Assembly (NCBI RefSeq): GCF_002831665.1
Contig: NZ_CP025118.1
Span: 1,302,001-1,366,000, forward strand
Source of the DNA: Lacinutrix sp. Bg11-31
Lineage (GTDB): Bacteria; Bacteroidota; Bacteroidia; Flavobacteriales; Flavobacteriaceae
DNA: 64,000 bases
Direction: 5' to 3'
Part shown: positions 1 through 64,000 of the stretch, in pieces
Layout: the number at the start of each line of letters is the position of its first letter
Numbering within the stretch: the first letter of the stretch is position 1
The notes under the pieces: model-generated
What the model was told of the DNA's origin: nothing
Databases searched by the model: none
The model's input: only the letters and a program-made list of their open reading frames with translations
Program-made: the position numbers and the translations under genes

Positions 1-971
1 GGTGTACTTTCTGTAAAACCAACAGGTTGTTGATTAGAAATCCAAAATGTTTCAAAGCCTGCTGCATTTGCTAATTGTACAACTGAAAAATTATTTTCAA
101 TTTTTGGATTGTTATAATCAGAAAGTGTAAGTGCTTTTTCAAGCGATTTAATAGTCATTACATTTGGAGCAATTACATCATCAAAAACATAAAGCTCATC
201 TTTCATTTTGGAAAGCAAAGGATTTGTTTCTCTGTTATAATTATACAATTGCATGTGCCATCTAGAAGTAGATTCTCCAATAACAACAATACCTATTTGA
301 GGTTTTTCATTTTTAGAAATTATTTTTATAGATTCACTTTCTGGCTTTGCCAAATGTTCTTTATAGTAATTTTTTGCTTTATTATATTCTTGAATAGAAT
401 GAGATAAAGTCAATAATACACTCTGTTCATTAAACGAGCGTTTAAGCAAAAAGCCACAACTAATTATTAATAAAATGATTGCAGACTTAAATAGTATAGG
501 TAACTTTTTTAAATATAAAAACTGAAAGACTTTCGATTTATAAAATAACCCAATAACAAGAAAAACAAAAACCGAAAAACTTAAAATTAGTATTGGAAAA
601 ATTGAAAAATTAAAATAACTCGAAAAGAATTCTGAGGCCTCATTAGCATTCGTTTCAAAAATCACAAAAATGGCTGAAGCTGTTGGCTTTACACCAAAAG
701 TATAATAGAAAAAAAGCTTAAATGCAACAAGAAAAGCAAGTAAAAATTGAAACAACAACAACAGCACTTTCTTAAATTTAGTGCTATTAAAAAGCAAAAT
801 AATTCCAACAAATATAGTTGTTAGTAAAAATATAGCACCAAGCTCTCTAAAGAACTGTTTAGCATGAGTTATTATAAAAAAACCTAAAAGCATAAGCACC
901 AATAACGGAAAACTCATAATTAGAGTTAAACGAAGTATTGATCTTAAATTTTCTTTTAAATTTTTTATCAC
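1..971 (-). CDS. Phosphoethanolamine transferase (EptA/CptA-like), C-terminal part outside window
   Basis: Reading leftwards from a GTG at 971 gives an open frame that runs off the window at position 1. The first ~190 residues are strongly hydrophobic, with about five membrane segments, followed by a soluble part. Near residue 232 it has the stretch GESTSRWHMQLY followed by NRETNP. That is the metal-binding and nucleophile signature of the EptA/CptA/OpgE alkaline-phosphatase-fold transferases, which move phosphoethanolamine from phosphatidylethanolamine onto lipid A or other periplasmic glycans. The start is uncertain: GTG 971 begins 7 bp before the stop of the upstream methyltransferase, and ATG 917 is an alternative. 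Most of the catalytic domain lies outside the window. The close spacing suggests co-transcription with the upstream gene. Confidence 0.8.
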   Translation of the reverse strand, partial: MIKNLKENLRSILRLTLIMSFPLLVLMLLGFFIITHAKQFFRELGAIFLLTTIFVGIILLFNSTKFKKVLLLLFQFLLAFLVAFKLFFYYTFGVKPTASAIFVIFETNANEASEFFSSYFNFSIFPILILSFSVFVFLVIGLFYKSKVFQFLYLKKLPILFKSAIILLIISCGFLLKRSFNEQSVLLTLSHSIQEYNKAKNYYKEHLAKPESESIKIISKNEKPQIGIVVIGESTSRWHMQLYNYNRETNPLLSKMKDELYVFDDVIAPNVMTIKSLEKALTLSDYNNPKIENNFSVVQLANAAGFETFWISNQQPVGFTEST

Positions 972-977
972 AATCAA

Positions 978-2141
978 TTAATCATTATCCATATACTTCC
1001 CTTTTTTACTTCCAGCATACATTGCATACTTTAATAAACGAGATTCAAGTTTCGCATTCATTAATTTTATTTTACGCGAAGGACGTAATCCTACATGTTT
1101 TATTGCTTCTAAATTAGAAGTAATAAACCAAGCATCAGTATTTGGATACCCTTGCTTTAAAGTGTCTCCAATCTCCTTGTAAAAACTCTCCATTTCAATA
1201 TCTAAACGCTCTCCATAAGGCGGATTAAAAACAATGTGTAACTTCCCTTCTCCTCCTCTTCGGGTTTTAAAGAAATCTTCATGCTGTATCGAAACTAACT
1301 CGTCTAAATGTGCGTTTTTTATATTGTCTATCGCTTTAGTAACTGCACTTGGCGATTTATCATAACCAATTATTTTATGGTGGAAATCTCTAGTTTTCTT
1401 TAATAGAGATTCTTCTATTTTTTCAAATAAATCAACATCCCAATCGGTCCAACGTTCGAATGCAAACTCTTTACGCATTAAATTTGGAGGTATATTACAA
1501 GCTATCATTGCAGCTTCTGCTAAAATAGTTCCACTACCACACATTGGATCCATAAAATCCGATTGCCCATCCCAACCAGAAAGCATAATTAATCCAGCTG
1601 CCAAAACTTCGTTTATTGGTGCAATATTAGTTGCCGTTTTATAACCACGTTTATGTAAAGATTCTCCAGAAGTATCTAAAGAAATAGTACAAACCGTACG
1701 ATCTATATGCACATTAATTTTCAAGTCTGGAAAACGTAAATCTACATTTGGACGCTCGCCAGTTTCATCTCTAAACTTATCTACAATCGCATCTTTTGTT
1801 TTTTGAGCTATGTACAGAGAGTGCGTAAAAACAGTAGAATTAACCGTAGCACTTACCGCTAATGTTCCAGAAGATTTCATATGTTCGTTCCAATCCATTT
1901 TATAGATATTGGTATACAAATCTTTCTCATTATTAATACGAAACGTCTTAATAGGTTTTAAAATTTTTATTGCTGTTCGCAAACCTAGATTAGCTTTATA
2001 CATAAAGCCTTTATCTCCAGAGAAACTAACATTTCTAACACCTTGTTTTACTTCCATAGCACCAAGTTGCGTTAACTCATTTGCTAATATTTCTTCAAAA
2101 CCAAATAAGGTTTTGGCCACCATTTTGAAATTATCTTCCAT
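978..2141 (-). CDS. THUMP-domain class I SAM-dependent RNA methyltransferase (RlmL/YpsC type)
   Basis: 387 residues, the usual length for the bacterial THUMP methyltransferases that lack the second RlmK domain. Residues ~45-155 form the ferredoxin-like/THUMP RNA-binding part. Residues ~165-385 form the Rossmann methyltransferase, with DPMCGSGT at 198-205 (SAM loop) and NPPYGERL at 306-313, the catalytic NPPY of enzymes that methylate exocyclic base amines. By family the likely product is N2-methylguanosine in 23S rRNA; the exact site cannot be read from the sequence. The ATG at 2141 is preceded by a good Bacteroidota promoter. The phosphoethanolamine transferase follows immediately and is probably co-transcribed. 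Confidence 0.9.
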   Translation of the reverse strand: MEDNFKMVAKTLFGFEEILANELTQLGAMEVKQGVRNVSFSGDKGFMYKANLGLRTAIKILKPIKTFRINNEKDLYTNIYKMDWNEHMKSSGTLAVSATVNSTVFTHSLYIAQKTKDAIVDKFRDETGERPNVDLRFPDLKINVHIDRTVCTISLDTSGESLHKRGYKTATNIAPINEVLAAGLIMLSGWDGQSDFMDPMCGSGTILAEAAMIACNIPPNLMRKEFAFERWTDWDVDLFEKIEESLLKKTRDFHHKIIGYDKSPSAVTKAIDNIKNAHLDELVSIQHEDFFKTRRGGEGKLHIVFNPPYGERLDIEMESFYKEIGDTLKQGYPNTDAWFITSNLEAIKHVGLRPSRKIKLMNAKLESRLLKYAMYAGSKKGKYMDND

Positions 2142-2161
2142 TCTTTTCGTCTAATAGAATG

Positions 2162-2189
2162 CAAAAATACTCTATTTTTGTTCGAACAA
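2162..2189 (-). promoter_or_regulatory. Bacteroidota-type promoter for the THUMP methyltransferase
   Basis: On the minus strand TTG (complement of 2187-2189) is followed after 17 bp by TATTTTTG (complement of 2162-2169). This fits the TTG-N17-23-TAnnTTTG consensus of the Bacteroidota primary sigma factor. The ATG lies 20 bp further on. Confidence 0.6.
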
Positions 2190-2232
2190 GTAATAAACTA
2201 AAATCAGATTCTCATTTTCATGGGAAATAAAT

Positions 2233-2964
2233 ATGTTAAAAGACGACACAACTTGGTATGCTTCATGGTTTAATACACCTTTCTACCATATTTTATATAA
2301 AGATAGAGATTATGCAGAAGGCGAAAACTTCATGTATAATCTTACCGAATACTTAAACATTCCAGAACATGGTAAAATATTAGATCTTGCTTGTGGAAAA
2401 GGTAGACACGCCATTTATTTAAATAAAATAGGTTTTAATGTTACAGGAGTAGATTTATCTAAAAATAGCATAACACATGCAAAACAGTTTGAAAACGATA
2501 CGCTACATTTTAATGTTCACGATATGTGCAAACCATACCCAGAACAATTTGACGCTGTGTTTAACCTCTTTACTAGTTTTGGATATTTTGAAAATGAAGA
2601 AGATAATCTCAACACTATAAAAGCGATTAAAGAAGATTTAAACGAATATGGTTTTGGTGTTATCGATTTTCTAAACAGTGAATATATAATTGATAATTTA
2701 GTTGAAGAAAACACTAAGACAGTTGAAGGTATAGACTTCCACCAGAAACGTCGTGTAGAAAATGGCTATATAGTAAAAGACATTTCTTTTACTTTTGAAG
2801 GCAAGGAATTTGAATTTCAAGAACGCGTTCGCGCTTTAACTTTAGCAGATTTCGAAGCTCTTTTTGAAAAAGCAGGTGTCTATTTACTTGATGTTTTTGG
2901 AGATTATAAATTGAATAAATACCATAAAAAAACATCCGAACGTTTAATCCTTATTTTTAAGTAA
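2233..2964 (+). CDS. Class I SAM-dependent methyltransferase, substrate unknown
   Basis: 243 residues. The SAM-binding motif I is DLACGKGRH at 51-59, and the acidic end of strand beta2 is VDLS at 73-76, so the Rossmann methyltransferase fold is clear. The N-terminal WYASWFNTPFYHILY and the C-terminal RVRALTLADFEALFEKAG resemble the TehB-like/Methyltransf_25 small-molecule methyltransferases common in Bacteroidota. The ATG follows a short AT-rich leader, divergent from the THUMP gene with a 91-bp spacer. The ZIP transporter begins 3 bp after its stop, so the two form an operon. The acceptor substrate cannot be deduced; a link to metal or chalcogen handling would be only a guess from the neighbour. 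Confidence 0.85.
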   Translation: MLKDDTTWYASWFNTPFYHILYKDRDYAEGENFMYNLTEYLNIPEHGKILDLACGKGRHAIYLNKIGFNVTGVDLSKNSITHAKQFENDTLHFNVHDMCKPYPEQFDAVFNLFTSFGYFENEEDNLNTIKAIKEDLNEYGFGVIDFLNSEYIIDNLVEENTKTVEGIDFHQKRRVENGYIVKDISFTFEGKEFEFQERVRALTLADFEALFEKAGVYLLDVFGDYKLNKYHKKTSERLILIFK

Positions 2965-2967
2965 ACT

Positions 2968-3642
2968 ATGCTTTTAAATATCATACTTCCAATAATATCT
3001 GTTGTTTTAGGTTTTATAGTCGTTTTTACACTAAAACCAAAACAACCAAAACACTTAAAATTACTACTTGCTTTTAGTGGTGCATTTTTATTATCTATAA
3101 CCGTTTTTCATTTTTTACCAGAAGTTTATAAAAACAATTATAAAGATGTTGGTTTGTTTATAATGTTGGGTATTCTGTTGCAAATTATCTTAGAATTTTT
3201 CTCTAAAGGTGCAGAGCATGGTCATGTACACATTAGTAAAGACACAACAGGATTTCCTTGGTTATTATTTATAAGTTTGAGCATTCATAGTGTTTTAGAA
3301 GGATTGCCAATAGAAGGTCATACCAACTTAATTTATGGCATTATTATCCATAAACTTCCAGTGGCTATTATATTATCGACATTCTTTTTGGCTTCTAAAA
3401 TGCCTAAGAGTAAATCGTTAGCCTTTCTTTTACTGTTTGCTTTAATGACTCCTTTAGGAGTCTTTTTATCTGCAAATTTTAGTTTTTTCGAAACGTATTA
3501 CACTCAAATTTCGGCTATAGTTATTGGTATATTTTTACATATTTCTACTACTATTTTATTTGAAAGTAATGAAGGACACACCTTTAATGTTACTAAGTTA
3601 CTAACTATTATTAGTGCTATTATAATTGCTTATTTTATTTAG
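2968..3642 (+). CDS. ZIP-family divalent metal transporter
   Basis: 224 residues, almost entirely membrane helices (about eight). HFLPEVY at 48-54 matches the first ZIP metal helix. HSVLEGLPIEG starting at H107 and HKLP starting at H128 carry the paired His/Glu residues of the binuclear metal site. A short His-rich stretch (residues 84-88, EHGHVH) sits in the cytoplasmic loop, as in many ZIP proteins. The family imports Zn2+, Fe2+ or Mn2+. It starts 3 bp after the preceding methyltransferase. The metal actually moved cannot be told from sequence. Confidence 0.9.
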   Translation: MLLNIILPIISVVLGFIVVFTLKPKQPKHLKLLLAFSGAFLLSITVFHFLPEVYKNNYKDVGLFIMLGILLQIILEFFSKGAEHGHVHISKDTTGFPWLLFISLSIHSVLEGLPIEGHTNLIYGIIIHKLPVAIILSTFFLASKMPKSKSLAFLLLFALMTPLGVFLSANFSFFETYYTQISAIVIGIFLHISTTILFESNEGHTFNVTKLLTIISAIIIAYFI

Positions 3643-3650
3643 TTACTTGT

Positions 3651-3707
3651 TATTACTGCGAAAGCAGGACTCTAGATTAAAATGGATTCCTGCTTTAGCA
3701 GTAATGA
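3651..3707. repeat. Imperfect palindromic repeat, family B
   Basis: An imperfect inverted repeat: TACTGCGAAAGCAGGA and TCCTGCTTTAGCAGTA are the arms around a ~20-bp loop, and the element ends in AATGACA. It lies directly after the ZIP gene stop. A shorter related palindrome occurs at 52941-52963. It belongs to the REP-like intergenic repeats of flavobacteria. Confidence 0.65.
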
Positions 3708-3758
3708 CAAAACAGCCTGAAAGAGTGAAATATCAAGAACAAGCGAATTAACTGAATC

Positions 3759-3808
3759 TTCTAGATACAAATTGTTTCATGCTTCAACAATTTACTCGAA
3801 GTGACAAC
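3759..3808. repeat. Imperfect palindromic repeat, family C
   Basis: Contains TCTAGATACAAATTGTT, then AACAATTTACTCGAAGTGAC as the opposing arm. Close relatives lie at 23824-23866, 48694-48736 and 61168-61327. Together with the family B element it fills most of the 198-bp gap between the ZIP and DUF4268 genes. Confidence 0.6.
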
Positions 3809-3839
3809 AGAATAAATTATTAACCATAAACTTGAAAAC

Positions 3840-4268
3840 GTGTTTAGCAAAGAAGAATCAAGACAAATAAAACAACTATTCTGGACCAGTTTTGGGAAAT
3901 CCTTTCCAACAAAATGGGTTTTATACAACACCAAAATAAAAGGTTTTAGTTTCAAATTTCATTTCGATAATAAAACAGCTCACGTAAGTTTAGATTTAGA
4001 AGACGATTTAGAGAACCGTATTAACTACTGGGAGAAACTACAACAAGTAAAATCCATATTAACTACAGAGTTTTTGCCAGAAGCTATTTATGAAGAAGAA
4101 TATTTTCTCGATAACGGAAAAGAAATCTCTAGAATATACGTGCCTTTAGGTTATAAAGTATCTATCCACAATAAAAATACTTGGCAAGAAGTTATGGTGT
4201 TTTTAAACGAAAAAATGAGTGCTTTTGAAGCCTTTTATTATGAGCATGAAGATTTCTTGAAAGCATAA
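3840..4268 (+). CDS. DUF4268-family protein
   Basis: 142 residues; I recognise the DUF4268 pattern from the N-terminal EESRQIKQLFWTSFGK, the aromatic/charged middle and the C-terminal WQEVMVFLNEKMSAFEAFY. DUF4268 occurs alone or as a tail on nuclease-like proteins; no function is established, and no catalytic motif is evident in this short form. Translation appears to start at GTG 3840, since no in-frame ATG lies upstream or near. A strong bidirectional hairpin follows at 4330-4368, so it is probably monocistronic. It is soluble with no signal peptide. Confidence 0.75.
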   Translation: MFSKEESRQIKQLFWTSFGKSFPTKWVLYNTKIKGFSFKFHFDNKTAHVSLDLEDDLENRINYWEKLQQVKSILTTEFLPEAIYEEEYFLDNGKEISRIYVPLGYKVSIHNKNTWQEVMVFLNEKMSAFEAFYYEHEDFLKA

Positions 4269-4329
4269 AGCAGTTGCGCAGCATCTTAAGAAAAAGGTAT
4301 ACTCTCGTAATGTTATACCTATAAAAGTA

Positions 4330-4368
4330 AACAGCCTTTGTTAAAGCTTGTTTAACAAAGGCTGTTTT
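4330..4368. terminator. Bidirectional Rho-independent terminator
   Basis: A perfect 16-bp stem (AACAGCCTTTGTTAAA pairing with 4351-4366) closes a 5-nt loop and is flanked by A-rich and T-rich ends. It lies between the convergent DUF4268 and FKBP genes and can serve both. Confidence 0.85.
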
Positions 4369-4394
4369 AATACTATTTAAAATATATAATTACT

Positions 4395-4841
4395 TTATTC
4401 AGTAATTACAGTTTCATTAATCTCTACAACTTCAAGATCAAAAACAAGGTCTTTACCAGCCAAAGGATGGTTTGCGTCTACAACAATGCTTTCTTCTTTT
4501 ACCTCTACAACTAATAAATTCATTTCTTGACCATCTGGAGCTTTAGAAACAAGTCCCATGCCTACTTCTGGAGCCATATCTTGTGGAAGCTCAGATTTTT
4601 TTACTTCGTGAAGCAAATCGTTATTAACCTCTCCATATGCTTCCTCTTTAGGAATAGTAATGGTTTTCTTTTCGTTTACTTTCATATCAATTAAACCTTT
4701 TTCAAAACCAGGAATTAATCTTCCTTGTCCTAAAACAAATTCTATTGGTGCTTCTCCTTCAGACGTATCAAAAACCTTTCCGTCAGATAATTTACCTGTA
4801 TAATTTACTTTTACTGTACTGTTTTCTTTTACTTGACTCAT
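4395..4841 (-). CDS. FKBP-type peptidyl-prolyl cis-trans isomerase (SlyD-like)
   Basis: 148 residues with no signal peptide, so cytosolic. The N-terminal FKBP half (VNYTGKLSDGKVFDTS, then FVLGQGRLIPGFEKGL) is interrupted by an insert-in-flap chaperone domain and closed by DANHPLAGKDLVFDLEV, the SlyD signature. It lacks the Cys/His-rich metal tail of E. coli SlyD. The expected role is acceleration of prolyl isomerisation and folding of nascent proteins. It is a single gene with the strong terminator downstream. A TAnnTTTG-like box (TAGTTTTG on the minus strand, complement of 4888-4895) lies upstream, but I see no matching TTG. Confidence 0.92.
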   Translation of the reverse strand: MSQVKENSTVKVNYTGKLSDGKVFDTSEGEAPIEFVLGQGRLIPGFEKGLIDMKVNEKKTITIPKEEAYGEVNNDLLHEVKKSELPQDMAPEVGMGLVSKAPDGQEMNLLVVEVKEESIVVDANHPLAGKDLVFDLEVVEINETVITE

Positions 4842-5198
4842 ACTCTATTCTTTAATTTGAAAAAATACGTTTTGCATAATTATTACACAAAACTATTTTA
4901 GTTTAAACTTATAGTTTCAGTTTGTGCCAAAATCACGCCAAAAAGCTAAAATGATGGTTTACAAATCGATAACATATACGTTCAATCTAAATAAAAGCTC
5001 TGTAATCCTCTTATAATAGGCAACTGTAGCCATTATGGCTTGTTATAAAATAAATTATAGCCGTATAATTTAATCAGCAACTATGTCAGTTAAATTAATA
5101 ATCGCTTGAAAAAGTATGTCAACTCTGCAAAAATGCTAGATAATCTTAAACAGATTATTTAGAAGTATTAAGTGGTTCTACTTGAAGGATTGACAAGC
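4842..5198. other. Gene-free stretch upstream of the BRO cassette
   Basis: No convincing coding frame. It holds a short direct repeat (GCCAAAA twice, about 4926-4941), a small palindrome ATAATCT-TAAAC-AGATTAT around 5140-5160, and several imperfect AT-rich inverted repeats. It could be former mobile-element flank. I see no integrase remnant. Confidence 0.4.
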
Positions 5199-5229
5199 TT
5201 GACTTTCAAAAATATTTCCGCTACCTTCG
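5199..5229 (+). promoter_or_regulatory. Promoter abutting the 5' boundary of the BRO cassette
   Basis: TTG at 5199-5201, a 20-bp spacer, then TACCTTCG at 5222-5229 fit the Bacteroidota promoter consensus (TAnnTTTG with one change). Its last base is the first base of the GTTTAAC boundary motif, so transcription should begin inside the boundary element and run into the BRO gene. Confidence 0.55.
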
Positions 5230-5284
5230 TTTAACATCTGATAAAAAACATTGAAACGCTTTTTTATCAATGAAACATTGTGCG
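5229..5284. repeat. 5' boundary element of the BRO cassette
   Basis: Starts with GTTTAAC (5229-5235), contains a 10-bp inverted repeat TGATAAAAAA/TTTTTTATCA (5239-5248, 5260-5269) and ends in ATTGTGCG. The 9-bp TCGTTTAAC (5228-5236 region) is the exact reverse complement of GTTAAACGA at the far end (6245-6253). ATTGTGC resembles the complement of GCACAAC, which opens the 3' site at 6121. Confidence 0.55.
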
Positions 5285-5335
5285 TCAGCTGAAAAAAATA
5301 CCGCTAAAAATGAAAAAGAACTTTAAAATAAATTT

Positions 5336-6109
5336 ATGCAAGTAGAAATATTCAAATTTGAACCCGAAGGAGAACAAATGCTTAACGAAATTAGAACCGT
5401 AGAAATTGAAGGTGAAATTTGGTTCGTAGCTACGGATGTTGCTAAAACTTTAGGTTATAAAAATGCTCCTGACGCTATATCAAGACACTGTAAACCTAAA
5501 GGTATCGTGAAACACGATAGCTTAAAATCTGATACAGGTAGTCAATTAACTTTAATCAACGAGCCAAATGTTTATAGGTTAATTATTAAATCTAAATTAC
5601 CATCAGCTGAAAAGTTCGAAGAGTGGTTATTTGAAGAGGTAATTCCTTCAATTAGGAAAAAAGGTTTCTATGGAAAAATAGACAGAGCTCAAGTTCCTAA
5701 CTTCTATAAAAGATATTTAGGAAATATTAATAAAATAGAGTTACACAAACATTTTTCAGTTGTAAGTGAATTGTTTACAATATTGTATTCTGAACTCGAA
5801 AAAGTTGGTTACACTATACCAAATAAAGCAGAAAATGGAAAAATGATAATGCCAGATATTTCAGTAGGTAGAATGTTTTCTAACTACCTTAAAAAGATTG
5901 ACTCTGAACATAAAGATTCTTGGGAATATTACGACCATTCTTTTGACGACGGAAGACCTGACCAACCAACAAGGAAATACACTATTGATGCGCTACCGAT
6001 GTTTAGGAAATACGTTATTGAGGTTTGGATTCAGACAAATGCACAAAAATATTTCAAAGAACGTGACCCAATAGCTTTAGATTATTTACCTAAACTACTT
6101 GGGAATTAA
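5336..6109 (+). CDS. BRO-N (Bro family, N-terminal) domain protein
   Basis: 257 residues. Residues ~15-115 carry the BRO-N fold typical of phage antirepressors and baculovirus BRO proteins: EIEGEIWFVATDVAKTLGY, then NEPNVYRLIIKSKLPSAEKFEEWLFEEVIPSIRK. That domain binds DNA. The C-terminal ~140 residues do not match the usual KilA-C or ANT partners and are unassigned. No phage structural, integrase or repressor gene is nearby. The gene stands alone between two fold-back sites with matching ends and has its own promoter. It reads like a transferred single-gene cassette rather than part of a prophage. Possible roles are a regulator or a phage-interference protein; neither can be shown here. Confidence 0.85.
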   Translation: MQVEIFKFEPEGEQMLNEIRTVEIEGEIWFVATDVAKTLGYKNAPDAISRHCKPKGIVKHDSLKSDTGSQLTLINEPNVYRLIIKSKLPSAEKFEEWLFEEVIPSIRKKGFYGKIDRAQVPNFYKRYLGNINKIELHKHFSVVSELFTILYSELEKVGYTIPNKAENGKMIMPDISVGRMFSNYLKKIDSEHKDSWEYYDHSFDDGRPDQPTRKYTIDALPMFRKYVIEVWIQTNAQKYFKERDPIALDYLPKLLGN

Positions 6110-6120
6110 AAAAGCCGAAC

Positions 6121-6253
6121 GCACAACAATGTATATAAAAAATAGGCGAAATAGTACTAAATTCAAAGTTTACGGATTATATCAAACTTTGTGCTTAACC
6201 GAAAGTTTAGTGCTTCGAAATCGCCTACTTTTCATATACTAACCGTTAAACGA
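6121..6253. repeat. 3' boundary: double-hairpin recombination-site-like element
   Basis: Opens with GCACAAC (6121-6127). An outer stem pairs GTATATAAAAAATAGGCGA (6131-6149) with 6221-6239, 19 positions with two mismatches. An inner stem pairs CAAAGTTT (6164-6171) with AAACTTTG (6184-6191). It closes with GTTAAAC (6245-6251), which fits GTTRRRY, the integron R' core; its complement GTTTAAC fits RYYYAAC. The architecture recalls an attC site of about 130 bp. It may also act as a terminator for the BRO gene. Confidence 0.55.
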
Positions 6254-6271
6254 AACTAAAATCCAGCACCT

Positions 6272-6898
6272 CTAAACCACATAAAAGTACACCATTAAAA
6301 AGTGAAAAATAGCACCTGCAAGTACAAACAAATGCCAAATAACATGATAAAATAATTTCTTTTCAAGTGCATAAAAAATAATGCCAATAGTATAAGATGC
6401 ACCACCAAGCATTAATAATGTAATACCTTCTGGTGGCATTGTATTTTTTAATTCAGAAAAATCGAAAACAATTAACCAACCCATTACTAGATACAAGAGT
6501 GTGGAGAACACATTAAATCTGCCTGTAAAGAATATTTTTAAAACCACACCAAAAGCGGCAATTCCCCAAACAACAGCAAATAATATCCAACCTAAACTTT
6601 GCTCTAAGCTTATTAATAGCACTGGTGTATAAGTACCTGCAATAAGCAGATAAATACTTATGTGATCTATAATTCTAAAGGTATGTTTATACTTTTCACT
6701 TTTAACATAATGGTAAATTGTAGACGCCGAAAAAAGAACAATTATAGAGATACCGTAAACAATAACACTAAATAAACTATAGCTTGTTTTCTCTGTATCT
6801 TTAAGTATAAATAATACTAAGGCAATAATTCCCAAAATAGCTCCTACTCCATGTGTAATGGTGTTCCAGAATTCTTCGCGTTGAGTTTGTATGCGCAT
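6272..6898 (-). CDS. trhA: PAQR-family membrane homeostasis protein TrhA (hemolysin III)
   Basis: 208 residues with seven membrane helices, the usual length. The family's zinc-binding histidines and signature are present: THGVGAI with H16, FSASTIYH with H63, DHISIYLLIAGTYTP at ~79-92, and H185, H189 and H199 in the last helices (FYHVIWHLFVLAGAIFH). Bacterial PAQR/hemolysin III proteins are now linked to membrane fluidity and energy homeostasis; the early haemolysin name is misleading. The gene starts 7 bp after the stop of the DUF4294 gene and is probably co-transcribed with it. Confidence 0.92.
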   Translation of the reverse strand: MRIQTQREEFWNTITHGVGAILGIIALVLFILKDTEKTSYSLFSVIVYGISIIVLFSASTIYHYVKSEKYKHTFRIIDHISIYLLIAGTYTPVLLISLEQSLGWILFAVVWGIAAFGVVLKIFFTGRFNVFSTLLYLVMGWLIVFDFSELKNTMPPEGITLLMLGGASYTIGIIFYALEKKLFYHVIWHLFVLAGAIFHFLMVYFYVV

Positions 6899-6905
6899 TT
6901 AAGAT

Positions 6906-7604
6906 TTAGGTTTTTTGTTTGGTTTCTGGTGACTTTTTACCATCGTTTAACCATTTATTACTAAGCTCGTAAAAATCTAAGTCTAAAGCCGATTTCTGTT
7001 CTTTTAAAACACCATTCTGAAAATTACGTTGTAAGATGTCTTCAATTAAATAGTCTTCTTTTTCATTTTCTGGATCAAACTCACGTTTTAGAGAAATATC
7101 GAAAAAATAAGCTGTGTTATTAAACCAAAAAGCTCTCCAGCCACTGCGTAACTCTTTTATTAAAGAAAAGGCCGTTTCTCCTGTTTGCCGGTTAATGAGT
7201 TTTATAAGAATTTGACCTTCGGTTCTGGTCATTTTTTTTAATTCGGCAGAAAATTCATTTTCAATATATTTTTGAACTTTCTTAGCATAACGTCTCTGTT
7301 TTCTTTTAGAATCTAAAGTTGCTAATTGCTTGGTTAACGAGTCTAGTCTTTCGGCTGCCATTTTAGCGTAAGGATAAACTTTTATGGTTTTTCGTTTTAA
7401 AATATAATAGCGCCTTCTGTTTTCTTTACTATCGAATTTAAGTTTGTGCAACAGCATAACTTCGTCAAGATTTATTGCTTCACGTGGTATAGAATCTCCC
7501 TTAACAATCATGTATTCAACATGTGTAGAGTCTTGTTCTATTTCTAGAGTTTGTCCGAAAATTAACATCGGAAACACTAATAAAAGTGGTAAAATATACT
7601 TCAT
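6906..7604 (-). CDS. DUF4294-family secreted protein
   Basis: 232 residues from the chosen ATG at 7604, which places a clean signal peptide (MKYILPLLLVFPMLIFGQ) at the N-terminus. An in-frame ATG at 7658 would add 18 residues before it and is less likely. The mature part is basic and largely helical (YYILKRKTIKVYPYAKMAAERLDSL, then EGQILIKLINRQTGETAF and LRSGWRAFWFNNTAYFFDI); this is the DUF4294 pattern, found in nearly all Flavobacteriia. No enzymatic motif is known. It is divergent from the M42 peptidase and upstream of trhA in the same unit. Confidence 0.85.
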   Translation of the reverse strand: MKYILPLLLVFPMLIFGQTLEIEQDSTHVEYMIVKGDSIPREAINLDEVMLLHKLKFDSKENRRRYYILKRKTIKVYPYAKMAAERLDSLTKQLATLDSKRKQRRYAKKVQKYIENEFSAELKKMTRTEGQILIKLINRQTGETAFSLIKELRSGWRAFWFNNTAYFFDISLKREFDPENEKEDYLIEDILQRNFQNGVLKEQKSALDLDFYELSNKWLNDGKKSPETKQKT

Positions 7605-7730
7605 ATAAAATATTATGCTAAAACCGTTCCAAAAAATAGTTTCAAGCTTCTGCAACAAAATTAATAATTATACTCTTGTTAACTATTAAATAACTGCGAT
7701 TATTGTTATTTTAGTACAAAATTAAAAACA

Positions 7731-8819
7731 ATGGCAAAAAAGAGCATACTTAACAAAAAGTCTATGGACTTTTTAGAGAAATATTTAAACAACGCTTCAC
7801 CTACAGGTTACGAATGGGATGGGCAAAAAATATGGATGGATTACTTAGAACCTTATGTAGATGAGTTTTTTACAGATACATATGGTACTGCTGTTGGTGT
7901 TATTAACCCAAAAGCAAAATATAAAGTAGTTATAGAAGGTCATGCAGATGAGATTTCTTGGTATGTAAACTATATTAGTGATAAAGGGCTAATTTATGTG
8001 GTAAGAAATGGTGGTAGTGATCACCAAATTGCACCTAGTAAAGTGGTAAATATCCATACTAAAAAAGGCATTGTAAAAGGTGTTTTTGGATGGCCAGCAA
8101 TACATACAAGAAGTAAGGCAAAAGAACAAGCTCCAAAACCAGATAATATTTTTATAGACTGTGGTTGCAAAACTAAAGAAGAAGTTGAAGCGCTTGGTGT
8201 GCATGTAGGTTGTGTAATTACGTATCCAGATGAATTCCATATCCTAAACAAAAACAATTTTGTTTGTCGTGCTTTAGATAACAGAATGGGTGGTTTTATG
8301 ATTGCTGAAGTTGCACGTTTACTTAAAGAGAATAAGAAAACTCTTCCTTTTGGATTGTATATAACTAATGCTGTACAAGAAGAGATTGGGTTACGTGGTG
8401 CACAAATGATTACCGAAACTATTAAACCTAACGTGGCTATTGTTACAGATGTAACACACGATACCTCTACTCCAATGATTGATATGAAAGTACAAGGTGA
8501 AGTAGAAATTGGTAAAGGTCCAGTTATTGCTTACGCTCCTGCTGTGCAACAAAAATTACGTGATTTAATTACAGATACTGCAGACGAAAAGAAAATTCCT
8601 TTTCAGCGTGCAGCCTGTTCTCGTGCTACTGGTACAGATACAGATGCTTTTGCGTATAGTAATGGTGGTGTTGCTTCTGCATTAATCTCTTTACCGTTGC
8701 GTTATATGCATACTACTGTTGAAACTGTACATAGAGACGATGTTGAAAATGTGATTAAATTAATTTATGAAACATTATTAAAGATTGAAGATGGTGATAC
8801 ATTTTCATATTTTAAATAA
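7731..8819 (+). CDS. M42 family metallo-aminopeptidase
   Basis: 362 residues, normal for M42. The metal ligands are visible: H71 (IEGHADEI), D183 (ALDNRMGG), E217/E218 (QEEIGLRG), D240 (VTDVTHDTS) and H327 (RYMHTTVE). These bind two divalent metals. M42 enzymes form cytosolic 12-subunit tetrahedral particles that trim short peptides from the proteasome/protease output; some relatives were once called endoglucanase, which is not supported. It is monocistronic with a good terminator at 8859-8884. Confidence 0.93.
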   Translation: MAKKSILNKKSMDFLEKYLNNASPTGYEWDGQKIWMDYLEPYVDEFFTDTYGTAVGVINPKAKYKVVIEGHADEISWYVNYISDKGLIYVVRNGGSDHQIAPSKVVNIHTKKGIVKGVFGWPAIHTRSKAKEQAPKPDNIFIDCGCKTKEEVEALGVHVGCVITYPDEFHILNKNNFVCRALDNRMGGFMIAEVARLLKENKKTLPFGLYITNAVQEEIGLRGAQMITETIKPNVAIVTDVTHDTSTPMIDMKVQGEVEIGKGPVIAYAPAVQQKLRDLITDTADEKKIPFQRAACSRATGTDTDAFAYSNGGVASALISLPLRYMHTTVETVHRDDVENVIKLIYETLLKIEDGDTFSYFK

Positions 8820-8858
8820 CCAGCTAAGCTGGATTTAGCAAAAAACCGAATAATAATT

Positions 8859-8884
8859 AAGCCTCTTTATAGAGGCTTTTTTTA
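8859..8884 (+). terminator. Rho-independent terminator of the M42 peptidase
   Basis: AAGCCTCT/AGAGGCTT stem around a TTAT loop, followed by a run of T. Confidence 0.85.
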
Positions 8885-8897
8885 AATCTGATAAAAT

Positions 8898-10046
8898 ATG
8901 ACTTTACAACATCAAAAACACTTGTTTGATATTCCTGAGGACATAACTTATTTAAATACTGCTGCGCAATCTCCAGCATTTAAATCTATTTACGAAGCAG
9001 GTTTAGAAGGTTTAAAACAAAAAAACAGACCTTATACTATTACTGGTAAAGACTATTTTGAGCCTGTAACCGAACTAAAAAAACTGTTCGCTAAATTAGT
9101 AGATGTAAACGATTATAATAGAATTGCAACTATGCCTTCCGTTTCCTACGGAATAGCTACAGTTGCAAATAATATTACTTTAAATAAAGGTGATGAGATT
9201 ATAGTAATTGGAGAGCAGTTTCCAAGTAATTATTATTCATGGAAAAATTTAGCAGATAAATATAATGCTACAATTAAAACCATTAGCCCTATTAAAGGTG
9301 AAGAATGGAGCACTAGCGTTTTAAATGCAATCACAAATAAAACCGCTGTTGTTGCAATGGGAAACATTCATTGGTCCAACGGAAGCTTATTCGATTTAAA
9401 AGCCATTAGCAAAAAAACGAAACAACACAAAGCCTTACTAATTATCGATGGTAGCCAAAGTGTTGGTGCATTACCTTTTTCGGTTAAAGAGATTCAGCCA
9501 GATGCACTAATTTGTGCTGGTTACAAGTGGTTATTTGGACCTTATGGTTGTGCTTACGCCTATTTTGGAGAACATTTTGACAACGGAACACCTCTAGAAG
9601 AAAACTGGGCAAACCGTTTAGATAGTGATAACTTTGCTGACTTAACAAATTACCAACCAGAATACAAACCATTAGCAAGCCGTTATCAAGTTGGAGAAAG
9701 TGGGAACTTTATTTATGTAAAAATGCAAATTGCTGCATTAAAGCAAATAATAGAATGGACACCAAAAGCAATCCAAGAGTATTGCAAAACTATTTCTGCG
9801 GAAGCTGTAAAAGAGCTAAAAATTTTAGGTTGTAAAATTGAAGATGACAATTATAGAACTCATCATCTTTTCGGAATTAAATTACCTGAAGGTTTAGATA
9901 TAAATGTTTTAAAACAGGTATTAAAAGAGCAAAACATTTTTGTGTCGTTTAGAGGCAATTATATTAGAGTGTCTTGCCATCTCTTTAATACTGCTCATGA
10001 TTTTTCGACATTTGTAAAATGTATGTCTTCGGTTTTAACTAAATAA
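8898..10046 (+). CDS. Aminotransferase class V-fold PLP enzyme (cysteine desulfurase-like)
   Basis: 382 residues. Fold type I PLP features: D184 in LIIDGSQSVG contacts the pyridine ring, and K210 in CAGYKWLFGPYG forms the internal aldimine. The closest recognised pattern is the NifS/CsdA-like class V group with an N-terminal FDIPEDITYLNTAAQSP. It lacks a clear SufS/IscS active-site Cys loop, so the reaction may be desulfurase, selenocysteine lyase-like or another elimination. It starts 14 bp after the preceding terminator, and its stop codon abuts that of the convergent membrane protein gene. Confidence 0.85.
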   Translation: MTLQHQKHLFDIPEDITYLNTAAQSPAFKSIYEAGLEGLKQKNRPYTITGKDYFEPVTELKKLFAKLVDVNDYNRIATMPSVSYGIATVANNITLNKGDEIIVIGEQFPSNYYSWKNLADKYNATIKTISPIKGEEWSTSVLNAITNKTAVVAMGNIHWSNGSLFDLKAISKKTKQHKALLIIDGSQSVGALPFSVKEIQPDALICAGYKWLFGPYGCAYAYFGEHFDNGTPLEENWANRLDSDNFADLTNYQPEYKPLASRYQVGESGNFIYVKMQIAALKQIIEWTPKAIQEYCKTISAEAVKELKILGCKIEDDNYRTHHLFGIKLPEGLDINVLKQVLKEQNIFVSFRGNYIRVSCHLFNTAHDFSTFVKCMSSVLTK

Positions 10047-11060
10047 TTATTTTAAAGCAGGATTTTTCTTTTTTAAAAATAGGCTTCTAAATGTTATTAT
10101 ATTTAAAGGGAACTCTAACATAACATGTGTTACACTTAAAAAAATTGATAAGACTAAACCTAATCTATAATCGTACCAGTAACTGCATAATATAATCACC
10201 CAAACACTTAAAATAATTATTGTTTTCATGGTTGTTAATTGTTTATGCCAACCTATAATTGTTGTCTTAGAAAACCAATTGAGATAATGATAGATGTAAG
10301 CAAACGCAATAAATATTTGAATTTTTAAATCTATTTTTTCATAAAAAAAGAACTTTAAATCATCGTACACACCAAAGAGTTTAGCTAAATTGGCATTTAG
10401 CGCATGAAAATTATTATTTACATAGGTGCTTTTAACCTCTTGAGAAAATTGATAATTAAACAGCTCTGTATCAATAAACACTAAGCTTAAGGGTAATAGA
10501 ATAACCAATATTATATTTAGTATTCCATATTTAGTTTTCTTATTGCGCACACCATATATCATAAAAAGAATGGTAAACAGGTACACATGAATAATAGTTG
10601 GTAGTAACAAGCCATTAATTAAAATATAAACTTCGGACGAATACGTCCATATAGACAATAAAAGTGCTATTATAAAACTTATTACAAATGCTTTATATGT
10701 TTTATAAAACAACACTAGAATAGCTGTAATGAGTATAAAAAACAACAGAAAATTTGTATACCTAACTAAGGTGCTTGTAAAAAACAAAATAGTAGATTTA
10801 CTTAAGAAGCTTGAAAAAACCGATAAGCTAAAAACATAAGGTATTGAGTATATAATTGCAGCTCCTAAAACTAAATATTTCCAAGCGTTGTTAATTACAA
10901 AATATTTTTTTTCTGCAATCCAATTGGTTTCTGTTAAGTAGTGTAAAGGCCCAAGAAAGGCATAACCAAAAAGAAAGAGTTTAAAAGGCAAAAAACAAGC
11001 GAATGCAAAACTGACTAATATTAACCCAAAATTTAGTTTATCTACATTAAGTGTTTTCAT
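10047..11060 (-). CDS. Polytopic membrane protein, function unknown
   Basis: 337 residues with about nine or ten membrane helices and no soluble domain. A conserved-looking segment, FLFGYAFLGPLHYLTE at ~27-42, places a His in a helix end. I have the impression that similar flavobacterial proteins are loosely named beta-carotene oxygenase-like (Brp/Blh), but the histidines needed for that enzyme are not evident, so I leave the function open. Its stop codon directly abuts the stop of the convergent class V enzyme. A terminator-like hairpin separates it from the T9SS protein gene behind it. Confidence 0.65.
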   Translation of the reverse strand: MKTLNVDKLNFGLILVSFAFACFLPFKLFLFGYAFLGPLHYLTETNWIAEKKYFVINNAWKYLVLGAAIIYSIPYVFSLSVFSSFLSKSTILFFTSTLVRYTNFLLFFILITAILVLFYKTYKAFVISFIIALLLSIWTYSSEVYILINGLLLPTIIHVYLFTILFMIYGVRNKKTKYGILNIILVILLPLSLVFIDTELFNYQFSQEVKSTYVNNNFHALNANLAKLFGVYDDLKFFFYEKIDLKIQIFIAFAYIYHYLNWFSKTTIIGWHKQLTTMKTIIILSVWVIILCSYWYDYRLGLVLSIFLSVTHVMLEFPLNIITFRSLFLKKKNPALK

Positions 11061-11106
11061 TTACGATACTGTTTTAATACAATTAAAGAAACTTATACCA
11101 ATAACA

Positions 11107-11138
11107 TAAAAAGCTACACATAAAGTGTAGCTTTTTTT
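11107..11138. terminator. Rho-independent terminator hairpin
   Basis: AAAAAGCTACAC and GTGTAGCTTTTT form a 12-bp stem around ATAAA, flanked by A and T tracts. It lies after the stop of the T9SS protein gene (minus strand), which it should terminate. Confidence 0.8.
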
Positions 11139-11161
11139 ATTGTAATTATAAATTGTTGATG

Positions 11162-14100
11162 TTACTCAATAATCATTTTTTTAGTATCAATCTTTCTTCC
11201 GTTAACATATAATGTATAATAATACATTCCAGAAGCAAGAGAATCGCTATTAAAAAACAATTCTTGATCACCTAATTGCTTTAAAGAAACATTATCAATT
11301 ACTTGACCTGAAGTATTACTAAAAACTATGGCTGCACTCTTATTATCGGTTGGCACATAATATTTAATAGTTGTTGTTCCATTAAACGGATTTGGTATAT
11401 TTTGGTATAAAATAGGACCTGCACTTCTGTTTGTGTTGTCATCTGGTTGTTGAACTGATAATGTTTGACAAGCACACGCTTCAATCGCTTCCATTCTTGT
11501 AATTAAATCATCTATTTCAATTTGTTGATTTGTATTTTCTGTTTCTAAAGCAGCTATCACTGGTGATAAATCAACATTTACAGATGTTCCTCCTTCAATA
11601 GCTACTGTTAATGTGTTTCCACTTAAAGTTGCAGAAGCTAAGTTCTGATTGTCTGTTCCAGTTCCATCAGCAATTGTAGATAAATCTACTCCTGTTCCTC
11701 CTGCAATATTTAATGTTGTTCCTGTTAATGATAAACTTTGACTATCTGTATTATCTAAATAACTTGATAAATCTACTGTTCCTGCATTACCAGTAATACT
11801 TAAAGTATTTGTTGCTAAAGAAATACCTTGTGCATCGGTTCCAGTTCCATCAGACAATGAAGCTAAATCTACTCCTGTTCCTCCAACAATATTTAATGTT
11901 GTTCCTGTTAATGATAAATCTTGACTATCTGTATTGTCTAAATAACTTGATAAATCTACTGTTCCTGCATTACCAGTAATACTTAAAGTATTTGTTGCTA
12001 AAGAAATACCTTGTGCATCGGTTCCAGTTCCATCAGACAATGAAGCTAAATCTACTCCTGTTCCTCCAACAATATTTAATGTTGTTCCTGTTAATGATAA
12101 ATCTTGACTATCTGTATTGTCTAAATAACTTGATAAATCTACTGTTCCTGCATTACCAGTAATACTTAAAGTATTTGTTGCTAAAGAAATACCTTGTGCA
12201 TCGGTTCCAGTTCCATCAGACAATGAAGCTAAATCTACTCCTGTTCCTCCAACAATATTTAATGTTGTTCCTGTTAATGATAAATCTTGACTATCTGTAT
12301 TGTCTAAATAACTTGATAAATCTACTGTTCCTGCATTACCAGTAATACTTAAAGTATTTGTTGCTAAAGAAATACCTTGTGCATCGGTTCCAGTTCCATC
12401 AGACAATGAAGCTAAATCTACTCCTGTTCCTCCAGCAATATTTAATGTTGTTCCTGATAATGATAAATCTTGACTATCTGTATTGTCTAAATAACTTGAT
12501 AAATCTACTGTTCCTGCATCTCCAGAAATGCTTAATACATTTGCTGCTACTGAAATGGCTTGTTCATCTGTATTGTCCAAATAACCTGATAAATCTACAG
12601 TACCTGCATTGCCCGTAATACTTAATACATCTGACGCAACAGAAATGGCTTGTTCATCTATTGCCATCATGCCTTTCCATTCTGTCCCATCCCAATAATA
12701 CGTATTCGATGTTTCTGAATCATATACTACCATTCCTTCATCTACTGCAGCCAAAGTAGTTCCAAATGCAGTACGCTCTGTAGTTGTCATACGGTTTAGT
12801 TGTAGACCTTTTGTGGTTCCTGTTAGGTCTAAAGAAGCTTTTGAATTTGGTGCATCTGTTCCAATACCAACACTTAATGGGTTTGTTGCTCCACCAAGTA
12901 CCATTATATCATTATTTATAGCTGTTGCTGCATTACCAATGGCTACAGAATTATTTCCTTGTACATTTGCAGCAACTCCAATAGCAATATTATTTAATGG
13001 AACTAATGCAGCTACATCTGTTGAACTTGCTTGATAGCCTATAACAATAGAATTATCATTTGTAACGCTTGTGAGTGCACCAAGAGCAATTGAATTTGTT
13101 CCTGAAACAGATGTTTCGTAACCCAATCCTACGGAATAAGCCTTATCCAAATATCCTTTAGAGCCCATTAACACAGAATAATCAGCGGCTGCTTCAGTAT
13201 TTGTTAAATATCCCATACTTACAGATTCAACACCGTGTTGATCATTTTCTGTACCAATACCAATGGCATACGAAGCGTTTGTATACGATCGATACCCTAT
13301 AGCAGTTGCATCATTCGCATTTACCATATCGTATCCATCTGCATCCCATTGACCATGGGTATCAACACCTGTTCCACCAATAAATATACATCTTGACCTG
13401 TTTGTATTTCCAAAATCTGCGCCAGATCCAATTCCAACATTGTCACTTCCTTCTCTATTTGAAAACCCAGCTGCAGTTCCTAGATAAGTATTACGGTTTG
13501 CGTTTGTTGTACTATTTGTTCTGTTATTATCTCCACCTGCATAAGCTCCAACAAAAGTATTGCTACTAGCGTTCTCTGTTGCACATCCTGCACCATGTCC
13601 AAGATATGTATTCTGGATTCCTATATCTCCATCAATCCCAGCAGAATCTCCAACTGCTGTGTTCCAATAGCCCGTTGTATTATCATAACCCGCTTCATCA
13701 CCAAAAAATGCATTTCCGAAACCTGTAGTATTACTTCTACCAGCTGTATTCCCTACAAATGTGTTATCACTTGCTGTTGTGGTATTGTATCCTGCATCTT
13801 CACCTATAAACACATTGTCATCACCATCTAGTAATGCTTGACCTGCTTCTTCACCAATAATAACATTATCACTAGCTCCACTAATCATATTCATTCCAGC
13901 TTCAGTACCTATAGCAATATTATCAGTCCCGTCACAATAACGACCTGCATCTTTCCCAATAAATGTATTATCAGTTCCTGTAACTGCGAATTCACCAGCA
14001 CGTGCACCAATAAATGTATTATCAAATTGAGTAAGCATACTTTTACCCGCCTGATAACCTATGAATGTTGAGTATGACCCAGAAGAGAGACTGTAACCAG

Positions 14101-14245
14101 AACTATCTCCATAATGTGTGTTATAATCTCCAGAAGTTATATTTGCACCTGAGCCTGAACCTTGTGTCTCATTCATTAATTGTGCATAAGTAAATACTGA
14201 GAAAAGCATTAAAATTAATGCCGTTAAATGTTGTTTTTTTGTCAT
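11162..14245 (-). CDS. T9SS-secreted repeat protein with YadA-like head repeats
   Basis: 1,027 residues. Order: signal peptide (residues 1-21); about 20 YadA/Hia head-type repeats of the NTFIGxxAG pattern (~25-440); a bridging segment found in many flavobacterial surface proteins (GTDAPNSKASLDLTGTTKG, then the MVVYDSETSNTYYWDGTEW type, ~460-530); then 61-residue tandem repeats of Ser/Gly/Thr/Asp-rich beta strands (~560-860). A short coiled coil (~900-925) and a C-terminal type A sorting domain of ~80 residues (IPNPFNGTTTIKYYV to the end) follow. The sorting domain directs export by the type IX system and anchoring to the surface. The protein is probably a fibrous surface adhesin or matrix component. 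A TATATTTG box (complement of 14274-14281) lies upstream, 28 bp before the ATG. Confidence 0.9.
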   Translation of the reverse strand: MTKKQHLTALILMLFSVFTYAQLMNETQGSGSGANITSGDYNTHYGDSSGYSLSSGSYSTFIGYQAGKSMLTQFDNTFIGARAGEFAVTGTDNTFIGKDAGRYCDGTDNIAIGTEAGMNMISGASDNVIIGEEAGQALLDGDDNVFIGEDAGYNTTTASDNTFVGNTAGRSNTTGFGNAFFGDEAGYDNTTGYWNTAVGDSAGIDGDIGIQNTYLGHGAGCATENASSNTFVGAYAGGDNNRTNSTTNANRNTYLGTAAGFSNREGSDNVGIGSGADFGNTNRSRCIFIGGTGVDTHGQWDADGYDMVNANDATAIGYRSYTNASYAIGIGTENDQHGVESVSMGYLTNTEAAADYSVLMGSKGYLDKAYSVGLGYETSVSGTNSIALGALTSVTNDNSIVIGYQASSTDVAALVPLNNIAIGVAANVQGNNSVAIGNAATAINNDIMVLGGATNPLSVGIGTDAPNSKASLDLTGTTKGLQLNRMTTTERTAFGTTLAAVDEGMVVYDSETSNTYYWDGTEWKGMMAIDEQAISVASDVLSITGNAGTVDLSGYLDNTDEQAISVAANVLSISGDAGTVDLSSYLDNTDSQDLSLSGTTLNIAGGTGVDLASLSDGTGTDAQGISLATNTLSITGNAGTVDLSSYLDNTDSQDLSLTGTTLNIVGGTGVDLASLSDGTGTDAQGISLATNTLSITGNAGTVDLSSYLDNTDSQDLSLTGTTLNIVGGTGVDLASLSDGTGTDAQGISLATNTLSITGNAGTVDLSSYLDNTDSQDLSLTGTTLNIVGGTGVDLASLSDGTGTDAQGISLATNTLSITGNAGTVDLSSYLDNTDSQSLSLTGTTLNIAGGTGVDLSTIADGTGTDNQNLASATLSGNTLTVAIEGGTSVNVDLSPVIAALETENTNQQIEIDDLITRMEAIEACACQTLSVQQPDDNTNRSAGPILYQNIPNPFNGTTTIKYYVPTDNKSAAIVFSNTSGQVIDNVSLKQLGDQELFFNSDSLASGMYYYTLYVNGRKIDTKKMIIE
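11740..12490 (-). repeat. 183-bp in-frame tandem repeat within the T9SS protein gene
   Basis: The string GACTATCTG recurs at 11740, 11923, 12106, 12289 and 12472, exactly 183 bp apart, so each unit encodes 61 residues starting DSQDLSL. Three central units are identical in protein and look identical in DNA. The outer units carry a few changes. Confidence 0.95.
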
Positions 14246-14329
14246 GATTTTTATTTTAGCGTTAATAGCAAATCAAATATAGCCTATTAATAGTCTTTAT
14301 TGTTATATTTAGAGCAAAAACCTAAAAAA

Positions 14330-16246
14330 ATGAAGCCACTTATGTATATAATATTCAGTTTTTTACCCTTAATTTTATTTGGGCAAAAAAACAACTCTAT
14401 TGCAAGAGATTGGATGGATACTATGCTTGATATGGTAAAAGAAGATGGACAAGGCCCAACCATACATGCTCGTAATTTTTTTCATGTTAGTGCCGCAATG
14501 CACGATGCTTGGGCTGCATATGATGATACGCAGAATACTTATTTTCTTGGAAAAGAAAAGAATGGAAAAACCATCCCTTTTAATAAAGATTTTAAACACC
14601 TTTCTACAAATACTGATAGTTTAAGACATATAGCTATAAGCTATGCCGCTTTTAGAATATTAAAATCAAGGTATGATGATTATTCTAGTAAAGGACGCAC
14701 TATAGATATATTAATTAGTACCATTGAAAAACACCAATTTAGTTTTAGAAATTTAGCGACTAATTATGAAACAGGAAGTCCAGAAGCTTTAGGCAATTAT
14801 ATTGCTGAACAAATACTGTTATTTGGTAAAAGTGATGGTTCTAAGGAAGAAGATAGACATGAACTATCTAAATACAGATCAAAAAATGAAAAATTACTAC
14901 CAGAAAATCCTGGTGCTAATGGACTTAAAAAGCCTAACCATTGGCAACCAATTTATATAAATAAATATATTGTAAAAAAAGGAAGTGATAAAACTCTAAA
15001 AGACTGGAATCATCTACTTATTGAAGGTAATGTAGATTTTTTAACACCATTTTGGGGAGAAGTACAATCGTTTGCTTTACCAACAGAATCTAAAGCAGGA
15101 GCTATTCATTTTAATCCAGGTCATCCACCATATATTAACACTGGTAATCAAGACGAAACTGAGGCTTATCGTTGGGGATTTTCATTAGTTCAAAGATTAT
15201 CAAGTAAGTTAGATACTAAAGATGCCGAAATTTGGGATATTTCGCCAAAAGGAATACTAAACCTAGACAATCATTTACCAATTGGGCTTGATAATTATAA
15301 AGCGTACTATAAAGCTGTAGAAACTAATAAAAGAAAGAAGCGCATTAAAAACCCGATTACAAAAAAAACATATGCCAAAAACCTCGTTAATCAAGGAGAT
15401 TATTGCAGAGTGATTGCTGAGTTTTGGGTAGATGGACCAAACACAAACTCACCTCCTGGTCATTGGTTAGAATTTTTAAATAAAGTGTCTTACCATCCAG
15501 ACTTTAAAAGACAATGGAATGGCAAAGGAGAATCCTTATCTCAATTAGAATGGGATTTAAAAAGTTATTTTTTATTAACTGGAACTTTGCATGATGCTGC
15601 AATTGCTTGCTGGAGTGCTAAAGGGTATTATGATTATGTAAGACCTATTTCTGCAATTAGATATCTTGCTACTTTAGGGCAATCATCAGATTCTAATAAG
15701 CCAAATTATAACAGTTCTGGAGTAAAGTTAGAAAAAGGTCTTGTAGAATTGGTTACAGAAAATGATGATTTGGTTGGTGAACAAAAAAAACATTTAAATA
15801 AAATTAAAATATATAATTGGAAAGGTCCAGACGCTATTAATGATCCTTTTACAGATACTGCAGGTGTTGGTTGGATTCTAGCTGAAAATTGGTGGCCATA
15901 TCAACGCTATACTTTTACAACTCCAAATTTTGCTGGTTATACTTCTGGGCATTCAACTTTTTCTATTGCTAGTGCAGAAATATTAACCTATATATCTGGT
16001 TCGCCATACTTTCCTGATGGATTAGAAACTTTTACTGCAGAAAAAGATGAGTTTTTAGGGTTTGAAAATGGTCCTTCGGAAACAATAACACTTCAATGGG
16101 CCACTTTTTATGACGCTGCCATTGAGACTTGTTTATCTAGAGTTTGGGGAGGAATACATCCACCAGTTGATGACATTGAAGGTAGAAGAACCGGAGTTAA
16201 AGTTGCGAAAAGTGCAATAGCCTATTCTAAGCGTTTTTTTAATTAA
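14330..16246 (+). CDS. Secreted vanadium-dependent haloperoxidase/PAP2-superfamily protein
   Basis: 638 residues from the ATG at 14330, which gives a clean signal peptide (MKPLMYIIFSFLPLILFGQ); a TTG at 14300 would add ten residues in front of it. The C-terminal PAP2 domain has GYTSGHSTF (SGH at ~539-541) and RVWGGIHPPVDD (R604, H610), the vanadate/phosphate-binding Arg and His. The N-terminal ~300 residues follow the vanadium chloroperoxidase-like helical pattern (ARDWMDTMLDMVKEDGQGP, then VSAAMHDAWAAYDD). The product could be a halogenating peroxidase or a phosphatase; sequence alone does not decide. It is divergent from the T9SS protein gene, with its stop 8 bp from the convergent TPR gene. 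Confidence 0.8.
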   Translation: MKPLMYIIFSFLPLILFGQKNNSIARDWMDTMLDMVKEDGQGPTIHARNFFHVSAAMHDAWAAYDDTQNTYFLGKEKNGKTIPFNKDFKHLSTNTDSLRHIAISYAAFRILKSRYDDYSSKGRTIDILISTIEKHQFSFRNLATNYETGSPEALGNYIAEQILLFGKSDGSKEEDRHELSKYRSKNEKLLPENPGANGLKKPNHWQPIYINKYIVKKGSDKTLKDWNHLLIEGNVDFLTPFWGEVQSFALPTESKAGAIHFNPGHPPYINTGNQDETEAYRWGFSLVQRLSSKLDTKDAEIWDISPKGILNLDNHLPIGLDNYKAYYKAVETNKRKKRIKNPITKKTYAKNLVNQGDYCRVIAEFWVDGPNTNSPPGHWLEFLNKVSYHPDFKRQWNGKGESLSQLEWDLKSYFLLTGTLHDAAIACWSAKGYYDYVRPISAIRYLATLGQSSDSNKPNYNSSGVKLEKGLVELVTENDDLVGEQKKHLNKIKIYNWKGPDAINDPFTDTAGVGWILAENWWPYQRYTFTTPNFAGYTSGHSTFSIASAEILTYISGSPYFPDGLETFTAEKDEFLGFENGPSETITLQWATFYDAAIETCLSRVWGGIHPPVDDIEGRRTGVKVAKSAIAYSKRFFN

Positions 16247-16254
16247 AAAAAAAG

Positions 16255-18348
16255 TTATTGCATTGCATCAATAATTTGTTTTTGAGTTTCTATTGCTGGA
16301 GCATAATCTGGATTTAACTTTAAGCACATTTTTATTTCTTCTAATGCCTGTTGGTATTTTTTTTGAAATTGAAAAAGTATTGCCATATTATAGTATATTT
16401 TTTCATCTGCAGCATTTATTTCTTTAGCTTTTTCAAAATCTAATAAAGTTTCATTTAATTTAGACTGATTCATAAAAATAAATCCTCGATTAATAAAAGC
16501 TTCATAATTATTTTCATCTAACTTTAATACCATATTAAAATCATTTATCGCTTTTTCTAAATTTCCTTTTTCAATATACAATGTTCCTCTCTTTGTAAAG
16601 GATTCTATCATATCTGGATCTAAATTTATTACATTACTGTAATCTACTATAGCTTTATCAATTTTTCCAAAATTTATTTGAAGTTCAGCCCTAATAAAGT
16701 ATGACTGAGCTATAAGATTTTGATTAAGAGAAAGCACTTTATTAATATCCTTTAATGCTTTTTCGTATGCTCCTATATTCTTTAAATGCAAAGCTCTATT
16801 GTAATATCCTAGGTATCGATTAGGATCTAACTCAATAACTTTAGTAAAATCGGCTATAGCTTTGTGCACCTCCTTAGTCTCACCATATATTATTCCTCTA
16901 TTCATATATCCAGAAATAAATTTATTATCCAGTTGTAACGTTTTATTCAAATCGTTTAAAGCAAGATTGTTTTTATTCAATCTTTTATAAGTCAATGCTC
17001 TATTATACCATAACAAAGGTTTATTTTGATTAATTTCTATTGCCGCGCTTGCATCTTGTAATGCTAAATTATATTGTCCCAGTCGTAACCTATGATTTGA
17101 TCTATTTAAATATCCCAAATAATCATTAGGATATTTTTCAATAACATGACTCCAAAAAGTTTCACTATTTTTAAATTTATTGGTGTATTGAAATGTTAAT
17201 CCTCCAAGAATAATAACGAACAAACAAAACGCAGTATAAACCTGAACTCTTCTTTTAATATAATTTTGACAAAGATTATTTATCCAAAAACCAATTAAAA
17301 AAAACAATCCTAAATAAGGTAAATATGTATATCGTTCTGCAATTACTGCTGTACCAAATGGTAATACTTGAATTACTGGAATTAAACAGATAAAGAAAAA
17401 ACCAAACCCAAAAGCCAAATGTCTTTTCTTTTTCAACTTCCACACTATATAAGAAAACAACAATAAAACTGGAACTGCTGCCAAATAAAAATACCATGGA
17501 TTAGGCACACCTTGTCCATTTGGGTATGGATGATATGGGCTTAGATTATACGGTATTATAGATTTTATTAAATAAATAAAATATCCATAAAACCCAACAG
17601 ATAAAGAATCTATCCATGAATTAAATCCTCTAATTCCCATAGCTCCTTCTTTAGACTGCATTGTTATAGCAATAATAAAAAAGTAAATACTCAATAAAAA
17701 AAATGGTACTTTTTCTAATATTATTTTTTTAAACTCATTCCTTTTTTTAAAAAAATCTATCAATAGAAGAATTATTGGAAATACAATTGCTGTTCCTTTA
17801 GATAATAAAGACATTATGAATAAAAGGTAACAAGCTACATATAGATAGGGCTTTTTATAACTTTGGTTTTTTGATACGTACAAATAATACACTATTAATC
17901 CCGCTACAAAAAACATTGAATACAACAAATCTTTTCTTGCTGAAACCCAACTAACAGCTTCAACATGCATAGGATGAATACCAAATAATAATGCAGTAAT
18001 AAATGCAATTATATTATTCTTGCTTAATAATTTAGTAAATAAAAATACTAAAACAACAACTATTATATGAATAACTAGATTAGTAATGTGAAACATTGAA
18101 GGATTTAATCCCCAAATATTATAATCAATTGCCAAAGACAAAAGGACTAAAGGACTATAAGTACCCACTACTTCTCCAGTAATAAAAATATTTTTAATGC
18201 CCTCAAATGATAAGTTTTTAATTAATGGGTTATCAATAATATAAGCTGGGTCATCCCAATTTAAAAATTCTCCGTTAACTATAGGTAAAAAAAAGATGAG
18301 TGTTAATAATAAACCGGTAGCTAACCAGTAAAACTCTTTTTTAGACAT
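16255..18348 (-). CDS. TMTC-like integral membrane glycosyltransferase with C-terminal TPRs
   Basis: 697 residues. Residues ~1-395 form ~10-11 membrane helices with GT-C features: the first luminal loop has GEFLNWDDPAYI (acidic pair at D32/D33), and the GIHPMHVEAVSWVSARKDLL segment matches the TMTC/DUF1736 O-mannosyltransferase pattern. Residues ~405-697 form about eight TPR units (YLGYLNRSNHRLRLGQYNLAL and so on). The TMTC architecture is membrane GT-C plus TPR. The likely role is transfer of a sugar from a polyprenyl-phosphate donor to exported proteins. It is divergent from the GT2 gene, which could make the donor. Confidence 0.8.
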   Translation of the reverse strand: MSKKEFYWLATGLLLTLIFFLPIVNGEFLNWDDPAYIIDNPLIKNLSFEGIKNIFITGEVVGTYSPLVLLSLAIDYNIWGLNPSMFHITNLVIHIIVVVLVFLFTKLLSKNNIIAFITALLFGIHPMHVEAVSWVSARKDLLYSMFFVAGLIVYYLYVSKNQSYKKPYLYVACYLLFIMSLLSKGTAIVFPIILLLIDFFKKRNEFKKIILEKVPFFLLSIYFFIIAITMQSKEGAMGIRGFNSWIDSLSVGFYGYFIYLIKSIIPYNLSPYHPYPNGQGVPNPWYFYLAAVPVLLLFSYIVWKLKKKRHLAFGFGFFFICLIPVIQVLPFGTAVIAERYTYLPYLGLFFLIGFWINNLCQNYIKRRVQVYTAFCLFVIILGGLTFQYTNKFKNSETFWSHVIEKYPNDYLGYLNRSNHRLRLGQYNLALQDASAAIEINQNKPLLWYNRALTYKRLNKNNLALNDLNKTLQLDNKFISGYMNRGIIYGETKEVHKAIADFTKVIELDPNRYLGYYNRALHLKNIGAYEKALKDINKVLSLNQNLIAQSYFIRAELQINFGKIDKAIVDYSNVINLDPDMIESFTKRGTLYIEKGNLEKAINDFNMVLKLDENNYEAFINRGFIFMNQSKLNETLLDFEKAKEINAADEKIYYNMAILFQFQKKYQQALEEIKMCLKLNPDYAPAIETQKQIIDAMQ

Positions 18349-18498
18349 TTTTGGGACGTTTTTATTTAAAAAAATATTTTAGGATAAAGATTAGTTATAA
18401 ATTCTACAAAAAAAATATTTTAATCTTTTTTTTGACATTAATATATTCATTTTTATATTTTAGGTCTCAATTCTTAACATCAATATACTCTTATTTTT

Positions 18499-19239
18499 AT
18501 GATTAAAGATCAGAAATTAATTATCATCCTACCTGCATATAATTCTTCAACTACTTTAGAGAAAACATATAAAGAAATACCTTTTGATATTGTAGATGAT
18601 GTTGTTTTGGTTGATGATTGTAGTTCTGATATCACTATTCAAATTGCAAAGAAGCTTGGTATTAAACATATAATTTTACATGATCAAAATAAGGGATATG
18701 GAGCTAATCAAAAAAGTTGTTATAACAAAGCACTTTCTTTAGATGCAGATATTGTAATTATGCTTCACCCAGATTATCAATATACACCACATTTAATTCA
18801 TTCCATGGCCTATTTAATAGCTAATAAAGTTTATCCTGTAGTTATTGGCTCTAGAATTTTAGGTAATGGTGCTTTAAATGGTGGAATGCCAATTTATAAA
18901 TATATCGCAAATCGTTTTTTAACTTTTTTTCAAAATATACTCTTAGGTCAAAAGCTTTCAGAATATCATAGTGGTTATCGTGCTTTTTCTAAAAAGGTTC
19001 TTACTAATATTAACTTCAGTATTAATTCTGATGATTTCATTTTTGATAATCAAATGATATGTCAAATTTTTAATAAAGGTTTTGAAATTGCCGAAATCAC
19101 ATGCCCAACAAGATATACTTCTGAAAGTTCCTCCATAAATTTTAAAAGAAGTCTGTATTATGGATTAGGAGTTGTTAAAACTTCATTTTTATACTTTTTA
19201 CATAAAAGAAAAATAATTTCGATTAATTTGTTCAAATAA
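18499..19239 (+). CDS. Glycosyltransferase family 2 (polyprenyl-phosphate sugar synthase-like)
   Basis: 246 residues, without membrane helices. GT-A features: LPAYNSSTTL at 11-20, VDDCSSD at 38-44 (nucleotide binding), NKGYGANQKS at 64-73, and the catalytic acidic HPDYQY near 90-95. The length and the single-domain layout fit DPM1-type synthases, which move a sugar from a nucleotide donor to a polyprenyl phosphate at the cytoplasmic face. It lies between two GT-C membrane transferases (TMTC-like and DUF2723) that need such a donor, so it may supply both. The sugar cannot be read from the sequence. The 150-bp AT-rich spacer before it is shared with the divergent TMTC-like gene. Confidence 0.88.
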   Translation: MIKDQKLIIILPAYNSSTTLEKTYKEIPFDIVDDVVLVDDCSSDITIQIAKKLGIKHIILHDQNKGYGANQKSCYNKALSLDADIVIMLHPDYQYTPHLIHSMAYLIANKVYPVVIGSRILGNGALNGGMPIYKYIANRFLTFFQNILLGQKLSEYHSGYRAFSKKVLTNINFSINSDDFIFDNQMICQIFNKGFEIAEITCPTRYTSESSSINFKRSLYYGLGVVKTSFLYFLHKRKIISINLFK

Positions 19240-19382
19240 AAAGTGTTGAAAAAAATAAAATGATGCTTTGATTTATATATTTATCAAAAATCATATCCTA
19301 ACAAACCTGTTTTATTTTAATTAATATTTAGTACATCCAAAAAAAAATCTTTTACTTTTAGCAATATTAAATAGTTTTGTCA

Positions 19383-22300
19383 ATGCATAAATTAAATAGA
19401 GTAATAAGTTTAATTCTTTTTTTAATCGTTTTTATAATTTATGCTATTACAGCACCAAGAACAATCTCCTTTTGGGATAGTCCAGAATTTATAACAAGTA
19501 GTTATAATTTACAAGCTACGCATCCTCCAGGTGCTCCTTTTTACACAATGCTTTGTAGCGTTATTTTGCAGTTTTTTCCAGCAACAAATGCTGCTTTTGT
19601 TTCAAATCTAATATCTTCCTTTTTTGGGGCATTAACAGTTACTTATCTATTTAAAGTAACGTTTTATATTACTACTAAAATTCAGGCAAACACCTCTAAT
19701 TTTGAGACTAAATACTTGCCTTTTTTTACAGGTATTGTTAGTGCTTTAACATTAGCTTTTTCCAGTAGTTTTTGGGTGGCAGCTACAGAAACAGAAGTCT
19801 ACACACTTTCGTTTGCTTTAATGACAATAATGATTTATGTCTTGTTGAAATGGGAAAATGCCTCAAATAAAAAAGAAGAAATAAAACTCCTTTTATTGTT
19901 TGCTCTTTTATTGGGTATAGCAACTGGAGTTCATTTAATTACGATTTCTATAATCATTCCATTATCACTACTATTTACCCATAAAAAATATGGTCTAAAC
20001 CTAAAAAAAACACTCTTCTCCTTAATTATAGGCTGTGTATTATTTTTTAGTATTTACTTATTTGCTATTCAGGGTATTATAAAAATAAGTAATATACTAG
20101 ATGTTTGGTTAGTTAATACGCTAAGTTTTAATGTTAATACAGGTGTTATAACGACTATACTCTTGCTAATAATTTTCCTTTCATTAGCGTTATGGTATAC
20201 TAATAAGGCTAAAAAAATTATATTACATTATACTATTTTAGCATTCTTATTTTTTCTAGTAGGCTTTAGCTCCTATTTAATGCCACTACAAAGGGCTAAT
20301 GCAAATACACTTATTATAAATAACGTTAATACAAGTAACAAGATGTTACAGTATATTAAAGGTGATCAATTTGGAATTGGAGATATTCCTCTTTTAAAAG
20401 GCTATACTTATAATACGCCATTAGACAAAAGCATTCCTTTTGTTGACGGAAAACCCACTTTAACTTTCGATACTAACAAAAAAAGATATACTACTGTAGA
20501 TAATGGAGAGTACAAACATGCAAACTATGCTGAAGCGTTTTCAATGTTCTTTCCTAGATTATTTGAACAAAAAGATGAAAACAAATACAAATTTTGGTCA
20601 ACAATAAAAGGAGAACCAATTGATTATGTTGTAGATGGAAAACCTATAAAAATATTAAAACCTACCTATAAAGAGAATTTTAACTTTTTTTTTAATTATC
20701 AAGTCTCATGGTTAAACTTACGCTACTTATTTTGGAACTTTATTGGTAAGCAAAATAATAATCATGGTTTAGGCTTTGTTAAAGATGGTAATTGGATAAG
20801 TGGTATAAATAGTATTGATAAATCTAGAGTTGGTGATTATAGTAATATGCCAGAACGGTTTAAGAATGACAAAAGTAGAAACACTTATTATTTTATACCC
20901 TTTATTTTAGGCCTATTAGGTTTTTTATCTTTGATAAAACACAAACAGTATTTACTTACAACACTCTTTATCTTTTTAGCTTTTGGTTTAGGGATTACTA
21001 TATACATTAATCCTGTACCTTCTAGCATAATGATAAGAGAACGTGATTATATTTTTATTGGCTCGTTTGTTATATTTTCACTTTGGGTTGGGTTATCCAT
21101 TCTTCCAATCCTTAACGCATTCAAATTTGTTAAATCTAATAAAACAAAACTCATTGTTGTTTCTGTTCTTGTTTTTATTGGCTCTCCATTACAACTACTC
21201 GCTAAAGGCTGGAATGATCATCAGAGACATTATGATACTTTTGCTTATGATTTAGGAAAAGCCTATTTAGATGCTTGCCCTAAACAATCCATACTTATTA
21301 CCAATGGCGATAATATGACTTTTCCTTTATGGTATTTACAAGATGTAGAAAAGTACCGAACCGATGTTAGAGTTATTAATTTCGATTTAATAAATATAGA
21401 ATCTAATATAGAAAACCTAAAACGACAGATAAGAGCTTCTAATCCTATAGAAATTAATTTAGAAAAACGTTTCTATATCAATGGAGCAGATAGATTAATT
21501 CCATTACAAAAAGAAACAGATAATGCTGCGGTATTAACAAACTTATTTAGTTTTTTTAAAGATAGTACAACACGACGTAATTGGAATGGAAAACTTAAGC
21601 ATTACATGCCTGTTACTAAATTCTCTATTCCAATAGACACCTTAAAAGTTAAAAAAAATGGATTAATAGCTAAAGAATTTAATGCTCAATATACCAACAA
21701 AGTAGAATGGGATTATGCTAAAAGTTTTTATGGTTTAAATGAAATTGTATTATTAAATATGATTAATAATACTATACATAATAGACCAATATGCTTTGCC
21801 ATTAATGGAAAAACTAGTCATTATTTAGGCTTGCAGGATTATTTTATTCAAAATGGACTAGTAGAACAGTTGGCGCCAATTAAAAGAAAAAACCCATTAG
21901 CAAACCCTAAAATTGTAAATACTAAAATGATGTTTACTTATTTAATGGAAGACGTTCAATTTAACGGATTGAATGATGATACAAAGTTTTTAAGCTATGA
22001 AAATAGAGCTTACATTCAAGATATTTTAAGACGTAACTACTATTTTCTAGCACAAGCATTAATAGAAGAAGGCAAAACTAAACAAGCTATAGCTGTTTTA
22101 GATAAGTCATTTTCTCTTTTTCCAAATAAAACTATTGCTTATAAGCAATATGCCTATGCGTTAGGTAAACTGTATTTTAAAGCTGGACTGCCTGAAAAAG
22201 GATCTAATATATGTATTTTGGCAATTAATAATCTTTGGGAAGAACTAAAATGGACGACTTCTTTTAATCCTCAAAACCCGATTATTAATGTAAAACATGC

Positions 22301-22439
22301 TGAAAAATTAAAAAACATGTTTTTGCAAATGATAAAACAATTTCCTGGTGATGAAGAAATTATAATTTTTAACGAACAACGCTTTAAAAATTTTCAACCA
22401 AGTTATATAAACTGGCAAAAAACAAACTGGCCTTATTAA
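19383..22439 (+). CDS. DUF2723 protein O-mannosyltransferase-like membrane protein
   Basis: 1,018 residues from ATG 19383; a TTG at 19377 would add two. The N-terminal part is polytopic, with the DUF2723 signature of the first luminal loop: ISFWDSPEFITSSYNLQATHPPGAPFY. DSPEF is the place of the catalytic acid in this GT-C family. Membrane helices continue to ~residue 330 and again at ~500-600. A large soluble C-terminal half ends in TPR-like helices (AQALIEEGKTKQAIAVLDKSF). Family members are thought to O-glycosylate exported proteins in Bacteroidota. The methyltransferase follows after 14 bp and is probably in the same transcript. Confidence 0.88.
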   Translation: MHKLNRVISLILFLIVFIIYAITAPRTISFWDSPEFITSSYNLQATHPPGAPFYTMLCSVILQFFPATNAAFVSNLISSFFGALTVTYLFKVTFYITTKIQANTSNFETKYLPFFTGIVSALTLAFSSSFWVAATETEVYTLSFALMTIMIYVLLKWENASNKKEEIKLLLLFALLLGIATGVHLITISIIIPLSLLFTHKKYGLNLKKTLFSLIIGCVLFFSIYLFAIQGIIKISNILDVWLVNTLSFNVNTGVITTILLLIIFLSLALWYTNKAKKIILHYTILAFLFFLVGFSSYLMPLQRANANTLIINNVNTSNKMLQYIKGDQFGIGDIPLLKGYTYNTPLDKSIPFVDGKPTLTFDTNKKRYTTVDNGEYKHANYAEAFSMFFPRLFEQKDENKYKFWSTIKGEPIDYVVDGKPIKILKPTYKENFNFFFNYQVSWLNLRYLFWNFIGKQNNNHGLGFVKDGNWISGINSIDKSRVGDYSNMPERFKNDKSRNTYYFIPFILGLLGFLSLIKHKQYLLTTLFIFLAFGLGITIYINPVPSSIMIRERDYIFIGSFVIFSLWVGLSILPILNAFKFVKSNKTKLIVVSVLVFIGSPLQLLAKGWNDHQRHYDTFAYDLGKAYLDACPKQSILITNGDNMTFPLWYLQDVEKYRTDVRVINFDLINIESNIENLKRQIRASNPIEINLEKRFYINGADRLIPLQKETDNAAVLTNLFSFFKDSTTRRNWNGKLKHYMPVTKFSIPIDTLKVKKNGLIAKEFNAQYTNKVEWDYAKSFYGLNEIVLLNMINNTIHNRPICFAINGKTSHYLGLQDYFIQNGLVEQLAPIKRKNPLANPKIVNTKMMFTYLMEDVQFNGLNDDTKFLSYENRAYIQDILRRNYYFLAQALIEEGKTKQAIAVLDKSFSLFPNKTIAYKQYAYALGKLYFKAGLPEKGSNICILAINNLWEELKWTTSFNPQNPIINVKHAEKLKNMFLQMIKQFPGDEEIIIFNEQRFKNFQPSYINWQKTNWPY

Positions 22440-22453
22440 TCTATTTATTATAT

Positions 22454-23227
22454 ATGTTTTCATTTTCAACCGAAATTACTTCCTCTAATATACAATCAGA
22501 CAATCCTTTATTTCAAAGAACATTAAAAGCCTATCATTTAATTTCAGAAAAAGTATATGGAGATGTATTAGAGATTGGATGTGGAGAAGGTTATGGTTTA
22601 GATCTTATAGTAAAAAAGGCTAACACTTTAACAGTTATTGATAAATCTAAATACGTATTAGATAAAATTAAAAACAGATATCCAAAAACCACAATACTAC
22701 ACCAAAACATACCACCGTTAACCAATATTAAAGACAATAGTTTTAATATAATTATTTCGTTTCAAGTTATTGAACATATAAAAGATGCTGAGCTTTTTAT
22801 TAGAGAAGTTCATCGTATTTTAAAACCTAATGGCAAAGCATATATAACGACTCCCAACTCTAAAAAAACGATAGCCAGAAACCCGTGGCATTATAAAGAA
22901 TATAATTATTCAGAAATAAACACCTTAATTAAAAACAGTTTTCTAGAATACAGTATTGAAGCCATTCAAGGTAATAATAAGACAGATAATTATTATTTAA
23001 AAAACGAGCAATCTGTTAAACGTTTTTTACGTTTTGATATTTTTAAAATACAATATAAAACACCTGCTATACTACTTAAAATACCATATGAATTTGCAAA
23101 TAGAATCAATAGGAATAAGCTATTAAAAAAAAATAGTGAATTAGTAAATAGTATTAAACTAGAAGACTACACACTTCAAGAATATTCAAAACATACATTA
23201 GATTTTTTCTGTACATTAACAAAATAA
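22454..23227 (+). CDS. Class I SAM-dependent methyltransferase (Methyltransf_11 type)
   Basis: 257 residues. Motif I is LEIGCGEGYG at 39-48; IISFQVIEHIKDAELFIREVHRILKPNGKAYITTPN covers motifs post-I to III, typical of Methyltransf_11 and of methyltransferases in glycan loci. It begins 14 bp after the DUF2723 gene and ends 10 bp before the Nudix gene. Position suggests methylation of a sugar or lipid carrier in the glycosylation pathway, but no substrate-specific motif is visible. Confidence 0.85.
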   Translation: MFSFSTEITSSNIQSDNPLFQRTLKAYHLISEKVYGDVLEIGCGEGYGLDLIVKKANTLTVIDKSKYVLDKIKNRYPKTTILHQNIPPLTNIKDNSFNIIISFQVIEHIKDAELFIREVHRILKPNGKAYITTPNSKKTIARNPWHYKEYNYSEINTLIKNSFLEYSIEAIQGNNKTDNYYLKNEQSVKRFLRFDIFKIQYKTPAILLKIPYEFANRINRNKLLKKNSELVNSIKLEDYTLQEYSKHTLDFFCTLTK

Positions 23228-23237
23228 CATTTACAAG

Positions 23238-23792
23238 ATGCAAGACGAACTAATAGATATAGTAACTAAAGAAGGTAAGCTAACTGGAAAGTCTGCTTTA
23301 AAAAGCGAAGTACACGCTAAAGGTCATTACCACAATACTGTGCATATTTGGTTTTACACAAGCGATGGAGAAGTTTTATTAGCACAACGCGCTGCTTCTA
23401 AAACCATATATCCTTTGCTTTGGGATGTTAGCGTTGCTGGACATATAGATGCTGGAGAAACATTAAAATCTGGCGCATTACGCGAAATTAAAGAAGAAAT
23501 TGGTTTAACTGTTTCTGAAAATGAATTAGAAAAAATAGGCGTTTTTAAATGCTTTCAAAATTATTCTAACGGTATTATTGACAACGAATTCCATCATACT
23601 TATATAGCTAAATTTGATGGCTTACTATTCGATTTAACACCACAAAAAGAGGAAGTTGAAGCTTTAAAACTAGTAAGCATGTACGCTTTTCACGATCTAT
23701 TAGAAAATTCTAAAAATAATGGTCATTTTGTATCAAGTAATAGCGATTACTATGATAAAGTGATAGCGGCTATTTTAGAAAAAATAACTTAA
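23238..23792 (+). CDS. Nudix hydrolase, IPP isomerase-like subgroup
   Basis: 184 residues. A complete Nudix box lies at 68-90: GHIDAGETLKSGALREIKEE followed by IGL, fitting Gx5Ex7REUxEExGU. The preceding VHIWFYTSDGEVLLAQRAASKTIYPLLWDVSVAGH resembles the YfcD/IDI-like Nudix group, which hydrolyses nucleoside diphosphate derivatives or isomerises isopentenyl diphosphate. The Cys and Glu pair that defines true IDI is not evident, so I call it only a Nudix hydrolase. It is the last gene of the glycosyltransferase run, 10 bp after the methyltransferase. Confidence 0.88.
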   Translation: MQDELIDIVTKEGKLTGKSALKSEVHAKGHYHNTVHIWFYTSDGEVLLAQRAASKTIYPLLWDVSVAGHIDAGETLKSGALREIKEEIGLTVSENELEKIGVFKCFQNYSNGIIDNEFHHTYIAKFDGLLFDLTPQKEEVEALKLVSMYAFHDLLENSKNNGHFVSSNSDYYDKVIAAILEKIT

Positions 23793-23823
23793 GCTATTAT
23801 ATTAAAAATAAAATATATTAAGT

Positions 23824-23866
23824 TCTAGATACAAAATTGTAAAAAGACAATTTTACTCGAACTAAC
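23824..23866. repeat. Imperfect palindromic repeat, family C
   Basis: TCTAGATACAAAATTGT, a short loop, then ACAATTTTACTCGAACTAAC. The near-perfect ACAAAATTGT/ACAATTTT core and the TCTAGATAC/CTCGAACTAA flanks match the element at 3759-3808. Confidence 0.6.
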
Positions 23867-23897
23867 CTAATCCTATACTTTTACTATATTTATTTAT

Positions 23898-23905
23898 TAC
23901 TTTCG
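23898..23905 (+). promoter_or_regulatory. -7 box 4 bp before the prsW-like start
   Basis: TACTTTCG fits TAnnTTTG with one change and ends four bases before ATG 23910. In Bacteroidota this geometry would put the transcript start at or next to the ATG. No clear TTG is found at the expected distance. Confidence 0.4.
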
Positions 23906-23909
23906 CTAA

Positions 23910-24593
23910 ATGGAATTAATTATTTACGCGCTTGCTCCTGTTGCAGTTGTTATTTTCTACATTTATTTAAAAGATAAATATGAAAAAGAACCTAAAAGAC
24001 TCTTAATAATTTCATTTTTACTTGGTGCAATTGTTAGTATTATTATTACCACTGTATTATATGGTGTTTTTGAATTAGCAGTACCATTAACCAATAGTTT
24101 AAGTGTACTTCAACAATTTATTCAAGCCTTTTTTGTAGTTGGTTTCACTGAAGAATTAAGCAAATATTTGGTTGTTTTACTCTTCGCACAAAGAAACAAG
24201 GCCTTTAACGAACAATTCGATGGTATTGTATATGCAGTAATGGTTTCTATGGGTTTTGCAGCTACAGAAAACATCTTTTATGTTATGGAAAGTGGTGCAA
24301 CAACAGCTTTACTTAGAGCTTTTACAGCAATTCCAGCTCATGCAACCTTTGGGATTTTAATGGGATACTTTATGGGTAAAGCAAAATTTTCAAAAAATAG
24401 AACGTTGCTAAACTTAACAGGATTAGGCTTAGCTATTCTATTTCATGGTACTTACGATTTCTTTCTATTTATCGATTTTATTCCTGGTATTTGGGTTGGT
24501 GCTTTTGTTTCATTAATTATTGGTGTTGTATTATCGCGAAACGCTATTAAAAGACACCAAAAGAACTCACGTTTTAAAGATGTTATTATTTAA
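23910..24593 (+). CDS. PrsW-family intramembrane metalloprotease
   Basis: 227 residues with about eight membrane helices. The PrsW/CAAX-like motifs are in order: EE at 81-82 (FTEELSKY), E120 (GFAATENIFY), H144 (AHATFGILMG) and H179 (FHGTYDF), the presumed zinc ligands and catalytic Glu. In Firmicutes PrsW cleaves anti-sigma factors within the membrane; the substrate here is unknown, and no anti-sigma gene is near. The start is fixed by a -7 box ending four bases upstream. It is a single gene. Confidence 0.92.
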   Translation: MELIIYALAPVAVVIFYIYLKDKYEKEPKRLLIISFLLGAIVSIIITTVLYGVFELAVPLTNSLSVLQQFIQAFFVVGFTEELSKYLVVLLFAQRNKAFNEQFDGIVYAVMVSMGFAATENIFYVMESGATTALLRAFTAIPAHATFGILMGYFMGKAKFSKNRTLLNLTGLGLAILFHGTYDFFLFIDFIPGIWVGAFVSLIIGVVLSRNAIKRHQKNSRFKDVII

Positions 24594-24717
24594 CAAACTA
24601 AATGGCTTAATGCCTTCCCTCTATAAATAACTATAACAAGTTAGCAACTATTTAATAATAACTTTAATAGAGTTCCTATATTATCTATATATTTACTATC
24701 ATTTAAAATGAATAATT

Positions 24718-25203
24718 ATGAATGAAAACTTCAAGATAAAAGTCAATAATACTACAGAATTTAATATAACGAATAAAGAAGCCTCTGCTTTAGATAGTGT
24801 TAAAACTTCTGATTCTAAATTTCATATTCTACAGAATAATAATCCGTACAAAGCCGAGATTATTGAAGCAGATTTCAACACTAAATCTTATGTGGTAAAA
24901 GTTAATAATAACAGCTACTCTATTAAAATAGAAAACGATTTAGATACCTTAATTAAATCTATGGGATTCGAAGTTGGTGCTTCAAAAATTGTTAATGATA
25001 TCAAAGCGCCAATGCCTGGTTTAATTTTAGATATTATGGTAAAAGTTGGTGACCAAATTAGTATGGACAGTCCTTTATTAATTTTGGAAGCCATGAAAAT
25101 GGAAAACAGCATCTTATCACCTCGTGATGGGATTATAAAATCGGTTTCTGGAATAAAAGGAAACACGGTAGATAAGGGTGAGTTGCTAATAGAATTTGAA
25201 TAA
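24718..25203 (+). CDS. Biotin carboxyl carrier subunit of an acyl-CoA carboxylase
   Basis: 161 residues. The C-terminal ~75 residues form a biotinyl domain with APMPGLILDI and ILEAMKMEN, in which K127 is the biotin attachment site. The N-terminal ~80 residues are a linker of beta strands as in propionyl-CoA carboxylase alpha C-termini. It is the first gene of a three-gene unit with biotin carboxylase and carboxyltransferase. The split arrangement is usual for Bacteroidota propionyl/methylcrotonyl-type carboxylases. The biotin moves CO2 between the two active sites. Confidence 0.93.
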   Translation: MNENFKIKVNNTTEFNITNKEASALDSVKTSDSKFHILQNNNPYKAEIIEADFNTKSYVVKVNNNSYSIKIENDLDTLIKSMGFEVGASKIVNDIKAPMPGLILDIMVKVGDQISMDSPLLILEAMKMENSILSPRDGIIKSVSGIKGNTVDKGELLIEFE

Positions 25204-25240
25204 AAAATAAAAATCCTTCTTTTAGGAAGGTTAGATAGGT

Positions 25241-26683
25241 ATGAAAAAATTACTAATCGCCAATCGTGGCGAAATCGCAATAAGAGTGATGAGTACCGCT
25301 CGAAAAATGGGCATTAAAACAGTCGCTATTTACTCTACAGTAGACCGAAACGCACCACACGTTAAATATGCCGATGAAGCTGTTTTTATTGGTGAATCGC
25401 CTTCTAATCAATCCTATTTATTAGGAGATAAAATTATTGAAGTTGCTAAAAGTTTAAACGTAGATGGCATTCATCCTGGCTATGGTTTTTTAAGTGAAAA
25501 CGCCGATTTTGCAGAGCTTTGCGAAAAAAACAACATCGCTTTTATTGGTCCAAAATCTCATGCTATTAGAGTTATGGGAAGTAAACTTGCTGCCAAAGAT
25601 GCTGTAAAAGCTTACAACATACCAATGGTTCCAGGAACAGATCAAGCCATTACAGATATTCCAGAAGCTAAAAAAATAGCCAAAACCATTGGGTTTCCAA
25701 TACTAATTAAAGCATCTGCAGGTGGTGGTGGAAAAGGAATGCGTATTGTGGAAAAAGAAAGTGAATTCGAATCGCAAATGAATCGTGCCATTAGTGAAGC
25801 AGTTAATGCTTTTGGAGATGGTTCTGTATTTATCGAAAAATATGTAGAATCACCAAGACATATCGAAATCCAAATAATGGCAGATACTCATGGTAATGTC
25901 ATTCATTTATTTGAACGTGAATGTAGTATTCAACGTCGTCATCAAAAAGTAGTTGAAGAAGCTCCTAGTGTTGTTTTAACTCCAGAATTACGTCATGAAA
26001 TGGGACAAGCAGCCATTAAAGTAGCCAAAGCATGTGATTATGTTGGCGCAGGAACGGTTGAGTTTCTATTAGATGAAAATAAGAATTTCTATTTCCTAGA
26101 AATGAATACACGTTTACAAGTTGAGCATCCTGTTAGTGAAATAATTACAGGTCTTGATTTGGTAGAATTACAAATTAAAGTAGCTCGTGGTGAAGCATTA
26201 AAGATAAAACAGGAAGATCTTAAAATTAATGGTCACGCTTTAGAGTTACGTGTTTATGCAGAAGACCCTTTAAACGATTTTTTGCCTAGCGTTGGACATT
26301 TAGACATTTATAGATTACCAGAAGGAGAAGGTATTCGCGTAGATAATGGCATAGAAGAAGGTATGAATGTTCCAATCTATTACGACCCAATGCTTGCAAA
26401 GTTAATTACCTTCGGTAAAACACGAGAAGAAGCAATACAACTCATGCTAAAAGCCATTTCTAATTACCATGTAAAAGGCATACAAACAACCTTACCATTT
26501 GGTACGTTTGTTTTTGAACATGATGCTTTTAAATCTGGTAATTTTGACACCCATTTTGTAAAAAAATACTATTCGGCAGAAGCTTTAAAACATGAAACAG
26601 AACAAGAAGCTAAAATAGCTGCAATGCTTGCTATAAAACAGTATTTAGAAGATAAAAAACTACTAAGATTACCAAATAACTAG
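25241..26683 (+). CDS. Biotin carboxylase subunit of an acyl-CoA carboxylase
   Basis: 480 residues. It starts with the N-terminal MKKLLIANRGEIAIRV; the ATP-grasp loop is KASAGGGGKGMRIV; EKYVESPRHIEIQ and ECSIQRRHQKVVEEAPS follow; metal binding and catalysis are at FLEMNTRLQVEHPVSE. It makes carboxybiotin from ATP and bicarbonate on the carrier encoded 37 bp upstream. A weak stem (CCTTC/GAAGG) sits in that spacer just before the ATG. The neighbouring carboxyltransferase makes propionyl-CoA or a related acyl-CoA the likely acceptor rather than acetyl-CoA. Confidence 0.95.
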   Translation: MKKLLIANRGEIAIRVMSTARKMGIKTVAIYSTVDRNAPHVKYADEAVFIGESPSNQSYLLGDKIIEVAKSLNVDGIHPGYGFLSENADFAELCEKNNIAFIGPKSHAIRVMGSKLAAKDAVKAYNIPMVPGTDQAITDIPEAKKIAKTIGFPILIKASAGGGGKGMRIVEKESEFESQMNRAISEAVNAFGDGSVFIEKYVESPRHIEIQIMADTHGNVIHLFERECSIQRRHQKVVEEAPSVVLTPELRHEMGQAAIKVAKACDYVGAGTVEFLLDENKNFYFLEMNTRLQVEHPVSEIITGLDLVELQIKVARGEALKIKQEDLKINGHALELRVYAEDPLNDFLPSVGHLDIYRLPEGEGIRVDNGIEEGMNVPIYYDPMLAKLITFGKTREEAIQLMLKAISNYHVKGIQTTLPFGTFVFEHDAFKSGNFDTHFVKKYYSAEALKHETEQEAKIAAMLAIKQYLEDKKLLRLPNN

Positions 26684-26742
26684 AATTGCAATTACATTAC
26701 TATTGTCACACTGAGCTTGTAAAAGTGTATTAATTGAAAACT

Positions 26743-28284
26743 ATGGAATCCAAAATAAAAACATTAAACGAAAAACTAGCACAATCTAAACTTGGAGGAG
26801 GTCAAGCTAGAATAGATAAACAACATCAAAAGAAAAAATTAACTGCACGAGAACGTGTAGATTATTTAATGGATGAAGGTTCTTTTGAAGAGATTGGTGC
26901 TTTAGTAATACATAGAACTACAGATTTTGGAATGCAAGACCAACTGTTTCCTGGTGATGGTGTTATAACTGGTTACGGAACTATTAATGGAAGATTAGTG
27001 TATGTTTTTGCTCAAGATTTTACGGTTTTTGGTGGTGCTTTATCAGAAACTCATGCAGAGAAAATTTGTAAAATCATGGATTTATCCTTAAAAATAGGTG
27101 CACCTTTAATAGGTCTTAACGATTCTGGAGGCGCAAGAATTCAAGAAGGTGTACGCTCTTTAGGTGGTTATGCAGATATTTTTCATAGAAATGTGAAAGC
27201 TTCTGGAGTAATTCCACAGATTTCTGCAATCATGGGACCATGTGCTGGAGGAGCTGTGTATTCTCCTGCAATGACAGATTTTACCATGATGGTTGAAGAC
27301 ACCAGTTATATGTTTGTTACTGGTCCTAATGTTGTAAAAACGGTAACTAATGAAGAAGTAACAAGTGAAGCTTTAGGTGGAGCAAGTACACATTCTACAA
27401 AATCTGGAGTAGCACATATTACCTCTTCTAATGATGTAGAATGTTTAGAAGATATTAAACGTTTACTAAGTTATTTACCACAAAGCAATGTGGAAAAACC
27501 TAAAGATTTAGATTATACATTAGGTGAAGAAACTAGAGAACAATTAGCCTCTATTATCCCTAATAATGCCAATAAACCTTATGATATGCATGCGGTAATA
27601 AATGGTATTATTGATGAAGATAGTTTTTTTGAAATTCATAAAAATTACGCAGAAAACATCTTAGTAGGTTTTGCTCGAATTGCAGGAAAAAGTATTGGTA
27701 TTGTGGCCAATCAACCTCTATTTTTAGCAGGTGTTTTAGATGTGAATAGTTCTCGTAAAGCTGCACGTTTTACACGTTTTTGCGATGCCTTTAACATTCC
27801 GTTATTAGTGTTAGTTGATGTACCAGGTTTTTTACCAGGAACAGATCAAGAATGGAATGGAATTATTGTACATGGTGCAAAATTACTATACGCATTAAGT
27901 GAAGCTACAGTACCCAAAGTGACTGTTATTACAAGAAAAGCTTATGGAGGAGCTTACGATGTTATGAATTCTAAACACATTGGAGCAGACTTAAATTACG
28001 CTTGGCCAAGTGCCGAAATTGCAGTTATGGGAGCAAAAGGCGCAAGTGAAATTATTTTTAGGAAAGAAATTAAAGCATCAAATAATCCTGAAGAAAAACT
28101 ACTAGAAAAAGAAGCAGAGTACGCTCAGTTATTTGCGAATCCCTATAAAGCAGCAGAACGTGGTTTTATAGATGAAGTTATCCTTCCTGAAAATACAAGA
28201 CGAAAACTTATTAAAGCATTTGCTATGTTAGAAAATAAAGAAGTCGTTTTACCTAATAGAAAACACGGAAACATTCCACTTTAA
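26743..28284 (+). CDS. Acyl-CoA (propionyl-CoA-type) carboxylase carboxyltransferase subunit
   Basis: 513 residues from ATG 26743 (a TTG at 26736 region would add three). Both crotonase-fold halves are present. The N half has [21 protein letters not shown] and [17 protein letters not shown], with an oxyanion hole at [13 protein letters not shown]. The C half has [14 protein letters not shown] residues ([17 protein letters not shown]), [14 protein letters not shown] and ending RKHGNIPL. This is the PccB/MmdA pattern with a single fused carboxyltransferase. Product: (S)-methylmalonyl-CoA from propionyl-CoA, or a close relative. PrpE later in the window could feed it. The 59-bp spacer to the biotin carboxylase gene contains a family C repeat fragment. 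Confidence 0.95.
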
Positions 28285-28306
28285 AAAAGTTTAAAACGCT
28301 TTAATT

Positions 28307-28930
28307 CTACAAGCCAAATATAACTGTAACAGCATTAATAATATACTCTACTCCTATTGCAATAACTATAAATCCAATTATTCTAGAAAGTGCATTTATA
28401 CCAGAAGCTCCTAAAAACTTCACGATTATATGTGCGCTTTTAAGCACAAAATAAATAGTTAACGCAGCAAATACCATAGCACCAACAAGAATTCCAATTT
28501 CTACCATTTTTTGAAATTCCTGATTATAAGCAATTAATAGCGAAATAGTTCCAGGACCAGCAAGCATAGGTATTGCCAAAGGTGTTAAACTTATGGCATC
28601 TCGACTATTAATATCGTCTTGTACTTTTTGACGCTTCATACCCTTATGCTCTCTAAATTTACCTGTTAACAAAGCAAAACCAGAAGAAGCAATTATTAAA
28701 CCTCCTGCTATTTTTAAGGCATTTAAACTAATGCCGAAAAAAGATAAAATATACTTTCCTGCAAAAAAAGATAAAAGCAAAATAACTAAAACATCTATTG
28801 CGGTCCAAAATGCAGTAATTGCACGTTCCTTTTTAGTGTGTTCCATTGTTAATCCAACAAAAACAGGTACTGTTCCTAAAGGATTCATGATTGAAAATAA
28901 TGCGCCAAAAGCGACTAAAAATAACTCCAT
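28307..28930 (-). CDS. MarC-family integral membrane protein
   Basis: 207 residues with six membrane helices. Family features: FGALFSIMNPLGTVPVFVGLT near the N-terminus, ISLNALKIAGGLIIASSGFALLTGK, then LAIPMLAGPGTISLLIA and RIIGFIVIAIGVEYIINAV. MarC/UPF0056 proteins were once thought to be antibiotic or amino acid exporters; their transport substrate is not established. It is convergent with the carboxylase operon with a 22-bp gap. A near-consensus TGACTTTG box lies upstream on the minus strand. Confidence 0.9.
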   Translation of the reverse strand: MELFLVAFGALFSIMNPLGTVPVFVGLTMEHTKKERAITAFWTAIDVLVILLLSFFAGKYILSFFGISLNALKIAGGLIIASSGFALLTGKFREHKGMKRQKVQDDINSRDAISLTPLAIPMLAGPGTISLLIAYNQEFQKMVEIGILVGAMVFAALTIYFVLKSAHIIVKFLGASGINALSRIIGFIVIAIGVEYIINAVTVIFGL

Positions 28931-29043
28931 TGTTTTTTCAGCAAAGTCACCACTTTTTACAGCGTTGCATGTTACCGAAAGTTTACTTTTATTTTAATAA
29001 TATGTAATTAAAAACAATGTAATGTTAAGCAATTGTTGCGCTG

Positions 29044-30813
29044 TTATATCTTAGCTTGATAGGTGTATAAATCGTAGTATCTACCTTGAGCTGCAATAAG
29101 ATCGTCATGGTTGCCACGTTCGGCTATTTTACCTGCTTCGATAACCAAAATCTGATCAGCTTTACGAATAGTACTCAATCTGTGCGCAATAACAATTGTA
29201 GTTCTGTTTTTTGTTAATTGAGATAAACTTTTCTGAATTAGTGCTTCACTCTCTGTATCCAAATTCGAGGTTGCTTCATCTAAAATAATAACTTTAGGGT
29301 CTGCTAAAATTGCTCTTGCAATGGCAATACGCTGTCTTTGTCCTCCAGATAACTTCACTCCTCTTTCTCCTATTAAAGTCTCTAAGCCTTCATCAAATCT
29401 ATCTGTAAACTCATTAACATACGCTGCTTTAACGGCTGCTTGTAATTGTGCTTCTGTTGCATTTGGCCTTGGAAACATAATGTTTTCGCGTATTGTACCT
29501 TCGAATAAGAATTCGTCTTGTAAAACAACTCCTAAATGCTTTCTAAAACTGTTCAGTTTAACTTTAGACAAATCTTTACCATCTATAGTTATTTGTCCCG
29601 ATTCTGGGTTTAAAAATGTTGCAGATAAACCTGCTATTGTCGATTTTCCCGATCCACTACTTCCTACCAAAGCAATTACAGAACCAGATGGTGCTTTAAA
29701 ATCTATATTATGAAGCACAGGTTTTCCTTCTTCATAAGAAAAATTGACATTATTAAATGCAATATCTCCTTTAACATTTTCTAGTTCTACCGTACGGTTT
29801 TCGTCATCATCTTCGGCAGCCATATTCATAAGCTCTTCTGTTCTGTCTAAACCTGCTAACGCTTCTGTTAATTGACTTCCAATATTACTCATTTGAATAA
29901 TTGGAGCAATCATAAAACCTAATACTAGAGTGAAGAAAAGAAAATCTCCAGTGGTCATTTCACCTTGAATCATATAATAGCCACCTATTCCCATAATTCC
30001 GGTAGTAGCAACACCTATTAAAAATGTTGAAGAACTCGTCATTAAAGCCGTAGCTGTTAAACTCTTTTTTACATTTTGATACAATTTATCTACTCCTTTT
30101 TCAAAAGCCACATTCTCTTGTTCTTCGGCATTAAAAGCTTTAATTACTCTTACACCTGCTAACGTTTCGGTAAGACGACCAGTAACCTCAGCGTTAATTT
30201 TTCCTCTTGTTCTAAAAATTGGTCTTATGTATTTAAAGGCTTTTAGAGCAATTATTCCAAAAATTGATAAAGGGATGAATACAAAAAGTGTCATCCATGG
30301 ATTTAAATTAATTAAAATCACTAGAGATACGACTGCTGTAAATGTACCGCCTACTAATTGTACTAAACCAGTACCAATAAGGTTTCTTACACCTTCAACA
30401 TCTGTCATTATTCTAGAAACTAAAGCTCCAGATTTTGTGTTATCGAAAAAACTAATAGGTAGTGATAATACTTTCTTTTGTACTTGAGCACGTAACTCTG
30501 AAATAAGATATTGTGCTTGTACACTTAATATTTTTGTAAGTAAATAAGAAGTAATTGCTTGCACTGTTATTGCAGCAATTACAATAAGAATAAGCGTCCA
30601 TAATTTACTTGAATCTCCACTTGGTACGACATCATCTAGTAATACTTTACTTTGCCAAGGCAGTATTAAACCAGAAATACTTTTAATTATTATTAATACT
30701 AGACCAATAAATACCAATTTACGTCTAGGCCAGATAATGGTTTTAAAAGCCTGTTTTAAGGTTACTTTTGGCTTTGTTTTATTTTTAGAATCTTGAGTTT
30801 TTAAATGTCGCAT
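29044..30813 (-). CDS. ABC exporter, fused permease-ATPase half transporter
   Basis: 589 residues. Residues ~20-320 are the six-helix type I exporter domain. The ATPase follows with Walker A GSSGSGKST at 384-392, Q-loop LQDEFLFEGT, signature LSGGQ at 488-492, Walker B VIILDEA at 508-514 and switch His in VIAHRLST. It forms homodimers in the inner membrane and resembles MsbA/BmrA; substrate (lipid, drug or peptide) is unknown. There is no partner half-transporter next door. A TATCTTTG box (complement of 30831-30838) lies 17 bp before the ATG. Confidence 0.93.
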   Translation of the reverse strand: MRHLKTQDSKNKTKPKVTLKQAFKTIIWPRRKLVFIGLVLIIIKSISGLILPWQSKVLLDDVVPSGDSSKLWTLILIVIAAITVQAITSYLLTKILSVQAQYLISELRAQVQKKVLSLPISFFDNTKSGALVSRIMTDVEGVRNLIGTGLVQLVGGTFTAVVSLVILINLNPWMTLFVFIPLSIFGIIALKAFKYIRPIFRTRGKINAEVTGRLTETLAGVRVIKAFNAEEQENVAFEKGVDKLYQNVKKSLTATALMTSSSTFLIGVATTGIMGIGGYYMIQGEMTTGDFLFFTLVLGFMIAPIIQMSNIGSQLTEALAGLDRTEELMNMAAEDDDENRTVELENVKGDIAFNNVNFSYEEGKPVLHNIDFKAPSGSVIALVGSSGSGKSTIAGLSATFLNPESGQITIDGKDLSKVKLNSFRKHLGVVLQDEFLFEGTIRENIMFPRPNATEAQLQAAVKAAYVNEFTDRFDEGLETLIGERGVKLSGGQRQRIAIARAILADPKVIILDEATSNLDTESEALIQKSLSQLTKNRTTIVIAHRLSTIRKADQILVIEAGKIAERGNHDDLIAAQGRYYDLYTYQAKI

Positions 30814-30931
30814 ATTAAAGAATTATTGCGCAAAGATACGCTCGAAAAAAGCAATAAACTTCTACTAATAAATTAATGTTTTGTTAATTGAAAATAAACT
30901 GTGAATGGCGATCCTTTTTTAGTAAACAAAC

Positions 30932-30969
30932 AAAAAAAGTCCTCAAGACATTTTATTCTTGAGGACTTT
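30932..30969 (-). terminator. Rho-independent terminator after the T9SS remnant
   Basis: AAAGTCCTCAAGA pairs with TCTTGAGGACTTT (30937-30949, 30957-30969), a 13-bp stem, with a T run on the minus strand. It lies after the stop of the degenerate T9SS tail at 31001, as expected for a once-transcribed minus-strand gene. Confidence 0.8.
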
Positions 30970-31000
30970 ATATTTAGTATTAACGAAGTTAGCTAGTTAC

Positions 31001-31200
31001 TTAACCATTAACTTTTTTGTTATTACTCCATTTTCATTATTAATTCTAACAAAATACAAACATGATACGTATTGAGAGATATCAACTTTAAAGTCATTAG
31101 TTAAATTAATATCTTTTTAGTAATGCATTAATTTACCTAATGTATTAAATACTCTAATAGTTTCATTTTTAGAAGAAACAAAAAAGAATACCAATTGGGC
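31001..31200 (-). pseudogene. Remnant of a T9SS sorting-domain protein
   Basis: On the minus strand the frame ending at the TAA 31001-31003 reads ...NETIRVFNTLGKLMHY, a TAA stop, then KDINLTNDFKVDISQYV and YFVRINNENGVITKKLMVK. This is the pattern of a type A sorting domain, like the tail of the 1,027-residue protein in this window. The internal stop is at about 31120. Upstream no continuing coding frame is seen before the DinB gene, so the body of the gene is gone. The terminator just downstream is intact. Confidence 0.65.
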
Positions 31201-31302
31201 AACGATTATACATTTTTATGCTTTATTTAATGAAAGTGTAGATGTAAAAATAATATGACTGAATTCTCCCTCTTAAAGTTGTAATAATGTTAAAAACCAT
31301 CT

Positions 31303-31749
31303 TTACTTATCTAGCAAACGTCTATGATAATTTATTTGCCCTAAATGATAAGATAGATGCATTGTTAAGTGTATTAAAAAATATTCTGTCGTCATTGTGT
31401 CTTCAAAAACACGCCGTTTATACTCTTTTTGCAAATCGGTTTCTGCTAATGTTCTTAATGTGTTTTCAACTACTAAAATTGTATCCTCGACTTGCTTAAT
31501 CAATTCTGTTTTTGGTACATTTTTAAGCAAAAACTCTAAGTCTCGTTGTCTTATGTAACCTGTGTTTCCAAGAGATGCTCCAATAAATGTATTCAAATTC
31601 CCTACGAGATGAAGGCATAAGTTTCCAGTTGAATTTTTTATAGAGCCATCTACTATCCATAAGTTGTCTTCATCTACATATGCTTCAATTTCAAGAATTA
31701 ATGCATTTAGGTCTCTTTTAAAGAGTTTTATCAAGGTTTCAATAAGCAT
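31303..31749 (-). CDS. DinB-family protein
   Basis: 148 residues, all helical, matching DinB/DUF1572 four-helix proteins: N-terminal LIETLIKLFKRDLNALI, a middle HLVGNLNTFIGASLGNTGY with His in the metal-site position, and a C-terminal YFLIHLTMHLSYHLGQINYHRRLL carrying the HxxxH pair. Such proteins bind a metal and act as bacillithiol- or mycothiol-dependent transferases, or have unknown roles. The neighbours give no hint of a substrate. It is divergent from the MFS gene, with a 65-bp gap. Confidence 0.85.
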   Translation of the reverse strand: MLIETLIKLFKRDLNALILEIEAYVDEDNLWIVDGSIKNSTGNLCLHLVGNLNTFIGASLGNTGYIRQRDLEFLLKNVPKTELIKQVEDTILVVENTLRTLAETDLQKEYKRRVFEDTMTTEYFLIHLTMHLSYHLGQINYHRRLLDK

Positions 31750-31801
31750 AATTTAATTTTTTATTAGTATTTGAAAAGCAGAAAATAGATGATAATTAAT
31801 T

Positions 31802-31809
31802 TACTTTTG
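31802..31809 (+). promoter_or_regulatory. -7 box 4 bp before the MFS gene start
   Basis: TACTTTTG is a perfect TAnnTTTG and ends four bases before ATG 31814. The nearest TTG upstream is 28 bp away, longer than usual. The geometry predicts a leaderless or near-leaderless mRNA. Confidence 0.5.
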
Positions 31810-31813
31810 CCGC

Positions 31814-33040
31814 ATGCAAGATAAAGAATCTATTAAACAACCAAACCAAACCGTAAGATTTGAATTTATTGCCTTAATGGCTTCATTAATGGCAATTGTT
31901 GCCTTAGCTATTGATGCTTTGCTTCCTGCCATTTCTACTATCGCTATAGATCTTAATAGTGTCGATGCAAACGATAATAAACTACTAATTACCATGATAT
32001 TTTTGGGATTAGGAATTGGGCAACTTGTTTTTGGACCTTTATCTGATAGTTTTGGAAGAAAACCAATAGTGTATGTTGGCTTTACTGTTTTTGTAATTGC
32101 TAGTATTATCTGTGTTGTTTCTCCAACAATAGAATGGATGATTTTTGGTCGTATTTTGCAAGGTATTGGTTTAGCAGCTCCTAGAACTATTGCTATTACT
32201 GTTATTAGAGACACTTATAAAGGTGATTATATGGCAAAAATTATGTCGTTTATTACTACAATTTTTATACTTATTCCTGTTGTTGCTCCTGTAATAGGTA
32301 AATTTATTTTAAATCATTACGATTGGACAGGTATTTTCTATGGCCAACTAATTATAGCAATTTTAGTTGGTATTTGGTTCTGGAAAAGACAACCAGAAAC
32401 CCTAAAACCTCAGCATAAAATAAAGTTTACTAAACATGTTTTTATAGATGGACTTAAAGAACTACTTAAATATAAAATAACGCTTGGTTTTACAATTATT
32501 TCTGGTTTTATCTCAGGTGCTTTTATAGTTTATTTAAGTGCATCTCAAGTTATTTTTGAGAATCAATATGAATTAGTAGACGAGTTTCCATACATTTTTG
32601 CTGGATTAGCTGTTGGTGTTGGTTTAGCCACTTTTTTAAATGGTAATCTTGTTATGCGTTTAGGTATGTGGAAACTGTCCTTTTTAGCAATTATTTTATT
32701 TAGCTTTAATGCGTTAGTGTATGTTCTCTTATTCTGGAATGCTCCAAATCCTGAGCTAAACATACTATTAGTTTTCATGGCTATTCAATTTTTTAGCATA
32801 GGATTTATTTTTGGTAACATTAGAGCAATTGCAATGGAACCTATTGGGCATATTGCTGGTATTGGAGCCGCAATTACTGGATTTGTTTCTACAATAATGG
32901 CTGTGCCAATTGCAAATTATATAGGTAGTTTTGTTACTACAACTGCTTTGCCTCTATTTATTGGCTTTACAGTTTTTGGAATGTTGTCTCTAGTTATTTT
33001 TATTTTTATGAAACGTATACGTCTTAGCGAAGTTGTTTAA
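31814..33040 (+). CDS. MFS transporter, Bcr/CflA (DHA1) drug-efflux type
   Basis: 408 residues with 12 membrane helices. Motif A is GPLSDSFGRKPIVYVG between helices 2 and 3; ALAIDALLPAISTIAIDL in helix 1 and RILQGIGLAAPRTIAITVIRD in helix 4 (motif C-like) match the Bcr/CflA family of drug:H+ antiporters. The start ATG 31814 is supported by the -7 box directly upstream. It is a single gene with no regulator next to it. Substrate not predictable. Confidence 0.9.
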   Translation: MQDKESIKQPNQTVRFEFIALMASLMAIVALAIDALLPAISTIAIDLNSVDANDNKLLITMIFLGLGIGQLVFGPLSDSFGRKPIVYVGFTVFVIASIICVVSPTIEWMIFGRILQGIGLAAPRTIAITVIRDTYKGDYMAKIMSFITTIFILIPVVAPVIGKFILNHYDWTGIFYGQLIIAILVGIWFWKRQPETLKPQHKIKFTKHVFIDGLKELLKYKITLGFTIISGFISGAFIVYLSASQVIFENQYELVDEFPYIFAGLAVGVGLATFLNGNLVMRLGMWKLSFLAIILFSFNALVYVLLFWNAPNPELNILLVFMAIQFFSIGFIFGNIRAIAMEPIGHIAGIGAAITGFVSTIMAVPIANYIGSFVTTTALPLFIGFTVFGMLSLVIFIFMKRIRLSEVV

Positions 33041-33312
33041 TTTTTTTTGACATGAATTATACCTGTTTTTATATGATTACTTAAAGGAATATTACACTGT
33101 TATTCGCAAAGTCTCAAAGAGATTCCTAGAAAAATTTGAAATACAATCAAAAGAAAAAAAATCTCGAATTGTGCACCTTCCTTCAGTTGAAGAAAGGTAG
33201 GTTTTCATTTTAACGAAAAAGCGGATGGTATGGCAAAAAAGACAACTTGTGTAGAACGCAGCTTCAGGAAACTCTTTTCTCTTTACGCAAATATGTTTAT
33301 GGAATTTGTTAT

Positions 33313-34404
33313 TTAAATACTAGAATTTACATTTGGTTCAAAAGTATCATCATCCACACTTTTTATAAATTCAATTAAACCTTCAAAAAATACTTTCTGG
33401 TCGTCGAATTGCGATAAATGGCTCCCATTCGGGCACAACAAAAAGCTACCATTTTGTACCTCTGTACTTATCCATTCCATGTGTTCTGGATCCATAGTAT
33501 CGTGTGTAGCACCAATGGTTAAGGTAGGAACCGTAATTTCTTTTAATCGGTCTTTAACATCCCAATTTTTAAGTGTCGCATCTCCTTTTATTCCAAATTC
33601 ACTTGGTCCTTGCATAGTTACATAAACATCAGGGTTTAAGTGTTTAAAAGCTCTATTTATTGGTTCTGGCCATTTCTCAACAGGCATTCTTATTACGTGT
33701 TCTGTGTAGTAGTTATTTACAATTAACTCCATGTATCTTGGGTTACTATAATCTTCGGCATCTTCGAATTTCATGATTTCTTTTAAAACTTCAGGTTTCA
33801 TTTTAGGAGCTAGTATTTCATCAGAATATTGCTGGTAATCTGGAATTGAAGCCACCATGTTAGAAATTATTAATCCTTTTAAATTTTCTTGATATTTCAA
33901 TGCATATTGCATACCTAAAATACCTCCCCAACTTTGTCCGTAAAGATAGAAGTTGTCTTTATCTAAATTTAAAGCAATACGCACCTGCTCTACTTCTTCA
34001 ACAAAACGATCTAAATCCCAAAGACTCAAATCTTCAGGTTGGTCGCTGTAATACGAACCTAATTGGTCGTAATAATAGTATTCTATGTTTTCCTGCGGAA
34101 AGTACCCATCGAAGCATTCGTAAATCTCATGTGTCATTCCTGGTCCTCCATGTAACAATAATACTTTCATGGTTGGATTATTACCAACACGCTTAGTCCA
34201 AACATTAAACTCTCCTTTTGGTGTTTGGATTGGTATCATTTTTATACCACCAAGAAACTGATCTTCTTTATTAGGTTTTAAATAGTTTTCTGCGGAAGTA
34301 TTGGTTTCAGTTATATTGTGCTCAAAAGAAGCCTCTTGCTTACAGCTAAAACAGATTAATATAATTAAACTGAAGAATATTATTTTAGTTTTCATAATAG
34401 ACAT
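33313..34404 (-). CDS. Lipoprotein alpha/beta-hydrolase, proline iminopeptidase (S33) type
   Basis: 363 residues. A lipoprotein signal ends at C21 (ILICFSC), so the enzyme is lipid-anchored. Hydrolase features: HGGPG at 85-89 (the S33 oxyanion motif), nucleophile S158 in GQSWGG, and late Asp and His in THDTMDPEHMEW and NGSHLSQFDD. Proline iminopeptidases release N-terminal Pro from peptides; a few close relatives are other amide hydrolases. ATGs at 34404 and 34395 are both possible; the second gives a more typical n-region. It is divergent from the DUF294 gene. The 272-bp gap on its other side holds only a small palindrome near 33176-33203. Confidence 0.88.
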   Translation of the reverse strand: MSIMKTKIIFFSLIILICFSCKQEASFEHNITETNTSAENYLKPNKEDQFLGGIKMIPIQTPKGEFNVWTKRVGNNPTMKVLLLHGGPGMTHEIYECFDGYFPQENIEYYYYDQLGSYYSDQPEDLSLWDLDRFVEEVEQVRIALNLDKDNFYLYGQSWGGILGMQYALKYQENLKGLIISNMVASIPDYQQYSDEILAPKMKPEVLKEIMKFEDAEDYSNPRYMELIVNNYYTEHVIRMPVEKWPEPINRAFKHLNPDVYVTMQGPSEFGIKGDATLKNWDVKDRLKEITVPTLTIGATHDTMDPEHMEWISTEVQNGSFLLCPNGSHLSQFDDQKVFFEGLIEFIKSVDDDTFEPNVNSSI

Positions 34405-34515
34405 TTATTAGCTTACTAAGTTAATCAAATAAATAATGACTTATAACTATAGTAATTTAGCAAATACCTGATAAATCTCATCATATAACTAATTGTTTTT
34501 CTATAACTTAGTAAG

Positions 34516-36423
34516 ATGAAAAACACGATTGCCGAACGTATTTTAGATTTCCTAAAAGGATTCCCTCCTTTTGATGCTTTAACTTATGACCAATTATTTA
34601 CTATTGCGTCTCAGGTTAAAGTACTGTATCTAGAAAAAGATAGTTATGTTTTTAAGCAAAATGAAGGTTTACATGATTCCTTTTACGTTGTAAAAGATGG
34701 TGGTATTGGTGTCTATAGAGATAATAACTTGGTAGACGAGTGCGACGAAGGTGATATCTTCGGTTTAAGAGCCTTAATACGTAAAGACCACTACTTATTA
34801 GATGCCAAAGCAATTGAGGAAAGTATTGTGTACAGCATGTCTTCTAAAGTATTAGAAGATATTATTATTACAAACCCAAAAGCCAATCAGTTTTTAATTG
34901 CAAGTTTTGCAACCAATACACGTAATCCATATTCCAAAGAAGACAAAGGAACCCTTTTTGCTAATGAAGATTTTTTACAACCCAATACCTCTAGTTTTTC
35001 GGAAATACAATCGGCTAAGTTCTCTAAAAATCCAATTGTATGTCAAGCACATACTATTATAAAAGAAGCTTGTTTAGTCATGAGCCATAATAAAGTAGGC
35101 TCCATAGTTATCACCCAGAACAAGCAACCCATTGGTATTATTACAGACAAAGATTTACGTAATAAAATAGCAACAGGTTTACATGCTATTACTCATAAAG
35201 TAGAAGCGATTATGTCGACTCCTGTTATTACATTTCCGCCAACCATTACAGTTGCCGAAGCACAAATAGCCATGTTAAAAAACGACATTTCACATTTGTG
35301 TATTACAAAAGATGGCACGCCAAATTCTGAATTAATTGGTATTCTATCTGAACATGATATTATTGTTATCCATGGTAATAATCCTTCAGTATTAATAAAA
35401 GAAATTAAACGTGCTACCTCAACAGAACAACTAAAATACATTCGCGAGAAAGCACAAGAACTCCTTAATAATTATATCGAGCAACACATACCAATTTCGT
35501 TTATTGCTAATATTATTTCGGCTATCAACGAAGCCATTACCAAACGTATTATTACCTTAAGCATTACCGAAACCAATCAAGAACCTCCTGTTCCATTTGC
35601 TTGGCTAGCAATTGGTAGTCAAGGCAGAAAAGAACAATTACTACTCACAGATCAAGACAATGCATTAGTGTTTGAAGATGTTGCTGAGAACCAAAAGGAA
35701 ATCGCCAATGCTTATTTTCTAACACTAGCAAAAGCCATTAATAACAAACTAAATACGGTTGGTTTCGAATTGTGTCCTGCTAATATGATGGCTAGCAACC
35801 CTAAATGGTGTTTAACGGTTTCAGAATGGAAAGCACAATTTAAAAACTGGGTTACACATCCAGATGCCGACAAAATAATGCTCTGTAATATCTTTTTCGA
35901 TTACGATATGGTTTATGGTAATCATCAATTGGTAGATGAAATGTCTAGTAGCATTTTCGAAGCGATAGAAAGTTATGAAATTTTCTTAAATTTCATGAGT
36001 CGTAACGCTTTAAAAAACCCAGCTCCTTTAAGCTTTTTTAGGAGTTTCCTAGTCGAAGATTCTGGTGAACATAAAGACCAATTTGATATTAAAGCACGTG
36101 CTATTATGCCACTTGTAGATGCAGCACGCATACTCGTCTTGTCTCATAAAATAAAAGACATAAATAGTACTATTGCTCGTTATCAAAAAATGGAAACTCT
36201 AGAACCACAAAACAAAGACTTATATGCATCTTGTATTTCAGCGTTTAGAATTTTACTACGTTTTAGAACACAACAAGGTTTAAAGCATGACGATTCAGGA
36301 CGCTTTATAGACGTTAATAGTTTAAGTAAAGCCGATAGGCTAAAACTTAAAGGCTGTTTTAAACCTATAAAAGATATTCAAGAACTATTAAAAACACGTT
36401 TTAAACTCTCACAATTACTATAG
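34516..36423 (+). CDS. cNMP-binding/CBS/DUF294 nucleotidyltransferase-like regulatory protein
   Basis: 635 residues. Domains: cyclic-nucleotide-binding fold (~15-120); CBS pair (~165-295, with VGSIVIT and GIITDKDLRNK); DUF294 nucleotidyltransferase (~330-450) with GSQGRKEQ at 367-373 and TDQDNAL at 378-384, the GS...DxD active-site pattern; and a helical DUF294 C-terminal domain. The set resembles GlnD-like signalling enzymes. In many bacteria this gene and a DnaQ-like exonuclease gene sit with acetate permease and acs; here the exonuclease follows at once, and acs lies ~23 kb away. The ligand is unknown. A TAACTTAG box ends four bases before the ATG. Confidence 0.9.
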   Translation: MKNTIAERILDFLKGFPPFDALTYDQLFTIASQVKVLYLEKDSYVFKQNEGLHDSFYVVKDGGIGVYRDNNLVDECDEGDIFGLRALIRKDHYLLDAKAIEESIVYSMSSKVLEDIIITNPKANQFLIASFATNTRNPYSKEDKGTLFANEDFLQPNTSSFSEIQSAKFSKNPIVCQAHTIIKEACLVMSHNKVGSIVITQNKQPIGIITDKDLRNKIATGLHAITHKVEAIMSTPVITFPPTITVAEAQIAMLKNDISHLCITKDGTPNSELIGILSEHDIIVIHGNNPSVLIKEIKRATSTEQLKYIREKAQELLNNYIEQHIPISFIANIISAINEAITKRIITLSITETNQEPPVPFAWLAIGSQGRKEQLLLTDQDNALVFEDVAENQKEIANAYFLTLAKAINNKLNTVGFELCPANMMASNPKWCLTVSEWKAQFKNWVTHPDADKIMLCNIFFDYDMVYGNHQLVDEMSSSIFEAIESYEIFLNFMSRNALKNPAPLSFFRSFLVEDSGEHKDQFDIKARAIMPLVDAARILVLSHKIKDINSTIARYQKMETLEPQNKDLYASCISAFRILLRFRTQQGLKHDDSGRFIDVNSLSKADRLKLKGCFKPIKDIQELLKTRFKLSQLL

Positions 36424-37059
36424 ATGAACTGGTTTAAACATAAAACATATCCTAATTTTTATAACGCTTACGCGGAAAGTTTTAAACATCAAAGGAAATC
36501 TTTAGAAGCGACACGCTTTGTTGTGTTCGATACCGAAACTACAGGACTCAATCCAAACCAAGATTATATTCTATCTATTGGTACAGTAACAGTACAAGAC
36601 TTTAATATAAACGTAGCAGATAGTTTAGAGTGTTACCTACAACAAGATCATTTTAATGCAGAAACAGTAGAAATACATGGTCTTTTAAAAGCTGGCAATA
36701 TTACTAAGATTGAAGAGACAAAAGCCATTAAACTCTTTTTAAAACATATTGAAGGTGCTGTTTTGGTTGCACATCATATTGCGTTTGACGTTGCTATGAT
36801 AAACCAAGCCTTAAAACGCATGGACTTACCAAAACTTAAAAACAAATTAGTAGATACAGGACAGCTTTATAAAAACACAAAATACGTAAAAGAGGATAAA
36901 CACTATAGTTTAGACCAACTATGCAATACTTTTAATATTACAATGCACGATAGACATACTGCTTCTGGAGATGCATATTTAACTGCTGTGTTGTTTTTAA
37001 AGTTATCTGCTTTACTTAAGAAGAAGAAAAATCGAGATTTGAGGTTAAGGGATTACTAA
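36424..37059 (+). CDS. DnaQ-like 3'-5' exonuclease (DEDDh)
   Basis: 211 residues. DEDDh motifs: FDTETTGL at 35-42 (ExoI), AHHIAFDVAM at ~116-125 (ExoII), and HDRHTASGDA with H178 and D183 (ExoIII). It resembles the DNA polymerase III epsilon-type exonuclease but lacks a polymerase partner and is of the stand-alone kind. Its ATG directly follows the stop of the DUF294 gene with no gap, so the pair is co-translated. The functional tie between the two is widely conserved but unexplained. Confidence 0.92.
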   Translation: MNWFKHKTYPNFYNAYAESFKHQRKSLEATRFVVFDTETTGLNPNQDYILSIGTVTVQDFNINVADSLECYLQQDHFNAETVEIHGLLKAGNITKIEETKAIKLFLKHIEGAVLVAHHIAFDVAMINQALKRMDLPKLKNKLVDTGQLYKNTKYVKEDKHYSLDQLCNTFNITMHDRHTASGDAYLTAVLFLKLSALLKKKKNRDLRLRDY

Positions 37060-37060
37060 T

Positions 37061-37211
37061 GTCATTGCGAGGGAAGCGTGGTAATCTGCCAATAACAATG
37101 TCATTACGAGGACGCAGGACAAAGCAACCTGTTGTAATTAGTACTACGATCATGAGATTGCTTCGTGCCTCGCAATGACGTTAAAGAGTTGCTTCATGTC
37201 TTACAATGACA
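37061..37211. repeat. Cluster of family A palindromic repeats
   Basis: Two forward arms (TGTCATTGCGAGG at 37061, then GTCATTACGAGGACGCAGG at 37101) and two inverted arms (GATTGCTTCGTGCCTCGCAA near 37155, then TTGCTTCATGTCTTACAATG) fill this stretch. The core pairs GTCATTGCGAGG...GAAGCAATCT with its complement. No transposase is present. Confidence 0.8.
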
Positions 37212-37223
37212 GTACACATCACT

Positions 37224-37525
37224 TCACAACAACGTCTCTAACAAATCCACCCAATTAGGATTATCGCGTTCTATTAATGCTATTTTATTAGCACGACTTC
37301 CTGCTTTTAATTGCTTTTCTCTTGCTTTTCTCTTGCTATTGCAGCACCGATTTCCTGAAATGCTTCATAATACACCAACACCTCTAAATTATAACGTGCA
37401 GTAAACGATTTTTTGTCTCGTTTTTCTTTATGCTAATTAATACGCTGGATTAAATTTGAAGTAACACCTACATACAAAGTTGTCTTGTTTTTATTAGTAA
37501 GTATGTAAATAAAACCCGATTTCAT
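37224..37525 (-). pseudogene. Broken GIY-YIG (URI-type) endonuclease gene
   Basis: From ATG 37525 the frame reads MKSGFIYILTNKNKTTLYVG with the GIY-YIG-like core, then RIN, a TAG stop (37433-37435), HKEKRDKKSFTARYNLEVLVYYE. It then loses frame at a tandem duplication of AGAGAAAAGCA. In the shifted frame it continues LKAGSRANKIALIERDNPNW and ends at TGA 37224-37226. An intact member is about 95 residues and is common as a single small gene in flavobacteria. Two independent lesions make it non-functional. Confidence 0.85.
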
Positions 37526-37533
37526 AATGACAG

Positions 37534-38298
37534 TTACTTCTTCTTACCTTTATTCTTTACCTCCTTAATCTTAACATAAATAAGTTTCTTATGTCCTCTA
37601 GAATCCTCTCTTCGTTCTAATTCTAAAGTTGTAATAGATTTTATTAAAGGTGTTAGCTTTTTAAAACCATAATTCCTAGAATCAAAATTAGGCTGTTTCT
37701 TTTGTAGTAAACTTCCAACATCTCCTAAAAATGCCCAACCATCATCATCTGCAACATCATCTATTGTAGATTCTATAAATCTAACTTCTTTAAGTGTTAT
37801 TTTATCGTAGTCGTTTTTAGACGCTGTTGTTTTATCTACAGGTTCTAATTCGTTTTCAGACGTTTGGTGTTTTAAAATTTCAATGTATATAAACTTGTCG
37901 CAAGCCACAATAAACGGATTAGGTGTTTTCTTCTCTCCTATGCCATAGACTTTCATTCCTGCTTCGCGTAAACGTGTTGCTAGACGTGTAAAATCGCTGT
38001 CACTAGATACTAAACAAAAACCATCAACTTTTTCAGAATATAAAATATCCATAGCATCAATAATCATTGCAGAATCTGTAGCATTTTTACCAGTTGTGTA
38101 ACCGTATTGCTGTATTGGTGTAATCGCATTTTCTAGCAACAGACTTTTCCATTTGTTTAGGTTTGGTTTCGTCCAATCACCATAAATACGTTTAATCGTT
38201 GGGTTACCGTATTTAGCAATCTCCTCCATCATTTCTTTTACATTGGCAGATGGTATATTATCTCCATCAATAAGTACTGCTAATTTTATATCTATCAC
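37534..38298 (-). CDS. NYN (LabA/DUF88) PIN-like protein with OST-HTH/LOTUS domain
   Basis: About 254 residues from GTG 38298. An upstream GTG at 38355 lies inside a terminator hairpin and is not credible. The N-terminal NYN domain shows LAVLIDGDNIPSANV, an early catalytic Asp, and DGFCLVSSDSDFTRLATRLREAG, the conserved SxDxDF loop of this PIN-like nuclease fold. The C-terminal ~75 residues fit OST-HTH/LOTUS (GWAFLGDVGSLLQKKQPNFDSRNYGFKKLTPLI). Both are RNA-associated; LOTUS binds G-rich RNA in eukaryotes. The likely role is RNA processing or turnover. It is isolated among repeats and a broken nuclease gene. Confidence 0.88.
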   Translation of the reverse strand: MIDIKLAVLIDGDNIPSANVKEMMEEIAKYGNPTIKRIYGDWTKPNLNKWKSLLLENAITPIQQYGYTTGKNATDSAMIIDAMDILYSEKVDGFCLVSSDSDFTRLATRLREAGMKVYGIGEKKTPNPFIVACDKFIYIEILKHQTSENELEPVDKTTASKNDYDKITLKEVRFIESTIDDVADDDGWAFLGDVGSLLQKKQPNFDSRNYGFKKLTPLIKSITTLELERREDSRGHKKLIYVKIKEVKNKGKKK

Positions 38299-38345
38299 TT
38301 TTACTTGTTTTAATTTGTTGTTACTAAAGATAATAGCTTTAATGT

Positions 38346-38377
38346 AAAAAACCACTCAAAATTGAGTGGTTTTTTTA
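38346..38377 (-). terminator. Rho-independent terminator of the small basic protein gene
   Basis: ACCACTCAA/TTGAGTGGT forms a 9-bp stem at 38351-38370 with a T run on each strand. On the minus strand it ends transcripts from the small gene at 38467-38571 before the NYN gene. Confidence 0.8.
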
Positions 38378-38392
38378 ATTACTATCATTGCG

Positions 38393-38460
38393 AGGCACTA
38401 AGTAATCTGTTTAATGTTAGTTCTATGCTTCATGAGTTTACTTTGTGCCTCGTAATAACT
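38393..38460. repeat. Family A palindromic repeat
   Basis: ATCATTGCGAGGCACTAAGT and its inverted partner ACTTTGTGCCTCGTAATAAC are separated by a short AT-rich loop. It is a single fold-back unit between the terminator and the small basic gene. Confidence 0.75.
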
Positions 38461-38466
38461 TTCTTA

Positions 38467-38571
38467 TTATTTACGAGCTGTTTTTTTAGCCAGCTTTGCA
38501 GCCTTTTTTTCTTTTGGAGATAATGCTGCTTCCTTTTTTACGTTCTTTTTTGAATCCTGCGATTTTGCCAT
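38467..38571 (-). CDS. Small lysine-rich protein
   Basis: 34 residues: MAKSQDSKKNVKKEAALSPK and then EKKAAKLAKKTARK. Lys and Ala dominate, with no hydrophobic core, so it is probably unstructured or nucleic-acid binding. I recall similar short basic proteins beginning MAKSQ in other flavobacteria, but their function is unknown. A terminator follows at 38346-38377, which supports an independent transcript. It lies between two groups of family A repeats. Confidence 0.65.
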   Translation of the reverse strand: MAKSQDSKKNVKKEAALSPKEKKAAKLAKKTARK

Positions 38572-38628
38572 GATATTATATTTTGAGTGTTATCTTTTTA
38601 ATTAAGATATAAATATAGTAAAAATTAA

Positions 38629-38803
38629 TGTCATTGCGAGCGCAGCGAAGCAATCTGTATATAGCAACCGTCATTGCGAAGACATAAGGACGAAGCAATC
38701 TGCTAACCACTACGCCATTGCGAGTACTAGGACATGGCAATCTGTTTACTATTAGTTCTACACGTCATGAGATTGCTTCGTGCCTCGCAATGACGTTTCT
38801 TTT
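38629..38803. repeat. Cluster of family A palindromic repeats
   Basis: Three forward arms (TGTCATTGCGAGCGCAGCGA at 38629, GTCATTGCGAAGACATAAGG near 38671, CCATTGCGAGTACTAGGACA near 38713) and one inverted arm (GATTGCTTCGTGCCTCGCAA near 38771) are present. It directly abuts the stop of the hsdM gene, where an hsdS gene would be expected. Confidence 0.8.
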
Positions 38804-38813
38804 TGTGTTGCCA

Positions 38814-40397
38814 TTAAAAAGGAGTATCAATGTTTAACTGTTTGCAAAAGTCTGCAATGGTTGCATCTGTTTTTGTAATGTCTTTATCTAATGCTTTTAA
38901 GTATTTTGCTACTGTTGTTAAGTCTATGGGTTCTTCTTCTTCAAAAGCATCTACGTAACGTGGTGTGTTTAGGTTGTAGTCGTTTTCTTTAACTTCGGCT
39001 AAAGTGGCATTATAACTGTATTTGTCTTTTGTTTCACGGTTTCTGTAGGTGTTAACAATGTTTTCAATATCGTTAAACGCATTATTTTCTCTTAATACAT
39101 TTTGGTTTTTTACTTTTTCAAAATGTTGGCTTGCGTCTATAAATAAAATGTTTTCTGGTTGCTCGCGCTTCTTTTTAAGCACCAAAATACAAGTTGGTAT
39201 GCTTGTACCATAAAATATATTTGCTGGCAAACCTATTACTGCGTCTAGGTAGTTTTTATCTTCTATTAAAAACTTACGTATGTGTCCTTCGGCTGCACCT
39301 CTAAACAACACACCATGTGGTAATACACAAGCCATTGTACCATTAGCGTCTAATTGGTGAACCATGTGTTGCACAAATGCAAAATCGGCTTTCGATTTTG
39401 GTGCTAGTTTACCGTATGCCGAAAATCGATCGTCGCTCATAAACAATGGGCTTGCGCTCCAGTTTGCCGAAAATGGCGGATTGGCAACTATGGCTTCAAA
39501 ACGTTTGTCTATATGGTTAGGGCTTGGGTTTACTAAGGTGTCTTCGTTATAAATATCGAAACGTTTGTAGTGTATGTCGTGCATAATCATATTCATTCTG
39601 CACAAGTTATACGTGGTTGGGTTGCTTTCTTGCCCATAAAACTCGCCTACATCTCCTACTTCTTTGGCAACACGTAATAATAACGAACCCGAACCGCAAG
39701 TTGGATCGTACACGCTTTTTAATTTGGTTTTACCTGTAGTTACTAATTGCGCTAGTATTTTAGAGACTTGTTGTGGTGTGTAAAATTCGTCTGCTTTTTT
39801 TCCTGCGCCACTTGCAAATTGCCCAATTAAATACTCGTAAGCATCTCCTAAAATATCACTATCTGTGTTTTCTAAATCGAAATCGATACCTTCTAAATGG
39901 GTTAATACTTTTACTATGAGTTCGTTTTTGGTGTCTTCGGTTTTACCTAGTTTACTACTTGTTAAATCTAAGTCTTCAAATAAGTTACCAAAATCGTCTT
40001 CGCTTTCGCTTCCCATGGTACTTTGCTCTATGTTGGTTAGCACGTTTGCTAAATCGCCCAAAATAAAGTTGTTTTTGTTACCCGAATTACCACGTTTTGC
40101 CAACTCGCTAAACAGCTCGCTTGGTTTAAGGAAATAACCTAGTTTGTCTAAAGCTTCAAATTTAATGGCTTCTAGTAATGCTTCGGCTTCTGGATGTGCT
40201 TCTACAGTATCGTAATCTAAACCGTCTGGTTTTAAAATTACGTTGGCGTAGAGTTCCATTTTTCGACTTAAATATTTGTAAAAAATAAAGCCTAGTATAT
40301 AATCTCTAAAATCGTCTGCATCCATATTACCACGAAGGGCGTTGGTAATATTCCACAGCGTTTATTTTAGTATTTGTTGTTTTTGTTCTTCGGACAT
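38814..40397 (-). pseudogene. hsdM: Type I restriction-modification methylase subunit HsdM, early in-frame stop, orphan
   Basis: From ATG 40397 the frame reads MSEEQKQQILK, a TAA (40362-40364), then TLWNITNALRGNMDADDFRD and 490 more intact residues to 38814. The family normally has a sense codon, often Gln, at that place. Translation could restart at ATG 40325, giving 503 residues that lack the first helix of the N-terminal domain. N6-adenine methylase motifs are intact: FYTPQQVSKIL, DPTCGSGSLL (207-216) and NPPF (282-285), counted from 40325. No hsdS or hsdR gene is adjacent; downstream are family A repeats, and upstream is unrelated sequence. Without HsdS the enzyme cannot select DNA sites unless HsdS is encoded elsewhere. 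Confidence 0.85.
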
Positions 40398-40579
40398 TAA
40401 TAGGGTTAGTTTATGTATTGTACTTGTACCAAAAGCAAGTGTTAGTATTTGTTTTGGGTTAATTAATTAGGAAAAGTTAAATATAAGACCTTTTTAAAAA
40501 CAAGAGTTGTATTACATAATAAAAAACACGTGTTTAACTATTTATTTAATACCGTTAGTTTACTTCATTTTAAGGAACA

Positions 40580-40939
40580 CTAATCAGGCGCGCAATTTAA
40601 GTTTTCGTTATAAGGTTTAATATATTTCCAAAATGCTTTTCCTGCACTGTCTAAGTAGTTTAAAGAATAATTAAGTTTTGTACTTGAACTTACTTGATAG
40701 ATGTATTTATTACATGAATATGAATACTCCTTTTTAAAACAAACTATTGCAAAATAATACGTTTGGTACTCTATCTGTTTATTATAAAACGTTACTTTAG
40801 AAATGGCTTTACTATCATAATTAGTGTATGTTGTACCATAATTATCTAATGTTACAAAATCTATCATTTCTTGACAAGATTGTGCATTTATTTTAAACAT
40901 GCTAAGTACAAATAGTAAGCTAAGTAAAAATTTATTCAT
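40580..40939 (-). CDS. Secreted hypothetical protein
   Basis: 119 residues. Signal peptide MNKFLLSLLFVLSMFKINAQ, then a mature part of ~100 residues with five Cys (SCQEM, IVCF, YSCNK, LNCAPD) and many Tyr. I do not recognise a family. Two disulfides in the periplasm are possible. It is the third gene after the 42219 lipoprotein on the same strand, downstream of a candidate regulated promoter. A short stem (AAAGACTT/AAGTCTTT, about 40964-40990) lies before it, probably ending the preceding transcript. Confidence 0.6.
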   Translation of the reverse strand: MNKFLLSLLFVLSMFKINAQSCQEMIDFVTLDNYGTTYTNYDSKAISKVTFYNKQIEYQTYYFAIVCFKKEYSYSCNKYIYQVSSSTKLNYSLNYLDSAGKAFWKYIKPYNENLNCAPD

Positions 40940-41029
40940 CTTATTTCTTTTTTTTAATTAATAAAGACTTCAAAATTAAAGTCTTTAAAAATAACCTTTA
41001 AGGTTTATTAATGCAGTTGTTAGTGTCTT

Positions 41030-41749
41030 TTAATCTTCATCGAAAAAGAAGTCGTGAATTTTTATAATGTCTCCTCTACCAATTTGCACAAGGTCTTTAG
41101 TTTCTTTTAAGAATATACCTAAAGAACGTTCGTTGTACAATAGTTTCATATCTGCCGAGTAATCTGTTACTACGTACATATCGCCTTCTAATTTAAAAAA
41201 CGGAATGATTAATTTACTCTTTACCTTAACACCTTTGTTTACCACTTTGCCTTCTTTTAATGTAGATACAATAGAACTTTTATTTGTTTCACCTGAAGCT
41301 ACTTTTACGTAAGCTACCATCATATTTATCCATTCTGTATCGTCTATTAAATACCATCTTACTTTTTCGAAATCTATACCATATTCGCTAATCCAGCCAC
41401 GACTTGTAAAACCAAATAACACTTGTTTTTTGCCATCTAATTTTGGTTTATCTCCAGCTGTAAACTCCTGTAGTTTAAATGAAATTACAGAAGTAGACGA
41501 CATGTCTTTCACCTTTTTACCATCAAAATCTAATGTTTTTAAAGAGAAACTAGTAAGTGCTGGCTGGTTGGCTAAAACCCATTGTGTTGCTGTGAGTTCT
41601 GCTTGTTCTTTCATTTGTTCTACAGCTGCTATTCCTGCTCCAATGGCTAAAAGTCCACCAATTGCAGCTGCAGCTCCTTCGTTTTGGGCTGTTGCTTGTT
41701 TAGGCATTAAATAAGCTAGAACGAAAAGTATTAAAATTAGTTTCTTCAT
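41030..41749 (-). CDS. Secreted hypothetical protein with glycine-rich start
   Basis: 239 residues. Signal peptide MKKLILILFVLAYLMPKQATAQ, followed by an Ala/Gly stretch (EGAAAAIGGLLAIGAGIAAV) that could be a short membrane-associated helix, then ~190 residues of mixed strand and helix (WLANQPALTSFSLKTLDF type, then VRWYLIDDTEWINMMVAYV). No recognised domain. Its position between a terminator and the next secreted protein gene, in a run of exported proteins under a shared motif, suggests an envelope function. Confidence 0.6.
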   Translation of the reverse strand: MKKLILILFVLAYLMPKQATAQNEGAAAAIGGLLAIGAGIAAVEQMKEQAELTATQWVLANQPALTSFSLKTLDFDGKKVKDMSSTSVISFKLQEFTAGDKPKLDGKKQVLFGFTSRGWISEYGIDFEKVRWYLIDDTEWINMMVAYVKVASGETNKSSIVSTLKEGKVVNKGVKVKSKLIIPFFKLEGDMYVVTDYSADMKLLYNERSLGIFLKETKDLVQIGRGDIIKIHDFFFDED

Positions 41750-41792
41750 GTTTAAATATTTAAATTTTAATAGTAATTAATTTTTAAGGTTA

Positions 41793-41823
41793 AAAAAGCC
41801 TCACTGGTTAAGCAAGGCTTTTA
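41793..41823 (-). terminator. Terminator hairpin after the DUF6567-like lipoprotein
   Basis: AAAAAGCCT and AGGCTTTT pair around CACTGGTTAAGCA. A near copy with the same loop core (ACTGGTTAA) lies at 42386-42421, upstream of the lipoprotein gene. Confidence 0.7.
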
Positions 41824-41856
41824 TGTTGGGTAACAAAACTAATTTACAGCAATACC

Positions 41857-42219
41857 TTACTCTGTAAACTCAACTATTTGCCCAGAGACTATAACTTTGT
41901 ATTTATTTACAAATAAAAACCCTGATGTTTTAACCTCTACTATTTCGTTTACTACTGTTCTAGCAGCACCTTCCATACCTGCAGATTTCAACATTTTTGC
42001 TTTAGCTTCTGCTATTAATCCGTTTTTGGCCAATCCTCCAATACCAAAAATGTAAGTGGCTTGTGCTTCGCCTTTTACCAATTTTACAACTTTAAAATTC
42101 TTTTTAGTTAGTACTACTTCTGTAGTATTTTGGTTGTAGTTTTTTGGTAATCCATAATGAGTTGCACAACTTGTTAAAAACAAAGACATTACAACAAATA
42201 GAAAAGAAATTTTTTTCAT
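41857..42219 (-). CDS. Lipoprotein, DUF6567-like
   Basis: 120 residues. Lipobox FLTSCATHYG makes Cys 18 the lipidated residue. The mature part runs VVLTKKNFKVVKLVKGEAQA and TYIFGIGGLAKNGLIAEAKA, and ends KYKVIVSGQIVEF, the pattern I associate with DUF6567 lipoproteins of Bacteroidota; their function is unknown. It has a candidate promoter 72 bp upstream with the TTGAGGATTTCCGTA motif (see 42291-42336) and its own terminator. It is the first gene of the secreted-protein run. Confidence 0.75.
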   Translation of the reverse strand: MKKISFLFVVMSLFLTSCATHYGLPKNYNQNTTEVVLTKKNFKVVKLVKGEAQATYIFGIGGLAKNGLIAEAKAKMLKSAGMEGAARTVVNEIVEVKTSGFLFVNKYKVIVSGQIVEFTE

Positions 42220-42290
42220 AAATAAATATTTAAATTTTAAAACCTACTTCTGTTTTGAGTCTGTTTTTGGCTAGTTCCGACTTTAAGTTG

Positions 42291-42336
42291 CGAACATAAA
42301 CTCATTAAATATTATATGTTTACGGAAATCCTCAAT
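42291..42336 (-). promoter_or_regulatory. Candidate regulated promoter P1: 16-bp motif, 22-bp gap, -7 box
   Basis: On the minus strand ATTGAGGATTTCCGTA (complement of 42321-42336), then exactly 22 bp, then TATGTTCG (complement of 42291-42298), a TAnnTTTG-type box. The lipoprotein ATG lies 72 bp downstream. The same layout recurs at 42493-42538 and 45630-45675. The motif sits where an activator would contact the -33 region. Confidence 0.6.
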
Positions 42337-42385
42337 AGACTACTATTTTTTTTTACAACACAATCGCTAAACTTTTAATTATAAA

Positions 42386-42421
42386 AAATAACAAAGCCTT
42401 ACTGGTTAATGCAAGGCCTTG
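42386..42421 (-). terminator. Terminator-like hairpin without a gene before it
   Basis: CAAAGCCTT and AAGGCCTTG pair around ACTGGTTAATGC, and on the minus strand the stem is followed by GTTATTTTTTATA. It resembles the lipoprotein terminator at 41793-41823. Between it and promoter P2 there is only ~70 bp without a coding frame. Confidence 0.55.
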
Positions 42422-42492
42422 AAATCAACTTAAAAAAAACTGACTACTAGCTTATATTGTGCGATTAATCAAAACACAACAACTTTAGAATG

Positions 42493-42538
42493 CGAACTTA
42501 AATACATTTAAAATTCTTTTTTTACGGATATCCTCAAT
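42493..42538 (-). promoter_or_regulatory. Candidate regulated promoter P2: 16-bp motif, 22-bp gap, -7 box
   Basis: Minus strand ATTGAGGATATCCGTA (complement of 42523-42538), 22 bp, then TAAGTTCG (complement of 42493-42500). Its motif core GGATATCC is a perfect palindrome. It points at the hairpin 42386-42421 and not at any gene, so it may make a ~100-nt RNA. The rest of the 42220-42697 gap shows no coding sequence; a weak motif-like AACGGAAACCTC near 42640 lacks a -7 box. Confidence 0.55.
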
Positions 42539-42697
42539 CAGGTGAAATAAATATTAAAAAAGATTTTTTTAAACCTATTACTATTGGTATAAAGCCATAG
42601 AAATATTTTAGGTTCTCGTTTTATAGCAATAACAACTTAAACGGAAACCTCTATGCAGAATCTATTGCCTTTTATTATTAAATAGAAATGAGCGTTT

Positions 42698-43363
42698 TTA
42701 TATTAAACCTAAGTCCTTCATTATAGAAACTAAATGCGTTGCATTATCTGCTTTAAAATGAATGCGTAATTTGGTTAAGTGTTTCTCTATAGAGCTTACA
42801 CTACTTGGTGTAATATTATTGGCTACTAAATAGGCACTTATGCCTTTTTGGTCTTTACCATGAGAGAGTTGTTTTGCCAATGTAATATCGTAATCGTCTA
42901 TATCTAGATTAGATTTTTTACTTAGTGCTTGTGCTACTTGAGGCGACACAAACAATTGGTTTAGGTATACTGCAGTTATGGCTTTTTCTATTTCTATTAA
43001 ACCACGTCTGCCTTTACATACATAGGCATTAACTTGGTCTGTTTTAATTAAAGTGCGTACGCGTTGCAACCTATCTTCTACAGAGTAAACAATAACTTTA
43101 AGTTCTGGATAATTGTTATTAATAAATTTTGCTAATGCATCTCCAGAGGTTAGTTTTTGCGCTCTATGGTCTATTACAAAGGAGAGATCTGTTATTACCA
43201 AATCGAAAGGTACATTGTCTAAAACTGCACGTTTAATTTTTAGTACTGCATCATCACAATACTGCACTTGCTCTATATTATTAATACCTAAAGCATTTAA
43301 TACTGTGGTTACACCTTGATTAATACTTCCTAGATCGTCTGCAATTAAAACTTTTTTAAACAT
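42698..43363 (-). CDS. NarL/FixJ-type response regulator
   Basis: 221 residues. Receiver domain: acidic pocket D9/D10 (IADD), phosphoacceptor D59 (LVITDLSF), with VIVYSVEDR and the VCKGRRG segment carrying the conserved Lys. The C-terminal ~70 residues form a LuxR-like HTH, somewhat divergent (LAKQLSHGKDQKGISAYLVA, then SSVSSIEKHLTKLRIHF). The kinase gene ends 3 bp upstream, so they are a co-transcribed pair. The three identical promoter layouts around this locus are the best candidates for its binding sites. Confidence 0.9.
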   Translation of the reverse strand: MFKKVLIADDLGSINQGVTTVLNALGINNIEQVQYCDDAVLKIKRAVLDNVPFDLVITDLSFVIDHRAQKLTSGDALAKFINNNYPELKVIVYSVEDRLQRVRTLIKTDQVNAYVCKGRRGLIEIEKAITAVYLNQLFVSPQVAQALSKKSNLDIDDYDITLAKQLSHGKDQKGISAYLVANNITPSSVSSIEKHLTKLRIHFKADNATHLVSIMKDLGLI

Positions 43364-43366
43364 ACC

Positions 43367-45250
43367 TTAAATTCTTATCGTGGCTTTAAAGCCTTTATTA
43401 TTTTCAGATTCAAAAGTAAATGTTCCATTTATAGATTTAATGCGGCTTTCCACATTGGCAAGTCCATTTCCTTTTTTTATTGGTAAACCTTTGCCATTAT
43501 CTTTATAATCTATAGAGATTTTTCGACCTTGTTTACGAAACTTTAGTACTACTATTGTGGCTTCGCTATGTTTTTTCATATTTACCATTAATTCTTGAAG
43601 TACTCTGTAAATTATTTTTTTCTTAGTGTTAGAAATAGCATCCCAAGTAATTTTAGAGAGGTCTTTTGTAATAATACTTACAGTTTCGCTTTTGTAATTT
43701 AGTAATAAGTCTGAAAGAATAGTATCGAAAGTATCGTTAAGTACAATAGCACTATTTTGGTTAGAAATGTCTCGTGTTCTATTGTAAATGCTTTCCATAT
43801 CGTCGAGTACTTCTTCATTTAAATCATTACCACTTTGTAGCTTTGTCATAACATGATAAATATCGTTAGCGACTTCATCGTGTACTGTTTTAGAAATACG
43901 TGTTTCGGTATTGTAAATTTCTTGACGTTTTTGTTTTCTGTGTTTGGCTTTTAAGATGAAGTATAAAAAAACGGAAACAGATAGTATTATAATTGAAAGC
44001 AAGAGGTATATTAACTTAAAACTCTTTTGGTTTTTACTTTCTAATGCTGCTTCTTTTAATGCTCTTTCATTTTTATAATAGTTATATTTTGTTGATGCAA
44101 ATTTATTACTGTTTAATTGTTTAAGCTTAAACACTGTACTTACCAAACTTTTATATTCTTTAACTTTACTATTGTCTCCCAAATCTATTAAAATACCCAA
44201 GGCCTCAACTTGATCGCTTTCCGAGTTTAATTGTAAAGACAGATTGTAGGCTTTGTTAGTATAAGACAAAGCTTCTTTAGTATCTTTTCTATCGCTATAA
44301 TATTCTGATAAATGCATATAACTTGAATACATACCCAGTTTATAATCTTCTTGCACTCTAAGTGCTAAAGCGTCTTTAATATTAAGTAATGCATCTGGTA
44401 AATTTAATTTAGATTTTACTAATCCTAGGTTACTTAAATATCTCGATTTTTGTTTCTCGTCTTTTGTATTTAAACTGCTTTGATATGCATAATCGAATTC
44501 TTTTAATGCAAGTTCGTATTTCTCTTGTGCTTTATAAATATTTCCTTTGTTGTTTCTCGCAATACTTTTATGCTCAAGATTAGTAGTAATCTCTATTACT
44601 TTATTATAACTTTCGAGTCCTTTCTCGTAATTATCTAACTCTCCATAAATAAGACCTAAATGATTATATAGGCCAATTTCTGCTTCAATAATTTTAGCAT
44701 TCTTATTCTTAATATTGTCTATTAAACTTAAAGCTTCAACTGCAGAACTTTGACTTTCGTAAGGCACATCAAATTTTTTCTCAATACTAGCAATCCATCT
44801 TAAATTTGTAATTACACTTAACGTATCGCCTTTAACCAAGCTAAAATTCTTATGAGCTTTGTAATATTTAAAGGCTAACAATAAACTGTCATTAAGCCTG
44901 TGATAGTCTCCTAATTTTCTATTAGCTTTTAATATATATTTAGAATTACTTAACTTAATACTCTTTGCTAAAAGTAAATTTGCATTTACTATTGCACTAT
45001 CATAGTGCTTTAAATTACCTAAAAGATAACTTTTTCGGTTATAGCCTTTTAATTCATAGTCGTAATTGTTTTTAGATTTCGCTAAACGTATAACTTTACC
45101 AACATACCCTAATTTTTCTTCAATTGTATGCTTACTATCCTTACTTAAAGCATAATAATATGGTAAACTGTCTTGCTTTTGTTGGCAATACACTAGTGTA
45201 AGATTTAATAGCGCTAACAAAAAAAAGAGGAATGTCTTTTTTAATTTCAT
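43367..45250 (-). CDS. TPR-containing sensor histidine kinase
   Basis: 627 residues. Signal peptide (1-22), then ~370 residues of periplasmic TPR-like helices (for example YNHLGLIYGELDNYEKGLES, IARNNKGNIYKAQEKYELAL), one membrane helix at ~405-428, and a cytoplasmic HisKA_3-type kinase. The phosphoacceptor is in SKTVHDEVANDIYHVM and the ATP site in LQELMVNMKKHSEA and DNGKGLPIKKGNGLANVESR. This TPR-kinase design with a NarL-type partner is typical of flavobacteria. It follows a 53-residue lipoprotein gene and overlaps nothing. Confidence 0.92.
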   Translation of the reverse strand: MKLKKTFLFFLLALLNLTLVYCQQKQDSLPYYYALSKDSKHTIEEKLGYVGKVIRLAKSKNNYDYELKGYNRKSYLLGNLKHYDSAIVNANLLLAKSIKLSNSKYILKANRKLGDYHRLNDSLLLAFKYYKAHKNFSLVKGDTLSVITNLRWIASIEKKFDVPYESQSSAVEALSLIDNIKNKNAKIIEAEIGLYNHLGLIYGELDNYEKGLESYNKVIEITTNLEHKSIARNNKGNIYKAQEKYELALKEFDYAYQSSLNTKDEKQKSRYLSNLGLVKSKLNLPDALLNIKDALALRVQEDYKLGMYSSYMHLSEYYSDRKDTKEALSYTNKAYNLSLQLNSESDQVEALGILIDLGDNSKVKEYKSLVSTVFKLKQLNSNKFASTKYNYYKNERALKEAALESKNQKSFKLIYLLLSIIILSVSVFLYFILKAKHRKQKRQEIYNTETRISKTVHDEVANDIYHVMTKLQSGNDLNEEVLDDMESIYNRTRDISNQNSAIVLNDTFDTILSDLLLNYKSETVSIITKDLSKITWDAISNTKKKIIYRVLQELMVNMKKHSEATIVVLKFRKQGRKISIDYKDNGKGLPIKKGNGLANVESRIKSINGTFTFESENNKGFKATIRI

Positions 45251-45291
45251 TCCTCTAATTTATAAACTATTTTTAGATATACTTCTAAAAA

Positions 45292-45453
45292 TTAATCATC
45301 ATCGTCTTGTGCTTCTTCAGGTAAAATTTCTCCATCATCATCTCCTATTGTTCCTTGCTCTGTTAAAGTGCTATCTATTAAACTTGTTGGTGTACAAGAT
45401 GTAAAATTTGCGCTCATAAAAAGAGCCGTAAATAAAAATAAAATAATTCTCAT
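45292..45453 (-). CDS. Small acidic lipoprotein
   Basis: 53 residues: MRIILFLFTALFMSANFTSC is a lipoprotein-type signal with the Cys at 20, then a short acidic tail (TEQGTIGDDD, then GEILPEEAQDDDD). I have seen such tiny lipoproteins with DGEILPE-type tails in other flavobacteria, but no function is known. It lies 41 bp before the kinase gene on the same strand and is probably the first gene of the kinase-regulator transcript. It may be a ligand or inhibitor of the periplasmic TPR sensor; that is inference only. Confidence 0.65.
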   Translation of the reverse strand: MRIILFLFTALFMSANFTSCTPTSLIDSTLTEQGTIGDDDGEILPEEAQDDDD

Positions 45454-45629
45454 AAGTTTCTGTTTTTAAAATTTGAACAAAGAATTGCCTGTCCGAGATT
45501 TTCTCAGATTACTTGTGTTTACACAGCAACACATAAAAAAAGTGCCTTATTCCTTTGCTTTTTTTTCGAAAAGAAAAATCCTTATGCAGTAGTATTTAGC
45601 TACTTTCCAATTGGGCTATTTTTTACCAC

Positions 45630-45675
45630 AATGAGGATTTCCGTAAGAATCTATTTCATACAATAATTATGTTAG
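45630..45675 (+). promoter_or_regulatory. Candidate regulated promoter P3: 16-bp motif, 22-bp gap, -7 box
   Basis: AATGAGGATTTCCGTA (45630-45645), exactly 22 bp, then TATGTTAG (45668-45675). It differs from P1 by one base in the motif and one in the box. It faces the hypothetical gene at 45796, whose ATG is 120 bp downstream. The rest of the 45454-45795 gap contains a small inverted repeat (GAGATTTTCTC, near 45493) and AT-rich sequence. Confidence 0.6.
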
Positions 45676-45795
45676 CAATGCATAATTAAAATGGACTCCT
45701 TAAACAAAGGTAGATTGAGAGAAAAGCCTTTTTAGAATGGAAAACCGAACATTCCGAAAAAGCCATAAGATTCCTTGAAAAACCGAAAAAGACCG

Positions 45796-46710
45796 ATGAT
45801 GAAAACGAATAAAACCTATGAAATTGATGTAAAAAAGAAATACATTAATGATGAAAAACAAAACGTACTAAGAGCTAACCTTTACAAATTAACACGTGCT
45901 AACATTAGAAATGTTTGCTTAAATCTTGTAGATGAAAAACTATCTATAGAAGATGAAAAATCTATGCGCTACTTTTTTGGATTAAAAGAAAGCGACGATT
46001 TAAGACATGAAATAAAAAACTATGATATTGATGGCTTTAGACCTATTTGCAAATTTTTAAAAGGAGAAACAGAATCTATAAAACAGTATTATGCTATAGA
46101 GTTAATTGCTATACTTATTAACTTTAAACCTAGACCTTACAGAAACTATAGAATTAATGCCTTTGAAAAAAATGCAGAAAATGAAAATGGTTTTATTAAT
46201 ACTGATTTAAATAGCATTCCATTAAAAAAATTTAACTTAGAAGAAAACACTCTTAATGAAAATGAAGCAAAGAATAAGAACGATAAAATAGATAAAAACT
46301 TAGTATCGCAAAAAGACAGCAACTTTACTATAAAAAACAAAGTGTATTTAATTACCATTTTATTAATATTATCGACGCTGTTTTTAGTACATATAAACAG
46401 AACACGATGGATGATCTGGCAGGAAAATCAATATATAGAAGTCGGTTTTAATGTAGAAAAGTATAATCTAAATCAATTAAAAGTCTATAAAAAAGAACGC
46501 ATTCTAAGTTTTAAACAAATTGAAAGTCCAAATTGTAAAACAGCATATTTTAAAGAAAATGGTAGCGAAAATGTATGGTATGGAAAAAACACTAAAAGAA
46601 CGTTAGAGTATTTTACAGCTTTAGGTTTACATCCTGAAACTGGAAAAACATTAAAAAAAATTACAAAATATATTATAACCACTCATATTTGCGAAGATTA
46701 TAAGTATTAG
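45796..46710 (+). CDS. Single-span membrane protein, function unknown
   Basis: 304 residues from ATG 45796 (45799 is also possible; a TTG at 45775 would add seven). Cytosolic N-terminal part of ~175 residues: RANLYKLTRANIRNVCLNLV, then FFGLKESDDLRHEIKNYDID and FKPRPYRNYR. It looks like a small helical module, perhaps HTH- or death-domain-like. One membrane helix follows (~190-206, LITILLILSTLFLVHI), then a ~95-residue extracytoplasmic C-terminus with two Cys. I recall related proteins in flavobacteria but no function. The P3 promoter layout ties it to the neighbouring two-component system. Confidence 0.65.
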   Translation: MMKTNKTYEIDVKKKYINDEKQNVLRANLYKLTRANIRNVCLNLVDEKLSIEDEKSMRYFFGLKESDDLRHEIKNYDIDGFRPICKFLKGETESIKQYYAIELIAILINFKPRPYRNYRINAFEKNAENENGFINTDLNSIPLKKFNLEENTLNENEAKNKNDKIDKNLVSQKDSNFTIKNKVYLITILLILSTLFLVHINRTRWMIWQENQYIEVGFNVEKYNLNQLKVYKKERILSFKQIESPNCKTAYFKENGSENVWYGKNTKRTLEYFTALGLHPETGKTLKKITKYIITTHICEDYKY

Positions 46711-46851
46711 TTATTACTAGTTTTAATAGAAAAACATATCCTTTTTTTGAGAATTTAGCATTTTTTAACCGATGCTATCTATTAAATTAACTTCTATAAA
46801 TAAACAGGACATAAAATTGCTGTTTTTACTTTTTAAACAAAAATAACTCAC

Positions 46852-47466
46852 ATGAAAATAATAGGTGTTGGTAAAAACTACGTTAATGATAAAGCCTAAG
46901 TTAGTACTATAAAAACTGGTGCTCAGTTAATTTTTTTAAAAGCTGAAAGCGCTCTAGTTACTAATAATGCAGATATTTCTTTTCCATCAATTACTAACGA
47001 ATTAGCTTACGAGGTTGAACTCGTTGCTAAAATTGGAACGCAAGGTAAAGACGTCGCTTTAGAAGATGCTAATAGTTATATTTCTAAAATTACTGTTGGT
47101 ATCGATTTTACAGCTAAAGATGTATTAGCAGCAAGTAGAGCAAATAAAGGACCTTGGGCTTTGGCTAAAGGTTTTGATGGTGCTTCTCCTGCTTCTAACT
47201 TTAAACCTGCTAGTGGTTTTACAGATTTAAATGCTATTAATTTTGATTTGAAAATTAACAACGAACAAAAACAAGTAGAACATACAGATTTCATGATTTA
47301 CTCTTTTGCCAAAATCATTACTTACGTTTCTAAGTTTATGACTTTAGAGCCTGGAGACCTTATTTTTACTGGTGCTCCTGCTAAAGGTGTTGGTCTAACC
47401 GAAAAAGGAAATCATCACCAAGCGTCTATAGAAGGTGAACTTTTATTAGATTTTAAATTAGTATAA
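46852..47466 (+). pseudogene. Broken fumarylacetoacetate-hydrolase (FAH) family gene
   Basis: From ATG 46852: MKIIGVGKNYVNDKA, a TAA at 46897-46899, then an uninterrupted frame to 47466 with FAH-family features: FPSITNELAYEVELVAKIG, VGIDFTAKDV, GPWALAKGFDG and the C-terminal FMTLEPGDLIFTGAPAKGVG. Besides the stop, the usual Pro in the ...FLKPxSAL segment is Ala and the region after VGL is degenerate. An intact gene would give 204 residues. A GTG or ATG inside could start a shorter product, but it would lack the N-terminal lid and the first metal ligand region. I regard it as inactive. Confidence 0.8.
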
Positions 47467-47528
47467 GCACCAATGTTTTTTATTGATTACATTTACAATG
47501 TGACGCGATGAAAAACTCAAGCCACCAC

Positions 47529-47586
47529 AAACTGTTAATGAAGGTTAAGATTTTAAATCTAAACTTGATTTAACAGTTTTTTTTTA
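47529..47586 (+). terminator. Terminator hairpin with a long loop
   Basis: AAACTGTTAA pairs with TTTAACAGTTT across ~30 nt that can form an inner stem (AGATTTTAAATCT), followed by nine T. It lies after the FAH pseudogene. Confidence 0.7.
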
Positions 47587-47694
47587 ATTTAAAACCCAGC
47601 ATTTACAACACATATCTCCTTTTGTAATGAATCCCTAAATATTACGACCAAGTATAAAAGCATATACTAATTTAACAAAGAAAGGAACTACAGT

Positions 47695-48156
47695 ATGCTT
47701 ACTTGGAAAAATGTAATTAATTTTACTATAAAGGACAATCCAAAGCCTGACAGATCTGTCGAAAAAACGGAAAGCCAATGGAGAACACTACTTACTCCAG
47801 AACAATTTAGAATTACCAGACAAAAAGGAACAGAAGTTGCACATAGTGGAGCACTCTGTAGTATTTATGAAGAAGGACAATATAATTGTGTGTGTTGCAA
47901 CACTGCATTATTCGATTCTACCATAAAATTTAGCTCTGGAACTGGTTGGCCAAGTTTTACACAACCTATTAAAAGTAATGCCATTAAGTATTTAAAAAAT
48001 ACTGCATTTGGTATGGTTCGCGTAGAAGTTATGTGTAATAATTGCGAGGCACATTTAGGACATGTTTTTCCTGATGGTCCAGAACCTAGTGGTTTACGCT
48101 ATTGTATTAATTCTGAATCTATGCAATTAGAGAAAGGGACAAAAAATGAAAGCTAA
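47695..48156 (+). CDS. msrB: Peptide-methionine (R)-S-oxide reductase MsrB
   Basis: 153 residues. The catalytic Cys is C137 in GLRYCINSESM; zinc ligands are C65/C68 (YNCVCCNTALF) and C114/C117 (MCNNCEAHLGHVF). GTGWPSF at 82-88 is the family signature. It reduces methionine-R-sulfoxide in proteins. The 3' end overlaps msrA by 11 bp, so the two are translationally coupled. No signal peptide is seen; the enzyme is cytosolic. It opens the redox island that runs to 52.7 kb. Confidence 0.95.
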   Translation: MLTWKNVINFTIKDNPKPDRSVEKTESQWRTLLTPEQFRITRQKGTEVAHSGALCSIYEEGQYNCVCCNTALFDSTIKFSSGTGWPSFTQPIKSNAIKYLKNTAFGMVRVEVMCNNCEAHLGHVFPDGPEPSGLRYCINSESMQLEKGTKNES

Positions 48157-48685
48157 CAACTTACAATTGGCCACTTTTGGTGGTGGTTGTTTTTGGTGTA
48201 CAGAAGCTGTATTTCAAGAAGTAAAAGGCGTTGAGAAAGTAGTCTCTGGTTATTCTAGTGGTAATAAAACTAGACAACCAACCTATCTCGAAATATGTTC
48301 TGGATTAAGTGGTTTTGCAGAAGTAATACAAATTACTTTTAATGCAAATGTGATTTCTTATGAAGACATTCTCGTAATATTTATGACCACACACGATCCT
48401 ACAACCTTAAATCAACAAGGTGCAGATAGAGGTACACAATACCGATCGGTTATTTATTATCATAACGAGAAACAAAAAGAAATTGCAAATAGTGTAACTA
48501 AGGAGATTACTAGCTATTACGAAAATCCAGTAGTAACAGAAATTAGTGCTTTAGCTATTTTTTATGAAGCTGAAAAAGAACATCAAAATTTCTACAGAAG
48601 TAACCAAGAACGAGTTTATTGTGGTTTTGTAATCATTCCAAAATTAGCAAAGCTTAGAAAACTTCATGCTGATAAGCTTAAATAA
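48146..48685 (+). CDS. msrA: Peptide-methionine (S)-S-oxide reductase MsrA
   Basis: 179 residues. The catalytic motif is FGGGCFWCTE with C15 as the nucleophile; SGYSSGNKTRQPTYLEICSG, THDPTTLNQQGADRGTQYRS and FYEAEKEHQNFY carry the substrate-binding residues (Tyr, Glu, Asp, His, Tyr). It reduces methionine-S-sulfoxide and complements MsrB. The start ATG lies inside the end of msrB. After it come one family C and one family A repeat before the redoxin gene. Confidence 0.95.
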   Translation: MKANNLQLATFGGGCFWCTEAVFQEVKGVEKVVSGYSSGNKTRQPTYLEICSGLSGFAEVIQITFNANVISYEDILVIFMTTHDPTTLNQQGADRGTQYRSVIYYHNEKQKEIANSVTKEITSYYENPVVTEISALAIFYEAEKEHQNFYRSNQERVYCGFVIIPKLAKLRKLHADKLK

Positions 48686-48693
48686 TCAAATTA

Positions 48694-48833
48694 CGTCAGT
48701 TCCAGTGATTTCGAGATATCGAAATTGTATCGAGAACCATTTAAAAAAATAAATCCGTCATTGCGAGGCACGAAGCAATCTGTTAATTGCTAACTCTATC
48801 ATCATGAAATTGCTTCGTGCCTTGTAATGACAT
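48694..48833. repeat. Adjacent family C and family A palindromic repeats
   Basis: 48694-48736: CGTCAGTTCCAGTGATTTCG and GAAATTGTATCGAGAAC (family C). 48757-48833: GTCATTGCGAGGCACGAAGC and its inverted partner GAAATTGCTTCGTGCCTTGT with AATGACA at the end (family A, almost perfect stem). Both sit in the spacer between msrA and the redoxin gene. Confidence 0.8.
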
Positions 48834-48845
48834 AAATTAAAAAAC

Positions 48846-49334
48846 ATGTCGAACACAACAAAACAAGAATCTATACAACGCGCACAAGAATTTAATGTAC
48901 AACATTGGATTGATGCCAACGGAAATAAAACAGAACAAATAAAACTATCCGATTTTAAAGGACAATTTAAAATACTATATTGTTTCCAGAGTTGGTGTCC
49001 AGGTTGCCATAGCAAAGGACTGCCAGATTTAAAGAAAATGGTAGATGCTATGCAGGATAAAAAAAATATTCAGTTTTTAGCAATACAAACAGTTTTTGAA
49101 GGTCATGAAAGCAATACCTATGAAAAAATGGTAGAAACTCAGAAAAAATACGATTTAAAAATACCATTTGGTCATGATGCTGGAAACGATGGGAAATCAC
49201 GTTCTAATATTATGACAAACTATAAAACTGGAGGAATACCATGGTTTATTATAGTTGATAAACATGATAATGTTGTATTTAGTGATTTTCATTTAAATCC
49301 AGATGCAGCTATTCAGTTTTTAAAAACACTATAA
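48846..49334 (+). CDS. Thioredoxin-fold redoxin/TlpA-like protein
   Basis: 162 residues. Thioredoxin fold with the active site CFQSWCPGCHSKGLPDL: C51-P-G-C54. A cis-Pro region follows at GGIPWFIIVDKHDNVVFSDF. There is no signal peptide or lipobox, so it is cytosolic rather than a periplasmic TlpA/ResA. The redoxin/AhpC-TSA relation suggests reduction of peroxide, thiol or Msr enzymes. Its gene lies 2 bp before the glutaredoxin-like gene, so they are co-transcribed and could share a redox relay. Confidence 0.85.
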   Translation: MSNTTKQESIQRAQEFNVQHWIDANGNKTEQIKLSDFKGQFKILYCFQSWCPGCHSKGLPDLKKMVDAMQDKKNIQFLAIQTVFEGHESNTYEKMVETQKKYDLKIPFGHDAGNDGKSRSNIMTNYKTGGIPWFIIVDKHDNVVFSDFHLNPDAAIQFLKTL

Positions 49335-49336
49335 AA

Positions 49337-49615
49337 ATGAATAACATTCCAGTAATAAAATTATATGGTGCTTCTGGTTGTCATAAAACAAATTATTATA
49401 AAATTTTGTTAGATAAAACTGAGTTGCCATATCAATTTTTAGATGTAGAAAAAAATGAAGATCATGCAGAAGAACTGCGTGGTCTTTATGACAATAGAAA
49501 ACTTAATTTTCCAACAATAACAATAGGGAAAAAGAAGTTAAGAAATCCATATAAAGAAGATTTAGAAAAATGGTTAAATAAACTCATACCAAGTAAATTA
49601 ACTATAATTGAATAA
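49337..49615 (+). CDS. Glutaredoxin-like protein with atypical SGCHKT site
   Basis: 92 residues. Glutaredoxin fold: VIKLYGASGCHKTNYYKILL with a single active-site C15 (CHKT in place of CPYC), PYQFLDVEKNEDHAEELR and the cis-Pro segment LNFPTITIG at 57-65. The missing second Cys makes it a monothiol form. The C-terminus LEKWLNKL is typical of small bacterial Grx. It lies directly upstream of selO (61-bp gap). In E. coli a glutaredoxin is an AMPylation substrate of SelO, so this protein is a natural candidate substrate; that is inference. Confidence 0.82.
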   Translation: MNNIPVIKLYGASGCHKTNYYKILLDKTELPYQFLDVEKNEDHAEELRGLYDNRKLNFPTITIGKKKLRNPYKEDLEKWLNKLIPSKLTIIE

Positions 49616-49676
49616 TGATATCCAATAAACTTAAATAATAAATTAAATTTGTTTGGTATAAAAAGAAAGTAAAATA

Positions 49677-51239
49677 ATGCAACTAAATATAAAAGATAGA
49701 TTTAATAAAGAATTACCAGCAGATCCTATTCTTGAAAACACAAGAAGACAGGTTGAAAAGGCTTGTTTCTCTTATGTTACGCCAAAGCAAACCGAAAAAC
49801 CAGAACTACTCCACGTCTCTCCGGAAATGCTTAAAAATTTAGGACTTACTGAAGCAGATGCAAAAAGTGAAGACTTTCTAAACGTGTTTACTGGTAATAG
49901 TGTTTTACCAAATACCAAGCCTTATGCTATGTGTTATGGTGGACACCAATTTGGAAATTGGGCTGGACAATTAGGAGATGGTCGTGCAATAAATTTAACC
50001 GAAATTGAACACAATACTAAACATTGGGCAATACAATTAAAAGGTGCAGGAGAAACACCTTATTCTCGTACTGCAGATGGTTTGGCCGTGTTACGTTCTT
50101 CTGTGCGCGAATATTTATGTAGCGAAGCTATGTATCACATAGGAGTGCCAACAACAAGAGCGTTATCTTTAGCTATATCTGGCGATCAAGTTTTAAGAGA
50201 CATGCTTTATAATGGCAATGCAGCTTACGAAAAAGGTGCTATTGTTTGCCGTGTTGCTCCTAGTTTTTTACGTTTTGGTAATTTCCAATTGTTAGCGGCT
50301 AGACAAGATAATGAGACTTTAAAAACACTTGTCGATTATACCATAAATAATCATTTTTCGCATTTAGGCGAACCAAATAAAGACACTTATTTACGGTTTT
50401 TTGAAGCTGTATCAAATAGTACTTTAGAAATGATTGTGCATTGGCAGCGTGTTGGTTTTGTACATGGTGTTATGAATACCGATAACTTATCTATTCTTGG
50501 TCAAACTATAGATTACGGACCTTATGGTTGGTTAGAAGGTTTCGATCTCGATTGGACACCAAACACTACAGATAGCCAATATAAGCGCTATCGTTTTGGA
50601 TCGCAATTAGACATTGGACATTGGAATTTATACCAATTAGCAAACGCTATATATCCTTTAATTGGTGAAGCCAAAGGCTTAGAAGCTATTTTAAATGGGT
50701 ACTTCGAAAAGGCATCTTCTCAATATATAAGCATGATGCGAAGTAAATTAGGTTTACATACTGAAGAACCCAAAGATGCTGAGCTTGTTTCGGCTTTAGA
50801 GACTGTTTTACAGTTAACTGAAACTGATATGACGCTATTTTTTAGAAATTTAAGTAATTTCTCTGCTCTAAAACCTTTAGAAGGATTAAACGTTATTAAA
50901 GGCGCTTTCTATGTTTTAGATGAAGTAACCAGTACTGTTGAACAGCAATGGAATACTTGGTTTGAAACTTATGCTAAGCGTCTACAAAATGAAACACTTT
51001 CTTTTGAAGATAGAAAGGTTGCAATGGACAAGGTCAATCCTAAATACGTGTTGAGAAACTATATGTCTCAACTCGCAATAGACGATGCGAATAAAGGTGA
51101 TTACAAGCTAATAGATGATTTATTTAATCTTCTTAAAAAGCCATACGATGAGCAACCAGAAAATGACAAATGGTTTGTAAAACGTCCAGATTGGGCTAGA
51201 CATAAAGTAGGTTGCTCAATGCTGTCTTGTAGTTCGTAA
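49677..51239 (+). CDS. selO: SelO-family protein adenylyltransferase (AMPylase)
   Basis: 520 residues, normal for bacterial SelO/YdiU. Pseudokinase features: CYGGHQFGNWAGQLGDGRA near 86-103, K122 (QLKGAGETPYSR), HGVMNTDNLS at 263-272 (catalytic loop with Asn and Asp), and DYGPYGWLEGFD at 279-290 (DFG-like metal loop). The C-terminus GCSMLSCSS places a Cys (C518) at the position that is selenocysteine in eukaryotes and that forms a regulatory disulfide in E. coli. SelO transfers AMP from ATP to Ser, Thr or Tyr of redox proteins. Its neighbours (Grx-like, redoxin, Msr) fit that role. Confidence 0.93.
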   Translation: MQLNIKDRFNKELPADPILENTRRQVEKACFSYVTPKQTEKPELLHVSPEMLKNLGLTEADAKSEDFLNVFTGNSVLPNTKPYAMCYGGHQFGNWAGQLGDGRAINLTEIEHNTKHWAIQLKGAGETPYSRTADGLAVLRSSVREYLCSEAMYHIGVPTTRALSLAISGDQVLRDMLYNGNAAYEKGAIVCRVAPSFLRFGNFQLLAARQDNETLKTLVDYTINNHFSHLGEPNKDTYLRFFEAVSNSTLEMIVHWQRVGFVHGVMNTDNLSILGQTIDYGPYGWLEGFDLDWTPNTTDSQYKRYRFGSQLDIGHWNLYQLANAIYPLIGEAKGLEAILNGYFEKASSQYISMMRSKLGLHTEEPKDAELVSALETVLQLTETDMTLFFRNLSNFSALKPLEGLNVIKGAFYVLDEVTSTVEQQWNTWFETYAKRLQNETLSFEDRKVAMDKVNPKYVLRNYMSQLAIDDANKGDYKLIDDLFNLLKKPYDEQPENDKWFVKRPDWARHKVGCSMLSCSS

Positions 51240-51280
51240 GTTTTAGATTATTAAATAAAATTGATCTCAAAAATTAAAAT

Positions 51281-52225
51281 ATGACATTAGGATTAGGAAC
51301 AGCAGCTCTTGGAAGACCTCAATATATAAATATACGTCAAAAGCATGCTAACAACTCCGATATAGAAACCTTTAGAAAACATAGTTTTTCTGTTTTAGAG
51401 AATGCTTACAATTTAGGCATTAGGTATTTTGACACCGCTCCAGGTTATGGTTTGGCTGAAGATTTACTTTTAGAATGGTTGAAAACCAAAAACGATGCGA
51501 GTATTGAAATCGCAACTAAATGGGGATACACCTATGTTGCTAATTTTAATGCTAACGCAAAAGTTCACGAAATAAAAGAACACAGTTTAGAGAAACTAAA
51601 CGAACAATGGAAAGTCTCTAAACTGTTTTTTCCTTATTTAAAAGTGTATCAAATTCATTCTGCTACTTTGCAAACTGGTGTTTTAAAAAATGAAGCTGTA
51701 TTGCAACAACTGGCGTTTTTAAAAAAAGAGCACAATTTAAAAATAGGACTAACTACAACAGGAACAAACCAGGTTGAAGTTATAAAAGAAGCCTTAAATG
51801 TATTGGTTGATGGTGAACAGATTTTCGATGTGTTTCAAGTGACTTATAATTTTTTAGATCAAAGTTTAAGTGACATTTCTAATGAGTTAGTAAGACAAAA
51901 CAAATCGATTATTATTAAAGAAGCTGTGGCAAATGGTCGCATTTTTAAGAATATTAAATATCCTCATTACAAAGCGTTATATACTGTTTTAGAAACTTTA
52001 TCTGATAAATATAAAGTTGGCGTAGATGCTATTTCTTTAAAGTATTGTGAGCAAACAATTCCTGAAAGTATTGTTTTAAGTGGAGCTAGTAATACCGAGC
52101 AATTAAATGAAAATTTAAAAGCGAATTCTTTTTCTCTTTCTAAAAATGAAATCGAATTATTAAGTACTTTTAAAACGGCTCCAGAACTTTATTGGACAGA
52201 AAGAAAAAATCTACAATGGAATTAA
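51281..52225 (+). CDS. Aldo/keto reductase
   Basis: 314 residues, TIM-barrel AKR. The tetrad positions are visible: D and Y in IRYFDTAPGYGLAEDLL, K in EIATKWGYTYV, H in VYQIHSATLQTG. The C-terminal SIVLSGASNTEQLNENL is the NADPH-binding end. It resembles the YccK/Tas-like AKR group acting on small carbonyls. Its stop overlaps the start of the second MsrA gene by 10 bp, so the two are coupled. Substrate unknown; carbonyl detoxification fits the redox setting. Confidence 0.9.
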   Translation: MTLGLGTAALGRPQYINIRQKHANNSDIETFRKHSFSVLENAYNLGIRYFDTAPGYGLAEDLLLEWLKTKNDASIEIATKWGYTYVANFNANAKVHEIKEHSLEKLNEQWKVSKLFFPYLKVYQIHSATLQTGVLKNEAVLQQLAFLKKEHNLKIGLTTTGTNQVEVIKEALNVLVDGEQIFDVFQVTYNFLDQSLSDISNELVRQNKSIIIKEAVANGRIFKNIKYPHYKALYTVLETLSDKYKVGVDAISLKYCEQTIPESIVLSGASNTEQLNENLKANSFSLSKNEIELLSTFKTAPELYWTERKNLQWN

Positions 52226-52737
52226 CCAAAGTCGCATTTGGTGGTGGTTGCCATTGGTGTACAGAAGCGGTGTTTCAATCTCTAAAAGGTGTAGAAAAAG
52301 CAGAACAAGGTTTTGTGGCTTCGGTAGCCGAAAATAGTAGTTTTTCGGAAGCTGTTATTGTACATTTTCAAGCTGAAATTATCGCTTTAAAAACATTAAT
52401 AGAAGTGCATTTATTAACACATAAAAGTACGAGTAATCATTCTATGCGAAAAAAATACCGCTCGGCTATTTATTCATTTTCTCATTCTCAAGAGCAAGAA
52501 GCTATGGGTTTACTTGCTGGTTTTCAAGAACAATTTAATAATAAGATTATTACACAAGTGTATCCGTTTTCAGAGTTTAAAGCTTCGGAAGAGGCTTTCC
52601 AAAATTACTATTTAAAAAATCCTGCTAAACCGTTTTGCACGCAATTTATTAATCCTAAACTTGAGGTTATTAAAAGAGAGTTTTCTGATTATGTGTCATT
52701 GCGAGGCACGAAGCAATCTCACGAAACCAAAAACTAA
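52216..52737 (+). CDS. Divergent MsrA paralogue with repeat-encoded C-terminus
   Basis: 173 residues from ATG 52216, which overlaps the stop of the AKR gene; an upstream TTG at 52192 is less likely. The catalytic motif is kept with one change (AFGGGCHWCTEAVFQ: His replaces the usual Phe; C12 is the nucleophile). The downstream DRGTQYRS segment is reduced to MRKKYRSA, and no clear resolving Cys is seen except near FCTQF. The last ~14 residues (VSLRGTKQSHETKN) come from a family A repeat running into the gene. It may be a weak or specialised reductase, or on the way to loss. Confidence 0.8.
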   Translation: MELTKVAFGGGCHWCTEAVFQSLKGVEKAEQGFVASVAENSSFSEAVIVHFQAEIIALKTLIEVHLLTHKSTSNHSMRKKYRSAIYSFSHSQEQEAMGLLAGFQEQFNNKIITQVYPFSEFKASEEAFQNYYLKNPAKPFCTQFINPKLEVIKREFSDYVSLRGTKQSHETKN

Positions 52738-52791
52738 TAAACAACAGATTGCCTCAGGTTTACTTCGTTCCTCGTAAAGCTCGCAATGATC
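52694..52791. repeat. Family A repeat overlapping the 3' end of the second msrA
   Basis: GTGTCATTGCGAGGCACGAA (from 52694) is the forward arm and lies inside the coding region; GATTGCCTCAGGTTTACTTC and the following CTCGCAATGA form the degenerate inverted arm. The stop codon of the gene is inside the loop. Confidence 0.85.
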
Positions 52792-52797
52792 TTTTTT

Positions 52798-52898
52798 GCA
52801 TTAAGGATTGAAACGGCATCCTTTTTTATTTTTATTAAAAAAGATATAGTGCAAAGCCTGACGTTTTGCTTTTTTTTTAAGCAAAAGGTAATGCCCTA
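52798..52898 (+). repeat. ~100-bp fold-back element, copy 1
   Basis: Starts GCATTAAGGATTG, continues GGCATCC, AAAAAGATATA, AAAGCCTGAC and ends GGTAATGCCCTA. The ends GCATTA and TAATGC are inverted. A second copy in the same orientation lies at 59088-59185 and shares these blocks in the same order with variable filler. Confidence 0.75.
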
Positions 52899-52940
52899 AT
52901 TATTATTAATTAAATTAGATGCAAATAATTATTCGATGCG

Positions 52941-52963
52941 TTTCCCACTTTCGCGGGAATGAC
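52941..52963. repeat. Small palindrome, family B-like
   Basis: TTCCCACTTTCGCGGGAATGA: short stem TTCCC/GGGAA, with the AATGAC end also seen at 3651-3707. Located before the patatin gene. Confidence 0.5.
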
Positions 52964-52992
52964 GAATATTTCCGCTAAGGCAGAACATTCTT

Positions 52993-54294
52993 ATGAAGAA
53001 CAAAAAGAAAATAGGTTTAAGTCTTTCTGGTGGTGGTTATCGTGCTACTATTTATCATTTAGGGACTTTAAAAAAACTAAAGGAATTAGAGATACTTGAC
53101 AAAGTAGATGTGATTTCTACCAATTCGGGAGGTTCTATTACTGGAGCAACTTATGGTTTACACAAAGATAATTTTGAAGCTTTCGAGGCCATAATAAGAC
53201 AAGGTGTAAAACGTAGTGTTATTAAAGGTGTGTTAGTTTCTTGGCAATTTTTATTGGTTTTTGCTACTACTCTATTTTGGATGCTAACAATACTCTATTT
53301 ATTGGCAAATGGCTATGCTTGGTCAAGTTTTGGTTTGTTAATTGCCTTGGTTGTAGTGTTCTTATTTTTTCAGTTTAATTTGTTTCCTATTAGTACGCTT
53401 AACGAGAAGATGTACAATACGTTTTTCTTTAATGGTAAGACTTTAAACGATTTACGAAAAGATGTTCGGTTTGCTATAAATGCTACAAATTTGGAGACTG
53501 GACGTTTGTTTACGTTTAGTAATGATACGATGGGAGATTCGGTTTACGATTTTCCTTCGGATGATGATGAACCTATAAAATTTGAGTCGGATAATTTTCC
53601 AATTGCTCGTGCTGTAGCTGCCTCAACGGCTGTGCCTTTTGTGTTTACGCCTATTAAAATAGATAAAGAATTCTTTAGTAATACAGAAGATACAAAGCGC
53701 GCAAAACCGCGATTAGTAGATGGTGGTGTTTACGATAACCAAGGTGCGCATAAAATTACACAAACTAAAAGTGCTTATGGTAGCCAGATTGTTATTATTA
53801 GCGATGCTGGAAATACTATGCCTTTTAAAAACACGTACAGAAACACGTTGACAATGCTTATTAGAACTAGCGATGTGTTTATGAATAGGATTAAAAATCT
53901 GCAAATGGTACACTATCTGTATCAAAACCATAATAACGATAAACGTGAAATTGCATACCAGTCTTTAGGTTGGGATATTGAGGATTCGATACGCAAGTTT
54001 ATAGATGGTATTGAGGATGATATTATTTTACCTCAGGTTTTAAAACATCATAATATTACGGAAGATGATGTTACTAATAAAGATTGGGAAACCATTAAAA
54101 ACAAAGTAAAAGCGAGTATTAATTATAAAGCGATAATTGCTAATGCTAATACAAAAGCCCAACTAGAAATTGCACGACATGTAAAGACTAATCTTACGCC
54201 TTTAAAAGACGAGCAGATTGAGGCTTTAATAAACCATGCGTCGGTTTTAACAGAAATACAAGTGAAATTGTATTGTGTGAGTTTGTTTGAATAA
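52993..54294 (+). CDS. Patatin-like phospholipase with membrane segments
   Basis: 433 residues. Patatin features: oxyanion loop GLSLSGGGYRA at 8-18, nucleophile S45 in STNSGGSITGA (a variant of GxSxG), and the dyad Asp in LVDGGVYDNQG near residue 242. Two membrane helices (~78-118) are inserted between nucleophile and the rest, so the enzyme is anchored to the inner membrane. It should hydrolyse phospholipid or other acyl esters. The gene is single, with a terminator shared with the convergent yceI-like gene. Confidence 0.88.
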   Translation: MKNKKKIGLSLSGGGYRATIYHLGTLKKLKELEILDKVDVISTNSGGSITGATYGLHKDNFEAFEAIIRQGVKRSVIKGVLVSWQFLLVFATTLFWMLTILYLLANGYAWSSFGLLIALVVVFLFFQFNLFPISTLNEKMYNTFFFNGKTLNDLRKDVRFAINATNLETGRLFTFSNDTMGDSVYDFPSDDDEPIKFESDNFPIARAVAASTAVPFVFTPIKIDKEFFSNTEDTKRAKPRLVDGGVYDNQGAHKITQTKSAYGSQIVIISDAGNTMPFKNTYRNTLTMLIRTSDVFMNRIKNLQMVHYLYQNHNNDKREIAYQSLGWDIEDSIRKFIDGIEDDIILPQVLKHHNITEDDVTNKDWETIKNKVKASINYKAIIANANTKAQLEIARHVKTNLTPLKDEQIEALINHASVLTEIQVKLYCVSLFE

Positions 54295-54321
54295 TGAGTT
54301 AAAACTATAATATATTAAACG

Positions 54322-54356
54322 AAAAAAACCAGAACAATTACTGTTCTGGTTTTTTA
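54322..54356. terminator. Bidirectional terminator between patatin and YceI genes
   Basis: AAAACCAGAAC and GTTCTGGTTTT form an 11-bp stem around AATTACT with A/T tracts on either side. Confidence 0.85.
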
Positions 54357-54391
54357 ATATTTGCTATTATTTTTATATAAATACGGTTTGC

Positions 54392-54952
54392 TTAAAACTG
54401 TAAGTCTACAACTAGATCAAACTCGTCGTAAATTGCTTTGTCTTTTAAACCATCGAAAAAGCTAGTAGAACCATATCTTACATCAAATTTTGTTCTGTCT
54501 ACTTTTAATGTTGCTGTTGCTTTACTTCCATATACAGATACATTTACTGTTACTGGATTTGTTTTTCCTTTAATAGTTAAATCTCCTGTAACTGTGTATG
54601 AGTTTTTACCTGAAGCTTCTACTTTTGTAAATACTAACTTTGCTGTTGCAAATTTCTCTACTCCAAAAAAGTCATCAGATTTTAAATGTCCATCTAATTT
54701 ACCTTTGTACTCACCTTCTAAATCTGTAGCACTAATAGTCGTCATGTCTATAACAAACGCTCCTCCTGTTAATACGTCGTCTTTAAAAGCTAAATCTCCA
54801 GATTGTAAATTAATTGTTCCTTCGTGAGAACCTGTTACTTTGTAACCTTTCCAAACTACTTTACTATCTGTTGTGTTAATAGTTTTCGTTTGTGCCGTAA
54901 TAGTTGACGTAAATGCTGCAAATGCTATAATTGCTGTTAAAACTTTTTTCAT
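54392..54952 (-). CDS. YceI-family periplasmic lipocalin-like protein
   Basis: 186 residues. Signal peptide MKKVLTAIIAFAAFTSTITAQ, then the YceI beta-barrel: TDSKVVWKGYKVTGSHEGTI, ATDLEGEYKGKLDGHLKSDD, FFGVEKFATAKLVFT and the C-terminal DEFDLVVDLQF. YceI proteins bind isoprenoid or amide lipids in a hydrophobic cavity. There is no partner cytochrome b561 gene adjacent. The Crp/Fnr gene on the same strand is 95 bp upstream and may or may not be related. Confidence 0.92.
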   Translation of the reverse strand: MKKVLTAIIAFAAFTSTITAQTKTINTTDSKVVWKGYKVTGSHEGTINLQSGDLAFKDDVLTGGAFVIDMTTISATDLEGEYKGKLDGHLKSDDFFGVEKFATAKLVFTKVEASGKNSYTVTGDLTIKGKTNPVTVNVSVYGSKATATLKVDRTKFDVRYGSTSFFDGLKDKAIYDEFDLVVDLQF

Positions 54953-55047
54953 TTTTGTATGTTTTTATATTATGTAGCAAAGATCTCACAACACTACGAC
55001 ATAAAAGATGACCTAGTTTATTAAATAATGTTAATCTAGTTTAACAT

Positions 55048-55632
55048 TTATTTTTCTGTAGCAATCTGGCTCTTAATTTTACTTAAAAACTCTTTAGTAA
55101 TACCTAAGTAAGAGGCTACCATATATTGTGGAATGCGTTGTTCTATTTCTGGATAACTTTCATTGAAAACTAAATACCTTTCTTTTGCAGACATACTAAA
55201 ATTTCTAACGATTCTTTTTTGTGAAGCAACATAAGCTTTCTCGGTTATTATACGAAAACAGCGTTCTAATTTTGGGATTTTAGAATACGTGTCTTCAATA
55301 TTATTATGCGAAACCTGAATTAACTCTGTGTCTTCAATACATTGCACATTAAAATCTGATGGTGCTTGCGAAACAAAGCTACCTAGATCTGAAGTCCACC
55401 AATTTTCGACACCAAACATAAGAATGTGTTCCTGCCCTAAATCGTCCACATAAAACATTTTAACACAACCCGAAACAATAAAACATATCTTATTACTTAC
55501 ATCTCCTTGTTGTAAAATATACTGCCCTTTTAAATATTTACGATAGACCAGTTTTGAAGTAAAATAAGTTTCCTCTTCTTCTGTTAATGTTACTATTTTA
55601 TTAATGTAAGATAAGAGTGGTTGGCTATTCAT
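55048..55632 (-). CDS. Crp/Fnr-family transcription regulator
   Basis: 194 residues from ATG 55632 (an upstream ATG at 55656 would add eight). N-terminal cNMP-binding-like barrel: YLKGQYILQQGDVSNKICFI and GCVKMFYVDDLGQEHILMFG. C-terminal winged helix: MVASYLGITKEFLSKIKSQI. It lacks the Arg-Ser phosphate-binding loop of true CRP and Fnr cysteines, as usual for the many flavobacterial paralogues. A second member of the family is encoded 900 bp away across the desaturase gene. Confidence 0.9.
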   Translation of the reverse strand: MNSQPLLSYINKIVTLTEEEETYFTSKLVYRKYLKGQYILQQGDVSNKICFIVSGCVKMFYVDDLGQEHILMFGVENWWTSDLGSFVSQAPSDFNVQCIEDTELIQVSHNNIEDTYSKIPKLERCFRIITEKAYVASQKRIVRNFSMSAKERYLVFNESYPEIEQRIPQYMVASYLGITKEFLSKIKSQIATEK

Positions 55633-55660
55633 TATAATATTTTGATTGCCTAACAAATAT

Positions 55661-55690
55661 AAAAAAAGCCATTACAAATAATGGCTTAAT
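55661..55690 (-). terminator. Terminator of the desaturase gene
   Basis: AGCCATTA/TAATGGCT stem around CAAA, with a run of T on the minus strand. Confidence 0.8.
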
Positions 55691-55745
55691 TCTATAGTAA
55701 TTGGTATTAAATACAATTACTCTTATTTTAAAATATAGTGTACTA

Positions 55746-56489
55746 TTAAGATACTTTTGCAGTCGATTTTTTAAGTTTAATCAATCTTAATTTATCTAAA
55801 ACTACCATAATTAAATACGTAAAATCAACCTCATGCCATTTTACACCAAAATTAGCACGACCAGAATGTGTGTGATGGTTATTGTGATAGCTTTCTCCCA
55901 TCATTAAAAAATCGAATGGTAATAAGTTTTTAGAAGTGTCGTTAACTTTAAAGTTTACATAACCATAAATGTGCGCAAACCAGTTAATTATTACACCGTG
56001 AATTGGTGCCATAAAAAAGGCGATAGGTAAAAATAACCATTGCCACCAAGCTGTTGCAAATACAATAAAAAACACAGTATAAACTGCAGCCCAAGCTAAT
56101 CTAGAAAATTTTGAACTCGCAAACTTATCGAAACCTTCCCATTGTGGAACGTTTTTAGTAAACTTATCTGCTACTGCAATTCTTTTGTTATTTATGTCTT
56201 GGTAAATGTTTTTTGTACGCCACATCATAGAAAATACAGTTGCATCGTATTTTGGTGAGTGTGGATCTTTTTCTGTATCTGCATAAGCATGGTGCATTCT
56301 ATGCATTACACCATAACCATAAGCACTTAAATAATTAGATCCTTGAGTTACCCAAGTTAAAACAAAACATATTTTCTCCATTACTGGAGACATAGTATAA
56401 GTTTGGTGTGCAGCATAACGGTGTAAAAAGAAGGTTTGGAAAAACAATCCTGTATACCAAAGTGTTATTATTAATATTAAAATCATCAT
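55746..56489 (-). CDS. Membrane fatty acid (acyl-CoA) desaturase
   Basis: 247 residues, short but complete. The three His boxes are HRYAAH (23-28), HRMHH (63-67) and HNNHH (near residue 203), the diiron ligands of acyl-CoA delta-9-type desaturases. Membrane helices flank them. The enzyme introduces a double bond in acyl chains, using ferredoxin or cytochrome b5-like donors not encoded nearby. It is placed between two Crp/Fnr-family genes; together with the envelope theme this may be a membrane-fluidity control locus. Confidence 0.92.
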   Translation of the reverse strand: MMILILIITLWYTGLFFQTFFLHRYAAHQTYTMSPVMEKICFVLTWVTQGSNYLSAYGYGVMHRMHHAYADTEKDPHSPKYDATVFSMMWRTKNIYQDINNKRIAVADKFTKNVPQWEGFDKFASSKFSRLAWAAVYTVFFIVFATAWWQWLFLPIAFFMAPIHGVIINWFAHIYGYVNFKVNDTSKNLLPFDFLMMGESYHNNHHTHSGRANFGVKWHEVDFTYLIMVVLDKLRLIKLKKSTAKVS

Positions 56490-56546
56490 AGTTCTTCGCT
56501 TTTCGCAAAGGTCTATAGTTCTAATACTTTATACAATGAACCTAAG

Positions 56547-57119
56547 TTAAGAAATACGTTTTCTAATACGGCTTAATGCTTGTGCTGTAACACCAATATA
56601 TGAGGCTATATATTTTAAAGGAATTTCTTTAATTAATTTTGGACGCTCTGTGAATAGGTTAAGATAACGCTCTTCTGCAGTTTCGTTTAATAGGGATTGT
56701 TCTCTTTTAGATTTTATAAGAAATAACCGCTCTGAAGACAAACGACCAATAACATTACCAGCAAAACTTTTCTCGTAAACTTCTTGCAAATCGTCATACG
56801 AAATACTCCACATTGAAACCTCTGTTAAGGCTTCTAGTTTATACAATGATGGTTTTCTGGTAAGAAAAGAATCGTAAGCGCTTACAAATTCGTTTTTAAA
56901 ACAAAACCCAAATGTAATGTCTTTTTCCTTTTCTTCCTTCGGAATTAAAAAGCGCGCAATACCTTCGTCTATAAATGAAATGTAGTTTTCGGTCTCTCCA
57001 ACACTAACAATGGTCCTCTTTTTTTTGAAGATTCTATTTTCTAATTTAGAAGAAAAAAGTTGCCAATCTTCATCTGAAATAGCAACTGTTTTCTCTATGT
57101 ATTCTCTAATGTTTACCAT
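56547..57119 (-). CDS. Crp/Fnr-family transcription regulator
   Basis: 190 residues. cNMP-like N-terminal barrel (RTIVSVGETENYISFIDEGI) and C-terminal HTH (IPLKYIASYIGVTAQALSRI). The KEKDITFGFCFKNEF segment is typical for Bacteroidota Crp-like sensors. There is no clear ligand motif. It lies 57 bp upstream of the desaturase gene in the same direction and could be in one unit with it. It is not closely similar to the neighbour regulator at 55048. Confidence 0.9.
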   Translation of the reverse strand: MVNIREYIEKTVAISDEDWQLFSSKLENRIFKKKRTIVSVGETENYISFIDEGIARFLIPKEEKEKDITFGFCFKNEFVSAYDSFLTRKPSLYKLEALTEVSMWSISYDDLQEVYEKSFAGNVIGRLSSERLFLIKSKREQSLLNETAEERYLNLFTERPKLIKEIPLKYIASYIGVTAQALSRIRKRIS

Positions 57120-57157
57120 ATTCGCTTATCCATTACAAATATCGCGATATATTTTAA

Positions 57158-58867
57158 CTATTCTACTCGTTTTCCTGGTAATACTTGTCCGTTTTGAAAC
57201 AAAGTCATACTATCCACCTTGCCTTTAGAGTTTGTATTGAACTCTACTCTTGCTTCCACAACTTTTAAGAAAAAGGTATTATAATCTGAAGGAAAAATTT
57301 CGAATTGAGGTTGTGCAGTTGCTTGTAAAAACAAACGCCCATCTTTTGTTGTAATTGTAATAGCAAATGTTGGTGCTAACTGATATTTACCAGTATAACT
57401 TTCTAACATTTCTTTAGATACGGTTACTTCTTTTATATTAACCTTTAGGCTTTTTAAAACATCGCGAGCGTTATCGTTTGCTGGATTTAACTCTAAAGAT
57501 TTCTTATAATTTTGTATTGCTAATTCTTGTTCTCCATTTTCTAAATAAGCTTCTGCTAAAGAATCGTAAGGATTTGAAGCTTCTGGAAACTCAGCAACAT
57601 TTAATTTAAAAATTTCTAATGCAATGTCCTTTTTATCTTCAGCAAAAAATTGATAACCCAAAGTATTTAATTCTTCAACCTCAAAATTATAATCGTTTGC
57701 TTGTTTGGTTTTAGCTTCTTTGTAAAAAGTAATGGCTTTAATGATACCGTTTACTTTTATCTCTTTAGCTAATACTTTAGCAATAGATGGTTTAATAGGT
57801 TTTAAAGGATAAGAAGGTATCATTAATTTTATAGCAATAGCATCTACGTTTTCGTTACTATTAGTTAAAACAATAACGCCTCTTTTTGATGCTTTATCTA
57901 TTGCAGACATTGCGCAATAACCACCTGTTGCTCCATTATGCATTAAAAACCTGCCATTTTCTATAAACCAAGCCAATGCCATTTCTGCTTTTTGGTCTGG
58001 ATTTTTGTATGCAGATTTGTGCGCAAGTGACATTGCATTGTGTAATTTAGAGTCTATAGTGTTTGCATTAATATTTGCTTTAATATATTTTACCATATCG
58101 CTAACTGTAGAGCGTATTCCTCCTGCTCCACCAAGTGTAATTATATCCCAATTTGGTGTTTCGCTTAGTCCAGCATGTCCTTTTGCTAGGCGTTTTTTCA
58201 TGGTTTGAGTAAACGCTAATCTAGTGTCATTCATTTCCAACGGATTTGCAATATGTTCGATTACTAATTCTTCGTATGTTTTTTCGCTTTGTAATTCTAA
58301 AATATGACCAAGTAGTCCCATCCCAACATTAGAATACTCTGTAACAGATCCAATATCAACGGTTAATTCATGACTAGAAATAAAACTATATAATTGTTCA
58401 TAAGTGTAATCTACATAAGGATTTTTAGGATCTGTTTGCAATAAGTTATCAGGTAATTTGGGTAAGCCAGAAGTATGCGTTGCCAAATGCTTTAACGTAA
58501 TTTCCTTTCCATTACGTGTTGGAGTTTTAATATTTTCTGGCAAATATTTTGAAATAGGGTCGTCTAAACTCATCTCTCCACTATTAACTTTTAATGCTAA
58601 AAGTGTTGCTGTAAATGTTTTTGAAATTGAACCAATCTCGAAAACAGATTCTTTATTTACAGGTGTGCCGTTTTCTTGCGCAGTGTTCCCAAAACTGTAA
58701 TAATCTACAGTATCTCCGTTTATATAACCTACTACGATACCAACATTTATTTGGTTTTCTACTCTAGATTGTATGTACTCTTTTACTTCGTTTGGGATTT
58801 TGGAATCTTGTGCTTTAACTTGAAAACTAAATAGTAAGGCTAATGCAATGAATAGTAGTTTTTTCAT
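57158..58867 (-). CDS. Secreted serine hydrolase (class C beta-lactamase fold) with TPRs
   Basis: 569 residues. Signal peptide MKKLLFIALALLFSFQVKAQ. The beta-lactamase/transpeptidase-like domain has S80-I-S-K83 (SxxK), a Tyr/Asn motif (EYSNVGMGLLG) and HNGATGG (HxG). After ~370 residues come TPR-like helices (YQFFAEDKKDIALEIFKLNV, then LAEAYLENGEQELAIQNYKK), and a C-terminal beta domain ending in QNGQVLPGKRVE. Such proteins are esterases, D-aminopeptidases or amidases; a true beta-lactamase role is not implied. It is a single gene. Confidence 0.9.
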   Translation of the reverse strand: MKKLLFIALALLFSFQVKAQDSKIPNEVKEYIQSRVENQINVGIVVGYINGDTVDYYSFGNTAQENGTPVNKESVFEIGSISKTFTATLLALKVNSGEMSLDDPISKYLPENIKTPTRNGKEITLKHLATHTSGLPKLPDNLLQTDPKNPYVDYTYEQLYSFISSHELTVDIGSVTEYSNVGMGLLGHILELQSEKTYEELVIEHIANPLEMNDTRLAFTQTMKKRLAKGHAGLSETPNWDIITLGGAGGIRSTVSDMVKYIKANINANTIDSKLHNAMSLAHKSAYKNPDQKAEMALAWFIENGRFLMHNGATGGYCAMSAIDKASKRGVIVLTNSNENVDAIAIKLMIPSYPLKPIKPSIAKVLAKEIKVNGIIKAITFYKEAKTKQANDYNFEVEELNTLGYQFFAEDKKDIALEIFKLNVAEFPEASNPYDSLAEAYLENGEQELAIQNYKKSLELNPANDNARDVLKSLKVNIKEVTVSKEMLESYTGKYQLAPTFAITITTKDGRLFLQATAQPQFEIFPSDYNTFFLKVVEARVEFNTNSKGKVDSMTLFQNGQVLPGKRVE

Positions 58868-59048
58868 TTTGAATGGTTTTTGATGCTGTTATAACAAAGT
58901 TAGTTAGAAATACTTTATCTATATTTTAATGCGACTAACACCCAATTCATTGTTGGTATTAACCAAATAACGAATGTAAACTGCAACTAATATTCAAGAA
59001 ATAAGACGTTTACTATTGGTTTATGTTACATTATTAAATAGTGTAACC

Positions 59049-59083
59049 AAAAAACGCAACCTTTTTTGGGTTGCGTTTTTTGG
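59049..59083. terminator. Rho-independent terminator
   Basis: AAAAAACGCAACC and GGGTTGCGTTTTTT form a 13-bp stem around a T-rich loop, in the 369-bp gap between the serine hydrolase and acs genes. The rest of the gap holds the second fold-back element and a family C fragment (CACTCGAAGTGA near 59217). Confidence 0.8.
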
Positions 59084-59087
59084 TTTT

Positions 59088-59185
59088 GCATTAGGGATTG
59101 TAGTGGCATCCTTTTGCTTTTTCTGCAAAAGATATAACGGAAAGCCCGACACTTTGTAGCTTTAGCGGAAAAGTGTAATGCCCTA
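59088..59185 (+). repeat. ~100-bp fold-back element, copy 2
   Basis: GCATTAGGGATTG, GGCATCCTTTT, AAAAGATATA, AAAGCCCGAC and GTAATGCCCTA occur in the same order as in copy 1 at 52798-52898. The strand given is that on which the blocks read in this order. It begins right after a terminator. Confidence 0.75.
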
Positions 59186-59236
59186 CTTCTCTATACAATT
59201 TTTCACACCTCAAAATCACTCGAAGTGATGTTTGAA

Positions 59237-61144
59237 TTACAATGCTTTATCCATAATATCTTGAACTACTTCTGGGTTTAAAAGTGTACTAATATCTCCT
59301 AAATTACTGGTGTCTTTTTCTGCTATTTTACGTAGGATACGACGCATAATTTTTCCGCTTCGTGTTTTTGGTAAACCATCTGTAAATTGAATTTTATTTA
59401 GTTTTGCAATTGGTCCAATTCTATCTGAAATTAATTGATTTATTTCTTTACGAAGGTTGTCGTGATTTCTACTTTCTCCCGCATCTTTTAAGGTTACATA
59501 ACCATATAATGCGCTTCCTTTTATGTCATGCGGAAAGCCAACTATTGCGGATTCTGCAACTGCTGGATGCTCGTTAATAGCATCTTCAATTGGTGCAGTT
59601 CCTAAATTGTGTCCAGAAACTATAATAACATCGTCTACTCTACCTGTTATTCTATAGTAACCTACTTCGTCTCGTAGTGCGCCATCTCCAGTAAAATATT
59701 TGTTTTCATAGGTTGAAAAATAAGTTTCTTTATAACGTTGGTGATTTCCCCAAATGGTTCGTGCAATACTTGGCCATGGGAATTTAATACATAGTCTTCC
59801 TTCTACTTGATTGCCTTTTAATTCTTCGCCATTCTCGTCCATTAAACAAGGTTGAACTCCAATAAAAGGTAAGGTTGCATACGTTGGTTTTGTTGGTGTT
59901 ACATATGGAATTGGTGTTATCATGATTCCTCCAGTTTCGGTTTGCCACCAAGAATCTATAATTGGGCTTTTCTTTTTACCAACATTCTCATTATACCAAT
60001 GCCAAGCTTCTTCATTTATTGGTTCGCCAACACTGCCTAAAACTTTAAGAGAAGTTAAATCATATTTATCAACTAATTCTACACCTTGCTTTGCTAAGGC
60101 TCTAATTGCTGTTGGTGCTGTATAAAACTGACTCACTTTATGTTTTTCTACAATGTCCCAAAAACGTCCAAAATCTGGATAACTTGGTACACCTTCAAAC
60201 ATAACTGTGGTTGCTCCATTTGCTAATGGACCATAAACTATATAACTGTGTCCTGTAATCCAACCAATATCTGCGGTACACCAATACACATCGTTTTCTC
60301 TATATTGAAATGCATTTTTAAAGGTATATGCTGTGTACACCATATAACCAGCAGTTGTATGTACCATACCTTTTGGTTTTCCTGTAGATCCTGAAGTGTA
60401 TAAAATAAATAGTGGATCTTCGGCTTGCATTACTTCTGCTTTACATTTGTTTGATGCTGCGTCTAATAAAGGTTGTATCCATTTATCGCGACCTTCTTTC
60501 ATGTTTACTTCGGAATTAATTCGCTTTGCGACTAAAACCGTTTTTACTCCTGGACAGCTTTCTAAAGCTTCGTCTACAATACCTTTTAAATCGATGGTTT
60601 TAGCTCCACGATATGAGCCATCACTAGTAATTACCATTTTACAATCGCTATCGTTAATTCTAGTAGATAACGCATTTGCTGAAAAACCTGCAAATACCAC
60701 ATTATGGATTGCTCCTATTCTAGCACATGCTAATAGAGAAATTGCTAATTCTGGAATCATTGGTACATAAATACACACACGATCTCCTTTTTTAATTCCA
60801 TTTTCCTTTAACACATTTGCAAACTGGTTTACACGTTGGTGTAACTGATTGTATGTTATATGTTCTGCGCCTTCGTTTGGGTCGTTTGGTTCAAATAAAA
60901 TTGCAGTTTTATCTCCACGAGTTGCTAAATGCCTGTCTATACAGTTTTCGGTAATGTTAAGTTGCGCGCCTTGAAACCATTTTACTTCTGGTTTTTTGAA
61001 ATCCCATTCTAAAACTTTATCCCATTTTTTTCGCCATAAAAAATGTTCTTCCGCTATTTCTTCCCAAAAACTTTCAGGATTTCTAACGGATTTTCTATAA
61101 ACTTGGTAGTATTCTTCTAGGTGTTTAATGTGGTAGTTACTCAT
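59237..61144 (-). CDS. acs: Acetyl-CoA synthetase
   Basis: 635 residues. ANL adenylating enzyme motifs: FILYTSGSTGKPKGMVHT (P-loop), WWQTETGGIMI, YFTGDGALRDEVGYYRITGR and VDDVIIVSGHNLGTA, plus the C-terminal Lys in KTRSGKIMRRILRK that sirtuin-reversible acetylation targets in the family. Length and the YGPLANGATTVMFEGVPSYP region fit acs. It makes acetyl-CoA from acetate, CoA and ATP. It follows prpE on the same strand, and the next genes upstream encode a regulator and a histidine kinase. Confidence 0.95.
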   Translation of the reverse strand: MSNYHIKHLEEYYQVYRKSVRNPESFWEEIAEEHFLWRKKWDKVLEWDFKKPEVKWFQGAQLNITENCIDRHLATRGDKTAILFEPNDPNEGAEHITYNQLHQRVNQFANVLKENGIKKGDRVCIYVPMIPELAISLLACARIGAIHNVVFAGFSANALSTRINDSDCKMVITSDGSYRGAKTIDLKGIVDEALESCPGVKTVLVAKRINSEVNMKEGRDKWIQPLLDAASNKCKAEVMQAEDPLFILYTSGSTGKPKGMVHTTAGYMVYTAYTFKNAFQYRENDVYWCTADIGWITGHSYIVYGPLANGATTVMFEGVPSYPDFGRFWDIVEKHKVSQFYTAPTAIRALAKQGVELVDKYDLTSLKVLGSVGEPINEEAWHWYNENVGKKKSPIIDSWWQTETGGIMITPIPYVTPTKPTYATLPFIGVQPCLMDENGEELKGNQVEGRLCIKFPWPSIARTIWGNHQRYKETYFSTYENKYFTGDGALRDEVGYYRITGRVDDVIIVSGHNLGTAPIEDAINEHPAVAESAIVGFPHDIKGSALYGYVTLKDAGESRNHDNLRKEINQLISDRIGPIAKLNKIQFTDGLPKTRSGKIMRRILRKIAEKDTSNLGDISTLLNPEVVQDIMDKAL

Positions 61145-61167
61145 AATGTGTTGGTTTAAATATTATT

Positions 61168-61327
61168 TAGATCTCGATTGCGCTCGACCTGACAATTCGT
61201 TTATATTTTATTGCATCTCGATACAATTCACTCATTCTTCTTGAATCACTCGATGTGACATTAGTTATTTTATAATTATCCATTTCGTCAGTTCGAGTGA
61301 TGCGATTTTAAGAGCATTGTATCGAGA
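61168..61327. repeat. Family C palindromic repeats in the acs-prpE gap
   Basis: Several arms: ATCTCGATTGCGCTCGACCT, CATCTCGATACAATTCACTC, GAATCACTCGATGTGACATT and, inverted, GTCAGTTCGAGTGATGCGAT and GCATTGTATCGAGAACTTAT. These fold into a long hairpin covering most of the 185-bp spacer. Confidence 0.75.
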
Positions 61328-61329
61328 AC

Positions 61330-63225
61330 TTATTTATGAATCCCAATATGATGGGATTGATACACGGATTTTATTTCATTTATAATATGCACATCATCAA
61401 TGGTTGATGGTATATTATACTGTTGTTCGTCTGCTATATTTCGCAACAATTTACGAAGAATTTTTCCGCTTCGTGTTTTTGGTAATCGATTAACAACTAG
61501 CACATCTCTAAAGGAAGCTACTGCACCAATTTCTCGACGTACATCTTGTACTATTTCTTTTTTAATTTGGATTTCTGCGGAAGTTTCCCCAGATTTTAAA
61601 ACGACTAAACCTAATGGCTTTTGTCCTTTTAGTTCGCAATGCACACCAAAAACAGCACACTCTGCAACTGCTTTATGTGAGGCTACAATTTCTTCCATTT
61701 CTGCGGTAGATAATCTATGTCCTGCAACGTTTATAACATCGTCTACTCTTCCTGTTATAAATACATAACCATCCTCGTCTTTATAACCACCATCTCCTGA
61801 AAAATAATACCCTGGAAAACGGTCTAAATAACCAGCTTTAAAACGCTCAGGATTTCCCCAAAGATTGGTTAATGTTCCTGGTGGTAATGGTAATTTTACT
61901 GCCACATAACCTTCTACACTAGAGGCTACTTCTTCTCCTTCTTCATTTAAAATTTGAATATCATAACCACAAACTGGAAAACTTGAAGATCCTGGTTTTA
62001 CTTCTTGTAAGTGTACTCCAACCATATTAGCTATCATTGGCCAACCGCTTTCCGTTTGCCACCAATGATCTATAACTGGAACTTTTAAATGTTCTTCTGT
62101 CCAAGTTAAAGTTGCAACATCGCAACGTTCGCCTGCCAAAAACTGATATTTTAAGCATGACAAATCGAAATGTTTTATAAATTTTCCCTCTGGATCTTCT
62201 TTTTTTATAGCCCTAATTGCTGTTGGCGCTGTAAACATAACTTTTACTCGATGTTCACTAATTACACGCCAAAAGGTTGAAGCATCTGGAGTTCGTATTG
62301 GTTTACCTTCAAAAACAATAGTAGTATTTCTGTTTAATAATGGTCCGTAAACAATATAACTATGACCTACAACCCAACCAACATCGCTTGCAGCCCAAAA
62401 GGTATCGCCTTCGTCTACTCCGTAAATGTATTTCATTGAGAATTTTAAAGCGGTTGCATAACCTCCTGAATCTCTAATAATTCCTTTTGGAGTTCCTGTT
62501 GTTCCTGATGTATATAATATGTATGAAGGATGAGTTGACTCAACTGAAACTGCTTCAATAGATGGCGATTTTTCAACTAAAGTAGTATAATCTATATCGT
62601 AGTTTTTCTTCGGAATTTCTACACCTAATAGTCTATCGAAAACGATAACGTGTTCTGGTTTATTTTCTGCTTTAGCAATGGCTTCATCTACAAAAGGTTT
62701 GTATGGAATAATACGTTCTATTTCTATTCCGTTGGATGCTGTAATAATTGCTTTCGGCTTACAGTCATCAATTCGAATAGCTAGCTCATGAGGTGCAAAT
62801 CCACCAAATACAACCGAGTGAATAACTCCTATTCTAGCGCAAGCTAACATTGCATACAATGCTTGCGGAATCATTGGCATATAAATGATGCAAGTATCTC
62901 CTTTTTGCAGTCCTAAAACTTGTAGTCCACCAGCTAGTTTAGAAACTTCATGGTGTAATTGATTAAAGGTAATATGCTGTTTTGTATTGGTAACTGGTGA
63001 GTCGAAAATAATAGCATTTTGCGAACCAAAACCATCTTTTATATGCTTGTCTATACACAAATAACTTAGGTTTAATTCGCCATCTTCAAACCATTGATTA
63101 TAGTCCTGTTTATCTTTAGATAAAATGGTTTCTGGTGCTTTAAACCAGTCGATATTTTTGGCTTGTTCATTCCAAAATTGTTCTGGCTGTTGAATACTTT
63201 TTTGGTAAAATTCTTGATAGTCCAT
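61330..63225 (-). CDS. prpE: Propionyl-CoA synthetase-type acyl-CoA ligase
   Basis: 631 residues. ANL motifs: YILYTSGTTGTPKGIIRDSG (P-loop; the RDSGGYATAL continuation is characteristic of PrpE against Acs), WWQTESGWPMI, YFSGDGGYKDEDGYVFITGR and the C-terminal KTRSGKILRKLLR. GERCDVATLTW and the KPGSSSFPVCGYD region also match PrpE. It activates propionate (and probably butyrate) to the CoA ester. It sits directly downstream of a small membrane protein gene (3 bp) and 185 bp before acs. The carboxylase operon at 24.7-28.3 kb could take its product. Confidence 0.88.
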   Translation of the reverse strand: MDYQEFYQKSIQQPEQFWNEQAKNIDWFKAPETILSKDKQDYNQWFEDGELNLSYLCIDKHIKDGFGSQNAIIFDSPVTNTKQHITFNQLHHEVSKLAGGLQVLGLQKGDTCIIYMPMIPQALYAMLACARIGVIHSVVFGGFAPHELAIRIDDCKPKAIITASNGIEIERIIPYKPFVDEAIAKAENKPEHVIVFDRLLGVEIPKKNYDIDYTTLVEKSPSIEAVSVESTHPSYILYTSGTTGTPKGIIRDSGGYATALKFSMKYIYGVDEGDTFWAASDVGWVVGHSYIVYGPLLNRNTTIVFEGKPIRTPDASTFWRVISEHRVKVMFTAPTAIRAIKKEDPEGKFIKHFDLSCLKYQFLAGERCDVATLTWTEEHLKVPVIDHWWQTESGWPMIANMVGVHLQEVKPGSSSFPVCGYDIQILNEEGEEVASSVEGYVAVKLPLPPGTLTNLWGNPERFKAGYLDRFPGYYFSGDGGYKDEDGYVFITGRVDDVINVAGHRLSTAEMEEIVASHKAVAECAVFGVHCELKGQKPLGLVVLKSGETSAEIQIKKEIVQDVRREIGAVASFRDVLVVNRLPKTRSGKILRKLLRNIADEQQYNIPSTIDDVHIINEIKSVYQSHHIGIHK

Positions 63226-63228
63226 ATC

Positions 63229-63447
63229 TTACTTTTTTTTAGAATTAAGTAAGCCAAACCAATTAGGATTAAGTATTTTTAGTTTGATAAGCACCCAAAT
63301 AATAACAACAAAACAAATTCCTAAAACTATAGATAGCATAGGGCTTGCATTAGTATTATTTTCGAATTTAAACCTTAAATAAAGCGTAGCTATTACATAA
63401 ATACATATAATAATATCCGACGCTAATGGGCTGATGTGAAATTTCAT
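63229..63447 (-). CDS. Small two-helix membrane protein
   Basis: 72 residues with two membrane helices (SPLASDIIICIYVIATLYL and MLSIVLGICFVVIIWVLIKL) and a basic C-terminus (NSKKK). No family is recognised. Its stop is 3 bp before the prpE start, so the two are co-transcribed. It may be a small subunit or topological helper for acyl uptake, but nothing in the sequence shows it. Confidence 0.65.
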   Translation of the reverse strand: MKFHISPLASDIIICIYVIATLYLRFKFENNTNASPMLSIVLGICFVVIIWVLIKLKILNPNWFGLLNSKKK

Positions 63448-63520
63448 GTCTTTAAACTTTAATTAAACTTAGTTTGTTTGCACACAAAACCAATATTTAA
63501 AAAAGACTTAAGAAGACTTT

Positions 63521-63886
63521 TTATATTAATAATTTCAGTATTTCTGAAACTATTTTTTTTACTGAAAAAGGTTTTGTAAAATATTTATCTGCTCCTAGTC
63601 TTAAACCCTTTTCAATATCTGAAGCTTTATTTTTTGCAGTTAAAAACACCACTTTGGTATCTTTTAAACTGTCTGTATTTTTAATGTGCGTTAAGGTTTG
63701 ATAGCCATCTACATTTGGCATCATAATATCTAATAATATTACATTAGGAACATGATGTTTTAATATCTCTAAAGCCTCACTTCCGTCTCTTGCAATAAAC
63801 ACTTCAAAACCTTGTTTTTTGAAAGCGTATTCTAACGACATTACAATATTTGGTTCGTCATCTACAATTAAAATTTTCTTCTTCAT
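63521..63886 (-). CDS. Single-domain CheY-like response regulator
   Basis: 121 residues, receiver domain only. Acidic pocket D9/D10 (LIVDDEPN), phosphoacceptor D53 (VILLDIMMPNVDGY), Thr in VFLTAKNKASD and Lys in KYFTKPFSVKKI. There is no output domain. It begins 16 bp after the stop of the upstream histidine kinase, so the pair is co-transcribed. It probably passes a phosphate to or from that kinase and regulates the downstream acyl-CoA ligase genes or an unknown partner. Confidence 0.93.
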   Translation of the reverse strand: MKKKILIVDDEPNIVMSLEYAFKKQGFEVFIARDGSEALEILKHHVPNVILLDIMMPNVDGYQTLTHIKNTDSLKDTKVVFLTAKNKASDIEKGLRLGADKYFTKPFSVKKIVSEILKLLI

Positions 63887-63902
63887 ACTTTATGACTACA
63901 AT

Positions 63903-64000
63903 TTACTTAAAAGGTATCGTAAAAACAAGTGTTGCGCCATTTTTAACGTCTTTTTTTGCCCAAATTTCTCCGTTATGTTTTTCTACTATTTGTTTAGTAA
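63903..64000 (-). CDS. Histidine kinase, C-terminal end only
   Basis: The last ~32 codons before TAA 63903-63905 read TKQIVEKHNGEIWAKKDVKN and GATLVFTIPFK, the G2 region and final strand of a HATPase_c domain. The rest lies outside the window. Given the position upstream of a receiver-only protein and acs/prpE, a sodium:solute-symporter-type or PAS kinase of the acetate-control kind is possible but cannot be shown. Confidence 0.85.
   Translation of the reverse strand, partial: TKQIVEKHNGEIWAKKDVKNGATLVFTIPFK

Follow-up and report, generated by a model that had tools for sequence, protein, structure and literature searches.

A candidate operator of a NarL/RcsB-like two-component system ahead of anti-phage defence operons in Flavobacteria

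Palindromic sites found in the analysed stretch of DNA (the window, 64,000 nt) and elsewhere in the same genome are very likely operators of the response regulator encoded at 42698-43363, which would make it part of a self-regulating two-component system that coordinates a variable defence repertoire. This reading draws on features legible in the sequence itself: the operators, their spacing to a promoter box, their co-occurrence with the regulator, a defence enrichment downstream and an operator conserved inside a gene.

Operator and promoter layout

Exact copies of the 14-mer TGAGGAWWTCCGTA lie at 42321-42334 (minus strand), 42523-42536 (minus) and 45632-45645 (plus), each with a gap of exactly 22 bp between CCGTA and a Bacteroidota −7 box (TATGTTCG at P1, TAAGTTCG at P2 and TATGTTAG at P3), which bears out the original prediction of three sites with one layout at these coordinates. 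That prediction also saw no further match in the window; there is indeed no other exact copy of the 14-mer there, but a degenerate fourth site (P4), ATGTGGAAAGCCGCAT-N21-TACTTTTG, with the spacing of P1-P3 and 92 bp upstream of the regulator ATG, had been overlooked.

42291..42335, minus strand: P1, operator TTGAGGATTTCCGTAA (42320-42335), 22 bp from CCGTA to the −7 box TATGTTCG (42291-42298)
42493..42537, minus strand: P2, operator TTGAGGATATCCGTAA (42522-42537), 22 bp to the −7 box TAAGTTCG (42493-42500)
45632..45675, plus strand: P3, operator TGAGGATTTCCGTAA (45632-45646), 22 bp to the −7 box TATGTTAG (45668-45675)
43411..43455, minus strand: P4, operator ATGTGGAAAGCCGCAT (43440-43455) within the kinase gene, −7 box TACTTTTG (43411-43418)
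42392..42421, minus strand: terminator-like hairpin downstream of P2, its arms matching those of an operator-terminator in the relative L369

Motif matches with at most three mismatches number 20 in the window against 12.8 (s.d. 3.5) in shuffled sequences, 4 of 100 shuffles reaching 20; this count is just mildly raised, so the case for the layout stands on the exact copies and their spacing. P2 heads no gene, as had been proposed, though the hairpin at 42421-42392 follows it and P2 could therefore yield an RNA of about 100 nt. No Rfam family reached its gathering score in 40000-47500, the P2 hairpin included, where Rsm/Csr-type sRNAs were also sought.

Genome-wide, TGAGGAWNNCCGTA-N22-TANNTT has 8 matches and the wider TRMGGNNNNCCGTAA-N21-TANNTT 11, against 0 for either reversed pattern; on these operator-plus-box counts a chance local occurrence and a small local regulon were both rejected. 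Taken without the box, the motif at up to two mismatches is not enriched genome-wide (49 matches vs 100 in the control). The left half TTGAGG is common in this genome, and in relatives the operator is mostly the palindrome TTACGG-N4-CCGTAA. Because the left half is mostly TTACGG at the relatives' regulator loci, strict TGAGGAWNNCCGTA-N22-TANNTT was matched in just 3 of 60 genomes, this one among them. A match at G000 369576 (L001) was dropped as a promoter; an apparent terminator hairpin follows it.

Of 220 palindrome orientations at loci fetched via protein similarity, with the box playing no part in their selection, 90 have TAnnTTT(G/A) 22 bp past CCGTA, and no other distance between 0 and 42 bp occurs more than twice. 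The spacing is strict, as had been predicted, rather than random. Six palindromes each serve two divergent boxes, both at 22 bp. A second peak at 43 bp (n=10) is without explanation.

Defence genes are costly. The same operators and binder might thus serve repression, with the defence genes kept off until kinase signalling stops, and a precedent is found in Streptococcus agalactiae, where CovR represses a distal cas promoter (PMC12216829). Against this, the operator takes up the −33 region with a single, rigid spacing, and no separate −33 TTG box shows in the logo of 156 sites, as for an activator-dependent promoter, which makes repression unlikely and activation by the regulator the preferred interpretation.

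Regulator, kinase and the operator inside the kinase gene

42698..43363, minus strand: NarL/RcsB-like response regulator of 221 aa, the proposed binder (domain searches, fold, conservation)
43367..45250, minus strand: sensor histidine kinase with an N-terminal hydrophobic segment, a TPR region, one TM-like segment (414-432), H457 and HATPase
45292..45453, minus strand: gene for a 53-aa secreted, lipoprotein-like peptide (judged by eye), immediately upstream of the kinase
45796..46710, plus strand: membrane protein gene behind P3, of a family represented in 86 genomes out of 299, the regulator being present in 82 of the 86

The regulator matches Pfam Response_reg at E 2.3e-5, yet below the gathering score, and D10, D59 and K117 (acidic pocket, phospho-acceptor Asp and Lys) are invariant in 51 sequences, a combination that identifies the receiver domain of a NarL/FixJ-type regulator. 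Pfam GerE found no match in the regulator; a C-terminal LuxR-type four-helix HTH is recognised on its AF2 model (pLDDT 89.6) and in full-length Foldseek matches to spr1814, LiaR, RcsB, DesR and VraR. The fold resembles RcsB (TM-score up to 0.70 by query and 0.78 by target), but an RcsB orthologue was rejected on an NCBIfam equivalog score of 29.4 bits against a cut-off of 235. Conservation is higher in the recognition helix (0.77) than in the receiver (0.62), and the palindromic form of the operator is consistent with binding by a dimeric, phosphorylated regulator.

Across 299 genomes of the family, with regulator status called from one query at E<=1e-20, the operator with its box is present in 112 of the 130 genomes that have the regulator and in 15 of the 169 that lack it (Fisher p 6e-45), leaving 18 of the 130 without a match. 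Site totals are 328 and 19, with 9 and 17 matches to the reversed control pattern, respectively, so that the 169 regulator-negative genomes are near background. Among 25 genera of mixed status, regulator-positive members are richer in sites in 19, poorer in 1 and tied in 5. In four flavobacterial-titled genomes (an MAG, Psychroflexus, Lutibacter citreus and Flagellimonas) a site is present but no strong regulator match. Because many of the 328 sites adjoin the regulator, not all count as evidence for action in trans. In a set of 156 sites from 20 genomes, at least 121 lie more than 20 kb from a regulator gene or on a different contig, and 113 of these 121 have a gene of the same orientation no more than 700 bp away. 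With 11 sites here and as many as 28 in one relative, the small and local regulon that had been supposed finds no support.

The DNA binder might instead be some other product of this locus, for instance the membrane protein encoded behind P3, with the regulator only travelling along, as the 82 regulator-positive genomes among the 86 with this family could suggest. Yet 48 regulator-positive genomes lack the family, 38 of them with sites, and in the 4 genomes that have the family without the regulator a single site occurs in 1; co-occurrence thus rules out the P3-family protein as binder and makes this alternative as a whole very improbable.

The kinase has an HATPase_c match above the Pfam cut-off and no match to a Pfam dimerisation domain; HDE at 457, NMKKH at 557 and DNGKG at 584 were identified by motif only. 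Of the 18 kinase-regulator pairs examined, 14 have a comparable gene for a small, secreted-looking peptide ahead of the kinase. Just upstream of the regulator, mostly within the kinase gene, an operator with its box is found at 70 of 76 loci, and 3 more are degenerate. In 62 kinases found by peptide, the TAnnTT box stands at the exact spacing in every case and the operator matches in 59. The in-gene Arg codon is CGT or CGC in 62/62 (background 0.14/0.09) and the second codon ends in G in 61/62, its residue wandering among T, V, A and M. Since the codons stay operator-matching while one amino acid varies, codon choice rules out a coding coincidence. A regulatory site that constrains coding sequence in this way in many genera would be unusual. 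Co-occurrence in the 299 genomes, the within-genus contrasts, the operator before the regulator gene and the NarL/RcsB-like fold all lend support to the earlier proposal of the NarL-type protein as likely binder.

Defence genes behind the operators

P1 heads the genes at 41857, 41030 and 40580, and possibly also the hsdM frame at 38814. The P3 layout is repeated before homologous genes in the relatives L060, L375 and L376.

41857..42219, minus strand: DUF6567 lipoprotein-like gene, first after P1; the homolog in L289 lies behind its own site, beside a site-headed hsdM
41030..41749, minus strand: secreted-looking protein, with homologs (by eye) behind sites in L234, L364, L374 and L378
40580..40939, minus strand: secreted-looking protein, with a homolog (by eye) in L253 between a site and an hsdR-like gene
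38814..40325, minus strand: type I restriction hsdM frame (TIGR00497, E 6e-126), last in the P1 run

Anti-phage defence is the largest recognisable class downstream of the sites. Of 50 genes behind distant sites drawn at random, PADLOC matched 19 at E<=1e-20, against 0 of 30 random genes (p 3e-5); at E<=1e-5 the counts are 21/50 and 3/30 (p 0.0025), the control genes being the longest frames of random stretches, neither promoter-proximal nor length-matched. The other 29 sampled genes have no match at 1e-5, several seeming secreted, transposase-like or of unknown kind, so defence is the leading theme of the regulon rather than all of it. Systems behind sites in Flavobacteria include CRISPR-Cas9, restriction-modification, Zorya and others.

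The original prediction took this to be a small local regulon of envelope proteins, and P1 and P3 do head secreted-looking, lipoprotein-like and membrane genes. Similar secreted or lipoprotein-like genes recur among targets elsewhere, which makes them members of the regulon, yet not its theme. With 11 sites in this genome, others of which head hsdM (site at G000 C1:1439322), hsdR, cas9 (C1:1942991), a PDC-S06 ATPase and an operon that includes an Hsp70 gene, the envelope reading is not supported and is highly unlikely.

It is scarcely credible that the motif serves laterally mobile DNA as a strong all-purpose promoter without a specific regulator: a Paludibacter MAG without a regulator match does carry a site before a gene that reads as restriction-like and whose displayed start is nearly identical to that of Flavobacterium gillisiae, but regulator-negative genomes stay at background instead of having site numbers equal to those of regulator-positive ones.

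Proposed mechanism and related systems

In the mechanism we favour, the TPR sensor kinase, probably periplasmic in its sensing part and probably together with the small secreted-looking peptide, would detect an envelope or danger signal and phosphorylate the regulator. A regulator dimer would then bind the palindrome, which would be centred near −41 and substitute for the usual −33 element, and recruit RNA polymerase at the TAnnTTTG −7 box exactly 22 bp away. Its targets would be a changing set of defence operons, among them Cas9 and type I restriction, presumably acquired horizontally, small cassettes of secreted-looking proteins adjoining the regulator and, via the operator inside the 3′-terminal part of the kinase gene, the regulator itself. 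Because sites front many anti-phage systems in Flavobacteria, one sensor may control much of the immune arsenal.

More speculatively, and somewhat against the odds as a whole, this could be a Flavobacteria-wide immune coordinator, whose TPR sensor in the periplasm interprets a lipopeptide of the cell's own making as a signal of danger or envelope attack and whose regulator activates every defence operon with TTACGG-N4-CCGTAA. The operator would then be a passport that places new defence islands under host control, the system's own copy would be hard-wired in the kinase gene, and some regulator-adjacent operators would double as terminators insulating a growing cassette array.

To the open question of how bacteria coordinate the many defence systems they acquire, this locus offers a concrete Bacteroidota candidate. 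As its operator is defined, regulon members can be read from sequence, and any unknown gene behind an operator becomes a candidate for a defence system. Among the matches listed in a search of the open PMC literature, most subscription papers lying outside its scope, no title or abstract opening dealt with this regulator, this operator or a Flavobacteria defence regulon.

The Gac/Rsm pathway is post-transcriptional; here, by contrast, the defence operons bear their own DNA operator, predicted to be that of a NarL/RcsB-like regulator, and both phylum and kinase architecture are different. What is shared is one two-component system over a species-variable defence repertoire and a danger-sensing logic: in Pseudomonas, Gac/Rsm coordinates antibacterial and antiphage defence, phage defence systems belong to the regulon in all four species studied, and the authors speculate that such pathways await discovery in other phyla (PMC11888443). 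PpoS/PpoR of Marinomonas mediterranea is likewise a histidine kinase and response regulator over CRISPR-Cas and phage sensitivity, but it resembles BarA/UvrY with CsrA and sRNAs, and the abstract reports two CRISPR-Cas systems and gives no common operator before many unrelated systems (PMC8523701). CovR of S. agalactiae resembles the proposed regulator in acting directly at a cas promoter, whereas it is a repressor and virulence regulator, and the defence system described is CRISPR-Cas9 (PMC12216829). RcsB is among the closest solved full-length folds and provides the closest NCBIfam model, but our regulator scores far under the RcsB cut-off and is partnered with a TPR kinase, not with the Rcs phosphorelay.

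Operator and spacing in the host genome and its relatives

Re-inspection of the sequence bore out the positions, orientation and spacing of the three sites of the original prediction (P1 to P3), each an operator and a −7 box 22 bp apart. The features concerned are:

42321–42336: operator of P1, ahead of genes 41857 (DUF6567 lipoprotein-like), 41030 and 40580 (secreted-looking) and possibly the hsdM frame at 38814
42523–42538: operator of P2
42698–43363 (−): regulator, NarL/RcsB-like
43367–45250 (−): kinase, a TPR sensor histidine kinase, containing the degenerate operator P4 (ATGTGGAAAGCCGCAT; box TACTTTTG), 92 bp upstream of the regulator ATG
45630–45645: operator of P3, ahead of the membrane protein gene 45796–46710

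The claim that no further match exists holds for exact copies within the window but not for the genome (one contig of 3.665 Mb, with the window at 1302001–1366000), in which the strict form, TANNTT 22 bp from CCGTA, matched 8 times and a wider operator and box form 11 times, each against 0 for the reversed-pattern control. Over the whole host genome the bare 14-mer with up to two mismatches was not enriched (49 matches versus 100 in the control), which indicates that box and spacing carry the signal.

A regulator match at E ≤ 1e-20 was found in 20 of 60 genomes, the host's included. The layout recurs in these relatives as the palindrome TTACGG-N4-CCGTAA with identical spacing, and adjoins the regulator in most of the 20 genomes. 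In loci fetched via the regulator, the box playing no part in their choice, TAnnTTT(G/A) lies 22 bp after CCGTA in 90 of 220 palindrome orientations (a palindrome being counted both ways where both qualify, and some in-gene sites included) and in at most two cases at each of the other distances between 0 and 42 bp. These loci show a second peak (n = 10) at 43 bp. In a logo of 156 sites, a third T (72%) and a G (58%) stand among box letters not forced by the search, and a distinct −33 TTG is missing. Given the layout of Bacteroidota promoters, the operator centre presumably falls near −41, where class II activators bind. In six genomes (G320, G177, G373, G358, G251 and G191) two divergent boxes share a single palindrome, with 22 bp on either side, as a symmetric dimer would predict.

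The regulator as candidate binder

A survey covered 299 family genomes (min_completeness 90). The pattern TRMGGNNNNCCGTAA-N21-TANNTT was present in 127 and the regulator, called with one query and its thresholds, in 130; both occurred in 112, the regulator alone in 18, sites alone in 15 and neither in 154 (Fisher p 6e-45). Eighteen of the regulator-positive genomes lack a site under the searched pattern. Regulator-positive genomes hold 328 sites (control 9) and regulator-negative ones 19 (control 17). Because the surveyed genomes are related, we also compared within genera: among 25 of mixed status, site numbers favoured the regulator-positive member in 19 and the other member in 1, and were equal in 5 (sign p 4e-5). 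Many sites of the survey adjoin the regulator gene, but at least 121 of 156 sites in 20 genomes lie more than 20 kb from it or on another contig. Of 39 genomes behind named pattern matches, 30 give a regulator-like match at E ≤ 1e-5, which is weak (about 5e-8) in two, Lutibacter citreus and Flagellimonas; the other nine comprise seven named as non-Flavobacteriaceae and two flavobacterial ones (an MAG and Psychroflexus). These four flavobacterial exceptions count against a strict site-regulator rule. The P3 membrane-protein family was rejected as determinant, sites being present in 38 of 48 regulator-positive genomes without the family and in only 1 of 4 with the family and without the regulator.

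Searched against the PDB, a profile built from 51 orthologs retrieved NarL/FixJ-family regulators (RcsB, VraR, NarL; best E 2e-12), while the regulator scored far under the RcsB cut-off. Its AlphaFold model (pLDDT 89.6, pTM 0.67) aligned to full-length RcsB (TM-score by query up to 0.70, by target up to 0.78). Across the 51 orthologs D10, D59 and K117 never vary, and S94 reaches 98% conservation. The recognition helix has a higher mean column identity (0.77) than the receiver (0.62), as would follow if the orthologs recognise a common operator. From sequence, we infer that the regulator would activate its targets and that a signal would be sensed.

Operators in and around the kinase-regulator locus

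We searched 76 regulator loci, the best-scoring matches rather than a random sample, for the kinase G2-box peptide and found it in 62, all 62 with a TAnnTT box at operator spacing and 59 with an operator match (exceptions L049, L051 and L054), 81–204 bp from the regulator start. The Arg codon of the in-gene operator is CGT in 59 and CGC in 3 (background 0.14 and 0.09). The codon-two residue varies (T, V, A, M), with third base G in 61 of 62: ACG 24, GTG 19, GCG 16, ATG 2 and ACA 1 (background 0.14, 0.21 and 0.12 for the first three). In 11 of the 14 other loci a site with at most one mismatch and an exact box lies 83–400 bp before the regulator; judged by eye from translations, 8 of these are within the kinase frame with an altered peptide. 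Operator and box stand just before the regulator in 70 of 76 loci, and a degenerate operator with box in 3 more; none was found there in L108, L122 and L183, of which L108 and L183 share their contig coordinates and seem to be a single genome retrieved two times. We read the in-gene operator as putative self-regulation imposed on coding sequence.

Of 18 kinase-regulator pairs (20 loci surveyed; the scripted search found no pair in L364 and L371), 14 have a gene for a 50–62 aa peptide that ends 26–53 bp before the kinase. Judged by eye, the peptide is secreted and lipoprotein-like, and its tail is acidic or rich in proline. On the 3′ side of the regulator, the relatives listed carry at least several cassettes, each headed by its own operator; among their genes are P1-gene homologs, by Pfam TerB-like and SNase genes, and others. 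By eye, a DUF6567 homolog precedes a site-headed hsdM in L289 and a 40580 homolog an hsdR-like gene in L253; the P1 run likewise ends in an hsdM frame. This frame, 38814–40325 (−), lacks by eye the N-terminal start present in L225, the host's second copy, which stands behind an operator of its own. The DNA upstream of the two copies differs, suggesting a recombination joint.

Operators extend into a terminator-like hairpin and T run in 12 of 37 sites beside the regulator versus 8 of 119 distant ones. Since the P2 terminator arms match those of the L369 operator-terminator (the loop differs), P2 may be a cassette relic or the source of a short RNA; an Rfam scan of 40000–47500 matched no family at gathering score. 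Similar TTAACCA-loop hairpins lie at 42392–42421 (−) after P2 and, spotted by eye and absent from the hairpin scan's list, at about 41796–41822 after the DUF6567 gene. The arms of the former resemble the L369 operator-terminator, as though the two elements had come apart in the window. A fumarylacetoacetate hydrolase-like frame at 46853–47466 (+), broken by an early stop codon near 46897, is possibly a pseudogene.

Genes behind distant sites and known systems

We fetched 100 stretches around distant sites from 20 genomes. A codirectional gene lies within 700 bp of 113 of the 121 sites therein, starting at least 62 bp from the motif in 111, as a promoter would require. Fifty of the 113 were drawn at random and, of the two leading genes behind each, the longer was scanned with PADLOC, a match meaning resemblance to defence proteins rather than demonstrated function. 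Matches numbered 21 at E ≤ 1e-5 and 19 at E ≤ 1e-20, versus 3 and 0 of 30 control genes (Fisher p 0.0025 and 2.9e-5). The length-unmatched controls were the longest frames of 30 stretches drawn from 40 random stretches, which came from 9 of those 20 genomes. The 19 stronger matches comprise 4 to type I methyltransferase, 2 each to type I restriction, Cas9, PDC-S60 and PD-Lambda-1, and PDC-S06, ZorA, QatA, SspC, UvrD/GajB-like, HerA and PDC-M49A (1 each). Sequences outside the sample, read by eye, add a third Cas9-like start (L277), a QatC-like gene (L300), a DndC/DndD-like pair (L264) and more genes resembling hsdM or hsdR. The main theme of the targets is defence, but it is not their only content, since the 29 unmatched genes include secreted-looking proteins and transposase-like genes. 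The host genome's other eight sites head:

hsdM, hsdR, cas9 and a PDC-S06 ATPase gene (four sites)
an operon containing an Hsp70 gene
a small gene; 840 bp from the operator begins a gene for an ABC-3C CTD6 protein
operons without assigned function (two sites)

A site-headed family (MELIQNNPYRIAGILSN...) recurs in L221, L256 and L075, in L221 with an Hsp70 gene following two genes later, and is a candidate uncharacterised conflict system. In six Chryseobacterium genomes (L070, L072, L074, L078, L081, L090) a conserved XRE-like regulator gene stands behind the operator and is followed at most of these loci by differing, often defence-like genes, a possible defence hotspot. G367 has 28 operators; one near-identical form (TGAGGATTCCCGTAATTAAACCATAAT...) heads small uncharacterised-looking genes in L283, L284, L288 and L294 and another (...CTGTTGTAACTT) is found again in L286 and L287, possibly as cassette arrays.

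Among the matches listed, the open PMC literature offered no description of this putative regulator-operator defence system. Two-component control of defence is already known from Gac/Rsm in Pseudomonas (PMC11888443), PpoS/PpoR (PMC8523701) and CovR-Cas9 (PMC12216829). Unlike these, the present case involves another regulator family in another phylum, direct putative operators before many unrelated defence systems, and an in-gene operator, all of which appear to be new.
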